Source: Thysanoteuthis rhombus (Eukaryota > Mollusca > Cephalopoda > Oegopsida > Thysanoteuthidae). From it: a stretch of 64,000 nt of DNA. Both the position numbers and the translations under genes were made by a program. The notes under the pieces are model-generated. The model was given only the letters and a program-made list of their open reading frames with translations. It had not been told where the DNA came from and made no database searches. Of the stretch, positions 1-64,000 are shown one piece after another. Location of the stretch: the NCBI GenBank assembly GCA_963457665.1, contig OY735219.1, forward strand, positions 42,256,714-42,320,713, read 5' to 3'. The first letter of the stretch is position 1; each line of letters opens with the position of its first letter.

Positions 1-7
1 GGTTGTC

Positions 8-455
8 ACTCGATAGAAACTGTCACATGACCAACGTCTTTTGGCAGCATGGCGTGTTTATGGTGGACAGTTAAAACATTGCAAAAAGTGGTGATCAATG
101 AATAAGTTACTTTCTCGCCTTTTGTTCGACAGTGATCACTAAAAAAGTATGAATTTTCGAAAACCAAGCATAAATGTTGATGGACATAAACTTGGGATCA
201 GTTTAGTTCTAACATACACTGCTGATCGAACCCCTCTACAAAATTCCTATACAGGTGGAGAATTTACTAAAAATAAAAAAAAAGTTTTTCTTCTATACAT
301 AATAAGGAGTAAACATTTGAATTTTCAGCCCTCTCGCTCCATTGGTACAGCCTGTACGCATGATGCATGCATACATTGCTAGTCAGCTAGTCAGCCAGCC
401 CTATTGGAAAACTGAAAGAAACCTATGTTGCCAGAATTGTTGACATCGTTGGTTG
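8..455 (+). repeat. Dispersed family A element, copy 1
   Basis: This is the first of about 13 copies of one dispersed repeat in the window. It starts near a TAGAAACTGTCA-like motif followed by a GACCAACGTCTTTTGGCAGC box, continues through several TGATCA-rich blocks, an ACAAACT(T/A)GGGATCA block and an AGCCCTCTCGCTCCATTGGT box, and ends near GTTGACAGTTT, which is the start motif inverted. The opposed ends suggest a non-autonomous element with short terminal inverted repeats. No protein is encoded; short open frames here are chance. Transposon class is not known. Confidence 0.65.
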
Positions 456-687
456 ACAGTTTCGTATATATGTATTTCTAACAATCTGTATTAGCCACAA
501 AGATCCAAACAAGAGTGTTCCGTAAAAGGAGGCAAGACATGATATATTCAGATTTTTGTTCAGTTTAGTATAAAGAACAGACCGAATTCATAATTGCTCA
601 ATGTATAAAAAGAAAGTAATATAGTATGAAGGTCCCGATTGAGACATGTTGATTATTGTCCTTCTCACACACTCAGCGCCTTGTTTA

Positions 688-1478
688 TTTAATTAGAAAC
701 CATCAACCAAAACTGTCAATATAGGTTTCTTCAGTTTTTCAGTCAGTCTATCTGGCTGGCTGGATAGTTATGTATGTATCACAAATATGGGACGCACCAG
801 TGAAGCTAGAGGGCTGGAAAATCAAACATCCACTCCTAGTTATGTCTGGGAAAAACGTTTTTCTTTATGATTTTCCAAGTTAGTCTTTTTTTCCAGTTTT
901 TAAGTTGGTCTGTCTGACTAGCTATGTATGTATGTGTCACGCGTACAGGCCACACCGATGGAGCGAGGGGGCTAATTTGAATTTTTAATCTAAACATCAA
1001 GCCCTTATTATCTCTTGGAAATTTTTTTTCAAACCCTTCGTAAATAGTTTTTTCATGGTGGGTCCAATTTAATTTCATGCTCAATTGGCCAAAGTTAGTG
1101 TCTGGCAGCTTTCATGCTTATTTTTTTGAATATTCAGATTTTTTAAGTGATCACTGCGCAACAAAAGAGGAGAAAAGTAAGTTATACATTAATCACGCCC
1201 ATTTCAATTTTTTTAATTGATCACCCCAACCAGCGTTTCCAATCCAGATGATTTTGGTTTTGTTTTTTCGGATTTGTGAGTTCAGTGTTGGCAATTTTCA
1301 GATTATTTTTTTTATGTTAAGTAGTCACAATGTTACCAATTGTGTTTTGTTAATTTTTTGAATTTGAGAGTGACAACCGGAATCGAAAAATTGAAGAATC
1401 ATATCCAAATTAGCACTCCTGCATACGTACTGCCAAAACGTGTTGGTCACATGGCGCTTTCTATTGAGTGACCAACCA
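688..1478 (-). repeat. Dispersed family A element, copy 2, inverted, with internal duplication
   Basis: The reverse complement of copy 1: it opens with TTAGAAACC and closes with the CACATGGCGCTTTCTATTGA box and GTGACCAACC. The block around the CTCTAGCTCC box occurs twice (about 780-850 and 920-1010), so this copy carries an internal duplication or two nested copies. It also contains a piece shared with 13.68-13.83 kb near 1270-1420 (family G ends). No coding capacity. Confidence 0.6.
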
Positions 1479-1768
1479 GACCTGCCTATTTATTTTTTGA
1501 CGAAAGATCCGAGTTTTACGCATAGAAGTTATTGATTGGAAGAAGATTGGCCGAGAGAGCTGAGCATTTGTGTGTTTCTAATTTTACAACTCTTTGAACG
1601 CGTCAACCATTTCAAACACAGAGATTACAATTTTAGAAGGTGTTAAAGTTGGGAGATCATGTGTTTGCCCTAGTTTAGCAAGAAATTATCTAAAAATGCA
1701 TCCCATTTCTGTTGCACACCCATTGATATCTGATGACACCAATGTAGGACAGAATGTAGACAGGTTTA

Positions 1769-1866
1769 GGATATACTGGCGCCGTGATAACCACGATCGA
1801 GGTCTGGTGTATCTTGGGGATGGTCTATGTCCAACGACGGACGTTAAAAGACAAATGATGATAAGC
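1769..1866 (+). pseudogene. RTE-like LINE, extreme 3' end
   Basis: About 100 bp matching the last part of the non-LTR retrotransposon seen more fully at 50.1-51.5 and 58.8-59.1 kb. Read on the + strand it carries the shared block GTCTATGTCCAACGACGGAC followed by a short ATGATGAT tail, as expected at the 3' end of RTE-type elements. It is 5'-truncated to the end of the ORF and cannot encode a protein. Confidence 0.6.
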
Positions 1867-1869
1867 CTA

Positions 1870-3105
1870 TGAAAACTCATTGGTTGAAGGGGACTAAGCT
1901 TGAATTGCCCGACATTGTACACAATTTGTTCCGAATTTAGGGGAACATTGCCCCTTTTGCCCCCTGGCACGTCTATGAATGATGATGATGGTACTCTGCT
2001 ACAACACTGCAAAAATTTGGAAGAGAAATTTCTTCATCTGATTATTTACTGAACGATGTAAGGTCGAAAATAGAACGAGTTGCAACCGAGATGCCATTGG
2101 ATTTACTGAACGAAATTACTTTTTATTCACACAGTGCTTTTCACCTTCTACAGACAAGTCCTTTTTTTTCTCACCGGGAATTTTTTACCGTTTCACTATT
2201 GGTCCCCTTAGAAGGGCAAAGTACCAATATGACTCCGAGCAAAAGTTTTGAAGAATCCACAAAACCTTAAATTCAAGGTCCGTAAGAACAAAGCAAATTA
2301 TTGCTGATCACCTGAGAGTTAACAAGTGTAAGTCAACTTCAATTTATCAAATTAACAAATATATCAAGTAAAAGACAAGAAAGCCGAGGCGGTCGTCATG
2401 GTGTCACTCCTCTGACGGTGTAAGGCTATTTACCGTTGATCGTCACTATCTATCATTATTCTCACTCAGACAAGACGTCCCAAAACAAGTGTATTTATTG
2501 ACAAGGATTTTTTGTGGACTATTTTAGCCATTTTCGAGGACAAAAGTATTCTTGGTAACAGGATAATGTCAATTACCTCCTTGAGCTTTCCTCTGTCGTT
2601 CCGTGTTCAATCAGAGAACATAGCATTCTTTGCTGACCTTTATTATAAGTAGCCATTGTAATGATTGTTGTGTTATTGTTATAACAGACAATCAATTGAT
2701 TTTTTTCACAATAATAGTAACTCTTCCGTTAGAGACAATACAAAAAAGTTTAAAGTGTTAAAATTACAAAGATTATTGTTTCCAAATACACCATCCGGAA
2801 ATAAATCCTGGAATAGAAAGAAAAAAATTCAATTTATCTAAAAATAAACGAATTCATTCAGAACAAATTGTAAATATCCGACAAACTTTTGATAAGTTGA
2901 TTGATTTCATAAATGACTTCAGATTCCATTAGCATGAACAATGTTCTCGGTAATGTCTTGAAACAGACGTATTCATCCATTGAAATCTGATGATGAAATC
3001 ATTCGCTTCTGGAATTAATAAATCATATAAATTTTTTTATGTAGATGAACTGTATGAATTTGGTCATTCTTTGTAGGGATTCACCGAACTCTCCCTCCTT
3101 CCCTT
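1870..3105. other. No gene seen
   Basis: AT-rich sequence without an open frame of interest, splice-flanked exon candidate or RNA gene. A short GATGATGATG run occurs at about 1978-1991. A GGTGTCACTCCTCTGACGG box at about 2400-2420 recurs near 43040-43065, so at least part of this stretch is dispersed repeat. Confidence 0.5.
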
Positions 3106-3106
3106 T

Positions 3107-3217
<111 letters not shown>

Positions 3218-3223
3218 TAAAAT

Positions 3224-3307
3224 AAAGTAAGGATTCGCTACTCAAACACGTTTATGTTTTATGTTTATGTAAAACATAAACGTGTTTGTGTAGCGAATCC
3301 TTACTTT
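3224..3307. repeat. Near-perfect hairpin, 38 bp stem, 8 nt loop
   Basis: Left arm 3224-3261 and right arm 3270-3307 are reverse complements with a single mismatch; the loop is TGTTTATG. The stem contains CAAACACGTTTATGTTTT and the outer part GTAAGGATTCGCTA. A second, partly eroded copy lies at 15991-16060, which argues for a small foldback (MITE-like) element. A microRNA precursor is an alternative, but the stem is unusually perfect and the locus is repeated. Confidence 0.8.
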
Positions 3308-3439
3308 ATCATATTTAAGCTCTACTCTAAATCCATTTGATGTTTAATGTTGGATGTACTGCTTTATGAAATAGACTAATCAGACATCGTATATTGTTTT
3401 ATATTATATTGTATTCCTGATTTTTATCATATATATATA

Positions 3440-3465
3440 TGTGTGTGTGCGTGCGTGTGCGTGTA
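3440..3465. repeat. Short (AT)n(GT)n microsatellite
   Basis: A short compound dinucleotide run, AT units passing into GTGTGTGCGTGCG. No other meaning seen. Confidence 0.8.
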
Positions 3466-3779
3466 AAACATGGAAAACACTGAAGTAAATTACATAAATT
3501 ACCTTAATAGATATAGGAAAATAATCGATTGAAATGACACTAAGTTTTAGCGAAAAAAAAGATATAAGGGAAAGGTATGAAAAGTCAAATACTGCTCACC
3601 AATCTACTTCAGAATCCACGTACAAAGCATCACCTAGAAATGTTAAAGGCTTAATCATCCTGTGATCTCTCACAACGTTGCACACACCCATGCCCCCCAT
3701 CCATCAAGAGGGAATATGATAGGCTGGTTGAGCTCTGAGATTACTTTGATCGGAATCAGTTGTAACCAATCCATCCCCC

Positions 3780-5195
3780 CACCAACATGTCATGAACCAC
3801 CACGGCAGGGCATGGCCTAACACTCTCCTTGGATCGCTAGATCAAATGTATACAGGTCGTTCCTGCTGGGTCATCGATTCCAAAAAGCCAAGCCAAACAC
3901 ATCAAGAAAACAACTGTTCCTGCTGGGTCCAGTGTTTCACTAGGCCCAGTTGCATCATTTGCTTTGGGTGGGATGATACGCTCCAAATGCAACAACTCAA
4001 ATAAAAAAAACTGAAACAAATCCAAGAACGCCACCAAGAAAACAACATTGTGCATAGGCACCAAAAAGGTCAGAACAACAACGAAATTTCAATAGAAATG
4101 CATATAACAGATCTTGAATATGAAATTTAAAACATCAAACATTATCGGTATTAACAAAATGAGAAGATTCGAAGAGGGGATAATTGAGCTAAAGAACAAT
4201 CATCTTATTTACAGCCAAGGAAAAGTAAGAGGGCAAGCAAAGTGGAATTGACTTTCCTATTCATACCCCCCCTCAAAACCATGTTGTAAGATTCAAAGCT
4301 GTCTCCGACCGCGTAGCCAATGTCACAATACAACTCTTAAAGTGGTGCTAACTGAACATCGTTCAAGTCTACGCTCCCGCTTCAAAGTCAACAAAAGAAG
4401 AAATAGACAACTCCTACAATGACTTGAACTTAATACTCCAAGATATCGGAAAATACCTCAACATCAATATGCAAGACTTCAACACTCGGGAAGAACAAAG
4501 ACATGGAAACTGCGTCTGTAAATCCGGATACAAAGCATGAAATGAAAGAGGTGACGATCTCATCAATTTTGCAAGAGCAAATGGCTTCAAATCATGAACA
4601 CCTTTTTGAAAAAGAAACCCTATAGAAAATGGACTTGAAGGAGCCTAGATCACGAATCCAAGAGCGAAATAGACTACATCTTAGCAGACACAAGCGAAAA
4701 GACATCCAAGTCCTGAATCAAATCAATGCTAAAAGTGACCACAGGATGATAGGATGTATTCAAATGAGTACCAAGAAAGGAAAGGAAAATGTTTCGCACA
4801 AAACTACAACCAATTACCGTACACAAAAAGCTCACTCGACCCTTCAAGCTAAAAGTGAAAAACAGGTACGAACTTCTTACCGAATCAGAAGATAACATCA
4901 ACGAACTCAACAACAAAATAACGACCCCTCTGATAAAAGCCGCTCATATGTTAAAGCCAAAGAGAAAGCAAACCATCAGTAAACTCATTGAAGAAACCAA
5001 GAATCTCATGGGAAAATGCAGAAATCTCAAGCTGCCATCTAAAAATAAAATAAAAGATTGAAGCAACCGAGTGAGACAAAACGATCCAAAGGAAACGAAG
5101 AGAAGATGAAAGAAGATACAGATCAACAATCATCGAAAGCATTCTCGAAAAAAGTAGAGGCTTTAAAACTATCCAAAGGGTTCTCAGTATAAGAA
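3780..5195 (+). pseudogene. RTE-like LINE, 5' half (endonuclease and linker), degraded
   Basis: A decayed sense copy of an APE-type non-LTR retrotransposon. About 3780-4060 resembles the 5' leader seen again at 5570-5720 (shared CTTTGGGTGG block). About 4090-4600, read with several frame changes and stops, resembles an AP-endonuclease domain: an I-I-G-I-N-x-x-R-R stretch, then V-Q-V-Y-A-P-A-S, then M-Q-D-F-N-T where intact elements have G-D-F-N. About 4620-5160 is the basic linker before the reverse transcriptase, containing D-I-Q-V-L-N-Q-I-N. The RT domain itself is absent. Not functional. Confidence 0.65.
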
Positions 5196-5199
5196 AAAC

Positions 5200-5520
5200 A
5201 AAAATAGCCAGCCCATTGCCATTTAATTTTTCTGATGGATTCTATAATGTCTCGGACACCAGTTTTTTTCTTTAATATATTGTGCCGCGTTGTGATCTCT
5301 CGATATTAGGTTGAGCATGATTCTCTCATGGGTGCGTTGCATTGGTTCTCAGTTTGCATGAGTCTCCTGGTTAAGTTCCACGTTTCAGCTCCATAGGTGA
5401 CTATCAGAAGGATGCATCAGTTATATACTCTTCTTTTAGAACTAATGGGGTTTTCTGATTTCTGCTTCATTCAACCGAAATCCAAAGAAAATGAGAGGGT
5501 CCAGCTCTTCTTAAAATACA
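5200..5520 (-). pseudogene. RTE-like LINE, antisense C-terminal fragment
   Basis: Antisense to the preceding LINE half and directly abutting it. Read on the minus strand it covers the post-RT region of the same family: from the segment encoding Y-G-A-x-T-W-N in the better copy at 50.5 kb down to the segment just before the W-A-G-H-V-A-R motif. Stops and frame changes are present. The junction of a sense 5' half with an antisense 3' piece is repeated at 7.3-7.6 kb. Confidence 0.6.
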
Positions 5521-5564
5521 ACCCCTATGAACTTTACCTGAGTTAAAATTTTAAAATAAGGGAG

Positions 5565-7315
5565 AGGTGTGACCAAACCCTAACTACTGATGGATTATCG
5601 GTCCCTGAAGGCCCAGCCATATCCCTTACTTTGGGTGGCGCTGATGTACTTCAAGGGTGAATACCCCAACAAAACCCCATAACCATCACGAAAAACAAAA
5701 AACAAAAACAACATTATACATTGGCTTCTACGACGTTTGAACACCCTCAACAGAAATGCACCTAACTGATCTCGAAAATAAAATGAAAAACATCAAATAG
5801 GACATAATCGGTATAAGCCAAATGAGAAGAACTAATCAAACTAAAGAGCAAACCTCCTTTACAACCACGGAAAAGTGAAAGTAAGGAGATCAAATAACGT
5901 GATAGGCTTCAAAGATGTCTCAGACTGTATTGCCAGTGTCACTGTACGACTCTCAAAGAGGTACAAACTGAACATCATCCAAGTCCACGCTCCCATTTTG
6001 CAGTCAACCAATAGGGACATAGACAAGTTCTATGAAAATTTGAACTCCAGACTCCAAGATACCAGAAAAATGTCATTATGGGAGACTCCAACGCACAGGT
6101 AAGACAAGGGAATGAGCGTTGCATTGGCGAGTTCAGATATAAAGTACGGAACAGGAAAGAAGAAAAAATATTGTAAACTTCGCAACTGCAAACAGGTTAA
6201 AAATCATTAACACCTTCTTGAGAAAGAAACCCAATCAAAATCGATTTGGAAGAGTCCTAACCATGAAACCAAGAATGAAATAGACTACATCCTAGCAAAC
6301 AAAAGCGACTACGTCAAAGACATCCAGGTTCTAAATCAAGTCAACGTAGGAAGCGACCCCTGAATGGGGAGATGTAAAAATCAAATTAACATCAACGCTG
6401 AACGCAAGGAAATGTTGTGCAACCGGAGCTACTCAACGTACCAAAAGCGCTCACTCGATGCTTCAAGCTTGAACTGAAAAACAGATGTAAACTTTTTACC
6501 GATCCAAAGGTGAACAACTTCTCTAATTGAAGTCGCCGCTATGTTTAAACCACAGATCGCACAAACGATCAGTAAAAATTTCAGATGAAACCAAGAATCT
6601 CATGAAAAAAACCCAGAAATCTGAAGCCTACGACAGCAGGGGAGAAAATTTGAGCAATGGAACGAAATAAAAACTATCCAAAAGAAAACAAAAAGAAGAT
6701 ACACGACAGCAATCATCGAAACAATTCTGAAAAGGTCAGGGTTTCAAAGCTGTCAAAAAATCTCAATACTGGACGGAAACAAATAAAAATTATACTCGAA
6801 GAAAATGGAGACTTAACAACAGAAAGAAACTGGATTGTCGAAGGTGCCCAAGAATTCTACCAAAAACTTTACCCCTTCAAACAGGGACCAAGAAACAACG
6901 AACAGGATATGTAAGGAGCGAGCAATCAGTCCGAGGATTTTACCTTACGTTACACCATGGGAGGTGAAACAAGGTCAAACAAACAAAGAAAGGAAAGACC
7001 CCTGGACCAGATAACATCACCATAGACCTACTAACCCCCCCCCCAAAAAAAAAACAGGTAAGATCATCACTAGGAAACTATCCATTCTATTCAACTTCTG
7101 CATAAAACAAAGTAACGTCTCAGAATATTCATATACTGCAATCATAATGCTGCTATATAAAAAATAATAACGAAAAATCTCAACAACTACAGACCATCAA
7201 GTCTACTCAATAGCATCTACAAACTTTTTAGCAAAGTTATCACGAACTGAATCACTGAAAACCAACCACGGGAACAAGCTGGCCTGAGAACAAGCTATTC
7301 GACCACGGGGTGAGG
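5565..7315 (+). pseudogene. RTE-like LINE, endonuclease to start of RT, degraded
   Basis: A second decayed sense copy. 5570-5720 matches the 5' leader; 5750-6100 matches the endonuclease (I-I-Q-V-H-A-P-I-L, then N-S-R-L-Q-D); 6230-6700 is the linker (K-D-I-Q-V-L-N-Q-V-N). 6980-7300 reaches conserved RT blocks: T-P-G-P-D-N-I-T, then N-Y-R-P-S-S-L-L-N-S-I-Y-K-L-F, then E-Q-A-G-L-R-T-S-Y-S-T, which correspond to RT motifs 1-3 in non-LTR elements. The copy stops before the catalytic Y/F-x-D-D. Frameshifts and stops throughout. Confidence 0.75.
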
Positions 7316-7377
7316 TACACATGGACAATTGTTTGTAAGACCCACTTCCGGCCTGCCAAGACAGTCAAAACTTTGTT

Positions 7378-7470
7378 CAGCGTACGGCACCTGGCGTTTC
7401 CCGGTGGTCTGCCATCTAGGTACTGATCAGGCTTCTTATCTGAGCTCTGTGCAGGGAGGCATTGTGTACC
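7378..7470 (-). pseudogene. 5S rRNA-like sequence
   Basis: Read on the minus strand, the stretch resembles the 3' two-thirds of an animal 5S rRNA gene. On the + strand the order is GCACCTGGCGTTTCCCGG, then GGTACTGATCAGGC, then a poorer AGCT-rich part. These match the reverse complement of the 5S 3' stem and box C, then the segment around the loop E / box C border. It is too diverged to be a working 5S gene. It sits exactly between the sense LINE (ending 7315) and the antisense LINE piece. A better second copy is at 49524-49612. Alternatives: a 5S-derived SINE head or a chance match; a covariance-model search for 5S rRNA would decide. Confidence 0.45.
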
Positions 7471-7471
7471 A

Positions 7472-7640
7472 TTTTAAAAGTCTCTTCGTTAGGTTCCGCG
7501 TTTCAGCTCCATGAATGACCACCGGAATGATGCATTGGTTGTATACCCTTCTTTTCAGGATTAATGGGATCTTTTTGTTTTGAAAGTTGAGCTTGCTCTA
7601 CTGAAAGCTTACCATCCTAAAATGATTCTTATCAGCGGTA
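7472..7640 (-). pseudogene. RTE-like LINE, antisense C-terminal fragment
   Basis: Matches the same LINE segment as 5330-5480 and 50500-50620: a TTTCAGCTCCATGA box, then CGACTAT/GACCACC, then TTGTATACCCTTCTTTTCAG and GGATTAATGGGATC on the + strand. On the minus strand this corresponds to the post-RT region. Short and frameshifted. Confidence 0.6.
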
Positions 7641-7644
7641 TTCA

Positions 7645-8335
7645 AACTGTTCATAGGGCTTCAGTGGAATTAAGTGACATTCTCGCAATATACTTGATAA
7701 TTCTTTATTACATTGACGATTCTGTCATGTCTTCTGCGAATCTTCATTTTATTTCTATAAAATCAACAAATTTCCGTTATAAACGATTGCAGGGTGAAAT
7801 TGTTTTTTTTTCTTGAAGGGGTTCCTAAGAAAGTTTAGTTTTTGAAAAAGGTTACCCGAGTAGTTGAAGTTTGAAGATCACTGGTCTAGATCAGTGGTTA
7901 CGAAACTCTGAAAACTCAAGAACCCCTTTCTATAGAAGAAATTTTCTGGCAGACCCCTAATTTCAACATTTATTTTTTTATGAATTAATGGTCTACAATG
8001 TAAAGCAATTACTGACCTTTTGAAATCATATTTATTTGAAATCATGACTGCCCATGAATTAACTGTTTCTTTTAAACCTACGAAACGGTTGCTTGGTTGA
8101 ACAACAGATGATCCCTGCTAGAAAAATTCATACTTTGTACCATACTATCTAATCCTAAGTAAGGCATAAAACCCATTGAAAAACAGATATTTTGAAATAG
8201 TAAATAACTTTTAAATCCGGGAAGTGTTTGTTATATTGTATTTTGGTTGTGATAAGGTTTTCCTCATATCATCGGTAAGAGGGTTCGATGACTTTTTATA
8301 ACAAAAACTTCAGTTTTGAGATTTTTTAAAACCTT
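7645..8335. other. No gene; possible hAT-type terminus
   Basis: No exon or RNA gene seen. At about 7888-7905 the motif CAGTGGTTACGAAACT resembles the CAGTGGTTC-CAA ends common to hAT-derived non-autonomous elements, followed by an AGAACCCCT box. The matching far end and an 8 bp target duplication were not found, so this is only suggestive. Confidence 0.3.
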
Positions 8336-8339
8336 TTAC

Positions 8340-8430
<91 letters not shown>
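8340..8430. repeat. (AT)n microsatellite
   Basis: About 90 bp of AT dinucleotides. The flanks TTTTACTATATAAA and ATATAGTAAAAG are themselves inverted copies of each other, so the tract sits in the middle of a short palindrome. Confidence 0.95.
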
Positions 8431-8432
<2 letters not shown>

Positions 8433-8570
8433 AAAGAATAACAGCATACTTTGAGATTAAAAAAAAAAGAAGAAAAATGTCTGTATGTTTGAGAGAGACC
8501 TCATTTCCTTCTTTCTTGTGAACGTCCCTGAAAAACGAAAAGAAAAGATGAGAAAAGACGAAAAAAAAAT

Positions 8571-8650
8571 ACAGGTCCTTATATAGTTCTCTTTCTTTCT
8601 TTCTTTTTTTTAAAAAGAAAGAAAGAAAAAGAACTACCTAAGGACCTGTA
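8571..8650. repeat. Hairpin with (CTTT)n / (AAAG)n arms
   Basis: An inverted repeat: CAGGTCCTTA followed by TAGTTCTC(TTTC)n on the left, and the reverse complement (GAAA)n, AGAACTA, TAAGGACCTG on the right, with only a short T/A spacer. Stem about 36 bp with few mismatches. Resembles a foldback element whose centre is tetranucleotide microsatellite. Confidence 0.75.
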
Positions 8651-8683
8651 GATTTTAAAATAGTCTAAATAAATATGTGAATC

Positions 8684-8833
8684 CAGTATTACCAATTTCA
8701 ATTTTTTTTCTTACTTTTAGAATTCGGTAAGTCCTGTGTTCCCGATTTAGATGTTGTTTTAAATAAGATTTTTGAATTTATGAGTAATTTCCACACAAAC
8801 GAAAAACTGCAAAAAGCATCTAAGTTGGCAACC
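8684..8833. repeat. Family G inverted-repeat element, copy 1
   Basis: About 150 bp with ends CAGTATTACCAATTT and (reversed) GGTTGCCAACTTAGAT, i.e. short terminal inverted repeats of the type AGT(A/G)TTGCCAA. The same ends bound a 350 bp segment at 46491-46840 and occur near 13.7 kb. Probably a non-autonomous DNA element; class unknown. Confidence 0.45.
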
Positions 8834-9246
8834 TTCAAGCAAAGATAATTTTTTAAAAATGTCCAAACGCACAGAAACACCTACCTACCAACCTACCTAC
8901 TCACCTACATACGTACATGTTGACATAAGTGTGAAAAAATATGCATCAGTCCGGGGAAAATGTCCTCACAATCCCATTTTTTAATTGTTTAGTGAGACGA
9001 TCGGAAGATTTATTTACATCTTTTTGGGATTTCCCCAAAACGGTTGCCAGAAGAATACATGCCTCACTACACAAGTGAGAATAGTATTTTCATGGTTGTA
9101 TCTGCATACGCAGACACACGCAGACGCATTCACTCACACACACATACACACACATATACATATGCGCGTGAATGTGTACCCAGTTATGTATAGCTAATGA
9201 CCTAATGAGGTAAAATGCATAAGCTTTAAATGTATTTGCTATTGTC

Positions 9247-9249
<3 letters not shown>

Positions 9250-9325
<76 letters not shown>
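9250..9325. repeat. (AT)n(GT)n microsatellite
   Basis: About 30 bp AT units then about 44 bp GT units. It forms the left border of the tRNA-like SINE that follows. Confidence 0.95.
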
Positions 9326-9327
<2 letters not shown>

Positions 9328-9543
9328 GAATAGAGCACTCTGATGAATGAGGAGTTTCTGCGTAAATGAATATATGACTAAAATTCAACTTTACTAACCA
9401 CCCAGTTCCGTAGTCTAGAGGTAGGATATCTGACTCCGGGTCCGATGTGAGAGTTTCATATCCTCCTCCCGGTAATGGATGGGATAAAAGACTATAACCA
9501 CAATCAAGAGATGAAATACATCAAAACAGCTATCTGTGTATGA

Positions 9544-9548
<5 letters not shown>
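9326..9548 (+). repeat. tRNA-like SINE (family E), copy 1
   Basis: A 220 bp repeat also found at 13064-13285 and, inverted, at 33003-33290. It carries an A-box-like GAGGTAGGATATC and a decayed B-box region about 40 bp later, preceded by CCAGTTCCGT. It starts with GGAATAGAGCACTCTGATG and ends with GTATGACAC before (TA)n. All three copies are bounded on both sides by AT-rich microsatellite. Presumably transcribed by Pol III when active and mobilised by a LINE; non-coding. Confidence 0.7.

Positions 9549-9586
<38 letters not shown>
9549..9586. repeat. (TA)n microsatellite
   Basis: Right border of the SINE copy; may be its expanded 3' tail. Confidence 0.95.
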
Positions 9587-9589
<3 letters not shown>

Positions 9590-9689
9590 CAGGTTTGCAT
9601 TTTATACAAAATGCATGTCCTATGATGATTTACTTGTTTAAAATTTTTATAAATATATTACATATTTTAAGATCTCAGATATAAGACAT

Positions 9690-10175
9690 TACAGGGCTCT
9701 ACACACGATACAGAATGAAAACCATTTGCTTAAAGTTTGTTGGCAGCATGTTATGTTGGGATGACCAATAAAAAATTATACAAATGATTGATTAATGAAT
9801 GATCAAATTACTTCCCTCACTCTTTATTGGGCAGTGATTACAAAAAAAGTCTGAATTTTCCAAAGGACAAGCGTGAATGCTGCTGGACACAAACTAAGGG
9901 ATCAATTTAGAATGAACTTACATTTAAAACTGAACCCCCCACACACAAAAAACTTTTTTCCGGTGGGGGGTTTTAAAATCTAAATAAACGTTTTTTCTTT
10001 CCAGACATAATGATTGGATGTTTGAATAATCAGCCCTGTGGATCATCATGCCGCCTGTACTCATGACACATACATACATAGCCAGCCAGCCAGCCAGCCA
10101 GCCAGCCCTACTTAAAAACTGAATAAACCTATTCTGGCAGTTTCATCGACAGATTTGCTGGACAGTTTCTAAAAA
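9690..10175 (+). repeat. Dispersed family A element, copy 3
   Basis: Same order of blocks as copy 1: TTTGTTGGCAGCATG, TGACCAATAAAAAATTA, GGGCAGTGATTACAAAAAAA, the ACACAAACTAAGGGATCAAT block, a CCGGTGGGGGG stretch, then CATAGCCAGCCAGCC tandem tetranucleotides, and the terminal GACAGTTTCTA. No coding capacity. Confidence 0.65.
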
Positions 10176-10179
10176 TATA

Positions 10180-10885
10180 TATTTTTTCAAGATCTCAAAT
10201 ACAAGATATAATTAGTACTAGTTAAAACTTTGGCAAATACGCTCACTTTCACTTAGTCTTGTCGGGCGGAGGACGATAGGACTGTGTTTGTAAGTACAGC
10301 AAGTGATACTATTTAGAGGGTTTCCGCCCTAGTCGGAAATCGGGCTGTTTAGTGGAGATGGCTCCAAGGAAGGCATGTACTCTGAAAATCCTTACCGTGA
10401 CACTTTTGCATACACCCATATAATCATCTGTACTCTGCTCAATTGTGCTCATAAACTCAACGCTTCTCAATGGCTATTGGAATAACAGCTGTCTGCTGCT
10501 ACTGCCTGGGTAAAAAATGGTTTGTTATGGGAGAGTGGTTTTCGTTTGAATGCTGGATGAAGTGGATCCATACCTTGACAGCAGTACAAAGCTAAAATTA
10601 TCGAGTACAACTGAATTTCTAACTTGGTTTACCTATTCTGTGTTCTGAAGTGCTCCCCATCTTACGAACGATTGAATTCACGCGAAAAAAAATCATGAAT
10701 ATATTAGAATTTCTATGAGATAGTTCTTTAAAAGAAAAGAAATATTGATTTGTTCCTGTGGAAGATTCTGTAATATCAAAATTGTGGTTAAGAGATATTT
10801 ATATGAGCAACATTGTTAACTTTTGGTTGATGAGTCCATTGTTACGGATAGATAAACAAAAAAAAATCACAGATTGTTTTAATTT
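10180..10885. other. No gene seen
   Basis: Mixed-composition unique-looking sequence, slightly GC-richer at 10250-10380. No open frame, RNA gene or known repeat recognised. Confidence 0.4.
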
Positions 10886-10887
10886 CA

Positions 10888-11062
10888 CTGCTTGAAGGAA
10901 AACAGTCAGTCTGGAGTAACGGGTATGATAGACGAATTTTTTTTACCCAAGCGGCAGAACAACAGTCGGTCAGAAGCGACGAATACAATAAAAGTATAAT
11001 TTTATGGCTCAAGTGGCAGAATAACAGTCAGTCCGAAGCGACGAATATGATCGAAGTAAAAT
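10888..11062. repeat. Tandem repeat, three copies of about 60-62 bp
   Basis: The phrase AACAGTCAGTC/AACAGTCGGTC occurs at 10901, 10961 and 11023, giving unit lengths of 60 and 62 bp. Each unit has a CAAG(C/T)GGCAGAA lead and a GAAGCGACGAATA tail; the first unit is most diverged. It lies immediately before the 106 bp repeat array. Confidence 0.8.
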
Positions 11063-11159
11063 TTAATGATGGGAGAAAAAATGAGATGGAGTGAGAGAAA
11101 AATACAAAAATACAAAAACATTGCCAATTCTATTTGATGTTATTTCTGCACGAAGAATG

Positions 11160-11825
11160 ACATTATGAAGATTGAAAAAAAAAGGGATGAAAAAAAGAAT
11201 GTGAAAATGGAAAAAGAAAAAATGAAGTATGAAAAAATGAAGAATAAAAAAATGAAAAATGAAATAATGAAGAATGAAAAAAATGGGAATGAAAAAAGGA
11301 AAAATGAAAAAATGAAAAAATAAACAATTGCAGAATGAAAAAATGATGAATAAAAAAATGAAAAATGAAATAATGAAGAATGAAAAAAATGGGAATGAAA
11401 AAAGGAAAAATGAAAAAATGAAAAAATAAACAATTGCAGAATGAAAAAATGAAGAATAAAAAAATGAAAAATGAAATAATGAAGAATGAAAAAAATAGGA
11501 ATGAAAAAATGAAAAATGAAAAAATGAAAAAATAAACAATTGCAGAATGAAAAAATGATGAATAAAAAAATGAAAAATGAAATAATGAAGAATGAAAAAA
11601 ATAGGAATGAAAAAAGGAAAAATGAAAAAATGAAAAAATAAACAATTGCAGAATGAAAAAATGATGAATAAAAAAATGAAAAATGAAATAATGAAGAATG
11701 AAAAAAATAGGAATGAAAAAATGAAAAATGAAAAAATAAACAATTGCAGAATGAAAAAATGATGAATAAAAAAATGAAAATGATGAATAAAAAAATGAAG
11801 AACGATAAAATGAAAAATAAACAAT
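11160..11825. repeat. Higher-order tandem repeat, 106 bp unit built from AATGAAAAA-type monomers
   Basis: Purine-rich array. The tag CAATTGCAGAATG recurs at 11325, 11431, 11537, 11643 and 11741, so the spacing is 106, 106, 106 and then 98 bp. Within each unit are about a dozen 7-10 bp monomers of the form (A)nATGAA. This is a two-level repeat. Because 106 is not a multiple of three and the reverse strand lacks stops, three long overlapping Phe/Ser/Ile-rich open frames appear on the minus strand; they are by-products of the repeat, not genes. Confidence 0.9.
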
Positions 11826-12006
11826 AGAAACACTTTATAAAAGTGCAAAATATTCTTATGTAAGGATCAACAAGAGGGAGTGGGCGTGGTAAACTCTGAC
11901 CACCAGACCAATCGGTAGCCAGACCTACATTCTCTGAATTCAAGTGTCTATGTGTTTGTGGGTGGGATGCATTTGTGGATTTTTTCTTTTTCTTTTTTTT
12001 TTACAG

Positions 12007-12169
12007 ATATTGATATGTATATAAAGAAATCGTTCGAGTGTTTCAATTGGAGAATTTGCTGTCGGAAGATCACAACTCACAGAAAAAAAAACGAATTAAT
12101 TCAACTCAAGTCCAACAATGCAAGCGTTTATATACCTGATGTTTTTATTTTCCATGTTAACGTGCACTT
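12007..12169 (+). CDS. Candidate signal-peptide exon (5' UTR plus 17 codons, phase-1 donor)
   Basis: The stretch is preceded by a strong 3' splice site: a pure pyrimidine run ending TTTTTTTACAG at 12006. An ATG at 12118 in a good context (CAACAATGC) opens 17 codons encoding a hydrophobic segment (M-Q-A-F-I-Y-L-M-F-L-F-S-M-L-T-C-T) typical of a signal peptide, followed by a consensus donor GTAAGT at 12170. The exon ends in phase 1, the same phase as the signal-peptide exon of the PGRP gene at 38863-38917 and compatible with PGRP exon 2 at 41972. It could be the first coding exon of an unseen secreted protein, or an alternative first exon of the PGRP gene across a 29.8 kb intron. Function not known; transcription not shown by sequence alone. 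Confidence 0.4.
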
Positions 12170-12174
12170 GTAAG

Positions 12175-12945
12175 TTTCTTTTTCGATTTTGTAAATCTTA
12201 ATTATTGAAAATGCTTTTTCATTTCCTAAAGATTCTCTATAAAGATTTCAAGACAACAGCAATAGTATTGTTTGCTGCCTTTCAACGTTGTTTTTGATTG
12301 AAATATCCATTTCCCTCATTACTCACATCGTGAGCGTTTCTTGATAATTCTTTACCGTAAAATTCGTGTTTTTTTTTTTCAATGGTGAAACTAATATAAA
12401 AAATAATTATTCAGGTGAAATACAAAAATAGCTATATTATAAGTACATTCTTGAATATTAAACTCTTTTGTTTGACAGGTTTTTCAAAAACTGTTTCATA
12501 ATTTAAAACCAATTTACAGAGGGGCTGTGCAAGAATTCAAAGCGCCCTAAGAAAGACTGGAAATTTAAGCACGGGTTTCATACTCACAAGTTGAGACTTG
12601 AAATTTGCGCCCCTGCTGGTTATATGATGACTATTCTTTTCATTTGGGGGGCACCATAGGACACTTGCGCCCTAGGTGACTGCTTAGATTCACCTAATGG
12701 ACGGACCAATCCTACTTTTACACATTTCAGGAGGATGTAATCTGTTATGAAAACAGTATTTATGGTTCTTAAAATTTAAATGAGGCATTTTTACTGAAAG
12801 AAGTCAGAAATAGTCTTTCATATTTTGTATCAATGGTCTAATCTACAAAGTACTAACAGAATGCATGCCTCTGCCTACGCCACTGCCAGGGGAGAGTAAT
12901 TCAGAAAATGCTCGATGATTTAAAAAAAAATAGAGCATGTAAATT
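12175..12945. other. No confident gene; contains a dispersed-repeat-like segment
   Basis: Follows the candidate exon and would be intronic if it is real. 12520-12720 is locally GC-richer, with GCGCCCTAAG and TTGCGCCCTAGGTGACTG boxes and the phrase GGACGGACCAATCCTA, a style typical of old transposon ends in animals. I could not assign a class. An acceptor-like TTTGACAG at 12479 leads to a frame that stops after seven codons. Confidence 0.35.
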
Positions 12946-12949
12946 GAAT

Positions 12950-13000
12950 GATATATTTACCGTGTAATATTTAAGATAAGTTTCGGTATAATATAACGCA
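12950..13000 (+). repeat. Family D element, right end only
   Basis: Contains the terminal block TTTACCGTGTAATATTTAAG followed by GATAAGTTT and TATAATATAACGCAATT, the same order as at the right end of the complete element at 60982-61291. The rest of the element is missing. It runs straight into (TAA)n and (AT)n. Confidence 0.55.
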
Positions 13001-13001
13001 A

Positions 13002-13021
13002 TTAATAATAATAATAATAAT

Positions 13022-13064
<43 letters not shown>
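13002..13064. repeat. (AAT)n then (AT)n microsatellite
   Basis: Compound microsatellite between the family D end and the SINE copy. Confidence 0.95.
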
Positions 13065-13065
<1 letters not shown>

Positions 13066-13277
13066 ATAGGAATAGGGCACTCCGATGGATGGGGAATGTA
13101 TGCTAAATAAATATAGCGCTTGAATTCAACCTTACTGACTGTCCAGTTCCGTGAAGCAGAGGTAGGATACCGGCCCCTGGGTTTAAACCGGAGGTTTCAA
13201 TCCTGCCTCGTGGTACTGTATAGGACAATGGATAGTCTATGGCCACATTGAAGAGTTGTAATACAACGAAACAGCTG

Positions 13278-13282
<5 letters not shown>
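13065..13282 (+). repeat. tRNA-like SINE (family E), copy 2
   Basis: The best-preserved copy. It begins CCATAGGAATAGGGCACTCC and holds an A-box-like GCAGAGGTAGGATACC (about 13156) and a B-box-like GGTTTCAATCC (about 13193), about 37 bp apart as in tRNA-derived SINEs. It ends near AACAGCTGTAA and passes into (TA)n. Non-coding. Confidence 0.75.

Positions 13283-13324
<42 letters not shown>
13283..13324. repeat. (TA)n microsatellite
   Basis: Right border of the SINE copy. A further (GT)n-rich stretch with GTATGTGTGTGAGTGT phrases follows at about 13420-13460. Confidence 0.95.
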
Positions 13325-13328
<4 letters not shown>

Positions 13329-13679
13329 CGTTTCTTAGAAGCTGAGCTCATTATATGATTTTTTTATGTATTTATATAATGTACCTGCTTAGTTACATAC
13401 ATATGCATTGTGATATAAGTGTATGTGTGTGAGTGTATGTGTGTGAGTGTGTGTGTGTCGAAAGTTTTCACACATATATGTACGTCAGAGTATGTGTGAA
13501 TGTCTAAATCCCTATATGTATATCAATCTTTTATTGATGAAGCTATATTCATTCGTGAGGTTTTATGTTTATTTTTTATTCTCTTTTATGAACACCCCAT
13601 TTCTCTAAGCAGACATCCTAAATTTAGCTCAAGGCATCCTCCAGATTGTCAATTTAGATGTTTTTTTGCGTGTTTAAAT

Positions 13680-13828
13680 TTGTGTCCAGAGTTGTCAATA
13701 TTTAAAAAAATTTATGATTTAAAGTCCAGTCTTGCCAATTGAGATGTTTTTTTTTAAATTTTGAATTCGAGTGTGACGTCCATAATCGAAAGATTGAAAA
13801 ATCAAATTTAAATTGGTAATCTTGCCTC
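13680..13828. repeat. Family G-like sequence
   Basis: Carries CCAGTCTTGCCAATTGAGAT near 13724 and an opposed AATTGGTAATCTTGCC near 13812, matching the ends of the elements at 8.7 and 46.5 kb. It shares an internal segment (TGACGTCCATAATCGAAAGA here, TGACAACCGGAATCGAAAAA at 1.37 kb) with the first kilobase of the window. Probably an old non-autonomous element. Confidence 0.4.
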
Positions 13829-13899
13829 CGACGAATAATCAAAGAAAAAGGAAATTAAATTTCGATTTAAAACAAGATGTCATTAATGATAAAGTTCTG

Positions 13900-14233
13900 T
13901 TGGGAACTGTGAACCAATACCGGCACCAAAACTGTCGAAATAGGTTTCTTCAGTTTTCAAATTGGTCTCGCTGTCTATGTATGTATCATGCGTACAGGCT
14001 GGAAATTTAAACATTTACTTTTTATGTCTTCAAAAGACGTTCTTTGATTTGTTTTTAAATTCATCCCTCATTCGGTTTTTTAGTTGGGGTTTCAGTTTTT
14101 AATGTAAGTTTACGCTAAATTGGCTCCTAGTTTGTGCCAATTGATTTTTTTGTTGTTGTTGGGAATACGGACCTTTTAGTGATTACTGCCCATCAAAAAG
14201 CGGAAGGAGTAAATTATAAGTTGATCAACTCTT

Positions 14234-14264
<31 letters not shown>

Positions 14265-14575
14265 GTCTTTTAACGTCCGTCATTGAACATAGACCTTCCC
14301 CAGGATTCGCCACAATTCCCTATCATGGGCATCGCGGAGCCAGTATTTCCTGAATCTGTCAAGTTCATCTCTCCATCTTGTGTTCTGTCGGCCTCAGTTT
14401 TTTATGTGATCTGTAGGGATCCATGTTGTGAGACGTGATGTCCATCGGTTGTCTTTCATTCTTGCAACATGGCCTGCCCATTGCCATTTGAGTTTTTTAA
14501 TAGTTTCGATGATGTCACGAACATGTTTTAATTAATCATCCCCAACACGGCATGCTGCCAAATAACCAATCCTAT
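13900..14575 (-). repeat. Dispersed family A element, copy 4, split by a LINE insertion
   Basis: Inverted family A sequence from about 13900 to 14235, then resuming at about 14526 with TTTTAATTAATCATCCCCAA and CGGCATGCTGCCAAA. The interruption is the 290 bp 3' end of the RTE-like LINE. The order shows that the LINE inserted after family A was already in place. Confidence 0.65.
14234..14525 (-). pseudogene. RTE-like LINE, 3' end with (ATC)n tail
   Basis: Minus-strand element, 5'-truncated. Its 3' tail is the run of about nine CAT/ATC units at 14236-14264 (GAT repeats in sense orientation), typical of RTE-type elements. Upstream in sense direction comes the segment encoding the C-terminal W-x-W-A-G-H-V-A-R-M-like region and a later R-D-A-H-D-R-E-L-W-R-like region, both decayed here. 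Inserted into family A copy 4. Confidence 0.75.
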
Positions 14576-14579
14576 TTAT

Positions 14580-15728
14580 CTTAGAAATAAATAGTACTTG
14601 AATGTTTCTTATGAAGGTGTACGGGGACGCATTGTCATTAAGATCGCAGCCTCTTTCAAGACATCAGCTTTTGTTCATTGGAGCCAAATTCTTAAAACCT
14701 AATTACATTTAATACTTGGAGATACCGACTGTTTTTAGTCATTGGAAATTATGTTTTTTCAGTAAAAAAATTACAATAATCTATTGAGCCTTTCTGAAAT
14801 GCAAAATTACAAGATTATTACAAAATTATAAGAATAATAGAAGTATTTTCATAAAGTAAGGTACAAATTAAGATTTTAATTTTCTTTGCAGCGTAATCAT
14901 TTTCTTCAGGAAACGTTGGAATTTTTTTATTTGCTTTTTTGTCTTAGTTTCGAGTAAGGCTATACAATTCTGCGTGCAAGTCGGAGAGGAAGCTGAACTT
15001 TAGGCCACTGTAGTATCAGCTTCAAGTTCCATTTGTTAAGCCAAATATGAGTCCTAGTCTCTGGTTAAATATCCATCTCAGCGAGTATCTGCCCCCAAAT
15101 CAAATATTTAATCAAGTTCTGTGTGTTGGCTCAATTTCTGGCTTGGGCTGACGGTAAACGCTAAGACCTTTTACTTGTTAAACTACAAAAATCCAAGCAA
15201 ATGCTATTTGGTAAGTTTAGTATGAAAACACAGACGCAGAGAAGTTTGAATGAAAAAATACCGCGAGTAAAAAGGATAAGATTAAGGTGAAAAGGACAAA
15301 AAAATTGGTCAAGTTCACAATGGTAGCCGAGGAAAAATTTGAACGAAACCACGCTGATTTGCATTCTTAAGAATTGAAGGACGACAACTTACTTCAAATA
15401 TGACTTAATTTGAAAATATTCATGCCATATTACGTAGAGATTTTCAATAAAAATTATACTATTACAATAATGAGAGAATAAACTAAAAATTTCATTTTCT
15501 TGACATTCATCGGGTATATGTCCTTGTTATTCTTACACACACACACACATATTGTGTTAAACATTGAGCATTGTGATAAACCTCTACAGTAGATCAGATT
15601 TGTTTTAATTCGTTTTCTGTTTGCTTCTCACAAATTAAGAATATATATATGTTTGTGTGTGTGTGTGAGTGTGTGTATAATTATGAATAAATGGACATAT
15701 TTGGCCCGACAAAATGAATTGCGTCTTA
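14580..15728. other. No gene seen
   Basis: AT-rich sequence without a supported gene. A short (AC)n run is at 15535-15550 and a short (GT)n run at 15650-15675. A minus-strand open frame of 67 codons at 15161-15364 has no recognisable features. Confidence 0.4.
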
Positions 15729-15732
15729 TTAT

Positions 15733-15866
15733 ATAGAAACTTATTTCAGGTAATCTCCTGTCGTTACACGGTTAATATATCCGTCACCCTTGACAGCGTA
15801 AATAGAATAAACAAGTGAGTGATATATTAACCATGTAACGACGGAAGATAATCTCAATTTTCTATC
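15733..15866. repeat. Family D inverted-terminus element, short copy without tRNA-like core
   Basis: Left terminus 15733-15779 and right terminus 15824-15866 are imperfect reverse complements (ATAGAAACTTATTTCAGG on the left against ATAGAAAATTGAGATTATC from the right, then GTCGTTACACGGTTAATAT). The centre keeps only CGTAAATAGAATAAAC, the inverse of the TTTATTCTATTTACG block that follows the tRNA-like core in the longer copies, so this copy appears to have lost the core. Confidence 0.7.
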
Positions 15867-15882
15867 AGATATAACATAATTT

Positions 15883-16062
<180 letters not shown>

Positions 16063-16067
16063 TTATT

Positions 16068-16167
<100 letters not shown>

Positions 16168-16204
16168 GGCCCACTTTCCGTAGAACTACACTTTCGCACA
16201 CCCG

Positions 16205-16330
16205 GCCATTGACATAACTAAAGTTCCAGAAAGACATGATGATATGTGGATCAACAAACTCAAAACTCTGTATTCTAATGGACTAAACACTAAATTTAAT
16301 AACCCTCACACAGATCTCTAAATCACAAAA
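16205..16330 (+). pseudogene. Retroelement protein fragment (W-I-x-x-L-K-T-L-Y type)
   Basis: One frame reads E-R-H-D-D-M-W-I-N-K-L-K-T-L-Y-S-N-G-L-N, which resembles the E-x-x-W-I-x-x-L-x-T-L-x-P-x-G-L-N segment found downstream of the reverse transcriptase in Penelope-like and some other retroelement proteins. Only about 40 codons are recognisable and they then run into stops. Class assignment is tentative. A C-homopolymer of about 13 bp follows at 16364. Confidence 0.35.
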
Positions 16331-16459
16331 CTCCAATTAACAATAACCTCACACCAACATCTACCCCCCCCCCCCCTCAGATGTATTCCGTACTGGGAAC
16401 TTCAAAGTCACTCAAACCCATAGCAAAATCCACATCAGCCAGTCATATCACTTGCTCAA

Positions 16460-16461
<2 letters not shown>

Positions 16462-16516
<55 letters not shown>
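16462..16516. repeat. (AT)n microsatellite
   Basis: About 55 bp of AT dinucleotide. Confidence 0.95.
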
Positions 16517-16520
<4 letters not shown>

Positions 16521-16977
16521 AATCTATTGTCCCATTTACAATGCGAATTTGATATGTTTCAAAATCGTGGAATTTTTCATAATTTAACCATCGCTTCCAT
16601 TTTCATAAGCATGATTCATTTCTTAATTTTTTTTTTGAATTGAAAAATCTAACGGTTAGTTTTTTTTAATTAGTATATTAAGACCATTGAGTTATCTCTC
16701 TTAGATTCAGGCTAGAGAGAAGGGGTAAATGAAGTATGCGATTACACTTTAGTGTCCTGTTTACATGATAGGTGTCCTGACTCGCATTTAGATATCCTGT
16801 TTATGAATTAATGTTTAAACTATCTTTTATCAATTAAATTCACTGGTTTATTATTTTGTTCTGTTAAAATATGAGTAGTTAAAATGAGAATTACCCTTTA
16901 ATTTTTTTTATTGTAAATATTTTCTAGCTTGTTTACTTTTTAATTCCGATTTTGAGACTCATGTTGTTTTTTGCCCA

Positions 16978-18005
<1,028 letters not shown>

Positions 18006-18011
18006 ATTTTA

Positions 18012-18138
18012 CAATGGAAAACGCCAGTGATGTCATAAATAGAATTTATTCTGACCATATTTATTCTTTGATGGAATATTTTTTACCTGAGTTCAAATTT
18101 TGATGCTACATTTGTTCAATTGTAATGATGGTGAGTTA
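18012..18138 (+). repeat. Dispersed family B element, copy 1
   Basis: Begins with TTTTACAATGGAAAACGCC, continues GTGATGTCATAAATAGAATT, TATTCTGACCATATTTATTC, and ends near TGTAATGATGGTGAG. The same 130-150 bp block occurs at 26.25, 42.22 (inverted), 46.23 and 54.05 kb (inverted). Non-coding; class unknown. Confidence 0.65.
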
Positions 18139-18199
18139 TAATAAAAACAAATATGTACAAATCCAGGAACAGCAAATTTTCCCTTTACTTAAATTTACC

Positions 18200-19400
18200 A
18201 TAGGTTGGGAACCCCTGAATGAGAGGACCATTATGGAACTTGAGACAAAAGAAAATCGTAAGGATTTGGTCGTGACAATTGACTGTCAAAAATAATTCCA
18301 TGGATTTTTTGAACCATTGTGTGGATATAATTGGGGTTAGGTAAATGGGGATATTTGATCGGAATCTTTCGTGAGACGAATGGTTTGTACGGTCATTTTG
18401 GCTGCTGGACCAAGTTCAGCGCGTTCTGGTGCATGAATTTAATTTTTGACCAGGTTCGGTCGACTTTCCCTTAATATGGCGACGGAATTGTTTTTTTTCC
18501 CCCAGAAATTGTCTGGATAATCCGCACCCATATCGTGTAATATGTCCTTTCTCAGGTTTTCGGAGTCACTGAATTTGAAAATGATCAAATGAGAACTATC
18601 AAACTATTCTTGTATAAAAAGCAAACACCTTTTTTAATCTATTTTTGCACCGAAAACGGTGTAGTCATACCCGAAGACAAAAATCTGCCCCATCGAAGAT
18701 CATAAAAACAATGAATCGATTTCATACAATTCATTGTCGCATTACATTCATCAATAGGCAGTCAAATTAATTTGAAATACGGCAGATAAAGCATTTCTGA
18801 TTGGGGTTCATCGTTGGTGAATTTTTCCATCTTATATTTTTCTTTCCGTTTTCATTCGTCTCATCTGTCGGATATGCGAGGCAATCTTTTTTCTTAGGGA
18901 ACGAAAATTCAACTAACAACTGCTTCTCATCCAGCTTAGACAGGACGTTTACAGCGTTGGGAGTCACAGGACCGACGTTCTCTTTCATCAACATCGTTTG
19001 CTTTTTTTAAAGCTTTTTAAAAAAAAAATTTCTGGAGAGCGAATTCCTTCTGGCTGCTTAGTAAAACCATTAATCTTTCTGATTTGTTCATTTTTTTTTC
19101 ATCTCAGCGACTCCGAACACTTAGAAAAACACCTATTACAATCCATGGGGTTTTCGAAAAAAGTCCGTTTTTAGCCGCCATAGTGAAAAAGTTCACTGAA
19201 TCATGCCAAAAAATTATTTTGTGCAGAAAATCCTACTGGATTCGTATTCAACACTCAAAATGTCCGTAGAAAATACCCGTTTTGAAAAAAAATTGATCTG
19301 GTTTGCCCATATATTGGACCATTGTGCGGATATTACGAATGGATTTTTGATAAGATTCATTAACATAAATTTGTGAATGTTAATTTTATTTCAACACAGT
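18200..19400. other. Diverged duplicated segments, direct and inverted
   Basis: GAACCATTGTGTGGATAT at about 18312 is matched by GGACCATTGTGCGGATAT at about 19315 (direct). TTCGGAGTCACTGAATTTG at about 18559 is matched in inverse orientation by TCAGCGACTCCGAACACT at about 19105. The motif GGTTGGGAACCCCTGAA near 18205 resembles an inverted hAT-type end. A minus-strand open frame of 75 codons (18767-18994) has no recognisable domain. Probably old mobile DNA. Confidence 0.35.
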
Positions 19401-19929
19401 CTCATTAATTTATGTACATGCACTTTTGACACGCACAGTTTTTTATTTGTCGGTTGCAGAGTTGCGTTTCTTGTAAAATCTAATTAGAGCGGACGTGCAC
19501 ATTCTTTGGTGTTTTTTATCGTTTTTAGCATCTCTTTTGTATGTTTCAGCCATTTTTAGACAGTTGAACTAGTGCGAATATACTTTTTGAGTTGGAAACT
19601 CTAGTTGGCTACAGATGCTACATGTATTGTAAGCCAATCGGGAGTGGCGAAACTTCGTTTGTCTATCTTTGCAGTAATGGAAATTATTTCTGCCAAATGT
19701 GTTTATGATTTAAACACAGGAACTTTCAGTTTGATGGTGAAATTAGATGCTATTTCATAGAGCGAAAAATTCTCGACTTCCGCCAGTTTTTTTCTTTCTT
19801 TCTTTTTTGAGATCACAGGAAAGTTGCCAACAGTATTCAGGAAAAGCAACATGCCATGTATTTGGTTCAAAGGATGGAGCCAAAATATCATGAACATCAA
19901 GCAAACAATGACAATTTGTTAAATCATAG

Positions 19930-20100
19930 TTAAAAATAAGGACCATAAGTTCAACGATGAGTCCACCGTTCATGATAGTAGCAGTAAAAGGTAGAAGTGT
20001 AGGAATAGGAGGAAGTGCAAGTAGTCTTTTGTTGATTCCACTGATTCTCATACTCGTGAAATATTACGCTATGAAAGATTCTGTAATTATTATTTTCAAT
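19930..20100 (+). repeat. Dispersed segment shared with 63.50-63.66 kb
   Basis: CCATAAGTTCAACGATGAGT here and CCATAAGTTCAATGATGAGT at 63.52 kb start a shared stretch of about 150 bp that ends with ATTATTTTCAATA/ATTATTTTCAATC. The open frame of 74 codons here (19957-20181) is not conserved in the other copy, so I do not treat it as a gene. Confidence 0.5.
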
Positions 20101-20104
20101 AAAA

Positions 20105-20885
20105 ATCGTAAATGGCCATTTTTTGGCGTTTTGGGTCTATTTTTAGCCTTCCCCCATCATGACACCATTAGAGGCTGGTGAAAAATTGATCGGAATAGAT
20201 TCTCTTTTAATGCATTATATCTTCGTATGACGTCACACCTTTTAATGACTATTCGCTCAGTCTGTCGGTCAGTTCCACTCGCGTTAAACAACGTATTGGT
20301 GGGCACAGCTAAGAAAAAACAATTCTTCTATTAGAAACAATTCCTTTCATGCATAAAAATCCATATCTTTAAGAACCAATAGCATGATGGGCTACATTTG
20401 TCCCATTAGCAATTCATATAGGGACAGACAGAAACTTTGGATTAGCAGATCACCTGAACTAAAATACAAACTTATTGTAGATTACATGCCACAAGGACGT
20501 CTCTGTTTGTGGTTTTAAAAGCTGGGAAATCTCATCTACTTCAACTTTCACGACACATACGTTCCATTGGGCTTGCGAAAGATAACAATATCACATATAA
20601 ATCCCAACATGAAAACATCGGGATGTATATGTCCCAAGAGATTCCAAAGGGTTAAAACTATTGTTGGGATTGACAGACCGACCGAATAGCGTTTAATAGA
20701 GATGTGTGGACACATTGAAAAACATTTCACATGTAACACTCTAATGCAAATATCAAAATGACCGCTTTGATCGATTGTCCAAATGTGAAATAAGCTTTTA
20801 TGAACGTATCTTTTATTTCAAATGTGAAAACAACAATACATAATAAATACAATTCAGTTAGCGTCGTAGGAATATTTTATTTAGA
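20105..20885. other. No gene seen
   Basis: A phrase GAGATGTGTGGACACA near 20700 recurs as GAGATGTGTAGACACA near 63790, so the 20 kb and 63 kb loci share more than one block. Nothing else recognised. Confidence 0.35.
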
Positions 20886-20889
20886 AATC

Positions 20890-21256
20890 CATGTTATGCT
20901 AATTATTTACGAAGCAATTATACGACCACATTTAGAGTATTGTGTACAGGCTTGGGTCCCACGTGCCTTTTTTATATAAGGGACAGTACGGAGAAAATTT
21001 GCCAGAATGATGCGCGACATAAGAGATTTAATTTACAAGGATAGACTAGAAAAGTTAGATGAGACTTCTTCATTTGAGAGGAGAACAAGGGGGAACTTGA
21101 TCGAAACTTTCAAGAAAATGAACGGTTTTGCAAATTATGGAATTCCAGTGTTTAAAAAGTTAGATAAGATGGCGAATTTACTGACTAGGTCTTCTAAAAA
21201 AACTAAGTCACAAAAACAAATTGATTTTTTCTCTTTTTTTATAAAAGAATTTTGAG
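20890..21256 (+). pseudogene. CR1/Jockey-type LINE, C-terminal fragment
   Basis: Read with one disruption near 20975: I-I-R-P-H-L-E-Y-C-V-Q-A-W, then A-R-M-M-R-D-I-R-D-L-I-Y-K-D-R-L-E-K-L, then F-E-R-R-T-R-G-N-L-I-E-T-F-K, then N-G-F and a K-S-Q-K-Q-I-D-F-F-S-F-F-I-K segment. This order is the conserved region downstream of the RT catalytic core in CR1/Jockey-group non-LTR elements. The final stop is at 21254. A more decayed copy is at 62045-62245. Confidence 0.7.
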
Positions 21257-21280
21257 GTACCGGAATGTTATGAAAAAATC

Positions 21281-21450
21281 ATCATTCTTTTATCGTCCGT
21301 CGTTGGTCATAGACCTTCCCCAGGATTCGCCATGCCTCTCTATCATGGGCGTCGCAGAGCCAATACTTTCTGAATTTGTCTAATTCGTCTCTCTATCTTG
21401 TATTCTGCCGGCATCGGTTTCGTATCTGATCGCTGGGGATTCATGTTGTG
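21281..21450 (-). pseudogene. RTE-like LINE, 3' end
   Basis: Contains CATAGACCTTCCCCAGGATT and TCTCTATCATGGGCGTCGCA, the two marker boxes of the family's 3' end, on the minus strand. Only a remnant tail (CATCATTC) remains. Lies 25 bp from the CR1-type fragment. Confidence 0.65.
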
Positions 21451-21459
21451 AGTTACAAT

Positions 21460-24180
21460 TTTAAGAATACATTTAGATCATCTGGGATAGAAAATAAATT
21501 AATAGGGCAATTCTTGGAGTTATCAGCTGAAACATGAAAGAATTTAGGAAAAAATATGCCTGGTATTTGTTTACTGATAAGCTTATAATTTTTTTTTCAT
21601 CAAGTTTCATGAATTTTTATAAGTTGAATTAATGCGTATTTCAATGCTGAATGATTATTTTTTCTAAGTGTAAATTGTTTACGGAGATGCCCATACAAGT
21701 ATTTGTGTTTGATAAAAAGAATAATTTGAAAAAATATCTCAGCATTTTGTATGCACTACGATTCTTCAGGACACGAATACCTAAACAGTCACCTTCCAGT
21801 CTTTTTAGAGCTTTTCAAAGCAAGTTTACCTACGCGTGACCCTGACTGAGAAACTAGTCAAACAACAAAATCCACACCCTTCTTCCAAAAAGCCTGGCTT
21901 GACACGTGGGTAAATTTTGAAGTTAAAGAGGACAGGGCTTCAGGTTTTATTCATGTATTCTGTTCCCAAGATCTGAAGGAGTTCGTTTTTTTTCATGTCA
22001 TTTTCATTATTTGTTTTACTCAGTAATACTCTATTTAGCGCTGCCCCGTTATAATGCTTTTTTTCAAATGTTTTTCGTAATGAATTTAGTTGAATTTACG
22101 AAATAACCAATGATGTAAATTAGAGCGTCGTGATATTTCTGCTGTTGTATCGCATTAGAATTGAAGGATTAGAGGTAGGGATAGGTAATTCGAGATCACA
22201 GTTCTTCCAGTATGGGATAGGAAGAAAAATCCTAACAGCACTGTTGGACTTTTGGGGGACAGCACTAATAAACTTGTACCCTCGTGTTTTTTTTCACACG
22301 GAAACTTATTTTGGCTCTGACCTACAGGGCCTTGGTCATCACTAATTTGATTTTAGAGTTGATAACTTCCGACATAAATTCGCATATATAGACACTTTTA
22401 ACAGATCTAGAGGGTAATAGGTTGCTCGGTAGCCAGGGCTGTACTTAGGGCAATAGTGAGGCAGCAAAGGACCTCACAGATTTTAGAGCCGCAAAATTGT
22501 GTCTTTAAAAAAATTCAATATTTTATTTTTTGCCCGTAAAAAAGTAAAATGTCTCCACTGAACCTGTTTGAGGATTCATTGTCTCTCATAGAGATTGAGT
22601 ATTGATCCATAATTTCATCTTTGTTTTAATTCTATTACAAATAATTGCTGAATAGAAAAATTGAAGAGCTTCTAAGAAATGTTATTCACTTGGCCCCATC
22701 AACGTCAAATCTGACCCTGTCGGTTGAACTCAAGTATTGGAAATAAAGGGACCAATGAGGTTATGAGCTACTGCTGTGTGTCTCGAACTTCATTATATGA
22801 CGACATACTATATGATATATTTGACTTATCCTGTAAACAAACTGAAAAAAAATGGAATTAAAGACATAAAACTATATCAGAAATCAATGGACGTAACTTT
22901 TGTATGAGCACTCATCAACTCCTTTTCCTTTCACCCATTGTTCAAATGGTTTAGATCTCATAAAATCTGATGGTAAAACCATTAGATTGGAGAACGCGGA
23001 ATAAACACAATACTTGTACTGGACAGGCTGAAAGATCGAAATTTGGAAAACGCTATCCACCACAATTAGAAGATAGTTGCAGCACATCCGTGTGTTCACC
23101 GTACACAGTGTGTAAACCATTGGCCTACTGACTAGGCACCAGGACGTACCGGCTCACAGATTGACCGGCCCATTGTGATTTTGCCTGGTTTCCCAATCCA
23201 TTACTGGTAGTAATCTTATCTTGTGTAAAATCTGTACAAGCCAAGTAAGTATATATGTGATATCTACTTATCTATCTGACGCATTGATAAGTACAATATA
23301 GAAACCAATCCGTATATCTACATATCTAACTACATACATACATATATCTGTTTGAGTTTAGGTAGTATCTTTCTATAAAAAAATATTTTATGAAATGAGA
23401 AATAATCTAACTGATAAAACTAAGGGAATTACCAACAGTTTCTACATTTTGTCTCATGTTTAGATTATGTAAGGTAGCTGTTCGGATCGTACATAAAATT
23501 GCAATATTGGCTTGTACCACATTAAATGGCTGATAATGAAAGGAAAACTAAAAATAACCTGAAATGTAAACACGCCTGGCCTATTAATGAAAATAGGTTC
23601 TATTTGCTTCAATAACTTCTTTCCATTGGACTACAAATATAAAAACTTCTTTTTATCATATCATTAAAAAAATTATTAGTATCTTTTGAAGCAAAAAATT
23701 GTTCAAATGCTGTCATTACCGCTTCTTTGTTGGAATACTTTTTAATGTGAAAAGAAAAGCTCAAAGGGTGGAATATGTGATAACCTGTTAAGATAAAGCT
23801 GGCGAATATAGATGTTGATTCAAGATTTCATAATTAAGTTGCAGCGAATTTGTTTTAGTCGGATTGGTCGTGCATCAAAATGGATCCATGTCTGTTTACC
23901 AATACTTTCCGGCTTGACTTGAATGCATTTCATCCATTTATTGACAATATGATAAGATTCAAAATGCGAAACTGATGTTCTTGAGAGCTTGAACATCATT
24001 TTTACCGAGTTTGAACTCTAAATAATTGTCTGATTTTCCTTTGAGTTCAGCATCTCCAATAGTGAGGAATCATTTCATTAAAATAAATATGATAAATCGT
24101 AAGTTGAAAATCTGAAATAAAGCCAATGTCGTATAATCATCCAATGTGTATAGCTACATTTTAGGCAACGTAAACAGTAT
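21460..24180. other. No gene seen
   Basis: 2.7 kb without a supportable gene. A GGGCTGTACTTAGGGCAATA phrase near 22437 looks like old transposon sequence. (CATA)n-like runs occur near 23330. Open frames up to 82 codons lack recognisable domains. 23600-23830 holds phrases on a T-rich background that I could not classify. Confidence 0.35.
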
Positions 24181-24185
24181 TTCGA

Positions 24186-24622
24186 ACAATTGAAACCCTT
24201 CTCGTTATTTGTGTTGTTAACACGATGTTTTGGCCGATTCATTCAACAGCCTTCTTCAGGCGTATTATCTAAATGTGATAGCGGTAAACAGAATTTTCCA
24301 GTGGTGCTGGTAAACAGGACATTCTAATGGTAGCCATGCTACTATATTTGGAGGGAAAAGGACGAACACTTTCCTCTCCTGGGAGGTCAGAAAAGTGCAG
24401 AATTTAACTCGGTAATGCAACAGGAAAAAGGTATGTAAATCTAGGTCTAATAAGGAAATAAAATGGTATCATCCGAATCCCTGGTGATAGCGAGGCTACC
24501 ATTGGGGAAAAATCTGTTTACCACCATCACATTTGGATAGTACACCTGAAGAAGGCCATAGAATGGGTCGGCCAAAATGTTGTGTTAATAACACAAACAA
24601 TAAGGAGTTCAATCGCCCGAAA
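24186..24622. repeat. Foldback element with about 115 bp inverted termini
   Basis: The left arm carries TTGTGTTGTTAACACGATGT, TTTTGGCCGATTCATTC, GCCTTCTTCAGGCGTA, AATGTGATAGCGGTAAACAG. The right arm carries the reverse complements in opposite order (CATTTGGATAG, CACCTGAAGAAGGCC, GGTCGGCCAAAATGTTGTGT). Arms are about 80% identical by eye. The centre has GGTAGCCATGCTAC / GCGAGGCTACCATTG, extending the symmetry. Non-coding. The GGCCTTCTTCAGG core also appears near 61890. Confidence 0.7.
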
Positions 24623-25089
24623 AACTCTTTGAATGTTTAGAACTATTTGATTTTCGATTGCACTGTTTATTCGAATTGAAAGTTGTATGAAAATAACTAA
24701 AAATTAGAATGAAACCCAAAACTAGTATAACACTTATTTTAAATGTTTTTCGAGATATCTTCAGATGTAATGTTTGTCTTAGGATTTCGAACAGTACTTT
24801 TCTACTGTACCTATTTCTTCTGGTTTTGACAATGACAACAATGACGACAAAATAAAAACACACGAATGGATGATGCCCTTCCTTATTCTATATGAAAACA
24901 GGTTTATTTTTTGAAAGATAAGGCCTTTCTTAGGTGAACTACATTATCAAATAATCGAAGGCATTGTCAAGATTCAGTTTAGCATGAAAAAATTATTGTG
25001 GCCAGTTTAATGCTCACTCTCTCTCTCTCCCTCTTCTTCTTCTCTCAGTCGCATTATTTGCTCGATGTGTATGTTTTCTATTTGCATAA

Positions 25090-25450
25090 TAAACTTTTTT
25101 CTTTTTCCTTTTTTAAAAATCTTGCGTCAGCATTACCGGACACACCATTTGGCTTAAAATCTTACAAATTTGCCTGAGTATTCTGCAAAACATGTCATGA
25201 GTTTTTTGGAAATTGTTTATTCCTTTTTAATTACCTTCTGAAATCTTGTATCAGTGTTACCAGACGCAAGGTTTGCCTTATTTCCTCAGATATTCGTATG
25301 AATCCTCCGCTAAACATATAAAGAAAGTTTTTTGTTTGTTTTACAATTTATTAATGGAATTTTTTTCCCAAACACTTTCAATCTTGAGTCAGCGCTACCT
25401 GACACACATTTTGGGTGCAAAATCATTCATTACTATGCATCGTGAATGAA
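25090..25450 (+). repeat. Tandem repeat, three copies of about 124-138 bp
   Basis: The phrase AATCTTG(C/T/A)(G/A)TCAG occurs at 25118, 25242 and 25380, each followed by an (A/G/C)TTACC(G/A)GACAC-like block and then TTTTGGG/TTTTGCC. Copies are diverged (about 70-75% by eye). Confidence 0.6.
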
Positions 25451-25638
25451 AATATCTTAAATAGTTTTTTTTTAATACACATATACATTTGATAATGAAC
25501 CAACTTCGTTACGGATCAGATGCTATTTTCCAATCAATCCTAGCCAAAGTGAGGTGACTCCATTCACTTGAAGAGATGCCGTAGGCATTGACATGGCGTA
25601 TTGAGATCATTTTCCCAATTTTTAAAAATTTTTCACAG

Positions 25639-25687
<49 letters not shown>

Positions 25688-25706
25688 AGAGAGAGAGAGA
25701 GAGAGG
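25639..25706. repeat. (AT)n(AG)n microsatellite
   Basis: About 45 bp AT then about 22 bp GA units. Confidence 0.95.
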
Positions 25707-25974
25707 GGAAGAGAAAGAGATACATTGACTTGGATACAATCAAGGTTTGAACTGCATTCTATACATTGATGTTTACAAGGTGTAGTTATCATGTTTTTTT
25801 TCTTATTGTTTTCAATTTCTTCAGTTTGCGTGAATATTAATGAGCAAATTCGGTCTTCGCTTACCGATCTATCACCATTAAGAATGGTTTTCTCTCTTTC
25901 CTACCAAAGGCAGGTTTAAACTTTTCTAATTGAACAACCTTGGTGTCGAAAAGTATCGAAAGGTGTTGAAGGGT

Positions 25975-26390
25975 TTTATTCTTTCTTATATGTATGTTTG
26001 TACGTTCCAGCTCTCCTCGCCATGCTGTTTTGTCTACAGACTCCAAATTTAACATCAGTGCGTCATTAAACCCTTTCTCAAAATATTTTTTTGATTCTTG
26101 GGAAGAGGGCTCTTTTGACCTTTTCGGAGCCTTATTTTAACGAGTTTATAATCAACACCGAGATTCTACCAAAATCTAAATGTTTCTTTGTGTTTCTACT
26201 TTATTGAGTGGAAGTAACGTTTCCAGAACCTAAACGTAGAAACATTAATGTTTTCCAATGGATAGAGCCAGTGATGGCGTAAATAGATTATATTCTGTCC
26301 ATTCATTAATGGTATTTTTTACATGACTCCAAATTTTGACGATACGGTTGATAAACTATTGACTGTGATGGCGAGTTTGATTCAATTTAT
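25975..26390 (+). repeat. Dispersed family B element, long copy
   Basis: Includes the leader seen again at 46.02 kb (GCTGTTTTGTCTACAGACT, CTTTTTGACC-like block, GGAGCCTTATTTTAACG), then the core TTTTCCAATGGATAGAGCC and ACATGACTCCAAATTTTGAC, ending near ACTGTGATGGCGAGTTTGA. Non-coding. Confidence 0.6.
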
Positions 26391-26689
26391 TAATTAACTG
26401 ATGTTGAAATTATTAGAAATCGCAACCAAATCTGTTAATATCAGTATTTTGCTCCGTAAACTATGTTTGTGTTACGCTTATAGGCTCCACCATTGGAGCC
26501 AGAGGGTTGAAAAATTACAATGTAAACTTATGTTTAATTGATCCCTTAATTTGCGTCCGGCAGTATTCACGCTGCTTTTTGAAAATTCGGATTATCTTTA
26601 GTGATCACTGCCAAACAAAACAAGCGCTTTCCAATTTCCCCGAACTTTTGGGTAGCACCTCGTATTCCAGAATATTAAGTAAGAACAAA

Positions 26690-27098
26690 GTCAGATGTAT
26701 GCATTTATTTATCAATCCATTAGAAACCGTCAACTAAAACTGTCATTAAAACCGTCAACATAGGTTTCTTCTGTTTTAAACTAGTCTGACAGTACACACC
26801 GCACTTATCGAGCTTGAGGGCTGAAAAACTTTATTTTGTTTTTTTGAACCCTATATTAAAAACCTATCAGGCGGGATGTTCTATTTGCAATGTAAAATAT
26901 ACTAAATTGGTCCATAGTTTGTGCCCAGCTGGGTCCATGTTTTTTTTAAAAGAAAGATCTTACAATAGGCGAGAGAAGTAAGTTATTCATTGATCACACC
27001 TTTCCTAACTTTTTAATTGATCACCCATTGATCACAGTACGCAGCCAAAAGACGTTGGTCACGTGACAGTTTCCATTGAGTGACTAACCAGACCTGTC
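26690..27098 (-). repeat. Dispersed family A element, copy 5
   Basis: Inverted copy from TTAGAAACCGTCAACTAAAA to CACGTGACAGTTTCCATTGA plus GTGACTAACC. It faces copy 6 (27295-27690) head to head, so the two could form a large foldback. Confidence 0.65.
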
Positions 27099-27294
27099 CA
27101 TCTATCAATCTATTTATGATCTTGTAAATTAACCAGTTTTAAAACACGATGAAAAAGTAACACCGAAAATTATATTTTTGGTAATGGATATTCATTAATG
27201 TTCCAAGGATAATTACAAATAAATCATATTTGACAACACTACAAGTTGCTTCCTATCCTTACACTGTCACATGGAAAGAATATAAAAAATAGGT

Positions 27295-27690
27295 TTGGTT
27301 AGTCACTCTATTGAAATCATCACATGAGTCTTTGGGTAACATGCTGTGTTTGGAGTGATCAATTAAAAAATTGATGCAAAGGAGTTATCAATAAGTAAGT
27401 TAGTTTTCTCGGCTTTTGTTGGATCACTGAAAAATTTGAATTTTCAAAAAGAAAGCGGGCACAAACTAGTGACCAATTTAGCATAAAAATTCATTACAAA
27501 TTGATCCCATGTCGAGGGGAATGTTACCCACCCCCTAAAAAAACCCCTTTTCTAAACGTAATGAGTAAATGTTGAAATTTAGACCACTCAAGATTCATTA
27601 ATGCAGTTTTTTCTCGTGATACATGCACACATAGCGAGCCGGGCCAACTTGGAAACTCAAACCTTTTATGACAGTTTTGGATGACGGCTT
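27295..27690 (+). repeat. Dispersed family A element, copy 6
   Basis: Begins TTGGTTAGTCACTCTATTGA, contains ACATGCTGTGTTTGGAGTGA and GGGCACAAACTAGTGACC, and ends around CAACTTGGAAACTCAAACC and ATGACAGTTTTGGATGACGG. Confidence 0.6.
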
Positions 27691-27699
27691 CTAATATGC

Positions 27700-28335
27700 T
27701 TATTAACATCGTATCAATAACTAAAGATGACATCTCTAAACAGGAACTACTTTGAATTCATAATCTTCCAGAATTTCTGCCTGTTACACGATCTTCCAAT
27801 AATAATTTGCCGCTTCAACATCAAAGGACATGAAAAAGGGGACTTGGAACGCCTATGAATACGATATTTGGCTAGTTGCAATTCTTGTGCACTGATTAGT
27901 TTTTCAAAAGTATTATATGCGAGGTTTATTCATGGAAGAATTAACTCTGTATCATAGGTAAGCAACATTGAAGTTCAAAACGTTTCTATCCTGTTTCGCT
28001 CAATTTTTTGCGAATTTAATGGTAAACACTTTTGACCTGCTATGTTTTCCTAAAAAGTGACAAAATGTATTTTTATGCATTTTTAATGATAGTTTCTCAG
28101 CAACTGAACACATGGCAATTCTCTGTCTACCAATGAAATTCAAGGTTTAATCCACTGCAAACCAGATCTTATGCTCTATTTCATCATTAATCTCATACAA
28201 AGCTTACATTCTAGGTCAATACTGCGTATATCTCGAGCAAATTTAGTACAAATTTCCTGCAGTCTCTTTTATACCATACAGCTATGCAAACACTTACAAA
28301 GAACAGACTTCGAAAAAAATGTAATGAATTCAGGT
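27700..28335. other. No gene seen
   Basis: AT-rich, low-complexity-free sequence without recognisable features. Confidence 0.35.
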
Positions 28336-28339
28336 TTTT

Positions 28340-28865
28340 GTGAGTACGATTAAGACGTCTAAGGTCGGGTATAAGGAGAAAACGCAAGCAAAAAGAAACG
28401 TACATAGTACTTGAGTGGTATAAAATCATTTTAGAAAATCGCCATTTTATTTTTTTCTGGGTTTTCCCGATCATATATCAATTTCGAATGTAAGAATTAG
28501 AATTCGTCAAGTTGATAAGATTAAGACGTGTTAGGTCAGTTGCATGAACGAAAAGAAACATACGAAGTATTTGAGTGACATAAAATCCTCCCAGAAAATT
28601 ACCATGATTGAAATTAGAGGCCATTTTATTTTTTCAGGATTTCTTCAATGTTTATCAATGGAGTTCGTATATTTATTTCGAATGCAGGCATTAAAATCGG
28701 TCGAGGAGATGAGATTAAAATGTATCAGGTCAGGTACATGAAGAAAGAGAAACATTCATAAGTGACATAAAATCATTTTAGAATATCACCATGATGGAGC
28801 GTAAAGGCAATATAATTTTTTCTGGGTTTTCCAAATAATTTTTTATAAGTACGTATATTCATTCC
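28340..28865 (+). repeat. Tandem repeat, three copies of about 171-194 bp
   Basis: GATTAAGACGT/GATTAAGACGT/GATTAAAATGT occur at 28348, 28519 and 28713. Each is followed by AGGTC(G/A)GGT-like sequence, an AAAGAAACGTAC-like block, GACATAAAATC and a CCATTTTATTTTTTC-like block with TGGGTTTT. Open frames on both strands are broken between copies, so I do not call a gene. Confidence 0.65.
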
Positions 28866-29129
28866 ATTCCGATCAGCTGTTGTAGCGAATTGGAAAATTG
28901 AAATAATTCTCTCATAAATCTTCTGAACATTAGATATTGTAAAATTTTACATTTCTCGATTATTATTATTTCCTAATTTTATAATGTCTCTTTGGGCATC
29001 TCAAACTTATACAAAATATCTAAGTTAGCTTCAAAACAAATAGAAAATTCGAAAATACATATTTAATGTACACAAATACACACAACTTCTACAATTCACA
29101 GATCACTTTGTTAAAAATCTAATCAGACA

Positions 29130-29490
29130 GATCCCAAAAATGTCATTGTAAGCTCATGCTCTTTCCATAATTTCTAAACTTATCTAAAATATTTTTAAAA
29201 CTCCTTAAACAATTGCTATTTTTAACATGACAAAGCAACTTATTCCAAAATATATTACTCTATTTGGAAAAATCTTCTTGTTTTGTAGATTTGGTCTTTG
29301 AAATCTGTCTCAGATCAAATCGAAATTCATTTTCATGCAGATACACCATTTCAGAATTACTCATGGAGAATAAAGAATTAAAAAATGTATAAAGTTTTTT
29401 TCATTTTAAATCTCATGAAAATTAATTTTTGAAATTTTTTTGGTGCACATCTGCAAAGTCTGGGATATGTTTAAAAAAGAATCGCAGATC
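29130..29490 (-). pseudogene. CR1/Jockey-type LINE, C-terminal fragment
   Basis: On the minus strand one frame with a few stops reads M-D-L-R-F-F-F-K, then an acidic/aromatic stretch, then R-F-D-L-R-Q-I-S-K-T-K, then S-N-I-F-W-N-K-L-L-C-H-V, then S-F-K-N-I-L-D-K-F. The order 'F-x-x-R-V-I-x-x-W-N-x-L-P ... S-F-K-x-x-L-D' is the usual C-terminal end of CR1/Jockey-group LINE proteins. Inactive. Confidence 0.5.
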
Positions 29491-29494
29491 CATT

Positions 29495-30300
29495 AGAAAA
29501 AATTTCCTAAAATAGCCTAATTCTGAGCTACTTAAAAACGTAATAGGAATACAATGGTTTTCTATGTAGGAAAAAATTACGCTGACTTCTGAACTCTGTT
29601 CACCTGTAAAAAAAAAATGCTTTTTTCACTATATTTCCATAAGTAGACAATATTTTTGCAGAATCCAGTCAATTAACCCTTAAATGAATTGATTTTCTTT
29701 GAATCATATTTCTCTGAGATAAATTTTATTTTTGAAATCGAGTTCCTAATCACATTAATCGGTACCTGAAAGATGGCGGAATTATATTCAAGAACTTTCA
29801 CACGGCGTGGAGCTTAGAAATTCCCCCTTTTTCTTTATTTTACGACCAACTTTATGCGATTATGACCAAAATTACAACTCCAATGATGACACTTAAAAAT
29901 TGCAATACGTTATAAGTTATAATATATTTCTCTATGTTGTTGATTGTCATTATGTTGGTTATACTGATGAGACACAGAAGAAATAATCAAAACATTTTAG
30001 GGATGGGGGTACCAAAATCATCTTTACCCCCTTGATCTGAAGACTCTTGCTAGGCCACTGATATAATCACAAATTGACTTTGAAAAAGTTTGTAGATACC
30101 GCTGTGTCAGTACCATTCTATTTCCTGTATAACAAACATTCTCTTCGTATATCTGCATGGAACTGAGACATAATCTCTCTTGTAAACTTCAGTTAGCAGA
30201 ATTAGAAATCTCAACAGTAGGGCCCAGCGAACAATTCAGAATATCAAGTGGTTTCACCATGAATCCAACATGAAACACATTGGTTTTGTTTCACCGACAG
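29495..30300. other. No gene seen
   Basis: AT-rich sequence. Nothing recognised. Confidence 0.35.
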
Positions 30301-30307
30301 ACGCCTT

Positions 30308-30565
30308 CTATCATCATCATCATTAGCAGCAGCAGCAGCAGCAGCTGACAGAGACCTTCTAGATTCTCCAGACCTCTCTATCATGAGCGTCGCAGAGCCA
30401 GTACTTTATGAACTTGTCTAGTCGTCATGCCATTTTATTTTTTGCCGACAGTTTCGCATGTGATCTCCAGGGATCCAGTTTGTGAGTCGCGATGTCCAGT
30501 GGTTGTTCAGGATTCTTGAAACATGACCAGCCTATTTCCATTGGTCAATCTCTGACTCTTTTTTA
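30308..30565 (-). pseudogene. RTE-like LINE, 3' end with (ATC)n(AGC)n tail
   Basis: Tail ATCATCATCATTAGCAGCAG in + orientation, then the family marker boxes GACCTCTCTATCATGAGCGT and CCAGGGATCCAGTTTGTGAG. About 250 bp, 5'-truncated, minus strand. The tail has acquired an AGC-type repeat. Confidence 0.65.
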
Positions 30566-30634
30566 GCACAAATATCGCAGACCGTTTTTTCTTTAGCCCA
30601 GATCGTTCAAATTAGAGATGGTCGGCTTAGTGCA

Positions 30635-30635
<1 letters not shown>

Positions 30636-30670
<35 letters not shown>
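30636..30670. repeat. (CA)n microsatellite
   Basis: About 35 bp of CA units followed by TGACACTGACACTG. Confidence 0.95.
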
Positions 30671-30672
<2 letters not shown>

Positions 30673-31289
30673 ACACTGACACTGTTTGAACCAAAGTAGG
30701 TGTTACAAACTCACTAATACTGGTAGTCGATTCAGAGCCTTTTCAAAAAAGGAACTTGAAATTCTTCAAATTGTTTATTCGGAAAACCTGGTTTCGCATT
30801 CTCCACTGGCTTCGATTCTCACAAGTTATACGATGTTCATAACTTAAGAATTAAAGAATGTGCAGTTAGATATTTATACAAGTTGGGTATTTCTGATTTT
30901 ACAAATAACAAATATGTTGGGAGAAAGAATTATGGCTCAAATTCCCACTGGTCCGATGAAGGAATAAAAGTAATTTCATCAGATTCTTTGTGTTCGTATG
31001 TGCATGTGTATGTGTGTGCCTGTGTGTGCCTGTGTGAAGAAACCTTGAGTCCAAGTTTCCACCGTCTGAGCTACCGATTTTTCATTCATATATTCTTGTA
31101 TATGTGTACATGCACGCGTGCAAGTGTGTATGTGCGCATATATTTAAAATTCTAACTGTGAAGCGCTGGTTTAGTATCATCTAGGCTCGGGTTTATCATT
31201 TCGAGATCCTCATGCAAACCTCGGACGAAGTCTTTCAGGTAGCGAATCAATACAAACATTTTTATTTCTAATCTTATGACTAAAGGCAG

Positions 31290-31372
31290 CCAGACCAACT
31301 TGAGAACTGAAGAAACCTATGTTGACAGTTTTGGTCATTGTTTTGCTTGACAGTTTCTAATAAATCAGAAGC
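31290..31372 (+). repeat. Dispersed family A element, 3' end fragment
   Basis: AACTTGAGAACTGAAGAAAC and GACAGTTTTGGTCATTG, ending at GCTTGACAGTTTCTAATA, the conserved terminus of family A. Confidence 0.55.
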
Positions 31373-31424
31373 TGTTCAAGAGAGGCAAGGAATAAGATTC
31401 TATGAGACTATGAAATGCCAATGG

Positions 31425-31615
31425 ATCACCCCTTTTAGGCCAAGAGCGACAGATTTAGTCATCGTGAATAAGAGAAGATGTGTCTGGTTTTATAAATAGT
31501 GGATGTTGCTCTCCCAGTGGATTATAGAGGGAAATAGAGTTAAAATCATTGACAGAGAAACTGGAAGGATTTTAGAACATCAAGTTGATGGTTATATCCT
31601 GAGCGGACAGTAAGT
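31425..31615 (+). pseudogene. Non-LTR retroelement protein fragment
   Basis: Two overlapping frames together resemble the D-L-V-I-V-N-K ... I-D-V-A-V-P-x-D segment found downstream of the RT in many animal LINE proteins: T-D-L-V-I-V-N-K-R-R-C-V in one frame, then V-D-V-A-L-P-V-D-Y-R-G-K in the next. A frame change and stops show it is dead. Confidence 0.45.
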
Positions 31616-31624
31616 CATGAATAA

Positions 31625-32315
31625 GATTCCATGAAATATTTTTGACGGTTATTTTGAGACTGCTTTTGCTCATGTTCATTAGGCTCATTTTTAGAAAGTA
31701 CTTTTATGAAATTGTTCCAAGCAAGTATTGCCTTATGTTTAACAGAATTTCTCCCATACTTTTCTATGTTAATGTGTCAAAAATAACATCGTTCCTAGTA
31801 TTGTTAGAGATTTTTTTAAATTGAATCGTTAAAAATTTTAAAACTGTCAGGAAGTTTTCGATTGGTATAATAATGAACTATAACAACTTTTTAATGTTAT
31901 ATCATCTTTCAATTTGGAGATTTTTAGGAATTCATTGTAAGTTGTCAAATGATTTATAGTAAATACATTGTCTTAGAAAGTTAAATGCTAGATAAGTATC
32001 TTAGCCTTGCCAGGAAACTGAAAAAAAAACTATGATAATAGAACCAACAGTGGTCGGAACCCGGAGAGCAGTCCTGAAAAGCCTAGCAACGACGCTTGAA
32101 GAACTAGGGACCAAAAAAAATGTATATTTAATTTCCCATTATCAAGCAATAATTACAGATTCCAAATCCCATTATGAAGCGTAGGGTTTGTTCGTTTATA
32201 AAGAAGGATGTAATTCTGTCACTTGTCTAGTTTGTATTTCCCACCCATATCAGGCAACAGACCGGCACCAAAAATTCAGTTTCTTTGCTGTGGACAGCGT
32301 AATTAAAAGAGGATT
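31625..32315. other. No gene seen
   Basis: AT-rich. Short open frames lack recognisable features. Confidence 0.35.
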
Positions 32316-32319
32316 GGGC

Positions 32320-32850
32320 AGGTCTGTTTAGTCAATCATTAGAAATGCAACCAGCGCCTGTTGGTAGCATGTCATGTTGGGGGTAATCAATTTTTCTTTG
32401 GCAGTTATCACTAAAAAAAAAAAATGTGATAAACTTACATTGCATATTGTACTTCCAATGAAAAACTATTTGGGAGAGGGATTTTCAAAAATCAAAAAAG
32501 AGATTTTCTTTCTCATTGGGGGAGGGGGGTTGTGGGTGTAAAATTCTGACTAAAAAAAACCAGCAGATCTAAACTTAAAGATCAATTTAGCATAAACATA
32601 GATTGCAAACTGGACACTCTTTAAAGAGTATTTGGGGGAAGTGTGAAATGAAACAAAAAGTTTTTGTTTGGGCATAGCAAGGAGTGAATGCTCAAATTTC
32701 TGGCCTCTAGACTCATCAGCGTGGGCAGTACACGTGATATACATATGCATAAATAGTCGGCCAGCCGGACTAAGTTGGAATCGGAGGAAACAAATGTTAA
32801 CAGTTTTTGTGACATTTTGGTTGACGGTCTCAAAAAGGGCTTTTCAAATT
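32320..32850 (+). repeat. Dispersed family A element, copy 7
   Basis: Starts GGCAGGTCTGTTTAGTCAAT and TTAGAAATGCAACCAGCGCC; contains TTTGGCAGTTATCACTAAAA, a duplicated internal segment (32440-32550), CATAGCAAGGAGTGAATGCT and TGGTTGACGGTCTCAAAAAG at the end. Confidence 0.6.
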
Positions 32851-32921
32851 AGGCACCTAATGACTCTTTAATCAAACTATATTGACTTACAAAAACTCAC
32901 CAATATATATCTATCTCTAAA

Positions 32922-32927
32922 TGACAC

Positions 32928-32958
<31 letters not shown>

Positions 32959-33005
32959 ATATATATATATTGCGTCATCCACAATAATTTAACACAATAA
33001 TATAT
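32922..33005. repeat. (CTAT)n(AT)n microsatellite and short AT runs
   Basis: Tetranucleotide run passing into (AT)n, then TTGCGTCATCCACAATAATT and another short AT run. The phrase ATTATGTCATCCACAGAC after it begins the SINE copy. Confidence 0.85.
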
Positions 33006-33290
33006 ATATTATTATGTCATCCACAGACATCTCTTCAGTGTGGGTATAGATTTTCTGTTTTCCCATCCAGTACCGCAAGGCAGAATTGAAACCTTCACTT
33101 CAGACCCGGAGGCCGATATACTACCTCTGGACTACGGAGATGGATGGTCAGTAAGGCTGAATTTAAGTGATATATCTATTTACACAGAAATTCCTCATCC
33201 ACTAGCGTGCTCTATTCCTATGGAAGAGCATTGCATAAGCTTACAATGGATGAGTTACCTCACTTAAAGAGTGCTCAACCCTGAATAGAG
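33006..33290 (-). repeat. tRNA-like SINE (family E), copy 3
   Basis: Reverse complement of copies 1 and 2: on the minus strand it reads CCATAGGAATAGAGCACGCT, later CAGAGGTAGTATATCGG (A-box-like) and AGGTTTCAATTCTGCC (B-box-like), ending ATGTCTGTGGATGACATAAT before (AT)n. Bounded by microsatellite on both sides. Confidence 0.7.
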
Positions 33291-33307
33291 GAGCATTAAT
33301 TATTGTG

Positions 33308-33347
<40 letters not shown>
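33308..33347. repeat. (AT)n microsatellite
   Basis: Forms the far border of SINE copy 3. Confidence 0.95.
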
Positions 33348-34059
33348 CGGAAAGTAAAAGTCCAGATTTGCAATATAGTTACATTATAAATAGAGCCCCC
33401 ATCGAGCTTTGCTCAAAATTTTTTAATTCCATTTCAATCGAGGAAAAAAATCTCCTTCACTTTCGACTCCTAAAGTGTGAGTTTCCCTTCACTTCGCACC
33501 CTTTAAAGAATTATATATAATCATATAAAATGAAATATATGTACATGGCAGTAGCTTCCACGTGAACATTATAGTAACATTGTAAATAGAACCTCACTCT
33601 AAAAACCCTTTAAGAATATTTTTCTCAAAACTTTTGTTTGAAAACTTGAATAGACATGTCAAATTTGGTTGGACTGCACCCATGTTTAGGCCTTTTTTAT
33701 GGCATGAAAGACAAAGCCACAAACAGACACCTCTCACTTATAAATTTATGACATATTTATATATATATGTATGTGTGAGTAAGTGTGTGCGTTGACATGG
33801 ATCAAACTTGGTCAATAGGAGCGGTATATTCACCCTTGCACAATCGTGGGCATTCCATTGGCCTAGATATGCATTCATTCAGATGTCCTATCTCTGAAAC
33901 TCGCATGTTCCGAAGCAAAGTTACATTCGAATGAAGAAAAAATCGATTTGGCTCGATTATTATTTGAGTAATATTTGTGAAAATCGAAGCGGTTTTACGT
34001 GTCGCTGGGACACTGTTGTAGATCCGCCTCGTTCCACTTTTTATCTAATTAATCAAATC

Positions 34060-34188
34060 TAGACATAGTAAGGAGTAAATGCTCAAATTTTCTGCTCCTT
34101 AGCTTCATTAGTGTGGGTTGTATGCGTGATACATACATTCATACTCACATAGCCAGCCAGTCAGACAGCCAGGCCAACTTGAAAACTA
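34060..34188 (+). repeat. Dispersed family A element, 3' part
   Basis: GTAAGGAGTAAATGCTCAAA, TGCTCCTTAGCTTCATTAGT, then the CATAGCCAGCCAGTCAG block. It is cut at CAACTTGAAAACT by the LINE fragment that follows. Confidence 0.6.
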
Positions 34189-34395
34189 ATATCCTTCTTT
34201 TTTGGACTAATGGGATTTCCTTGTTCTTGAAGGTTGAGCTTGCCCAATCGAAAGCTCTCCAACCTCGAGTTGTTTTTCCCGATTTCCTTTTCTTACGAGG
34301 ATTTCATGGAGATTTATTATCTTGGCTAGATGTAGTGGTCTACTTTCTTCGGGTTCGTTGTTTTTCGATTTTGTTAATGAATGGTGGTTGGTGAG
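34189..34395 (-). pseudogene. RTE-like LINE, internal fragment
   Basis: Antisense piece of the post-RT region (GGACTAATGGGATTTCCTTG, GAAGGTTGAGCTTGCCC, GGAGATTTATTATCTTGGC, GATGTAGTGGTCTACTTTCT). It corresponds to 50560-50730 of the better copy. It lacks the family's 3' tail. Confidence 0.65.
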
Positions 34396-34399
34396 ATTT

Positions 34400-37395
34400 C
34401 AAGGATGAATGTCTCGCCAAGAAAAAGAGGATACTCAAAGGACAAATCTTTTAATGTACTTTTTGGTTTATCAAAAAAAGAGTTATCTTATCGGTACTTT
34501 GATTCTAACACTGAATTGATGATTTGAATTATTACTAAAATCTTGATGGGGCACTCAGTTATTCAGAGAAACAGATACTTAATTGTTCCTGTGCTGTATA
34601 CTGGATTTAATATTTGGTTGAATGTTTATAACTCCGACCTAAGATAAAGTGTTAACAACGTTCGACATGATCTTATGTGGGAAGATCTCCCTAATACATT
34701 TATTTGTTGAAAAAATGTTATCTTATTATATGACATTCCCTATTTGAAACATTCCGCCCAAGCCGGTTTAATCTTTCTTTTAAACAACGAAGTCAGTCAC
34801 TTCTATGGGCAGCGTAAACAAAGGAGAGCTAATAAGAGACCCATGCTTTTGAATAACCATATAAAGATCTCCATTACCATGCATGCAAATCTGAATGTAA
34901 TACATTTTAACTAGTTGCAATTTTCATTTATATCACATGAAGTACAAATTGACATGTCACCATAAAGATTTCTTCCATGACAACACAGATTTTATGAGCC
35001 TATTTTGTGTTGGGAAATTTCCGGATTCTAGTAATAAAACATTGGAATACACCTAGTTTATTTATTTACTCTCTCTCGCAAACACACACCGTTTGTTCTC
35101 TCATATACAAGGTGATAAAAATTACTGTCAACATATCGATCACCGCCATCCACAACAAACCGCTGTAAACACTGTTGTAGGGTTTAGGTTATACGACATT
35201 TATATTTCTCTGTGTATATGTTTGTATTTCAATTTATACTAACAAATATATTAATGATTCTTTATCTATTATATATTCTATATAATACAAAATTGCTCCA
35301 GAAAGAAGAAAAAAGGAAGCTCTTGAAATACAATCAGCAAAAGTAATAAATAAAAAACTCGTGAATCGAGATTACAGGATATTGGTAACAACGTAATCTT
35401 AGCTTCCACCCATGAAAATAATTACTATAATTTGCATCACGTGAATTACAAAACTATTTTTAACAAAATCTAAAAAAAAATTAACGTTCCAATTTCTGTT
35501 TGAAAATGGTGTTAACTAGTAGGGCTGAAATATCAACTATAAAAAAATTAGATAAAGTAGAACGTTCACTGAAAAGAAAAAATAAATAAATATGAGTATC
35601 CTATGCAAAAGTTACTGTAATCATTTTTGGTGGGAATGGAAGTTACAAGAGGTAATCTGAAAGCTTGGGAAATTCAGTGTCAGCGAACAGAAAATAGTAC
35701 GGGTTTCTGCCGCGGCCTTTTAAGAGCATCACTTTTAGTATATTTGACCACGGGAACTACTTGAACGTATAAAATGTGCCGAACGTATCTTGGTAGTTCG
35801 AGTCCGGTTTATTTAGGGATGGGGGACAGGAAATTTGGTGACCAAGGAAAGGGGAGGAGGTAATTTGCTTTGAGAAGTGAAATTCTTTCGTCGAGTCAAG
35901 ATTATGTACGTTTACGTATTTACTAAGCAAAGCGACAGGTGTGGTACAAATGAATGTTTTATCTACTATATTTGCCTAGTCGGGCACAAGGCTACGGTAC
36001 TGAAGCATCAAATTAGCAACGAACACTCCACACTCACGATTTGATTTGAGAGACGAGCATTCCAACCATCACACCGCGGTAGATTTTTTTATTTAATTAT
36101 TATTAATTATCATATATATATACAATGGATGAACGTATATCACCTGGATGTATTGGATTTTATGAGTACAAGGCTGCAGACTCAGATAGAAAGTTATTGT
36201 TCACAGAGTATGAAGGTACGAGGAGCCACCAAAAAGTTCGGGGAATTTGAAAAACGCGAGGGGACCGAATGTAGTTTGGACTTTTACTGCTGCTCTATGG
36301 GAACAATTTCCATCGTGCGATCGCTAAATAGGCAAACCCTGCTCCCAGTGTTTATTTCATCCCATTTTTTTTTCATCAAGATGAATTCGCGTTAAGCGAA
36401 TAATAGAATCAATGGGGATAATTGAAATGAATCCCCATCTTTTCAGCAGATCATCTGTCAAGACTTATAAAAAATGTTTCCAATTAACCACTTGAATGAT
36501 AACTGAATATGATATTAAAACTGTTGAGATTCATTAAACAATTAGCATAAACCTATAAAAAATTATGGGTTTATTCATGCATGGATCGGCACTGGGCAGC
36601 CTAAAGCTATCTTATTAGGAAATTTATTTTTAATCATTCAAGTATCCTAACCTTAATACTCAGCTGTTTAAAACAGTGATCAGAGATGAACTCTTAAGTC
36701 TTGAATATAACATTAAACATTAAATATTCTTTTCAGTCACTAACAAACTCTTTTTATTCTAATTTTAGTTTCAACCAATTAACATTTCTATGACGTATCA
36801 CATTTTACAACCCACTAATAGATTTGGTGGCTCTGTTCATTTATTTCATATGGACCAATCCCTTATACCTTTATAACCGCTATCGGACACGATAGACAAT
36901 TGAATAAACGTACAAATTTGCATATATGGCTATTATATAGATAGATTTCGATATTTTCATTTACTTTATGATTATATAATTGAACTATTTCATACAAAAA
37001 TATTTGTCGAATTCTTTACAGTGATTTCCTAAGCCGTATTTTAAAATTAGAAATGAAAAAAGGGCAGGCAAGATTGCGCAGTATGTCAGAAACACATAAC
37101 TAAGCTGACTGAGCACACACTGGATTTGTCATTTGCGCACGTGTGTTTTATTTAGGACCGTTCACACAAGCTACTTGTAGTTCGAGTTTTCCAGAATTTT
37201 CTAGAAATATATACATTGTCTAGAAAGCTAGACAACTTTAAACACTAAACTAAAAAAACTTTTCCTACAGATTTTTTTGTGTTACTTCAGTCACACATTT
37301 CCCTATATCTGTCAATGCAACTTATGTATATTGTAAATTACACTTTTTACACGATAACAGATGAATAAGATTTTTTAATCACTTAATGATAATAA
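34400..37395. other. No gene seen, 3 kb upstream region of the PGRP locus
   Basis: AT-rich, comparatively free of the dispersed families. The open frame at 36129-36395 (88 codons) has no signal, domain or splice context I recognise, though it is locally less AT-rich (36160-36350). Other frames are shorter. Confidence 0.4.
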
Positions 37396-37398
<3 letters not shown>

Positions 37399-37455
<57 letters not shown>

Positions 37456-37456
37456 C
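37399..37456. repeat. (AT)n microsatellite
   Basis: About 58 bp of AT dinucleotide. Confidence 0.95.
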
Positions 37457-37556
37457 TGGTTTCGTACATGTTCTCAGAAGGCAGAAGTGATTCTGTTCCT
37501 GGTCATCTTTTTTGAACTCAGGTCTTTAGTTCATCAATCATTTACACTTTCCTTAT

Positions 37557-37587
37557 ATCTATCTATCTATCTATCTATCTATATCTA

Positions 37588-37670
<83 letters not shown>
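37557..37670. repeat. (CTAT)n(AT)n compound microsatellite
   Basis: About 60 bp CTAT units then about 50 bp AT units; directly followed by the family D element. Confidence 0.95.
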
Positions 37671-37673
<3 letters not shown>

Positions 37674-37680
37674 TTATATT

Positions 37681-37890
37681 TTTGAAATTCTATTTGAAAC
37701 GATATCCCGTTATCACACGGTGAATGTATCATTTAGCCTATTGGTTAATTAAAGAAAAAGTGCCAGTTGCCTGAATCGAACCTGCAACTGATAGATAGCC
37801 GCTAAATTTGTTTATTCTATTCATGCTGTCTTGGCCAAATGATACATTCACAGTGTAATAACAGGATATCATTTTAAATAGAGTTTCAAA
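37681..37890. repeat. Family D inverted-terminus element with part of a tRNA-like core
   Basis: Left terminus 37681-37734 and right terminus 37835-37890 are imperfect inverted repeats of about 54 bp (TTTGAAATTCTATTTGAAAC and GTGAATGTATCATTT on the left; TACATTCACAGTGTAATAAC and GAGTTTCAAA on the right). Inside, on the minus strand, is a B-box GGTTCGATTCAG (37771-37782). The A-box half of the tRNA-like core is missing. TTTATTCTATTCATG follows the core as in other copies. Confidence 0.75.
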
Positions 37891-37931
37891 TCATTTGTAA
37901 ATTATTTCTGACTGATTATACATCCATCTCT

Positions 37932-37974
37932 TAATAATAATAATAATAATGATAATAATAATAATAATAATAAT

Positions 37975-38016
<42 letters not shown>
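37932..38016. repeat. (AAT)n(AT)n compound microsatellite
   Basis: AAT units with one GAT interruption, then about 38 bp AT units. Same AAT-to-AT order as at 13.0 kb, again next to a family D end. Confidence 0.95.
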
Positions 38017-38019
<3 letters not shown>

Positions 38020-38020
<1 letters not shown>

Positions 38021-38838
38021 CATGATCGATGGCAGCATCTTTTTACTTCTTAACACATATGAATATATTAGAAATTTCGTGACTTCGTTAACCAGATCAC
38101 AGAATCGACATATTCTAACTTGCCCATCCAAGCATTGTATTGTAAATGTTGTTTCCTTGCGAGCCAATGAAGTGAGTTTTGAAAAAAAAATGTAGAAAAA
38201 CATAACAGTTTGCACAACCAATATTTACACAGTGATACATAAAGCATTCGCACAGAACGACTTAACGATATATATAGAGAGAGAAAACAGAAAGAATAAG
38301 ACAGAAAGATTTATTTTAGAAAAGGCTGTACATTTTTTATGACCCGAGGCACAGCTACGGGTTAGGAAGGGTGGCGGTTATATTTGACACCCCCGGACTC
38401 AAAATGGACGGGGACCTCCAAAGCTTTATGAATAGTAGTTCTATTTGCAAATCTCACTCAATATTAGCGGAAATTCTTAAAGGAGCTAAACCCCCATCCT
38501 CCCAGGCCCCAAATCTCTGGATACGCCCCTGTTTATGGTCTGTTGCATTCGTTTACATTCCACACTATTTCTACGTCCCTCGGGCAATAGAGTTCATAAG
38601 TATATCCTATAAGTAGATCTATTCTCCAGAAAAGTGACCTTATCAAGTGTGCACTGCAGGAAAGTTAGTCAAATATCTTTAAATCGCTTCTCAAATGATC
38701 GAAATCGAGAAAGTCGTGATAATACACTCACACACGACCGAACTCTTCCAATGATGAACTCAAATACGTACTGTTTGAAACAAATGTCTGGCTGTCGTTT
38801 TCACTGACTTGTTTCCTGTTGATTTGTAGCAGTCTGAC
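38020..38838. other. Upstream flank of the PGRP gene
   Basis: No gene on either strand that I can support. The promoter of the PGRP gene could lie here or further upstream. I see no clear TATA box with initiator at a fixed distance from the start codon, and no convincing NF-kappaB-type site. Confidence 0.35.
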
Positions 38839-38860
38839 TACACTACAACCCTTTCTCTTA
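38839..38860 (+). promoter_or_regulatory. Possible 3' splice site directly before the PGRP start codon
   Basis: The sequence ACTACAACCCTTTCTCTTAG ends at 38860, two bases before the ATG at 38863. It has the pyrimidine tract and AG of an acceptor, which would place the 5' UTR in one or more upstream exons. It may instead be plain 5' UTR. Confidence 0.35.
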
Positions 38861-38862
38861 GG

Positions 38863-38917
38863 ATGTATTTAATGAAACACTTCCTCGTCTGTTTTGTTAG
38901 TTTTGTGGTGATTGAAG
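38863..38917 (+). CDS. PGRP coding exon 1 (signal peptide)
   Basis: 18 codons plus one base (phase 1). Start chosen at the first ATG after the acceptor-like site; a second in-frame Met is at codon 4. Residues 6-17 are hydrophobic (H-F-L-V-C-F-V-S-F-V-V-I), typical of a secretory signal. The donor GAAG/GTAAGA is consensus. The split codon GCT (Ala19) is completed in exon 2. Confidence 0.8.
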
Positions 38918-40305
38918 GTAAGACACATTTGACTTTTATTGGGTTAGAAAAGAACGCATTGAGTTTGTGTTCACTACGCTCTAATACTCATCTAATTATG
39001 GTTAAAATTGCTCCAGGTGAAGTGGCCTCTAAGTCTATTTCACTTAACAGAAATCGAGTAAATAGTAATGCGATTTTGAAGCCGTAGCCAGTGTAAGGAC
39101 ATTACCTACTTCTACATGGATATATTTGTACATATTCGTCATGAACTACATGAATAATATTTTAGCGTTTGCTGTTGTTCTTCACCTATCAAGTGATAGT
39201 TTATGCCTATTGTTACAAATTACGCTTTTTTCGTCAAATCTCACCAAATGTTTGAAGTGGCCCCTCTAGGGACCAGCTTCCCCCAATCTCTAACTATTCA
39301 TGAAACGAAACACACTGGTACAAACAACGTAAACACTGAAATATTCGTAAAAGGAAGTGGAAACATAGGCAAAAATTCAATTGTTTCTTCAATACTTTTA
39401 AATGCGTCCTCGTTCCGCTATAGAAGGCTCTGTCCGTCCGTCTATAGGTCTGCTCTCATATTGTTTCAAAGCTGTACAGCCAGATTTACCTCAGACTTGG
39501 CAGAAAGGTGTCCCTTAATATGATGCTTATTACCTACAAAAATATTGCTCTGTAAACAATAATGGCGTTGAAAGTCAAGGTTTTAAAATCGATTTTCCCA
39601 GTTGTTTTGCGTCGGATCTATCTGAAACTTGGTAGAAAGGTGTTCCTTGATAGGATGCTTCTTACCTAAAAAGAACTTCCATCCAGTGTGACATAACCTG
39701 TCGATAATAGCGTTTGAATTTCATGTTTTCAAATTCATCTTCTCTTTTGTTTTGAGTCATATTTCCTCGAAACTCGAGAGAAAGGTGTTAATTGATAGAA
39801 TGCTTTCTACCGAAAAAAATATTCCTCTCAGGGTCGCGTGATCTGGCAGTAATGTCGTTTAAACTTTATGTGGGACACCTCATTGCACTTCCAGTGCTTA
39901 TTCTAAATAATCGACGATGCATTGAAAATGGGGATTAGATTTAGACACAGACACAATTATATACAAGAATGCGAACCTACACCTGTGCGCAGGAAATGTA
40001 CATAATTTATGCACATAAATTACGTACATAATTTATGTACATAAATTAAGAGAGATGATACTGGAAAACAATTTTCTTTATCTAAGTACAATTAAAAAAA
40101 TTTCTGCATGTGTGTACTCTTGGGTGCTTAATTACCCGGGAGAGGGGGTTACAATAAGCAGGGCGCTGTAAAATCTGATACAGTTTAATAAGCAGGATTG
40201 AGGGGATTGAATTAGCTGGTAGGTTACAAAACTATGGCCACCTACACAGTTTTGTAGGATCTGAACAAAACGAAGTCTTTTGAGAAAGATTTATTGTAGG
40301 GTTGG

Positions 40306-40339
<34 letters not shown>

Positions 40340-43300
40340 AAGAAAGATTGACATTCACCAGATTGGTCAACACACAAAGCATTGCAGAGTGGAGTTCGGA
40401 GTTTTTTTTAATCTGTCGTTCACGAGAAATCTAATGATGATAAATAAAATAAGAATCACAGATCTCTATTTGAATTAAGTAATAAAATATCTAAATTGGC
40501 AACACCGGTGAGAAGTAACCGGAATACTCGAAGCCTTAGTTCAGTTAAACGGACAGAAAACTATTTCACGTGACTATAATGGCAGGCTGATCCACACATC
40601 ATAAAGTCTGACCTCTTCCAAACATGTACCGTTGGGACGAGAAACTGCCCTAGTTTCTTTTTTTTGTTTGGGATTTCATTCATATTCTGCTGCTATTTTT
40701 TGCGTATAGAAAATCACTGATCCATATGTTCCCGTCGAAAGCATATATTTACGCGAACGAATATTATGTTTCAGTAAGACTGTGAAATGTAAACACAGCA
40801 CTTTGCCAAAATATTTGTATTTTTCTTCTGATATGCATCTTCATCCAAGGGATTTTATGAAATTATTGAAAAGTTCGGAGCTTTCATGAGATTATTGAAA
40901 TGTTCGGAGATTTCATGAGATTATTGAAATGTTCGGAGATTTAATGAGATTATTGAAATGTTCAGATGTATCATTAAATCACTTGGGTGAAGATGTATGT
41001 CAGTGTGGTAATCTTTAGCAAAATTGTGATGTCGATCATTACTACTTAAATGATATCCATCCTTACTGATTACCTCATTACTGTAGCTTTGAGATAAAAT
41101 TACTGAATATATAAGAATATTCCTGTTCAGTATTTACAGTGTGTATACAATCTAGTTTAACACAAGGGTACATACATAAGTGAATAGATTATTTCTTTCT
41201 TTTCCCTATCCCTTTCTATCCATCTATTTATCTATATGTATAATAGTTGTGTTGTAGGTCATTGATAAATGTTCCATAATTCCATATAAAAGCCATATGT
41301 TTAAATTACAATGTTTTGTAAATCTGTATAATTACCTGTCGTGTTTGAGTCTTGTAACCTAAAGATCATAATGGATTGGTCTATGTGAAATAGATTGACA
41401 GAGCTAAAAACAATAAAGGTGTTTCTGAATGAGTTGGGCAGTTTCCAAGACATCAGGCACAATTGTGTCATGGCCAAATGCTCTTTCAAAGAGCTAGATT
41501 TGGCACATTTGACCATACTTTTTTCCTAATGTTTTAAAAGAATGATATTCAATTTTATTTTGAAATGAAATAAATCATTTTTTCAATAAAATAAGTTTCT
41601 TCCTGGGACTTTTCACTCATACCAAGCTATATCAGTGGTGACTTTTCTTACGTGGTATTTTGGCCAAATACATAGCTTAATGTCCGACCAACCTTCAAAA
41701 CAGCTTGATTCGAATTGTGACTTAATTAAAATTAGGATACTTGAATTATCAAAGATAAATTACGTTATGAATTAGCTTTATGCTTAGTGTTAATACACGT
41801 ATAAATAACCCCGTCATTTTTTACGGGTATTTGCTAGTTGATAAACATTGCTTCAGTTCCACCAAAAAAGAAAGATTTGAGATAAAATGAATTTGGTTAA
41901 CTTATTTTCTAATTAGTTCATCGTTTTACAGTATTGATAAAATCATTAAAATCTTTTTTGTTGGTTTGCAGCTTCTGGTGCTGTGGAAGATGTATGTTCT
42001 CAAATTGACATGGTCGGGCGCGAACGATGGGGTGCTAAGTTGCCTAAAGAAGTTAGCACCATGGAATTACCCGTTCGATACATCTTTATTCACCACACAG
42101 CCATGGGAGAATGTTTTAATCTTGTTTCGTGCACAGAAGAAATCAAAAAAGTTCAAGATCTGCACATGGTTACAAACGGTAAGTAAAGGTTCATAACATA
42201 AATAGATCTAGAATAAACTGAAGTAACCGTCACAGTCAATAATTGAACAACTGTAGCGTCAAAATTTGGAGTCATGTAAATTCCCATCGATGAATAAATA
42301 TGGTCAGAATAAATTTTATTTATGACATCCCCGGCGTTTTCCACTGGAAAACATCTGAAGTAGGGTAAAAAACATTTAGAAACATCCAGATTTTGGAGAA
42401 TCTAGAAGCCAAAAGGAAGAAAAAAAACCGACTGGACGATATGTGGATAATATATGTAATATGTGAATCTATATATTGATAACCAGATGTGGACCTATGC
42501 TTCGTGTCACCCGGTGTGGCAACTCATGGTGTCATTCCTCTTACAGAATTTGCTCTCTTCCCGGAATATCTAGAATGTTGGTGATCTTTTTGCATTAATA
42601 CATTATACCTTATTAATCACGATTCTCTTACATCATTCAATGTGACGTCATAAGCCAACATTTACTTACAACTCTATTCACATTTTCAGTTTTGACTTTG
42701 TGAAATAATATGAGGCACGGGTAGAATGAAATTGTTTTTAATTAACATTCAGTCATATCTTCCACAGCCTATAGTTCACCCTTCTAAAACAAGGATAGTG
42801 ATTCATGGGGAGCTTTTTGAGATATATTGTGGACAGTCATGAGCATTTACGAAATCGTATGAAAATGATCCTGGATATCTCTCAAAGAAAAATTTCTGGA
42901 TCCACTCCAAAATTCAAAGAACTTCTCACCCCATTATCTGCTCTTCCACAATATTTCATTGAAGTTTATAAAGAAAAAGTTACGGAGATGTTTCATTAGG
43001 AGAAAGAATTATCGAGAAAATATTTGAAAAAAATTAAGCAGTCCTCTTTGGGGTCACTTCCTCCGATGGTGTCACACGGAGTGGACGGGGCCGGGTCAAC
43101 CTCTCCGTTAGCAGGCCACTGTCTATGGTATTGCAAGTGTATGAAGATTTCCTTTGTCTTGAAAGATAACGTGATGTCTTTAAAAAACGTCAATAGAAAT
43201 TTCAAATTCTGATTCGTTTTTCATTGAATAACACACCATTAACGCTTTTAAAGTTTTTGTTTACATTTGAAATTTGATTGAAGAAGATATACAATGTATC

Positions 43301-43914
43301 GAAAGTTTTCGGTATTATTATATCATATTTGAAAAAAATTGAACCAGTCTTGTTATTCTTTCTTTTAATGATAGTAATGCTGAAGTATTAAGGAGGCTAA
43401 ATGTCAATTGTTTTCAAGCGAAAGCCACCAGTTACTACTGATGTAAAAACTCCTTTATTATGATAATAATGATAATGATATTCTATTTTCAGGATGGTCG
43501 GATATTGGTTACAACTTTTTGGTAGGAGAGGATGGACGAGTGTACGAAGCCCGCGGTTGGAACCGAACCGGTGCCCACACAAAGTTTTATAACAAAGTAG
43601 CCGTTGCAGTGTCTGTTATGGGAAACTTTATGTCAAGGATTCCCAACAAACTAGCTCTCAGAGCCGTTCACAATATTATTGACTGTGGTGTGAAAAAGGG
43701 TTTCATAGCCCCCGATTACGAATTGTTTGGCCACCGAGATGTTCGTCTTACCAAGTGTCCCGGAGATGCATTTTATGAACATATCAAGCAATGGTCACAT
43801 TTTAGCTTTAATAAACCTACTCTTCATAGTAACGCTCCTATGTATCACTCTTCTTTGAAATTAGTGGTCATTGGATTTTTGGTTACGGCTATTGCGATAT
43901 TGATTGATTATTAG
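38863..43914 (+). CDS. Peptidoglycan recognition protein, secreted/anchored amidase type (three-exon gene)
   Basis: Joining 38863-38917, 41972-42178 and 43493-43914 gives a 227-residue protein. Residues 1 to about 20 are a signal peptide. Residues about 27-191 form one PGRP/Amidase_2 domain: R37-W38-G39-A40, I58-H59-H60-T61, G93-Y94-N95-F96, R108-G109-W110-N111, G114-A115-H116, G167-H168-R169-D170, C176-P177-G178. H59, Y94, H168 and C176 (H to C spacing 8, T174 two before C176) match the zinc-site residues of amidase PGRPs and T7 lysozyme, so the enzyme is predicted to cleave the muramoyl-L-alanine bond of peptidoglycan. C66-C72 and C27-C152 are likely disulfides. After a Ser/Asn/Ala-containing linker (200-208) the chain ends with about 15 hydrophobic residues (211-225) and D-Y, the form of a GPI-anchor signal; a C-terminal membrane span is the alternative. 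Both introns obey GT-AG. No pseudogene damage seen. Confidence 0.93.
39455..39860 (+). repeat. Tandem repeat in PGRP intron 1, three copies of about 132-145 bp
   Basis: GAAAGGTGT occurs at 39503, 39635 and 39780, each preceded by an ACTTGG(C/T)A-like or ACTCGAGA block and followed by a TGATA(G)GATGCTT-like block and a TACC(T/G)A-AAA block. Copies are clearly diverged. Confidence 0.7.
40307..40338. repeat. (GATA)n microsatellite
   Basis: Eight GATA units followed by GAAAGAAAG. Confidence 0.95.
40830..41001. repeat. 29 bp minisatellite (four units) between 31 bp inverted flanks, in PGRP intron 1
   Basis: ATTATTGAAA recurs at 40862, 40891, 40920 and 40949, an exact 29 bp period; the unit includes ATGAGATTATTGAAATGTTC. 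Left flank 40830-40860 and right flank 40971-41001 are reverse complements at about 26 of 31 positions (CATCTTCATCCAAGG against CTTGGGTGAAGATG). The whole resembles a small foldback element whose centre has expanded. Confidence 0.8.
41972..42178 (+). CDS. PGRP coding exon 2
   Basis: 207 bp, residues 19-87 plus one base of 88. Holds the N-terminal half of the PGRP fold, including R-W-G-A (37-40), zinc ligand H59 in I-H-H-T, and the conserved close cysteine pair C66/C72. Donor AACG/GTAAGT is a full consensus. Both boundaries are phase 1. A second open frame overlapping this exon is a shadow. Confidence 0.93.
42179..43492 (+). other. PGRP intron 2 (1,314 bp)
   Basis: Begins GTAAGTAAAGG and ends ATTCTATTTTCAG. 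It contains an inverted family B copy (42218-42355) and two short GC-richer repeat-like boxes: GTGTCACCCGGTGTGGCAAC near 42506 and GGTGTCACACGGAGTGGACG near 43068, the latter followed by GGGCCGGGTCAACC. No exon-like insert recognised. Confidence 0.8.
42218..42355 (-). repeat. Dispersed family B element, copy in PGRP intron 2
   Basis: Inverted copy: CAGTCAATAATTGAACAACT, TCAAAATTTGGAGTCATGTA, TATGGTCAGAATAAATTTTA and GGCGTTTTCCACTGGAAAAC on the + strand. Shares its block order with 54.05-54.20 kb. Non-coding. Confidence 0.7.
43493..43914 (+). CDS. PGRP coding exon 3
   Basis: 422 bp including the stop TAG. Encodes residues 88-227: G-W-S-D-I-G-Y-N-F-L-V-G with zinc ligand Y94, the R-G-W-N and G-A-H-T elements, the helix with L-A-L-R-A-V-H-N, then G-H-R-D-V with H168 and K-C-P-G with C176, and finally the hydrophobic C-terminal tail. 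The domain and its anchor are thus in one exon. No in-frame stop before the tail. Confidence 0.95.
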
Positions 43915-44130
43915 TTTATATTTGTTTTGCTATTTGTTGATTTAAACTCAGTGTTTCCTTAAATCCCGTTGAATTCTTGATTTTTTTGACGTTATCGGAG
44001 GGAATTAATCGATTTTAATAGCAAGCGCAATATTCCAACTTTGGTTATGTCAAAATATGTCAGGGTAATTAGAAGTGTGCCAAAAGACTGATTACAAAGG
44101 GCACAATGCTCTGAAATACCCTTCATGGCA

Positions 44131-44444
44131 ATTAAAGAAATGAACCATGTGTATTCAAACCAATGGAAACATGTGTATCTCTAACAGATGGAATGAATGA
44201 CATCACCATTTCTTATAACCTTTCGATGGGAGCGCGATAATATAGCCTTTTGATAACTTCAAGCGTCGAGCGGACGCTAATTTCAAGTAATGATAAAAGA
44301 AATTTCTAATTATCAGTCCGTAAGCAATTCAATTATAATCGATTTTAATACATAAAGGCGAGGATTATATAACAGCAGTGTCTTCTTTTCCCTCTTACAA
44401 ACTGCTTTCAAGTATTAAGGTTAACGTGTTTTGAATGTAATAAA
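44131..44444 (+). terminator. Candidate PGRP polyadenylation signals
   Basis: ATTAAA at 44131-44136 and AATAAA at 44439-44444 are the first plausible cleavage/polyadenylation hexamers after the stop codon, giving a 3' UTR of about 0.24 or 0.55 kb. No transcript evidence is available to choose. Confidence 0.25.
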
Positions 44445-44449
44445 AAAGA

Positions 44450-45535
44450 AATTATCGATATAGTTTTTAGCTCAAAATATATGAAGAAGTACAGAAAATG
44501 GAAGATCTAATTCTTTTTGAAAAATTTGGAAAAATGCTAGGATTTTTCAAGAAATTTTCCAAGCGAAAACATTATTTTTATATATATTTTCTTCTTATGT
44601 CTCTGACACTAATGATACCAGCCCACAAGTTTTTGCATGTTGTTTTGCGTGCAATGTATCAATCGAGAACTTCTATTTTTTATAACGTCTTTCCGAGGCG
44701 AGTTACCACTTTGCCTTTTTAAATCATATATTTTCTCCATAACGCATTGGCCGAACCTTAAACGAATAAATTGAATTAGCAAACAGGAAAATCAACCCAA
44801 GCATCAGACAGTTTAATGGAAATAGGCAAGCCTGCCTAGATTAATTAATATATAATGAACTAGGCAAAACGAATGAAATAAAAAAAACAATTGAAATCCA
44901 TGCTAAATACATCCACAAATAAAAAAGATGAACTCTTTTTGTTTCATTTAATAGAATTAAAACAAAATATATTTTCAAAAATATTTATATTTTTATATGA
45001 TTGCCTAATGAGCGTCTTTCTATTCAATATCATATTCACATACTATTCAGAAAATATTTTTGCTTTTATATTGTCGCATTTGGAAGCATAAACAATGCAT
45101 GATCACATGAAACGTCCCCTCAGCTTATATCTTTGGTAATAAAAGTAAACTGCAGGAAATTTAATTCATTTTAGTTTTCATTATTCTTATATAATTTTGT
45201 CTCCTTTTACTCTCTTTCTTTCCCCCATCCCTGCTCCATTCATCTAAATCCATTCAATATAAATGTTTCTTTTCATTTGAGAGAAAAAAATGAAATGATT
45301 TCGACAGCATTTTTTTTTAACCATATAGCAAACCGTTTACCTAAAAGAAAATATCTTCTGCAATGCACCCAATGTATGTCATTCTTCTAGCATCCTCATA
45401 TATAGATGTAATAAAAACCATAACAATGCCTGCTAAGCAGACTCAGAAGAAATCCTGCTTTGATTGTCCTCAATTACTAATTACCTAAGATCGATCCATT
45501 CTGATCACTTTTCGGACACCACAAGCAAGAACGGC
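44450..45535. other. No gene seen
   Basis: AT-rich region downstream of the PGRP gene. Open frames of 66-74 codons at 44498-44722 and 44891-45091 have no recognisable domains or splice context. Confidence 0.4.
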
Positions 45536-45539
45536 CAGA

Positions 45540-45785
45540 AATCTGGTCGTTCATCAACTAGCTTTCATTATTCCGGTTATTTGGATATCGAACACATACC
45601 TTTGAAAGTATAAGTATGTTTTTGATATTCACCTGATCAGAATGCTGAAAGTTTTCATTATTCCGGTTATCTGAATATCAAGTGGTGACCTAAACCATAA
45701 AAATGTAAAGGTATGTAGTTGATATTCTCATATATTATGTAAGATTTCATTACTCTGGTTATATGAATATTAATCAAATAGAGAC
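45540..45785 (+). repeat. Tandem repeat, three copies of about 90-92 bp
   Basis: TTTCATTA(T)TCCGGTTAT occurs at 45563 and 45653 and as TTTCATTACTCTGGTTAT at 45745. Each is followed by (T/C/A)TG(G/A)ATAT and, in the first two, by ACATACC/GGTATG-type sequence with AAAGTATAAGTATG or AAATGTAAAGGTATG. Confidence 0.7.
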
Positions 45786-46014
45786 GAATTATTTCAGCAT
45801 CACATTTTCAAGTGTTATGTTTTTGAAAAAGATAACGCGTCTGTAACAGCTATACATTTTTCTTCTGCTTGTACATATTGATGACTCATCGAAATAAAAT
45901 CAATAAAATTAAAATCTTGAATTTCCTCTTTGTTGTTTTCATTCGACTTTACTTTGAAGAACGAACATATTGTTAAGACTTGGTGTAGCTATTCTTATTA
46001 AGTAAATTGAATCC

Positions 46015-46370
46015 CCTTTTGTATGTACGTGTATTTGTTTGTTCCAAAGATCTTGGACATACTGTTTTGTCTATAGACTTGAAAAACAAGCACTATTCCA
46101 TAAGACTCCTTCCAAAATGTTTTTATTTTTGGAAAAAAAAAGAAGCTTTTTGACCTTTTGGGGAGCCTTATTTTTGTTTGTTTATTTCAGAATCTAAATG
46201 TTTCATGATGCTTAAAAAAAAATTATTTTAGATGTTTTCCAATGGAAACGCCGGTGATGTCATAGATATAATTTATTCTGACCATATTTATTCTTCGATG
46301 GAACTTTTTCACATGACTCCAAATTTTGACGATACGGTTGTTCAGTCATTGACTGTGATGGTGAGTTTGA
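46015..46370 (+). repeat. Dispersed family B element, long copy
   Basis: Same organisation as 25975-26390: TGTTTTGTCTATAGACTTG, CTTTTTGACCTTTTGGGGAG, then TTTTCCAATGGAAACGCCGG, TGATGTCATAGATATAATTT, ACATGACTCCAAATTTTGAC and CTGTGATGGTGAGTTTGAG. Confidence 0.65.
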
Positions 46371-46490
46371 GTAGATTTTCTTTAATGTTAATTCTACTGT
46401 ACATCACAGCAATCCATGTCTCACCATTTTTAGATGTGCTGGTATCTATAGCGGTGATTACCGTCCTGACTGACAATCTGAAATCCTTGC

Positions 46491-46840
46491 ACAGTGTTGC
46501 CAATTTAGATTTAGATGCCAATTTAGATGTTTTTCATCTAAATCTAGTTGATTTTGCTTGCATCTAGACACTAGAGATTTGTATTAAATTTTTTTAAACA
46601 AAACAAGTAATAGTTTCAATCAATGTATAGTAAAATAAATGAGTAATATTTTAAATGAATTAAATGATATTTCAATAAAAAAAATATCGAAGATCAAAGT
46701 CATATTCAGTTTGATAATTTGTCATATATTTCCTTGATTTTAGATTTATATCTGTAGAATCTAAATGTTTATTGGTATCTAAGTTTGTTTGGGGCTCAAT
46801 TTCAGATGTAAACTTGAAAATAAAGTTGGCAATACTGCCC
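46491..46840. repeat. Family G inverted-repeat element, long copy
   Basis: Left end CAGTGTTGCCAATTTAGAT and right end GTTGGCAATACTGCC are opposed (AGTGTTGCCAA against AGTATTGCCAA). Beside the left end, AATTTAGATG and CATCTAAATCTAG form a small hairpin. The interior is AT-rich and non-coding. Confidence 0.5.
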
Positions 46841-46844
46841 TTGC

Positions 46845-47145
46845 TAGATCTCCACACTTGAAAAAAATAGCGAAGCTATGATCTGACTTTCAGGGGTTTT
46901 TTCAGAATTTTAGTTCCTGGGTAATAAGTGTTATTTTCTGATTAATTATGCTAAAAAACTTTAGACTTTCAAAATTTAACTTTGTGACCAGGACAGTTTT
47001 GAAATTTACTCGTTTCCAATCGTACAACGGCTGAATTTGCCTATCTCTTATTCACATTAAAAAATCATATGTTTTCAGAAAAGCAACAACATATGAATCT
47101 AAAATAACATTTATTTACGCTAATGTTGAGCAGAAGTGATTACAA
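46845..47145. other. No gene seen
   Basis: AT-rich sequence between the family G element and the transposon-derived fragment. Nothing recognised. Confidence 0.4.
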
Positions 47146-47149
47146 AAGA

Positions 47150-47640
47150 TTTTAAAAGTGAGTGGTTTTTCAAGATTTACGATTGCACTGTTATTCACTT
47201 TCACGGACCAGGCAGCAAAATATAATCTCTCATCATGTTCTTGTTATATATCTCTTGGTAGTGGAATTAAAAGTCTCGTATATCCTGGTGGAAGCGTTCG
47301 CTTTGTTCCTCCAAATACAGCCCTGTGTTCTCAAAATTATCAAGATGACTGTCAAGAGGGACAGCCTGCATTTTGCCGTAATTCTTCGCCATAGCCTCAA
47401 CCAGATCGATGGTTTTTGGCCTTATGCTCGATTTGGGGACACTGGACCACTGCACCAAGCTGCTAACTCCTTTCTAGTGAGATTATTGGGGAAATTCTTA
47501 CGCTCCAGGATCTTCTTTGGCAGGGTTCTAACGGAAACTCCGATTTTGATCATTGACCTCGACATTACTCCGGGACAGCAGCACAAATTCTGGGCTCCTG
47601 ATTTAACTTACAATATAACGATGTCTAGACCTTTCTAAGT
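47150..47640 (-). pseudogene. Fragment of a transposon-derived invertebrate gene family (E-Q-x-E-R-F-H-Q-D-I motif)
   Basis: On the minus strand one frame contains S-H-L-D-N-F-E-N-T-G and E-E-Q-S-E-R-F-H-Q-D-I-R-D, preceded by an A-M-A-K-N-Y-G-K-M stretch. From memory, this matches the end of a large family of repeated invertebrate proteins of unknown function ('H-S-H-L-D-x-F-P-x-N-x-G ... E-Q-G-E-R-F-H-Q-D-I'), abundant in arthropods, cnidarians and cephalopods. The frame breaks upstream, and the downstream cysteine-rich part is absent, so this is a remnant. The plus-strand open frames of 78 and 158 codons here are shadows of it. Confidence 0.55.
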
Positions 47641-47736
47641 GTCTTGATGTATAATTAAAAGGATGGAGGTGAAGAAGACGGAAAAGAGAATGTGAAGGAG
47701 GAAAGGTTAGAGGCAAGAAAAAACGAAAAGAAAGTG

Positions 47737-47740
<4 letters not shown>

Positions 47741-47788
<48 letters not shown>
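47741..47788. repeat. (AT)n microsatellite
   Basis: About 48 bp of AT dinucleotide, after a purine-rich stretch (47660-47740). Confidence 0.95.
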
Positions 47789-47789
<1 letters not shown>

Positions 47790-47795
<6 letters not shown>

Positions 47796-48385
47796 AAGTT
47801 TGGGAAAACGATGATTCCGACCAAGTATATTAAGTTGGTAATAAGGGAAATAATTGTATCTAAATAAAATTCATTCCACAAACATCTATAAACTATATTC
47901 ATACCCTTTATTTTGAATATAGGGGTCGATTTCAGGATTGCGATTCCATCATGATATCAAAATAATTGGCGTTTGCTTGTCACACGTTATGATGTTGTGT
48001 GAAGTTGTTATTTGAAGTAAACGAACATTTCAACATTGTTTCATTCGAAATTTCGTGTTGGTGGAATGAATTAATTTGAATACAACTCTTATTTTCTTAT
48101 TGTCGATTGACCGGATATCAAAAGATAAAAAGCGACAGATAGAAGGGTAGGTAGAGATGAAAAGGTATACAATTGTGATTGAGATTCTCTATGGAGAGAT
48201 AGAACAAAAGAAAGAGAGGACATAGTTGGAAATATATGTACATTCCTTATTTTTTCGTATATGAATCTAAACCATGTTTGTATAACATTTAGATGAAAAA
48301 TATGGATGGGCAACGAAGATTGGAAGCGATACATGTAGAGTGTGAGAAAAGAGAAGAGACGATAGATAACGGATAGTGTTATTTT
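47790..48385. other. No gene seen
   Basis: AT-rich sequence. The minus-strand frame at 48089-48334 has no recognisable domain. Confidence 0.35.
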
Positions 48386-48389
48386 TCAA

Positions 48390-48562
48390 CACTCGAGAAA
48401 TTTCCACGTCTTCCTAGTGCACCAATCATTATAGACACAACCTTGAACCCCATGTTCCACTCGGTAACTTCCGGGTAAGGTCCAGATATCTTTCCAATTT
48501 TTGCTTCATCCGACTTGTACCCTGTTGTCCACTGGCATAACCATACTTACAATCTGGAAACG
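48390..48562 (-). pseudogene. Non-LTR retroelement protein fragment (G-A-L-G type)
   Basis: On the minus strand the frames read K-Q-K-L-E-R-Y-L-D-L-T-R-K-L and, after a frame change, F-K-V-V-S-I-M-I-G-A-L-G. This resembles the 'E-K-I-x-K-Y-x-D-L-x-x-E-L ... V-x-P-I-V-I-G-A-L-G' segment that follows the I-D-V-A-V-P block in some animal LINE proteins; compare the fragment at 31425-31615, which carries that preceding block. Confidence 0.45.
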
Positions 48563-49089
48563 TTTGAAACAAAATAATCATTAGATTTTTATGAGGCCTT
48601 TTGAAAACATGAATTCATACGTCTGTCGATAATCTTCAAAAATAAAATGATATTGAACACACATCCTTATCAGATTGCACACCATGAACTCTCGAAAAAT
48701 GCATAGCGGAAACAGTGTCTTTAACGAGTTAATGGCTGCACGGCGATGTTAACAACATGCATCCAATTTCATTATTGCGGTAACTCTTGATAAATATATT
48801 GTTCAATTTTACTTTTTCATAAAAGAACAAACCTCTCAGGAGCCGTTGTATGACTTTCGGGGCCTCTTTAGGCTGGCCTTAGGTTTATGCACGTCAAAAC
48901 AAAGATAAACTTTTTGCATATCTAGCGTTGATGATGATGGGGGGGGAGGAAGAGGAGGAACAAAAGGGGAGGGATAATTTCAGAATGAAGACAAATGAAT
49001 TAAATAAGCAGGTGTGAAAAAAAAAATGCTTCTGTTACCCACCCCTGATGTAAAATGAATAGTTAAAAGATTTCTTCATAGAAAAAGGA

Positions 49090-49720
49090 ATAAAGCAGGT
49101 CTGGTTGGTCACCGTCTCGTGACCAACGTCTTTTGGCAACATACCATTTTTGGGGTGATCAATTACAACAAATTCGAAAAGGGGACGATCAATATATGTT
49201 ACTCCTCTTACCTTTTGTTGGGAAGTAATCACTGAAAAAAAGTCTCAATATTTAAAAAAACAAGCGTGAATACCTCTGGACAAGCTAAGGGGCCAATTTA
49301 GTATTAACTTACATTGCAAATTGAACCCCCCTCTAAAACCTATTTCGGATACGAGTATGGAAGTTCCTCAGAGAGATCATTGTCATATGTCCCCCATCGA
49401 GCAGTTGGTATTTGAGAGAGGGACCGGGTGCACATTCCGGTCCTATATTGGCAAGATGTTCTGTTAATCGGTGGAAGAGTTTAGGCTGAGACGACCGCAG
49501 AAGAATCATGTTGTTACATTCGCCACCTACTATTCCCAGACGGTCACCCGTCTGGATAATGACCAGGCTCGATATCTCTTAACTTCAGTGGCCGGCGTAT
49601 CCAATGCGATTTAGCTCTACGTACGTACGTACGTGCATACTTACATACACACATAACCAACCCGACCAACTCAACAGCTGAATAAACATGTTGACAGATT
49701 TGCTTTGCAGTTTCTAATTT
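49090..49720 (+). repeat. Dispersed family A element, copy 8, interrupted by a 5S-like insertion
   Basis: Family A from CAGGTCTGGTTGGTCACCGT (49097) to about 49345 (CCCCTCTAAAACCTATTTC) and again from about 49620 (GTACGTGCATACTTACATAC) to GACAGATTTGCTTTGCAGTT. About 270 bp of unrelated sequence separates the parts, including the 5S rRNA-like stretch. Confidence 0.65.
49524..49612 (-). pseudogene. 5S rRNA-like sequence (pseudogene or 5S-derived SINE head)
   Basis: Read on the minus strand it follows the 3' two-thirds of animal 5S rRNA. On the + strand: CACCTACTATTCCCAGACGG, TCACCCGTCTGG, ATAATGACCAGGCTCGA, CTTAACTTCAGTG, then CGGCGTATCCAATGCG, corresponding to the reverse complement of the 5S 3' region, box C, the central GGCCTGGTCA-type block, the GAAGTTAAG block and the 5' third, with about 12 bp deleted between the last two. 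Too mutated to act as 5S rRNA. A second, poorer copy lies at 7378-7470. Neighbouring 49350-49520 may be the body of the same element. Confidence 0.6.
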
Positions 49721-49724
49721 CTAA

Positions 49725-50135
49725 TGTCGGAGTTGGGAATGTTAATGCTTCTCCTTTTGACTGACTTCCGTTGTCATCGTGAGAATTTCCCACTTCTATG
49801 TAAAACTTCTTAAGACGCACTCCCTTGGAAATTCCCAGTTCACGCACCTATAATTACAACTTTGAATGTGTAAAGAAAAATACAACATTTTGTCACAAAA
49901 GATGCACCTGCGAGTACAAATAAATAAACAATTTCTTCTCATTATCCACGTATAATGATTACCAATGTGTAGATGTCTTCTGTCAAGCCAAGGAACGAAA
50001 TAGACGTTGTAAAATAGAATTTCATCCATGTTCCAATGACGTATTAATATGCTGAATCGGAAGAATAATAAAATAAATAATAAAAACAAAAACAAATAAC
50101 CCGTTTGAGGTCAACAAGACGCTATTCCCCAAGGT
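49725..50135. other. No gene seen
   Basis: The minus-strand open frame of 99 codons (49796-50095) is rich in Phe, Leu, Cys and Ile and lacks a recognisable domain. Confidence 0.35.
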
Positions 50136-50139
50136 CATT

Positions 50140-51552
50140 ATCATCCGTCTTTTATCGTTTGTCATTGGACGTTGACCTTCCCTAGGATTCGTCAGACCTC
50201 TCTATTATGGTCGTCGCAGAATCAATACTTTCTGAACTTGTCTGGTTCGTCTCTCCATCTTGTATTCTGTTGACCTCGGTTGCGCATGTGATCTCTGGGA
50301 ATTCACGTTCCATGTGCAGCGAGGGTCAACCATTCTTGCAACATGACCAGCCCATTGCCAATTAAGTTTTCTAATCGATTCTATAATGTCTTGGACTCCT
50401 GATTTTTCCTTAACATATTGTGATGCCTTATGATCTCTCCATGTGAGGTTGAGCATGATTCTCTGCATGTGCGCTTACCTAGTTCTCAGTTGAGGGTTGG
50501 GTTCCATGTTGCGGCTCCATAGGTGACTATTGAGGAAATGCATTGGTTGTATACTCTTCTTTTTAGGGATAATGGGATTTTCTTGTTCTTGAAGGTTGAG
50601 CTTCCTCTGATCAAGGCTTGCCACCCTAGAGTGATCCTTCGCTTGATTTCTTTTTCTTTCGAGAATTCCATGGAGATTCGTTGTCCTAAGCAGATGTAGT
50701 GGTCTACTTTCTCCAGTTTTGCGTTTTCAATTTTGATCGTCGTGCATCTACTTCCTACACCTTTGATGCATATGACCTTTGTTTTGCTGAAGTTCGTGTG
50801 AAAGCCACCTTTCTTGCTTTTTTCATTCAGTTCATCTAGCATTACTCGGAGGTCGTGGAGGTTCTTTGCATAAAGGGTGATGTCGTCTGCAAATCTCAGG
50901 TTGCTTAGGTATTCGCCGTCTATTCTGATTCCTTCATTTTCCCGCCTAGATTCTGAAAGACCATCTCGAAGTAGGCTGTGAAGAGTTTGGGTGAGCTGAT
51001 ATCACCTTGTCTTACCCCATTTTTGGAGCAGAAAGTGCCCTGAGTCTTTATGTAGCCTGATAAAAGAGCTGCTGTGACAGTATATATGTTGCAGTTCTCC
51101 GACATACACGGGATCAACACTTCGCGTCTTATGGAGAGTCTTATTTACTTTGGTTGCTTCAATTTTCTTCCTCTTATTGACGTTGGCTTAGAATTTCTGT
51201 GTTTATCCATGAGAATCTTGGTTTTATCTGAGATTTTACAGATGGTTGGTGTGCTCTGTGGTTTAAACATAGTGGCAATTAGAGAGGCAGTTACTTTGTT
51301 GATGAATTCGTTGTTGTTGGTGTCGTTCTCTTCTGATTAGGTGAGAAGTTTATATCTGTTTTTCTGTTCAAGCTTGAAGCATCGAGTTAACTCTTTTTGT
51401 ACGTTTGGTGGTTGTGGTTTTTTGTGGAACTTTTTCCTGCGTTCTTTGTTTGTGCAATTTGAATTTCACATCTCACCTTTCTGCGGTCACCCTCTACGTT
51501 CACTTGCTTTAAGACCTGGATGTCTTCGATGGTGTCGCTTTTGTCGGGCATA
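50140..51552 (-). pseudogene. RTE-like LINE, 3' half including RT catalytic site (best copy)
   Basis: The longest and least decayed copy. In sense (minus) order: a linker ending near 51130; G-V-R-Q-G-D-I-S-S-P-K-L-F (about 51020); after a frameshift near 50940, N-L-R-F-A-D-D-I-T-L-Y-A (about 50890), the Y/F-A-D-D metal-binding site of reverse transcriptase; then N-F-S-K-T-K-V-I, Y-I-C-L-G-Q-R-I and Y-G-A-A-T-W-N (50842-50486); then K-L-N-W-Q-W-A-G-H-V-A-R-M (about 50360); then the tail boxes and ATGATAATG-type end near 50145. At least two frameshifts. The endonuclease is missing. It carried out target-primed reverse transcription when intact. Confidence 0.8.
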
Positions 51553-51554
51553 CA

Positions 51555-51695
51555 TTGTGAATTTGACCCTCCACCTAAAAACCTGTCTAGAGGGAGAATT
51601 CACAATTTTACTAAAAAAAAAGATTCTTGGCATAATAAGAAATGAATGTTTAAATTTCCAGCCCTCTAGCTCCATCGTACTAAAAAGGTATAATT
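51555..51695 (+). repeat. Dispersed family A element, fragment
   Basis: TGAATTTGACCCTCCACCTA, GAATGTTTAAATTTCCAGCC and CTCTAGCTCCATCG; the 5' boundary meets the LINE, which probably inserted into or next to it. Confidence 0.55.
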
Positions 51696-51699
51696 ATAC

Positions 51700-51880
51700 A
51701 ACGTATAGATCAAATATTGGTATTTGATGAATGATGGAAATAAAAACTACTATCTTATTTCAACTTGATCTACTTCAACCATTGATGTACTGATTAAGTA
51801 CCAAAAAATAAAAGTCATTTATTATGTTCATAAGTTTGAAGCATGTGTTTTTAGATAAATACTTTTTTACACAAATGATT
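51700..51880. other. No gene seen
   Basis: AT-rich spacer. Confidence 0.3.
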
Positions 51881-51884
51881 TAAA

Positions 51885-52112
51885 AAAGCTTGGTTCCTGC
51901 TGGAAGAGAACCAGAGCCGCTTTCTTAGCAACATGTGATTTGACCAACCTGCGAGCGCTAATTCGATTTATGTATATCACATCCAGTCACTTACATGGAA
52001 AAATCAAATGACACATTCACTGACCGCCTGCAATGTTGGGTCCACAGGCAGTGTGTCAACAAGCAGCGAGGAAGAAGCACTTTAATTCTGGTTTCAAACC
52101 AAGCTTTTTCAG
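51885..52112. repeat. Inverted-terminus element, about 230 bp
   Basis: Opposed ends AAAAAAGCTTGGTT (51886) and AACCAAGCTTTTTC (52097). Near the left end GAGAACCAGAGCC and near the right end TTCTGGTTTCAAACC extend the symmetry. The interior has ACAGGCAGTGTGTC. Class unknown; copy number one in this window. Confidence 0.5.
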
Positions 52113-52437
52113 ATCGTTCACATCATGGAGTTACCCTGCACATTTTTTTCAGATTAACTTTTTGAAAAAAAAGAATATATAGGGAGAAAATGATTTTAAT
52201 GATTTAAAAAAGTAGCCAACACTTTTCAAAAGCCGCTCAATCTGCTACTTGCAAACCAATTTGACAATCCTGCCTCAACAACACATCAAATCTCGCGAAA
52301 ACATGTTCAGAGGAATTTATTTATTCCTGAGTTACACAAAAAATGAGACAAATTTACACTGATGTAAAATAATATTCACAGTATGATGGATTCATCTATC
52401 GTATTTCACACCAGAAAAAATTGTTCTACTTCATAAA

Positions 52438-52860
52438 TTGAAACTCTTATTTGAAATATTCCTCATTATTACGCAGTGAATACATCATTTGGATAGACAA
52501 CCTAAATAGAATAAATTATATAATTCAATATAGTATAACGCAATTTAAAATCATTTTGTCGGATCATATACTCATTTTTGATCACATGATTGTCGTGTTG
52601 AAAGAAACAAATAGAGCAGATATAGACCGGGGATAAACAAAATAAGATTTTGGAGCTGAAACAGTTACTTGGGCATTTGCATTAACGGCAGCTGTCTAGC
52701 TCAATGGTAAAAGCAACGAAACGTTGAAGCAGCTACCCTATCGATGGCAGGTTCGATTCCTGCAGCAGCCTCATTTTCTATTTACGTTTATTCTATTTAC
52801 GTTGTTTAGATCAAATGATACATTCACAGTGTAATAACAGGAAACCATTTCAAGTAACAA
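52438..52860. repeat. Family D inverted-terminus element, full-length with tRNA-like core
   Basis: Left terminus about 52438-52492 (CTTATTTGAAATATTCCTC, ATTACGCAGTGAATACATCA) and right terminus about 52806-52860 (TGATACATTCACAGTGTAAT, AACAGGAAACCATTTCAAG) are imperfect inverted repeats. Between them lie a TATAACGCAATTTAAAATCA block, GATTGTCGTGTTGAAAGAAA, the tRNA-like core (52687-52771) and TTTATTCTATTTACG. The layout is shared with 60982-61291. Confidence 0.8.
52687..52771 (+). repeat. tRNA-like core of the family D element
   Basis: About 85 bp with an A-box TAGCTCAATGGTA at 52697, a B-box GGTTCGATTCC at 52750, a perfect 5 bp T-stem (GCAGG/CCTGC) and a 6-of-7 acceptor stem (GGCAGCT against AGCAGCC). 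The anticodon arm is not convincing, and the sequence lies inside a repeated element, so it is a tRNA-derived Pol III module rather than a tRNA gene. Confidence 0.7.
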
Positions 52861-52887
52861 ATATAATATGACGGAATTCATATATAT

Positions 52888-52960
52888 GTGTGTGTGTGTG
52901 TGCGTGCATTTGCGTACGCATACGTGTGTGTGTGTGTATATATATACATATACGTGTGTG
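52888..52960. repeat. (GT)n / (GTAT)n microsatellite
   Basis: Irregular GT and TATATA runs directly after the family D element. Confidence 0.85.
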
Positions 52961-53210
52961 TATATAAATAAGCATGTATGATAATTTATTCTCTGATTGT
53001 TTGCACTCATGCATCTCATTTGTTGATTCACTTTCCTATTATGACATATTGAAAATTACGCCATAGACTGAAGACTTCATTCGATATCACCCTTTAAACA
53101 ACTTGAGTTGATTTGAGACTTGAAAAAAAAATCAGGATACTTGAATTAGCTAAAAAAATATCTTCATTCTCATATATGAATAATCCCATCATTTTTCCAA
53201 GTGTATTCTA

Positions 53211-53935
<725 letters not shown>

Positions 53936-53937
53936 TA

Positions 53938-54198
<261 letters not shown>

Positions 54199-54424
54199 TG
54201 CATTAGATTACAGGTTATTCAGTACACTTCATTACTCTATATTCGTCCAACATTTGACTGACTGAAGAATGATTACAGTTTACAAGAATATGGTACATAA
54301 TTCTGTTCTATAACAGAAAAGGTTCAAATGATAGAAGATGGGATATTATGAATCATCACTACCTATATATACTATATGGGAGTAATCAATTAAAATGTTT
54401 GGAGAAGGGGAGATCGATTAATAA

Positions 54425-55030
54425 GTTATTTTACAGTCACAGATTTAATAGAAGTATGAATTATGCCTTCCGTATCTTTGAAACTTTTATCATGTCTAAA
54501 ATAAATTAAAGGATGATAACTTGCAAGAGAAATGTCTGGTGAATATAGAGGGTGGAGAAAGATTTCATGTCTGAATTTTCTTAGCCTAGACGCAGTTAAC
54601 TGAGAGATATGGTGGTCTTGTACCGTAATAGATTCATTCGGTTCATGTGGGGTTGATCTTCCCAACGTTTTTTTGTTTTTTTTTCAAATCTTTCCTATTA
54701 CCTTAAAATCCTGTTGGAGACTTCATGTCTCAAGAAAATGCTCGAAGCGTTGTTCATAGGTCAATGGCCATTGATATCGATAATTCTTCATCTGAGGAAC
54801 ACTTTGGGCCCACCTCGAAATTTATCATTGGTATCTATATTTCCAGGTCTAAGTCTATTGAGTTAACGCTGAACAGTTCGCATTGAAGTTATGTTAATTT
54901 CAAATGCTTTGTTGACGTTATTGTTAACGTATTTGGATTCGTCCTTGGGCTCTCCTACTCGACCCAACTGCAGGGAAGCAATTTGCCCCGGGGCAGCACT
55001 GTCCCATTGCACTCGTCTTGATGCTTTCGT
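54425..55030 (-). pseudogene. Mariner/Tc1-like transposase remnant
   Basis: On the minus strand the frame at 54665-54426 contains F-L-H-P-L-Y-S-P-D-I-S-L-A-S-Y-H-P-L, matching the H-P-P-Y-S-P-D-L-A-P-x-D-Y-H-L-F block around the last catalytic Asp of mariner-type transposases, then a K-S-F-K-D-T-E-G stretch. Further upstream (about 55050-54870), G-R-V-G-E-P-K-D and S-M-R-T-V-Q-R resemble the linker and second helix-turn-helix of the DNA-binding region. The middle is deleted or scrambled. The inverted termini were not found. Confidence 0.6.
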
Positions 55031-55039
55031 GACTGCAGT

Positions 55040-55930
55040 TACTTTAGCAACCATAGGTGCATAGCAACATAAGTCGCGTCGGCTGGAACTATTTTTGATA
55101 GGTTTGCTCCAATTTTTCCTTGACCTTGTGTCGCATTTTGCTCTGTTGGGAGAGTGAATTGATAGAATTTATTCTGACTCCACCAAACAAAAACAAAACA
55201 AAACGAAAGCAATGCAATTACATAAGTAAATCCTTCCTTTTCAGCACTATTCTCTTTGATGACAAGAACGACATTGAAGTATATCAAGCTAATAGGTAGA
55301 TTTCATTGATATTTGCTTAAGATAAATTTGTATGGCGCGAAACCATATTTTTCATACATTTCCCGCCTTAAATTCAAAACATTCTCGCATTATATTTCGT
55401 TTTGAACTCAGACAGACATTTTTCTCCACAAATCTTAATATTTTTTCCAATGTTTCACATCTTTAACCTTATCTACGTATTTATTTTTCAAAAAATTAAT
55501 TTTCAAATGAATGAAAAAAAAAACTCGACCATTCAAAACAGTGTTTCATAGAATCAAACTATTGGAGACCTCAGGGTTAAGGTTTAGGGCCAGCGTTTAT
55601 GATTAGGGTTAATGTTATATAAGTCAAATCCGAGACAATTAAAGGCAGCAAACATGTTTCGTCGCTTAAAAAATAGTCCATGTTTTTTTTTTGTTCTTTT
55701 ATTCACGCAGAAAAGGTTACAATCACCATCATATGTATGGAATACCAAGTGTGAATTGAACTCACTACATTAGTAATGGTTTGCGAGATTACCTCGCTGG
55801 CCACAACTCAACGGTGAGACACCTAAGGTAGATGCATCTAAATCTCCGTACTTTTTGAATTTGAACCGTTACAGATGAGAGTGAGCCAGGATGTTACTAG
55901 CTTCAAATAAATAAACAAAGAATAAATTTA
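55040..55930. other. No gene; includes a telomere-like patch
   Basis: The minus-strand open frame 55039-55287 has no recognisable domain. For 55572-55617 see the separate entry. Confidence 0.35.
55572..55617 (+). repeat. Degenerate telomere-like patch (G-rich strand)
   Basis: CAGGGTTAAGGTTTAGGGCC and GATTAGGGTTAATG resemble scattered variants of the TTAGGG repeat. Confidence 0.4.
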
Positions 55931-55944
55931 TGTCTGGGTCAAGA

Positions 55945-56345
55945 AAGTCACTCATTAGAAATTGTCATGCAACCAACAACTCTGCCTGTGTGGATGATCA
56001 ATTAAAAAATTGAAAAACACGTGATCAATGAATGAGTTATTTTATTCGGCTTTTGTAATGCTCACTGAAAAACCGTCATCATTTTCGAAAAACAAGCTAT
56101 TATTCTGCTGGACACAAACTAAGAGGCCAATTTAGCATAAACGTTGATTGCAAATTGACTCCCCCCCACTAAAAACCTACTGAGTTGTTTATTTCCAATA
56201 ACCAGAAAAAAAAACATAATTTTTAGACCTAGAGGATAAAATATTTAAAATTTGAGCCCTCTTGTTCCATTGGTGCTGCCAGTCAGCTAGACCAACTTAA
56301 AAACCGAAGAAACCTCAGTTTTGGGTGAAGGTTCTTAGTAAATGT
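55945..56345 (+). repeat. Dispersed family A element, copy 9
   Basis: CACTCATTAGAAATTGTCAT, CAATTAAAAAATTG, ATGAATGAGTTATTTTATTC, GGACACAAACTAAGAGGCCA and GACCAACTTAAAAACCGAAG in family order. The central G+C-poor block contains CCCCCCCACTAAAAACC. Confidence 0.65.
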
Positions 56346-56589
56346 CAAAATATCTCTTTTCTTCGTGACAGGCGGAAAATCCCAGCCAGGATTCTGCCAA
56401 CGGAAATAAGAAGAGTTTGGAATGCCTAACAAAAAACCTAAACATGCAATTGGGACAATGATCTCAAGGCGCTATAATAGTATTTCCCGCGTGAAATTCG
56501 AAACGTAAGGGGACTTGAACAATTTTTTCAGTGGCGAGACTACCATTGCGATAATGACAACAGTGCTGCATTCATTTGTTCTATGATTA

Positions 56590-56718
56590 ATTTATATGAC
56601 CATAACTCTAAACCTATCCATAAATACTAACCCTAAACACTAACCATAATACTAACCGTAAACACTGGTCGTAATACTAAACTTAACCCTAACACTAACC
56701 CTGAATCTAACTTATATC
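56590..56718 (-). repeat. Degenerate telomere-like patch (C-rich strand)
   Basis: Repeated ACTAACCCTAAACACTAACC-type phrases over about 120 bp, variants of CCCTAA. The longest of three such patches in the last 9 kb. Confidence 0.55.
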
Positions 56719-56719
56719 A

Positions 56720-57345
56720 TTTGTAGCTAAGTTCAATAAATTACATGTTTAAATGGTCAGGATTTCTGCTTTGATTTGAAAATTATTTTTTTGTAAAATA
56801 AATTCTCCAATAAGGTTAAAAAAAAGTGAAGAAACTGTCATCATAGAAATTAGTGATGAAAAATGCCGTTCTGGGTTCCCCAGACAAATATAGTGAAACA
56901 AAATTAAACACAAAAATGTTTTGAATTTAACGCAGAGAAAGTAACAATCGACGAGTTGTTATTAAATTTGATAACTCAAGTGATGTAAAGAATTTTCTTG
57001 ATAAATTTAGTAAATTTATTGAGAATTATCATTTTACTTGACGTGAAAACTTCACTTGTAAATATGGTTCATTGGTAGAATATCAGAATGTGCACCACGA
57101 GACGTAAGATTCTACAAAAAAGGTATAACATCCACTCAAACTCTTCTACATTAAATTTGTCCGAGGAAAGGAAGGTTGAAATCGAGGCAACGGTGACGTC
57201 AAAATCACGCTAATCCGATTCTTGTGAAAATTCATGTTATTTGAATATCGTCTTATAAAATTCATATGCATATATTGATTTCTTTCAGCGCTACAAAATC
57301 AAAGAAATGGGATTTATCTAGTATTAGAAATCTGAACTATCCCAA
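56720..57345. other. No gene seen
   Basis: AT-rich sequence. Nothing recognised. Confidence 0.35.
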
Positions 57346-57349
57346 GAAT

Positions 57350-57762
57350 ATCATCATCACCAGTCTTTTAAAGACCGTCATTGGACATAGATCTTCCTCG
57401 GGATTCGCCACACTTCTCCATCATTGGCGTGGCGGAGCCAGTTTTTTCTGAATTGGTCTAGTTCGTCTCTCCATTTAGTATCCTGCTGGCCTCAGTTTCT
57501 TATGTGATCTCTGGGGATCCATGTTGTGAGTCGTGATGTCCATCGGGTGTCTGCCATTCTTGCAAAATTGACCAGCCCGTTGTCATTTGAGTTTTCTAAT
57601 GGCCTCCATGATGTCTCAGACTCCTGTTTTCTCCCTGATATGTTTTGCTACCTTTTGATCTCTCCGTGTGAGATTGAGCATGATTCTCTTTTGTGCACGT
57701 TGAATACTTCTCAGTTTGCAAGTCTGTCTCTTGGTTAGGTTCCATGTTTCAGCTCCATGAGT
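57350..57762 (-). pseudogene. RTE-like LINE, 3' end with ATC tail
   Basis: Tail ATATCATCATCACCAG at 57350, then the marker boxes GTCATTGGACATAGATCTTC and GGATCCATGTTGTGAGTCGT, continuing upstream in sense as far as the TTTCAGCTCCATGAG box at 57748. In the minus frame R-R-D-Q-K-V-A-K-H-I-R-E-K-T-G-V is shared with 50.4 kb (R-D-H-K-A-S-Q-Y-V-K-E-K-S-G-V). Minus strand, about 410 bp. Confidence 0.7.
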
Positions 57763-58135
57763 TTCTTCAATTCTCAAACAAGTCTGGCTGACTGGCTGTA
57801 TGGATGGGTTTATTACGCGTACAGGCTGCACCAACTGTGCTAGAGAGCTGAAAATTTAAACATTTACTCCTTATTATGTTCAGATGAAACGTTGTGGTTT
57901 GGGTTTTTTGAAAAAAATTGAATGTAAGCTCATGCTAAATTGATCCCTTAGTTTGTGTCCGGCAGCATTCACGCTTGTTTTTATTTATTCATTAAAAAAA
58001 ATTAAATACGGACTTTTCTAAATGACCACAGTCCGACCAAAAGGCGAGACATGTAACTTATTCGCTGATCAGCTTTTTTCCAATTTTTTAGTTGATCACC
58101 TCCAACACAGCATTCTGCCAAAAGACATAGATAAT
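57763..58135 (-). repeat. Dispersed family A element, copy 10
   Basis: Starts at TTCAATTCTCAAACAAGTCT where it meets the LINE; contains GCGTACAGGCTGCACCAACT, CTAGAGAGCTGAAAATTTAA, TTAGTTTGTGTCCGGCAGCA and TTAGTTGATCACCTCCAACA. Inverted orientation. Confidence 0.65.
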
Positions 58136-58139
58136 GCGA

Positions 58140-58775
58140 TTGTTTTGATTGCGTTTGTTCGAAAAATACGTATATTTCTTTTTAAATTTTTTGAGCAGTC
58201 ATTGGCTTTTATCTCTCATGAGCCAATACTGCATAAAAGGTACAGCAATGATATCCTGTTGGTCGGTTAACCAAGTGCAAATATAAGAATGTTACTTCTT
58301 TACCAACCATTTCCCAATCCCCTCCTTGATCTTTGTGACACGTATTGTAACTTTCCAAAATACTGATTGTGAACGTGAATGTTATCACATTGATAGTGTC
58401 AATGATATAAAGACGTCAACGAAATTGGATTCACACAGAATTAATCTAAATCGTTTAGATTATGGCAGGTAGGAAATCCTATTACCAGTTGGATCACCAA
58501 TGAAATCAACCAGTTTTTAATTCATTGAGTTTTAAAAAAAAATTATATCCTTGTCTTAATTGTCATGGAAGAATATTTTTAAAAGAGGGTTTTTCAGTAT
58601 GTATATTAAAGTGATTGGATTTTTGTAACTTGTGAATTTTGACCCCCACACACGCGGATTTACGCCCACAAAACAACAATCCCTGAATCCCACACGCAGA
58701 TACACTGGAAAAAAAAGTTTTACATTGTAAAACTTTCAAAAAATGCCTCTAATTTGTCCCAAGTAAATTATTCAT
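58140..58775. other. No gene seen
   Basis: AT-rich sequence. TTTTACATTGTAAAACTTTC near 58717 is a small palindrome. Confidence 0.35.
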
Positions 58776-58779
58776 CTCA

Positions 58780-59096
58780 AAGTGATACAGTATATAAGGA
58801 AGAAAGCGGGTGTCTGTGTCATCATAGAAACTATTAAAAAACTCAAATGGCGATGGGCAGGCCATGTGGCAAGAATGAAAGACAACTGATGGACATCCTG
58901 TCTCACAACATGGATCCCCAGAGATCACATAAAAAACTGAGACCGACAGCACACAAGATGGAGAGATGAAGTAGACAGATTTAGGAAATACTAGCTCCAC
59001 GACGCCCATGATAGAGAATTGTGGCGAATCCTGGGGAAGGTCTATGTCCAACGACAGACGTTAAAAAACTGATGATGATGACGATGATGATGAATC
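58780..59096 (+). pseudogene. RTE-like LINE, 3' end with (ATG)n tail
   Basis: Sense copy. Frame with stops: I-K-K-L-K-W-R-W-A-G-H-V-A-R-M-K-D-N, later H-I-K-N, then T-R-W-R-D-E-V-D-R-F-R-K-Y, then H-D-A-H-D-R-E-L-W-R-I-L-G-K-V-Y-V-Q-R. This is the end of the LINE protein. It finishes with GATGATGATGACGATGATGA. A minus-strand open frame across it is a shadow. Confidence 0.75.
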
Positions 59097-59159
59097 ATGA
59101 ATTTACTTCAAGACAGACTGATAGATTTTATCCACTAGTGAATAAAAGTGTTGGTTAAA

Positions 59160-59262
59160 TGTATGTAATTACCTGGTGACTGTGGGTTCGATCCTACGGT
59201 CATTTAGTAGAAATGAAAAAAAAAAAACAAAAAAAAAAACAAAACAAAAAAAAGAACACTAA
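59160..59262 (+). repeat. tRNA-like B-box with A-rich tail (SINE end)
   Basis: A B-box GGGTTCGATCC at 59184 followed after about 25 bp by an A-rich tail of about 45 bp (AAAAAAAAAACAAAA phrases). The A-box side is not clear. Fits the 3' end of a tRNA-derived SINE different from family E. Confidence 0.4.
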
Positions 59263-59264
59263 AG

Positions 59265-60895
59265 CATTTGCTCTGTTAGAGTTCAACAGCAGCTGCAGCT
59301 GAGATCCCAGCGGGTTATCTCCCTTGCAAAAAATCAGCATTTCGTTCTATCTCACGTATTCCAAACAAATATCCGAATATCTAATAATGATAATAATTCT
59401 TCATCTCAGAAATTATGATAGAAACACCCTTCAATCTTATCTGATTTATAAACATGATTTATTCATGTGCATCTAAAAACTTAACATCTACTTTATTAAT
59501 TTCTTTGAATGCAGTACATATTATAACGTAATATTGGAAGATCAAACCAATCTTCTTCAAAGTGTGTCAGATATAAATTTCATATCATAAAATAAAATTT
59601 CATTGAGTAATATGTACTCCAGGTTGATAAAATCTGAAATGATAGGTGGAAGAATTCTATCGAGAAAAGGGTAATTGTTTGGACCAGGTTCGCAAAGAAA
59701 AGGTGAGATATCTACCAATTACTGAAGAAAAAGAAATAAAAGCAATGAACTTGATCCTTTGAAACGATTGAATTTAGCTACAAAGAATATAATTTAGGGT
59801 TAGTGTTTACGGTTAGTGTTTGGGATCACGGTTACAGTTGGGGTTGGAATTAACAAAAATGATTAAATACTTTTTCATAATTCTAAGACTAAAATGAATA
59901 TACAGTTGAAATTGTTATCATTGAATGATTAAATAAATTTTCTTCGTCATCATTATTTCACATTTACGTTGACCTATCAACAAGTCTAATAAAATAATGA
60001 CAGGAAAAAACATTTATTTTACACAACAAATATTTATTTTCCAATATCGACTTCTCAGTCAGTACACATGACCCAAAACACTTCTCCATCAATCACAGAA
60101 CATTACACATTGAAATATACAGATGGAAATTCAACTAATAACCCTGTCAGGCTAGGAACTTATATACGATTTTTACTTATCCACCCTTTTCTTTGATGTG
60201 TTAGAACTTGTTCCATTAAAATATTTTCTTTTGTTCATAATATCAAAGTATATATGATTCTACTTTGTGTCAAGTAAAAAGATCAGAATAGAGATATTTA
60301 CTAAAGAAGTTTAAAAAGATTTAAAAGGTGGTTGGGGTATTGAGAGGCAGACATTTGGATACCTGACATGGCCTGAGTTAAATGTAAATGAAAAAAAAAA
60401 TGTTTTCTCGAGTCATCTGTCAAATATGTAATCAATTCTCATAGATTTACGATAAGTATTTGCCAGTTTGTGTTTTACATCTTTAAAGATAAAGACATCG
60501 CTTCCCCTTCTCAGTCACGTATCAGTTAAAAGTCTGATTAGCTGATTAAATTTGTTGTCTCAAATATTTTTATGACGCTTAATAGACGCCATTGGGGTAA
60601 AATGAAAATTACACAAGATGGTCGATCTTATGATGCCTAATTCAATTTCTTGTAATCAAGATCTCAAACATGCATAAATCATTAACCGATGAATTCCTAA
60701 CTAATTTCATCAATCAAAACATATGACTATATACACTCACCTGCTAAGACTAGTGTCTTTATCTTGGTTGTTATTGTCACAACGTTTCGGGGTGTCTGAA
60801 ATAGTCAGAAACCTTTGAGAGCAATAGCCAGAAAAAAGCAATCTATCTGACATCAGAGGTAAATAGGAAATGATCCAGAAGACCTGCAGTCCATG
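59265..60895. other. No gene; includes a telomere-like patch
   Basis: AT-rich. GGTTGTTATTGTCACAACGT with TTCGGGGTGTCTGAAA near 60769-60800 resembles GGTTGTTTTTCATACAACGT with TTCGGCCGTTGTCC near 61850-61890, so a dispersed repeat is present twice. Confidence 0.35.
59793..59850 (+). repeat. Degenerate telomere-like patch (G-rich strand)
   Basis: TTTAGGGTTAGTGTTTACGG, TTAGTGTTTGGGATC and ACAGTTGGGGTTGG. A weaker version of the 56.6 kb patch, in opposite orientation. Confidence 0.4.
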
Positions 60896-60900
60896 CGAAA

Positions 60901-60901
<1 letters not shown>

Positions 60902-60947
<46 letters not shown>

Positions 60948-60955
60948 CATACATA
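60902..60955. repeat. (CA)n(TA)n microsatellite
   Basis: About 34 bp CA units then short ATATAT and ACATACAT. Confidence 0.95.
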
Positions 60956-60981
60956 TGATTATAAACTGCGAATATATATAC

Positions 60982-61291
60982 ATAGAAACTTATTTGAAAT
61001 GATCTCCCGCCATTACACTTCTTAATACATGACTGTCGCGTTGAAAGAGACGAATTGACCGAGAAGAAATGAGATAGAAATTTGGGTTGAAAGTAGTTAT
61101 TTTGGCCTTTGCATTACCGGCGGCTGTCCAGCTCAATGATAAGAGCATCGCAATTTTGAAGCGCCTCCCCTATCGGTAGCAGATTCGATTCCTGCAGCTG
61201 TCCCATTTACTGTAATTGTTTATTCTATTTACGTGATAGCGGGTGATGCATTAACGGTGTAACGACCGGAAATCATTTTAGATAAGTTTAT
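60982..61291. repeat. Family D inverted-terminus element with tRNA-like core
   Basis: Left terminus CATAGAAACTTATTTGAAAT, GATCTCCCGCCATTACAC; right terminus GGTGTAACGACCGGAAATCA, TTTTAGATAAGTTTATG (reverse complements with mismatches). Inside: GACTGTCGCGTTGAAAGAGA, the tRNA-like core 61119-61205 with A-box CCAGCTCAATGATAAG and B-box GATTCGATTCC, and TTTATTCTATTTACG. Followed by TATAATATAACGCAATTTAT and (TA)n. Confidence 0.8.
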
Positions 61292-61326
61292 GTATAATAT
61301 AACGCAATTTATAATCATTCTGTCAG

Positions 61327-61327
<1 letters not shown>

Positions 61328-61385
<58 letters not shown>
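61328..61385. repeat. (TA)n(TG)n microsatellite
   Basis: About 40 bp TA then about 18 bp TG, adjoining the family D element. Confidence 0.95.
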
Positions 61386-61609
61386 CATAGCTTCTCTATG
61401 CCGCCTGAAAACATGTTATTTCTCCAATATACAGTATTTGTGTTGTAAAAATCATAAAATTATCATCTGTATGTACAAATAAAAATACGGGAAAAATTGT
61501 TAAGGCGTTTTTTATGTATACACAATGCATAAGTATGTTGTAAAATTGTGGTTTTCTCAACCAGTCGACTAGTTTATTTACTTCCAAGCGTCTCAATAAA
61601 AAAAACCCT

Positions 61610-61800
61610 TCCGAACTTGTCAAGATCATCACTTTATCTTATACTGTGCCCGTCACAATCTCGTTTATGATCTTGATGGATCTATGTTGTGTTGAGTTGT
61701 GATGTCCAGTAGTTATCTGACATCCTTGTGAGATGGCATGTCCCCTGTTATTCAAGTTTGCAAATGTTTTCTAGGATATCTCTGATATCTCTGAATTTTT
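61610..61800 (-). pseudogene. RTE-like LINE, heavily decayed 3' fragment
   Basis: GAACTTGTCAAGATCATCAC, GGATCTATGTTGTGTTGAGT and TTGTGAGATGGCATGTCCC keep the family order on the minus strand. About 65-70% like the other copies by eye. Confidence 0.5.
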
Positions 61801-62044
61801 GAGATGAGGTATTATTATTATTTCTATTATTATTCGGACTATCCTCATCTTGGTTGTTTTTCATACAACGTTTCGGCCGTTGTCCTCTACGGCCTTCATC
61901 AGGTATCATCTGGTAGATGTGGGAAAGTAACGAACCGAACCCTTTATTTGAACGACGGGGGTATATTGACCGCACTCCCCTATTAGCATTAGTATTGACT
62001 CACGCTGGAATAGAACCTAAAACCATCATGATAGAAATGATATC

Positions 62045-62248
62045 TCTGACACAGATTTGACTACATTGTTTGAGAGGGGAGCGAAAAGATACTTAACCGA
62101 CATCTTCAAGATAATAAATGATTTTACAAATTACGGAATAATGTTTAATAGATATGGTAAGGCGGGAGATTCACTAGCTGGGTCTAATACAAAAATAAAG
62201 TCGCAAAAAGTAATTGATTTTTCGCCAAAACAATTTTGAAATCTTATG
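62045..62248 (+). pseudogene. CR1/Jockey-type LINE, C-terminal fragment
   Basis: Frame reads L-F-E-R-G-A-K-R-Y-L-T-D-I-F-K, F-T-N-Y-G, then K-S-Q-K-V-I-D-F-S-P-K-Q-F and a stop, parallel to F-E-R-R-T-R-G-N-L-I-E-T-F-K ... K-S-Q-K-Q-I-D-F-F at 21.0-21.25 kb. Confidence 0.55.
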
Positions 62249-62519
62249 TACAAAATATTTCAAGTATAAATAATTTAAAGAATCACTTAGATAATTTTAG
62301 AGCCAATGGGTAGAAAATAGATTGATTGGGCAATAAAATGTGCCTGATGAATGTTCCTCTGCACTGGTAAGCTTTCAATTTAAAAACAAATAAAATTCCA
62401 TGCATTTTATAACTTGAATGAATGTAAATTTTACTCGGATAAGTATTTCCAATGTAAATTGTTTAAAGGAATGCCTATAGAGGCATTTTATTCAATAAAT
62501 GAATATACCGGTGTTTGAC

Positions 62520-62748
62520 TTTAATGTGCTACTTTGTGATCTTTCCACCTGATGATTAATTAGTATGATGTGTTTTTCCTGAGCACGTTGGGTAGTTCTT
62601 GGTTTGAGTTCCATTTTTCAGCTCCATAGGCGACTATAAGGACGACGAACTGGTTATAACTTTTTTTAAGACCAACGGGATGTTTTTGTTCTTGAAGGTC
62701 GGACATGCTCTATCAAAAGCTTGCCAACTTTTTCTTCGCTTGATATTT
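62520..62748 (-). pseudogene. RTE-like LINE, internal fragment
   Basis: TTTCAGCTCCATAGGCGACT, ACCAACGGGATGTTTTTGTT and TTGAAGGTCGGACATGC on the + strand; corresponds to 50420-50640 of the better copy, without the 3' tail. Confidence 0.6.
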
Positions 62749-62812
62749 TTCACTTGTTAACGTGCATACACATGATTTGCTACATGCTTCTCTGTTTCAT
62801 TGTGTAATTCTG

Positions 62813-62814
62813 TC

Positions 62815-62863
<49 letters not shown>

Positions 62864-62885
62864 ATATATACATTCATACATATAC

Positions 62886-62968
<83 letters not shown>

Positions 62969-62990
62969 TGTGTGTGCATGTGCCCGTGCA
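62813..62990. repeat. (CTAT)n(AT)n(GT)n compound microsatellite
   Basis: About 45 bp of CTAT, about 60 bp of AT with ACATACAT breaks, and about 50 bp of GT. The Ile/Tyr/Ser and Cys/Val open frames across it are artefacts. Confidence 0.95.
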
Positions 62991-63181
62991 CACACATATA
63001 TGTATATGCCTTTGAGTATTATTTGGATAAAGACATTCAACAATATCAAAATACAAAAGTATCATGCAATTTAGGAAATTCTATTTTACATCTTTCGCTA
63101 CTGTGACATAAATGCTGAACGTGAGTTGAACGCTATTTTTGAAAAACTTCATTTTTCATCATTATTTCTAATGAAGCAACG

Positions 63182-63394
63182 ATGGTAAAAGCGTCACATT
63201 ACTTCATTATATGTCTATATATTTGCATTTTATTTTCATGTTGTTTATTCGTCGTCACCCTCAAGGTGAAAAAGGAACAAGCACCAATGACTAAAGGAAA
63301 CTTGAAGAAGGAAAAACAAGCCCATTTCTCTCGTTGTCAGTATTTTCCATCCAATGATGGTGGTGACGCCTATGTACCCTTCCTTAATTGTTGA
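63182..63394 (+). CDS. Small open frame with N-terminal hydrophobic segment, uncertain
   Basis: 70 codons. Residues 7-26 are hydrophobic with three cysteines (F-I-I-C-L-Y-I-C-I-L-F-S-C-C-L-F-V-V), like a signal peptide or signal anchor, followed by a Lys-rich hydrophilic part. A possible donor (CTCAAG/GTGAAA) follows codon 28, so it could be a signal-peptide exon. No known family is recognised; it may be chance in AT-rich DNA. Confidence 0.2.
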   Translation: MVKASHYFIICLYICILFSCCLFVVTLKVKKEQAPMTKGNLKKEKQAHFSRCQYFPSNDGGDAYVPFLNC

Positions 63395-63499
63395 CGTGCA
63401 ATATTGCTTCAGTGGTATTTCCGTGAAATGTTGATTAAGGGAGTTACAACTATCATCCATATTTCACTTGTTTATGTCAAACATTAATAGATAAAAAAA

Positions 63500-63665
63500 A
63501 CAAAAAACAAAAAACCATAAGTTCAATGATGAGTTCACTGTCTGTGGTGCTAGTAGCTGGAGGTGGAGGAAGAAAAATAAAAATAGTCTTCCTTTTGAAT
63601 TAATTGATTATCATGCTTGTAAAATACTGCAATTCTGGGACTATTATTTTCAATCAAATACACCA
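63500..63665 (+). repeat. Dispersed segment shared with 19.93-20.10 kb
   Basis: CCATAAGTTCAATGATGAGT, a GGAGGTGGAGGAAG block and ATTATTTTCAATC in the same order as at 19.93 kb. Further downstream GAGATGTGTAGACACA (about 63790) matches 20.70 kb. Confidence 0.5.
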
Positions 63666-64000
63666 AATAGAAAAATGCTGAACATGTGCATTCTATGATT
63701 GCATTATAGCAATAATGACGTGATGCCTTCAATGATATCATATCCATTCCTTCCTTCTTATTTCTGACTGTCGATAAAGCGTCTAAAAGAGATGTGTAGA
63801 CACACCAAAGATAAAATCCATGATAATGATTAGACGATTCATCATTTCGATGTAATTGAACTCATGTTTCCAGTGACTAACGAATTACTGATATTAGGTG
63901 GGCATTTAAGCTTGACTTTTGTATAAATTGGTTAATGAGTCGAAGCAATTCACTCCAAACATAGAAAGTTGCAAAAGATAAATATATTATATAGGGAAGA
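63666..64000. other. No gene seen
   Basis: AT-rich end of the window. Apart from the block shared with 20.7 kb nothing is recognised. Confidence 0.35.

Follow-up and report, generated by a model that had tools for sequence, protein, structure and literature searches.

A predicted GPI-anchored peptidoglycan recognition protein with a conserved amidase site in the squid Thysanoteuthis rhombus

A three-exon gene encoding a short peptidoglycan recognition protein (PGRP) with conserved catalytic residues and a hydrophobic C-terminal tail was found in a 64,000 nucleotide stretch of the Thysanoteuthis rhombus genome, referred to here as the window (G000:C22:42256714-42320713, where C22 is contig OY735219.1, one of the 514 contigs that make up the 2.73 Gb genome). 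The reading that best explains these features, to which we assign a probability of roughly 0.65, is that the product is a secreted squid short PGRP that is GPI-anchored near S200 and acts as a zinc amidase at the cell surface. The signal peptide would be cleaved and the protein secreted, and the C-terminus would then be cut near S200 to leave a GPI anchor on the outer cell surface. The anchored protein would use its activity as a zinc N-acetylmuramoyl-L-alanine amidase to trim fragments of peptidoglycan near the membrane, and such trimming may damp or edit the bacterial signal, rather than the PGRP itself signalling. We infer the cleavage, the GPI attachment, the amidase activity and the biological role from the features described below. 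The gene is a real but ordinary squid immune gene, and its product is most likely a GPI-tethered amidase PGRP. The product had been described as a receptor-enzyme in a first-pass annotation of this DNA; because either a GPI anchor or a tail of two residues would come without a cytoplasmic signalling part, that label is one that we would only infer.

The three-exon model of the first-pass annotation proved correct at every coordinate (Table 1). Both introns have GT-AG borders, and the exons join in frame to a total of 684 nt, corresponding to 227 amino acids and a stop codon. The donors of the two introns scored high, at 10.2 and 10.4 bits, using a donor matrix. When positions 35000–41971 were filtered by hydropathy, donor and phase, the two alternative start codons, which share one donor, were the sole candidates to pass. 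The hydrophobic core encoded by exon 1, with small residues up to A22, was judged by eye and by hydropathy to be signal-peptide-like. The homologous exons of the two paralogues found on the same contig have identical phase-1 borders, which provides independent support for exons 2 and 3; exon 1 and the absence of further exons form part of the predicted gene model. Beyond the stop codon, 10 more AATAAA or ATTAAA motifs are present within 43901–46400 in addition to the one listed in Table 1. A plus-strand scan of 2 kb also revealed an NF-kappaB-like site, GGGGACCTCC, at window positions 38410–38419, 453 bases 5' of the first ATG.

Table 1. Features of the window gene (window positions) and exons found for its paralogues (contig positions)
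Feature	Position	Strand	Content or basis
Exon 1	38863..38917	+	Two possible start codons (38863, 38872), hydrophobic core resembling a signal peptide, donor in phase 1
Exon 2	41972..42178	+	PGRP N-terminal segment, zinc ligand H59, cysteine pair C66/C72
Exon 3	43493..43914	+	Y94, H168, T174, C176, linker, hydrophobic tail, stop
Predicted omega site and spacer, codons 200-210	43828..43860	+	S200-N201-A202 and 8-residue spacer; simple rule of thumb
Hydrophobic C-terminal run, codons 211-225	43861..43905	+	Hydropathy
AATAAA, possible polyadenylation signal	44439..44444	+	525 bases past the stop
Upstream paralogue, C22 (locus L015)	42221107-42221310, 42224214-42224551		NSPG for CPG; no tail in exons found
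Downstream paralogue, C22	42349756-42349962, 42353049-42353398		Catalytic residues present; end KPTKKPIVG
C14 paralogue	20021401-20021601, 20025036-20025149, 20025439-20025644		Catalytic residues present; no tail in exons found

The only Pfam match of the 227-residue protein was to Amidase_2 (PF01510, E=1.5e-18). In the PDB, 33 distinct sequences were matched at E<=0.001, the top match (E=1.7e-47) being 1yck, which we take to be mammalian PGLYRP1. Entries for PGLYRP1 ranked best and were followed by Drosophila PGRP-LB, to which 1oht, titled 'CG14704 protein', presumably also belongs. The PGRP chains aligned with residues 29–191 of the window protein. The PGRP-specific N-terminal segment and cysteine pair are both present, with residues 30–50 pairing with PGRP-LB and C66/C72 lying opposite its C50/C56. 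In the printed alignment with PGRP-LB (7nsx by name, phmmer E=4.1e-44), H59, Y94, H168, T174 and C176 stand opposite H42, Y78, H152, T158 and C160, which we take to be the amidase-site residues, namely zinc ligands His, His and Cys together with Tyr and Thr. Since these five residues match those of an amidase PGRP, the site is complete as far as can be judged from sequence, and the earlier statement that H59, Y94, H168 and C176 are all intact was confirmed both in the joined protein and in this alignment. Mammalian PGLYRP1 (2r2k by name) is the closest overall in the PDB but is a non-amidase with Ser opposite both H59 and C176. A pair of the G88-W89 type is said to favour DAP-type peptidoglycan, but as the same pair is also found in PGLYRP1, it does not settle the peptidoglycan specificity.

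The alignment with PGRP-LB stops at residue 195, ahead of the tail of the window protein. The domain ends with W-S-H-F (to residue 191) and is followed by a polar linker and then by LVVIGFLVTAIAILI and DY. The hydrophobic tail proposed in the first-pass annotation was seen, and consists of 15 hydrophobic residues preceded by K210 and followed by two residues (D and Y), with no positive charge after it. Its maximum Kyte-Doolittle hydropathy over 19 residues is 2.4. When all 838 frames in the window that end in a stop and span 37 codons or more were scored, 4 reached this value; one was the tail itself and two were microsatellite translations. With the tail set aside, 3 of 837 frames reached the same value, as did 3 of 20000 random-codon tails. 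The first-pass annotation had named a predicted omega site around residues 200–208 as possible support, and S200-N201-A202 was the only triplet to fit the simple GPI omega rule, which is a rule of thumb and not a trained predictor. Taken together, the short hydrophobic run, the lack of a positive charge after it, the two residues beyond and the single omega site make a GPI signal, on this rule-of-thumb reading, the more likely choice than a helix that spans the membrane.

If the tail were instead kept as a C-terminal transmembrane helix, the product would be a single-pass membrane protein, and the tail hydropathy of 2.4 does exceed the usual transmembrane threshold of 1.6. The length of only 15 hydrophobic residues, the D and Y that follow without a positive stop-transfer charge, and the lysine on the lumenal side are a better fit to a GPI signal, and we consider a retained helix unlikely. 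GPI signals are often called helices by helix predictors, so the report of two transmembrane helices in EsPGRP4 of the squid Euprymna scolopes, to which a membrane helix might otherwise appeal, cannot separate a GPI signal from a membrane helix. In the available text of that report (PMC10844198), the position of the helices is unspecified.

Exon 3 encodes the tail together with Y94, H168 and C176. Splicing out of exon 3 ahead of the tail had been named as a finding that would speak against an anchored protein, and no obvious donor for it was found by scanning. The best internal donor of exon 3 (6.0 bits) lies at codon 152, all sites above 2 bits sit at or before that codon, and none above 2 bits was found between it and the stop, using this donor matrix and a threshold of our own. 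A tailless isoform made via an internal donor of exon 3 was rejected on this basis.

To place the window gene among its relatives, the genome was searched and the best candidates scored. The Pfam model gave three matches, all on C22, and tblastn with the window protein gave at least 10 matches, corresponding to at least four genes including the window gene itself (Table 1). Identity to the window gene was 86 of 180 aligned residues for the upstream paralogue, 99 of 183 for the downstream paralogue and 71 of 173 for the C14 paralogue, which has one extra intron in the part compared. In the upstream paralogue the zinc Cys is replaced by Ser, and the frames of both exons found are open. The window gene and the downstream paralogue differ at 66, 51 and 116 of 183 codons at codon positions 1, 2 and 3, respectively, and this excess at the third position fits protein-level constraint on the domain, the tail not being covered by the comparison. 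In the search for signal exons of the two C22 paralogues, 5 and at least 15 candidates were found in the approximately 26 kb and 19 kb upstream, many of them translated simple repeats and none convincing. The same hydropathy, donor and phase filter gave no candidate first exon in the 9.4 kb upstream of the C14 gene.

In the exons found for the three paralogues, a stop codon comes 2 to 12 residues past the W-x-H-F/Y domain end, and none of these exons encodes a hydrophobic tail. This could be taken to mean that the window gene encodes a mainly soluble secreted amidase, with the tail skipped, cleaved off or representing a recent functionless chance extension. We regard this as improbable, as the window gene has no donor above 2 bits from codon 152 to its stop, the tail hydropathy is rarely reached by chance, and the downstream paralogue may own another exon, given a possible donor at its stop. 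That donor is the sequence GTTAAG (locus L017, approximately C22:42353395), beyond which a further C-terminal exon may exist. Among the matches listed, no convincing homologue of the tail was found by tblastn in 16 loci (the C22 flanks and C14) and the window. With E=0.036, the best non-self match to the tail was attributed to chance; it lies on the minus strand, some 20 kb further upstream than the upstream paralogue. At the DNA level, exon 3 and the downstream paralogue could be matched over 143 bases only, a stretch that ends inside the domain. The DNA of exon 3 has diverged too far from that of the paralogues to show whether the tail was gained here or lost in them.

The first-pass annotation had mentioned anchored PGRPs in Euprymna, and PGRPs proposed to lie at the cell surface are described in the available portions of the published reports. 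EsPGRP3 and EsPGRP4 were proposed as receptors on light-organ cell surfaces, and EsPGRP2 is regarded as a secreted protein (PMC6448482). Signal peptides were reported in EsPGRP1–3 and EsPGRP5, two transmembrane helices in EsPGRP4, and the zinc residues are kept in all Euprymna PGRPs (PMC10844198). Set side by side by description, EsPGRP3 and EsPGRP4 are, like the window protein, squid PGRPs with zinc residues, and as they are proposed surface receptors, squid PGRPs that combine a surface location with zinc residues are already known and hence not new. EsPGRP3 has a signal peptide with no membrane part named in the available text (PMC10844198), and the anchor of the window protein looks GPI-like. 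The only departure from the Euprymna report, as far as that text goes, is that the upstream neighbour carries Ser in place of the zinc Cys.

The window gene may be an orthologue of EsPGRP3 or EsPGRP4, possibly with similar surface handling of bacteria, a reading that is compatible with the others and that we place slightly below an even chance. In addition to the proposed surface location of both proteins (PMC6448482), the gene models g32443 (EsPGRP1) and g32454 (listed under EsPGRP4) tabulated in PMC10844198 have close numbers, which may mean that EsPGRP1 and EsPGRP4 are neighbours in a similar local cluster if the numbering follows position; this is a lead only. As PGRPs are by no means confined to symbiotic hosts, the presence of the gene does not imply a role in a light organ.

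Membrane association has also been described for PGRPs of other animals, here compared using the available parts of the reports. The annelid Olavius algarvensis has PGRPs that are anchored N-terminally, two of which, OalgPGRP1 and OalgPGRP5, keep the amidase residues (PMC5117596); these are membrane PGRPs too, but their membrane segment lies at the N-terminus and comes with a cytoplasmic part, unlike a C-terminal anchor. RpiPGRP1 and RpiPGRP4 of Ridgeia piscesae have a signal peptide and a transmembrane segment and are predicted to be secreted, RpiPGRP1 is 42% like EsPGRP3, and RpiPGRP2 alone is named as a predicted amidase (PMC3372519). By description, RpiPGRP1 and RpiPGRP4 resemble the window protein in having a signal peptide and a hydrophobic segment, but differ in being predicted as secreted. 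Molluscan PGRPs identified so far are all of the short type, according to the available text of a review (PMC5877582). Nothing further on a PGRP anchor was found in the available portions of PMC7308585, PMC4361686, PMC5216023, PMC3187790, PMC9533005 and PMC13200733, and the GPI passage in PMC9533005 concerns CD14. Three PGRPs are expressed in Octopus vulgaris hemocytes, and the PGRP qPCR primers in the available part of the same report (PMC4199593) had no exact match in 19 loci and no match with up to 3 mismatches in the loci scanned and the window.

The three genes on C22 may divide the work between them, with a GPI-tethered amidase encoded in the window, a tailless downstream neighbour with amidase residues, and an upstream neighbour lacking the zinc Cys that is maybe a pure sensor; this division is put forward tentatively, and we think it somewhat less probable than not. 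A tethered amidase, if true, would be a membrane-bound peptidoglycan sink, in squids not necessarily with a Vibrio light organ. If the anchor is real and squid-wide, squids in general would carry an amidase tethered to the cell surface, and the trait would not be a speciality of the Euprymna-Vibrio association. Comparison with the neighbour lacking the zinc Cys could test how squids separate peptidoglycan sensing from removal.

Mollusc-type hemocyanin was also detected in the genome, with 52 matches of PF14830. Half of a functional unit (locus L032) was identical at 180 of 201 residues to a chain of PDB 4yd9, which is presumably the hemocyanin of the squid Todarodes pacificus. Its identity to keyhole limpet hemocyanin was 101 of 199, and these two comparisons point to the genome of a squid or a close relative. 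On the minus strand of another contig (C25:56607734-56625492), nine hemocyanin functional-unit matches of 97.0 bits each, in open frames of 464 amino acids, are spaced at approximately 2.2 kb; either a single unit has been amplified in tandem or the assembly contains an artificial repeat. In the window itself, a Pfam family match was found for 1 of the 10 frames tested, from 46 listed frames of at least 90 amino acids. This weak match is to a reverse transcriptase (PF00078, E=2.1e-6), its 28 bits falling short of the cut-off of 29.6, and the fragment, at window positions 50486–51001 on the minus strand, is likely a LINE remnant.
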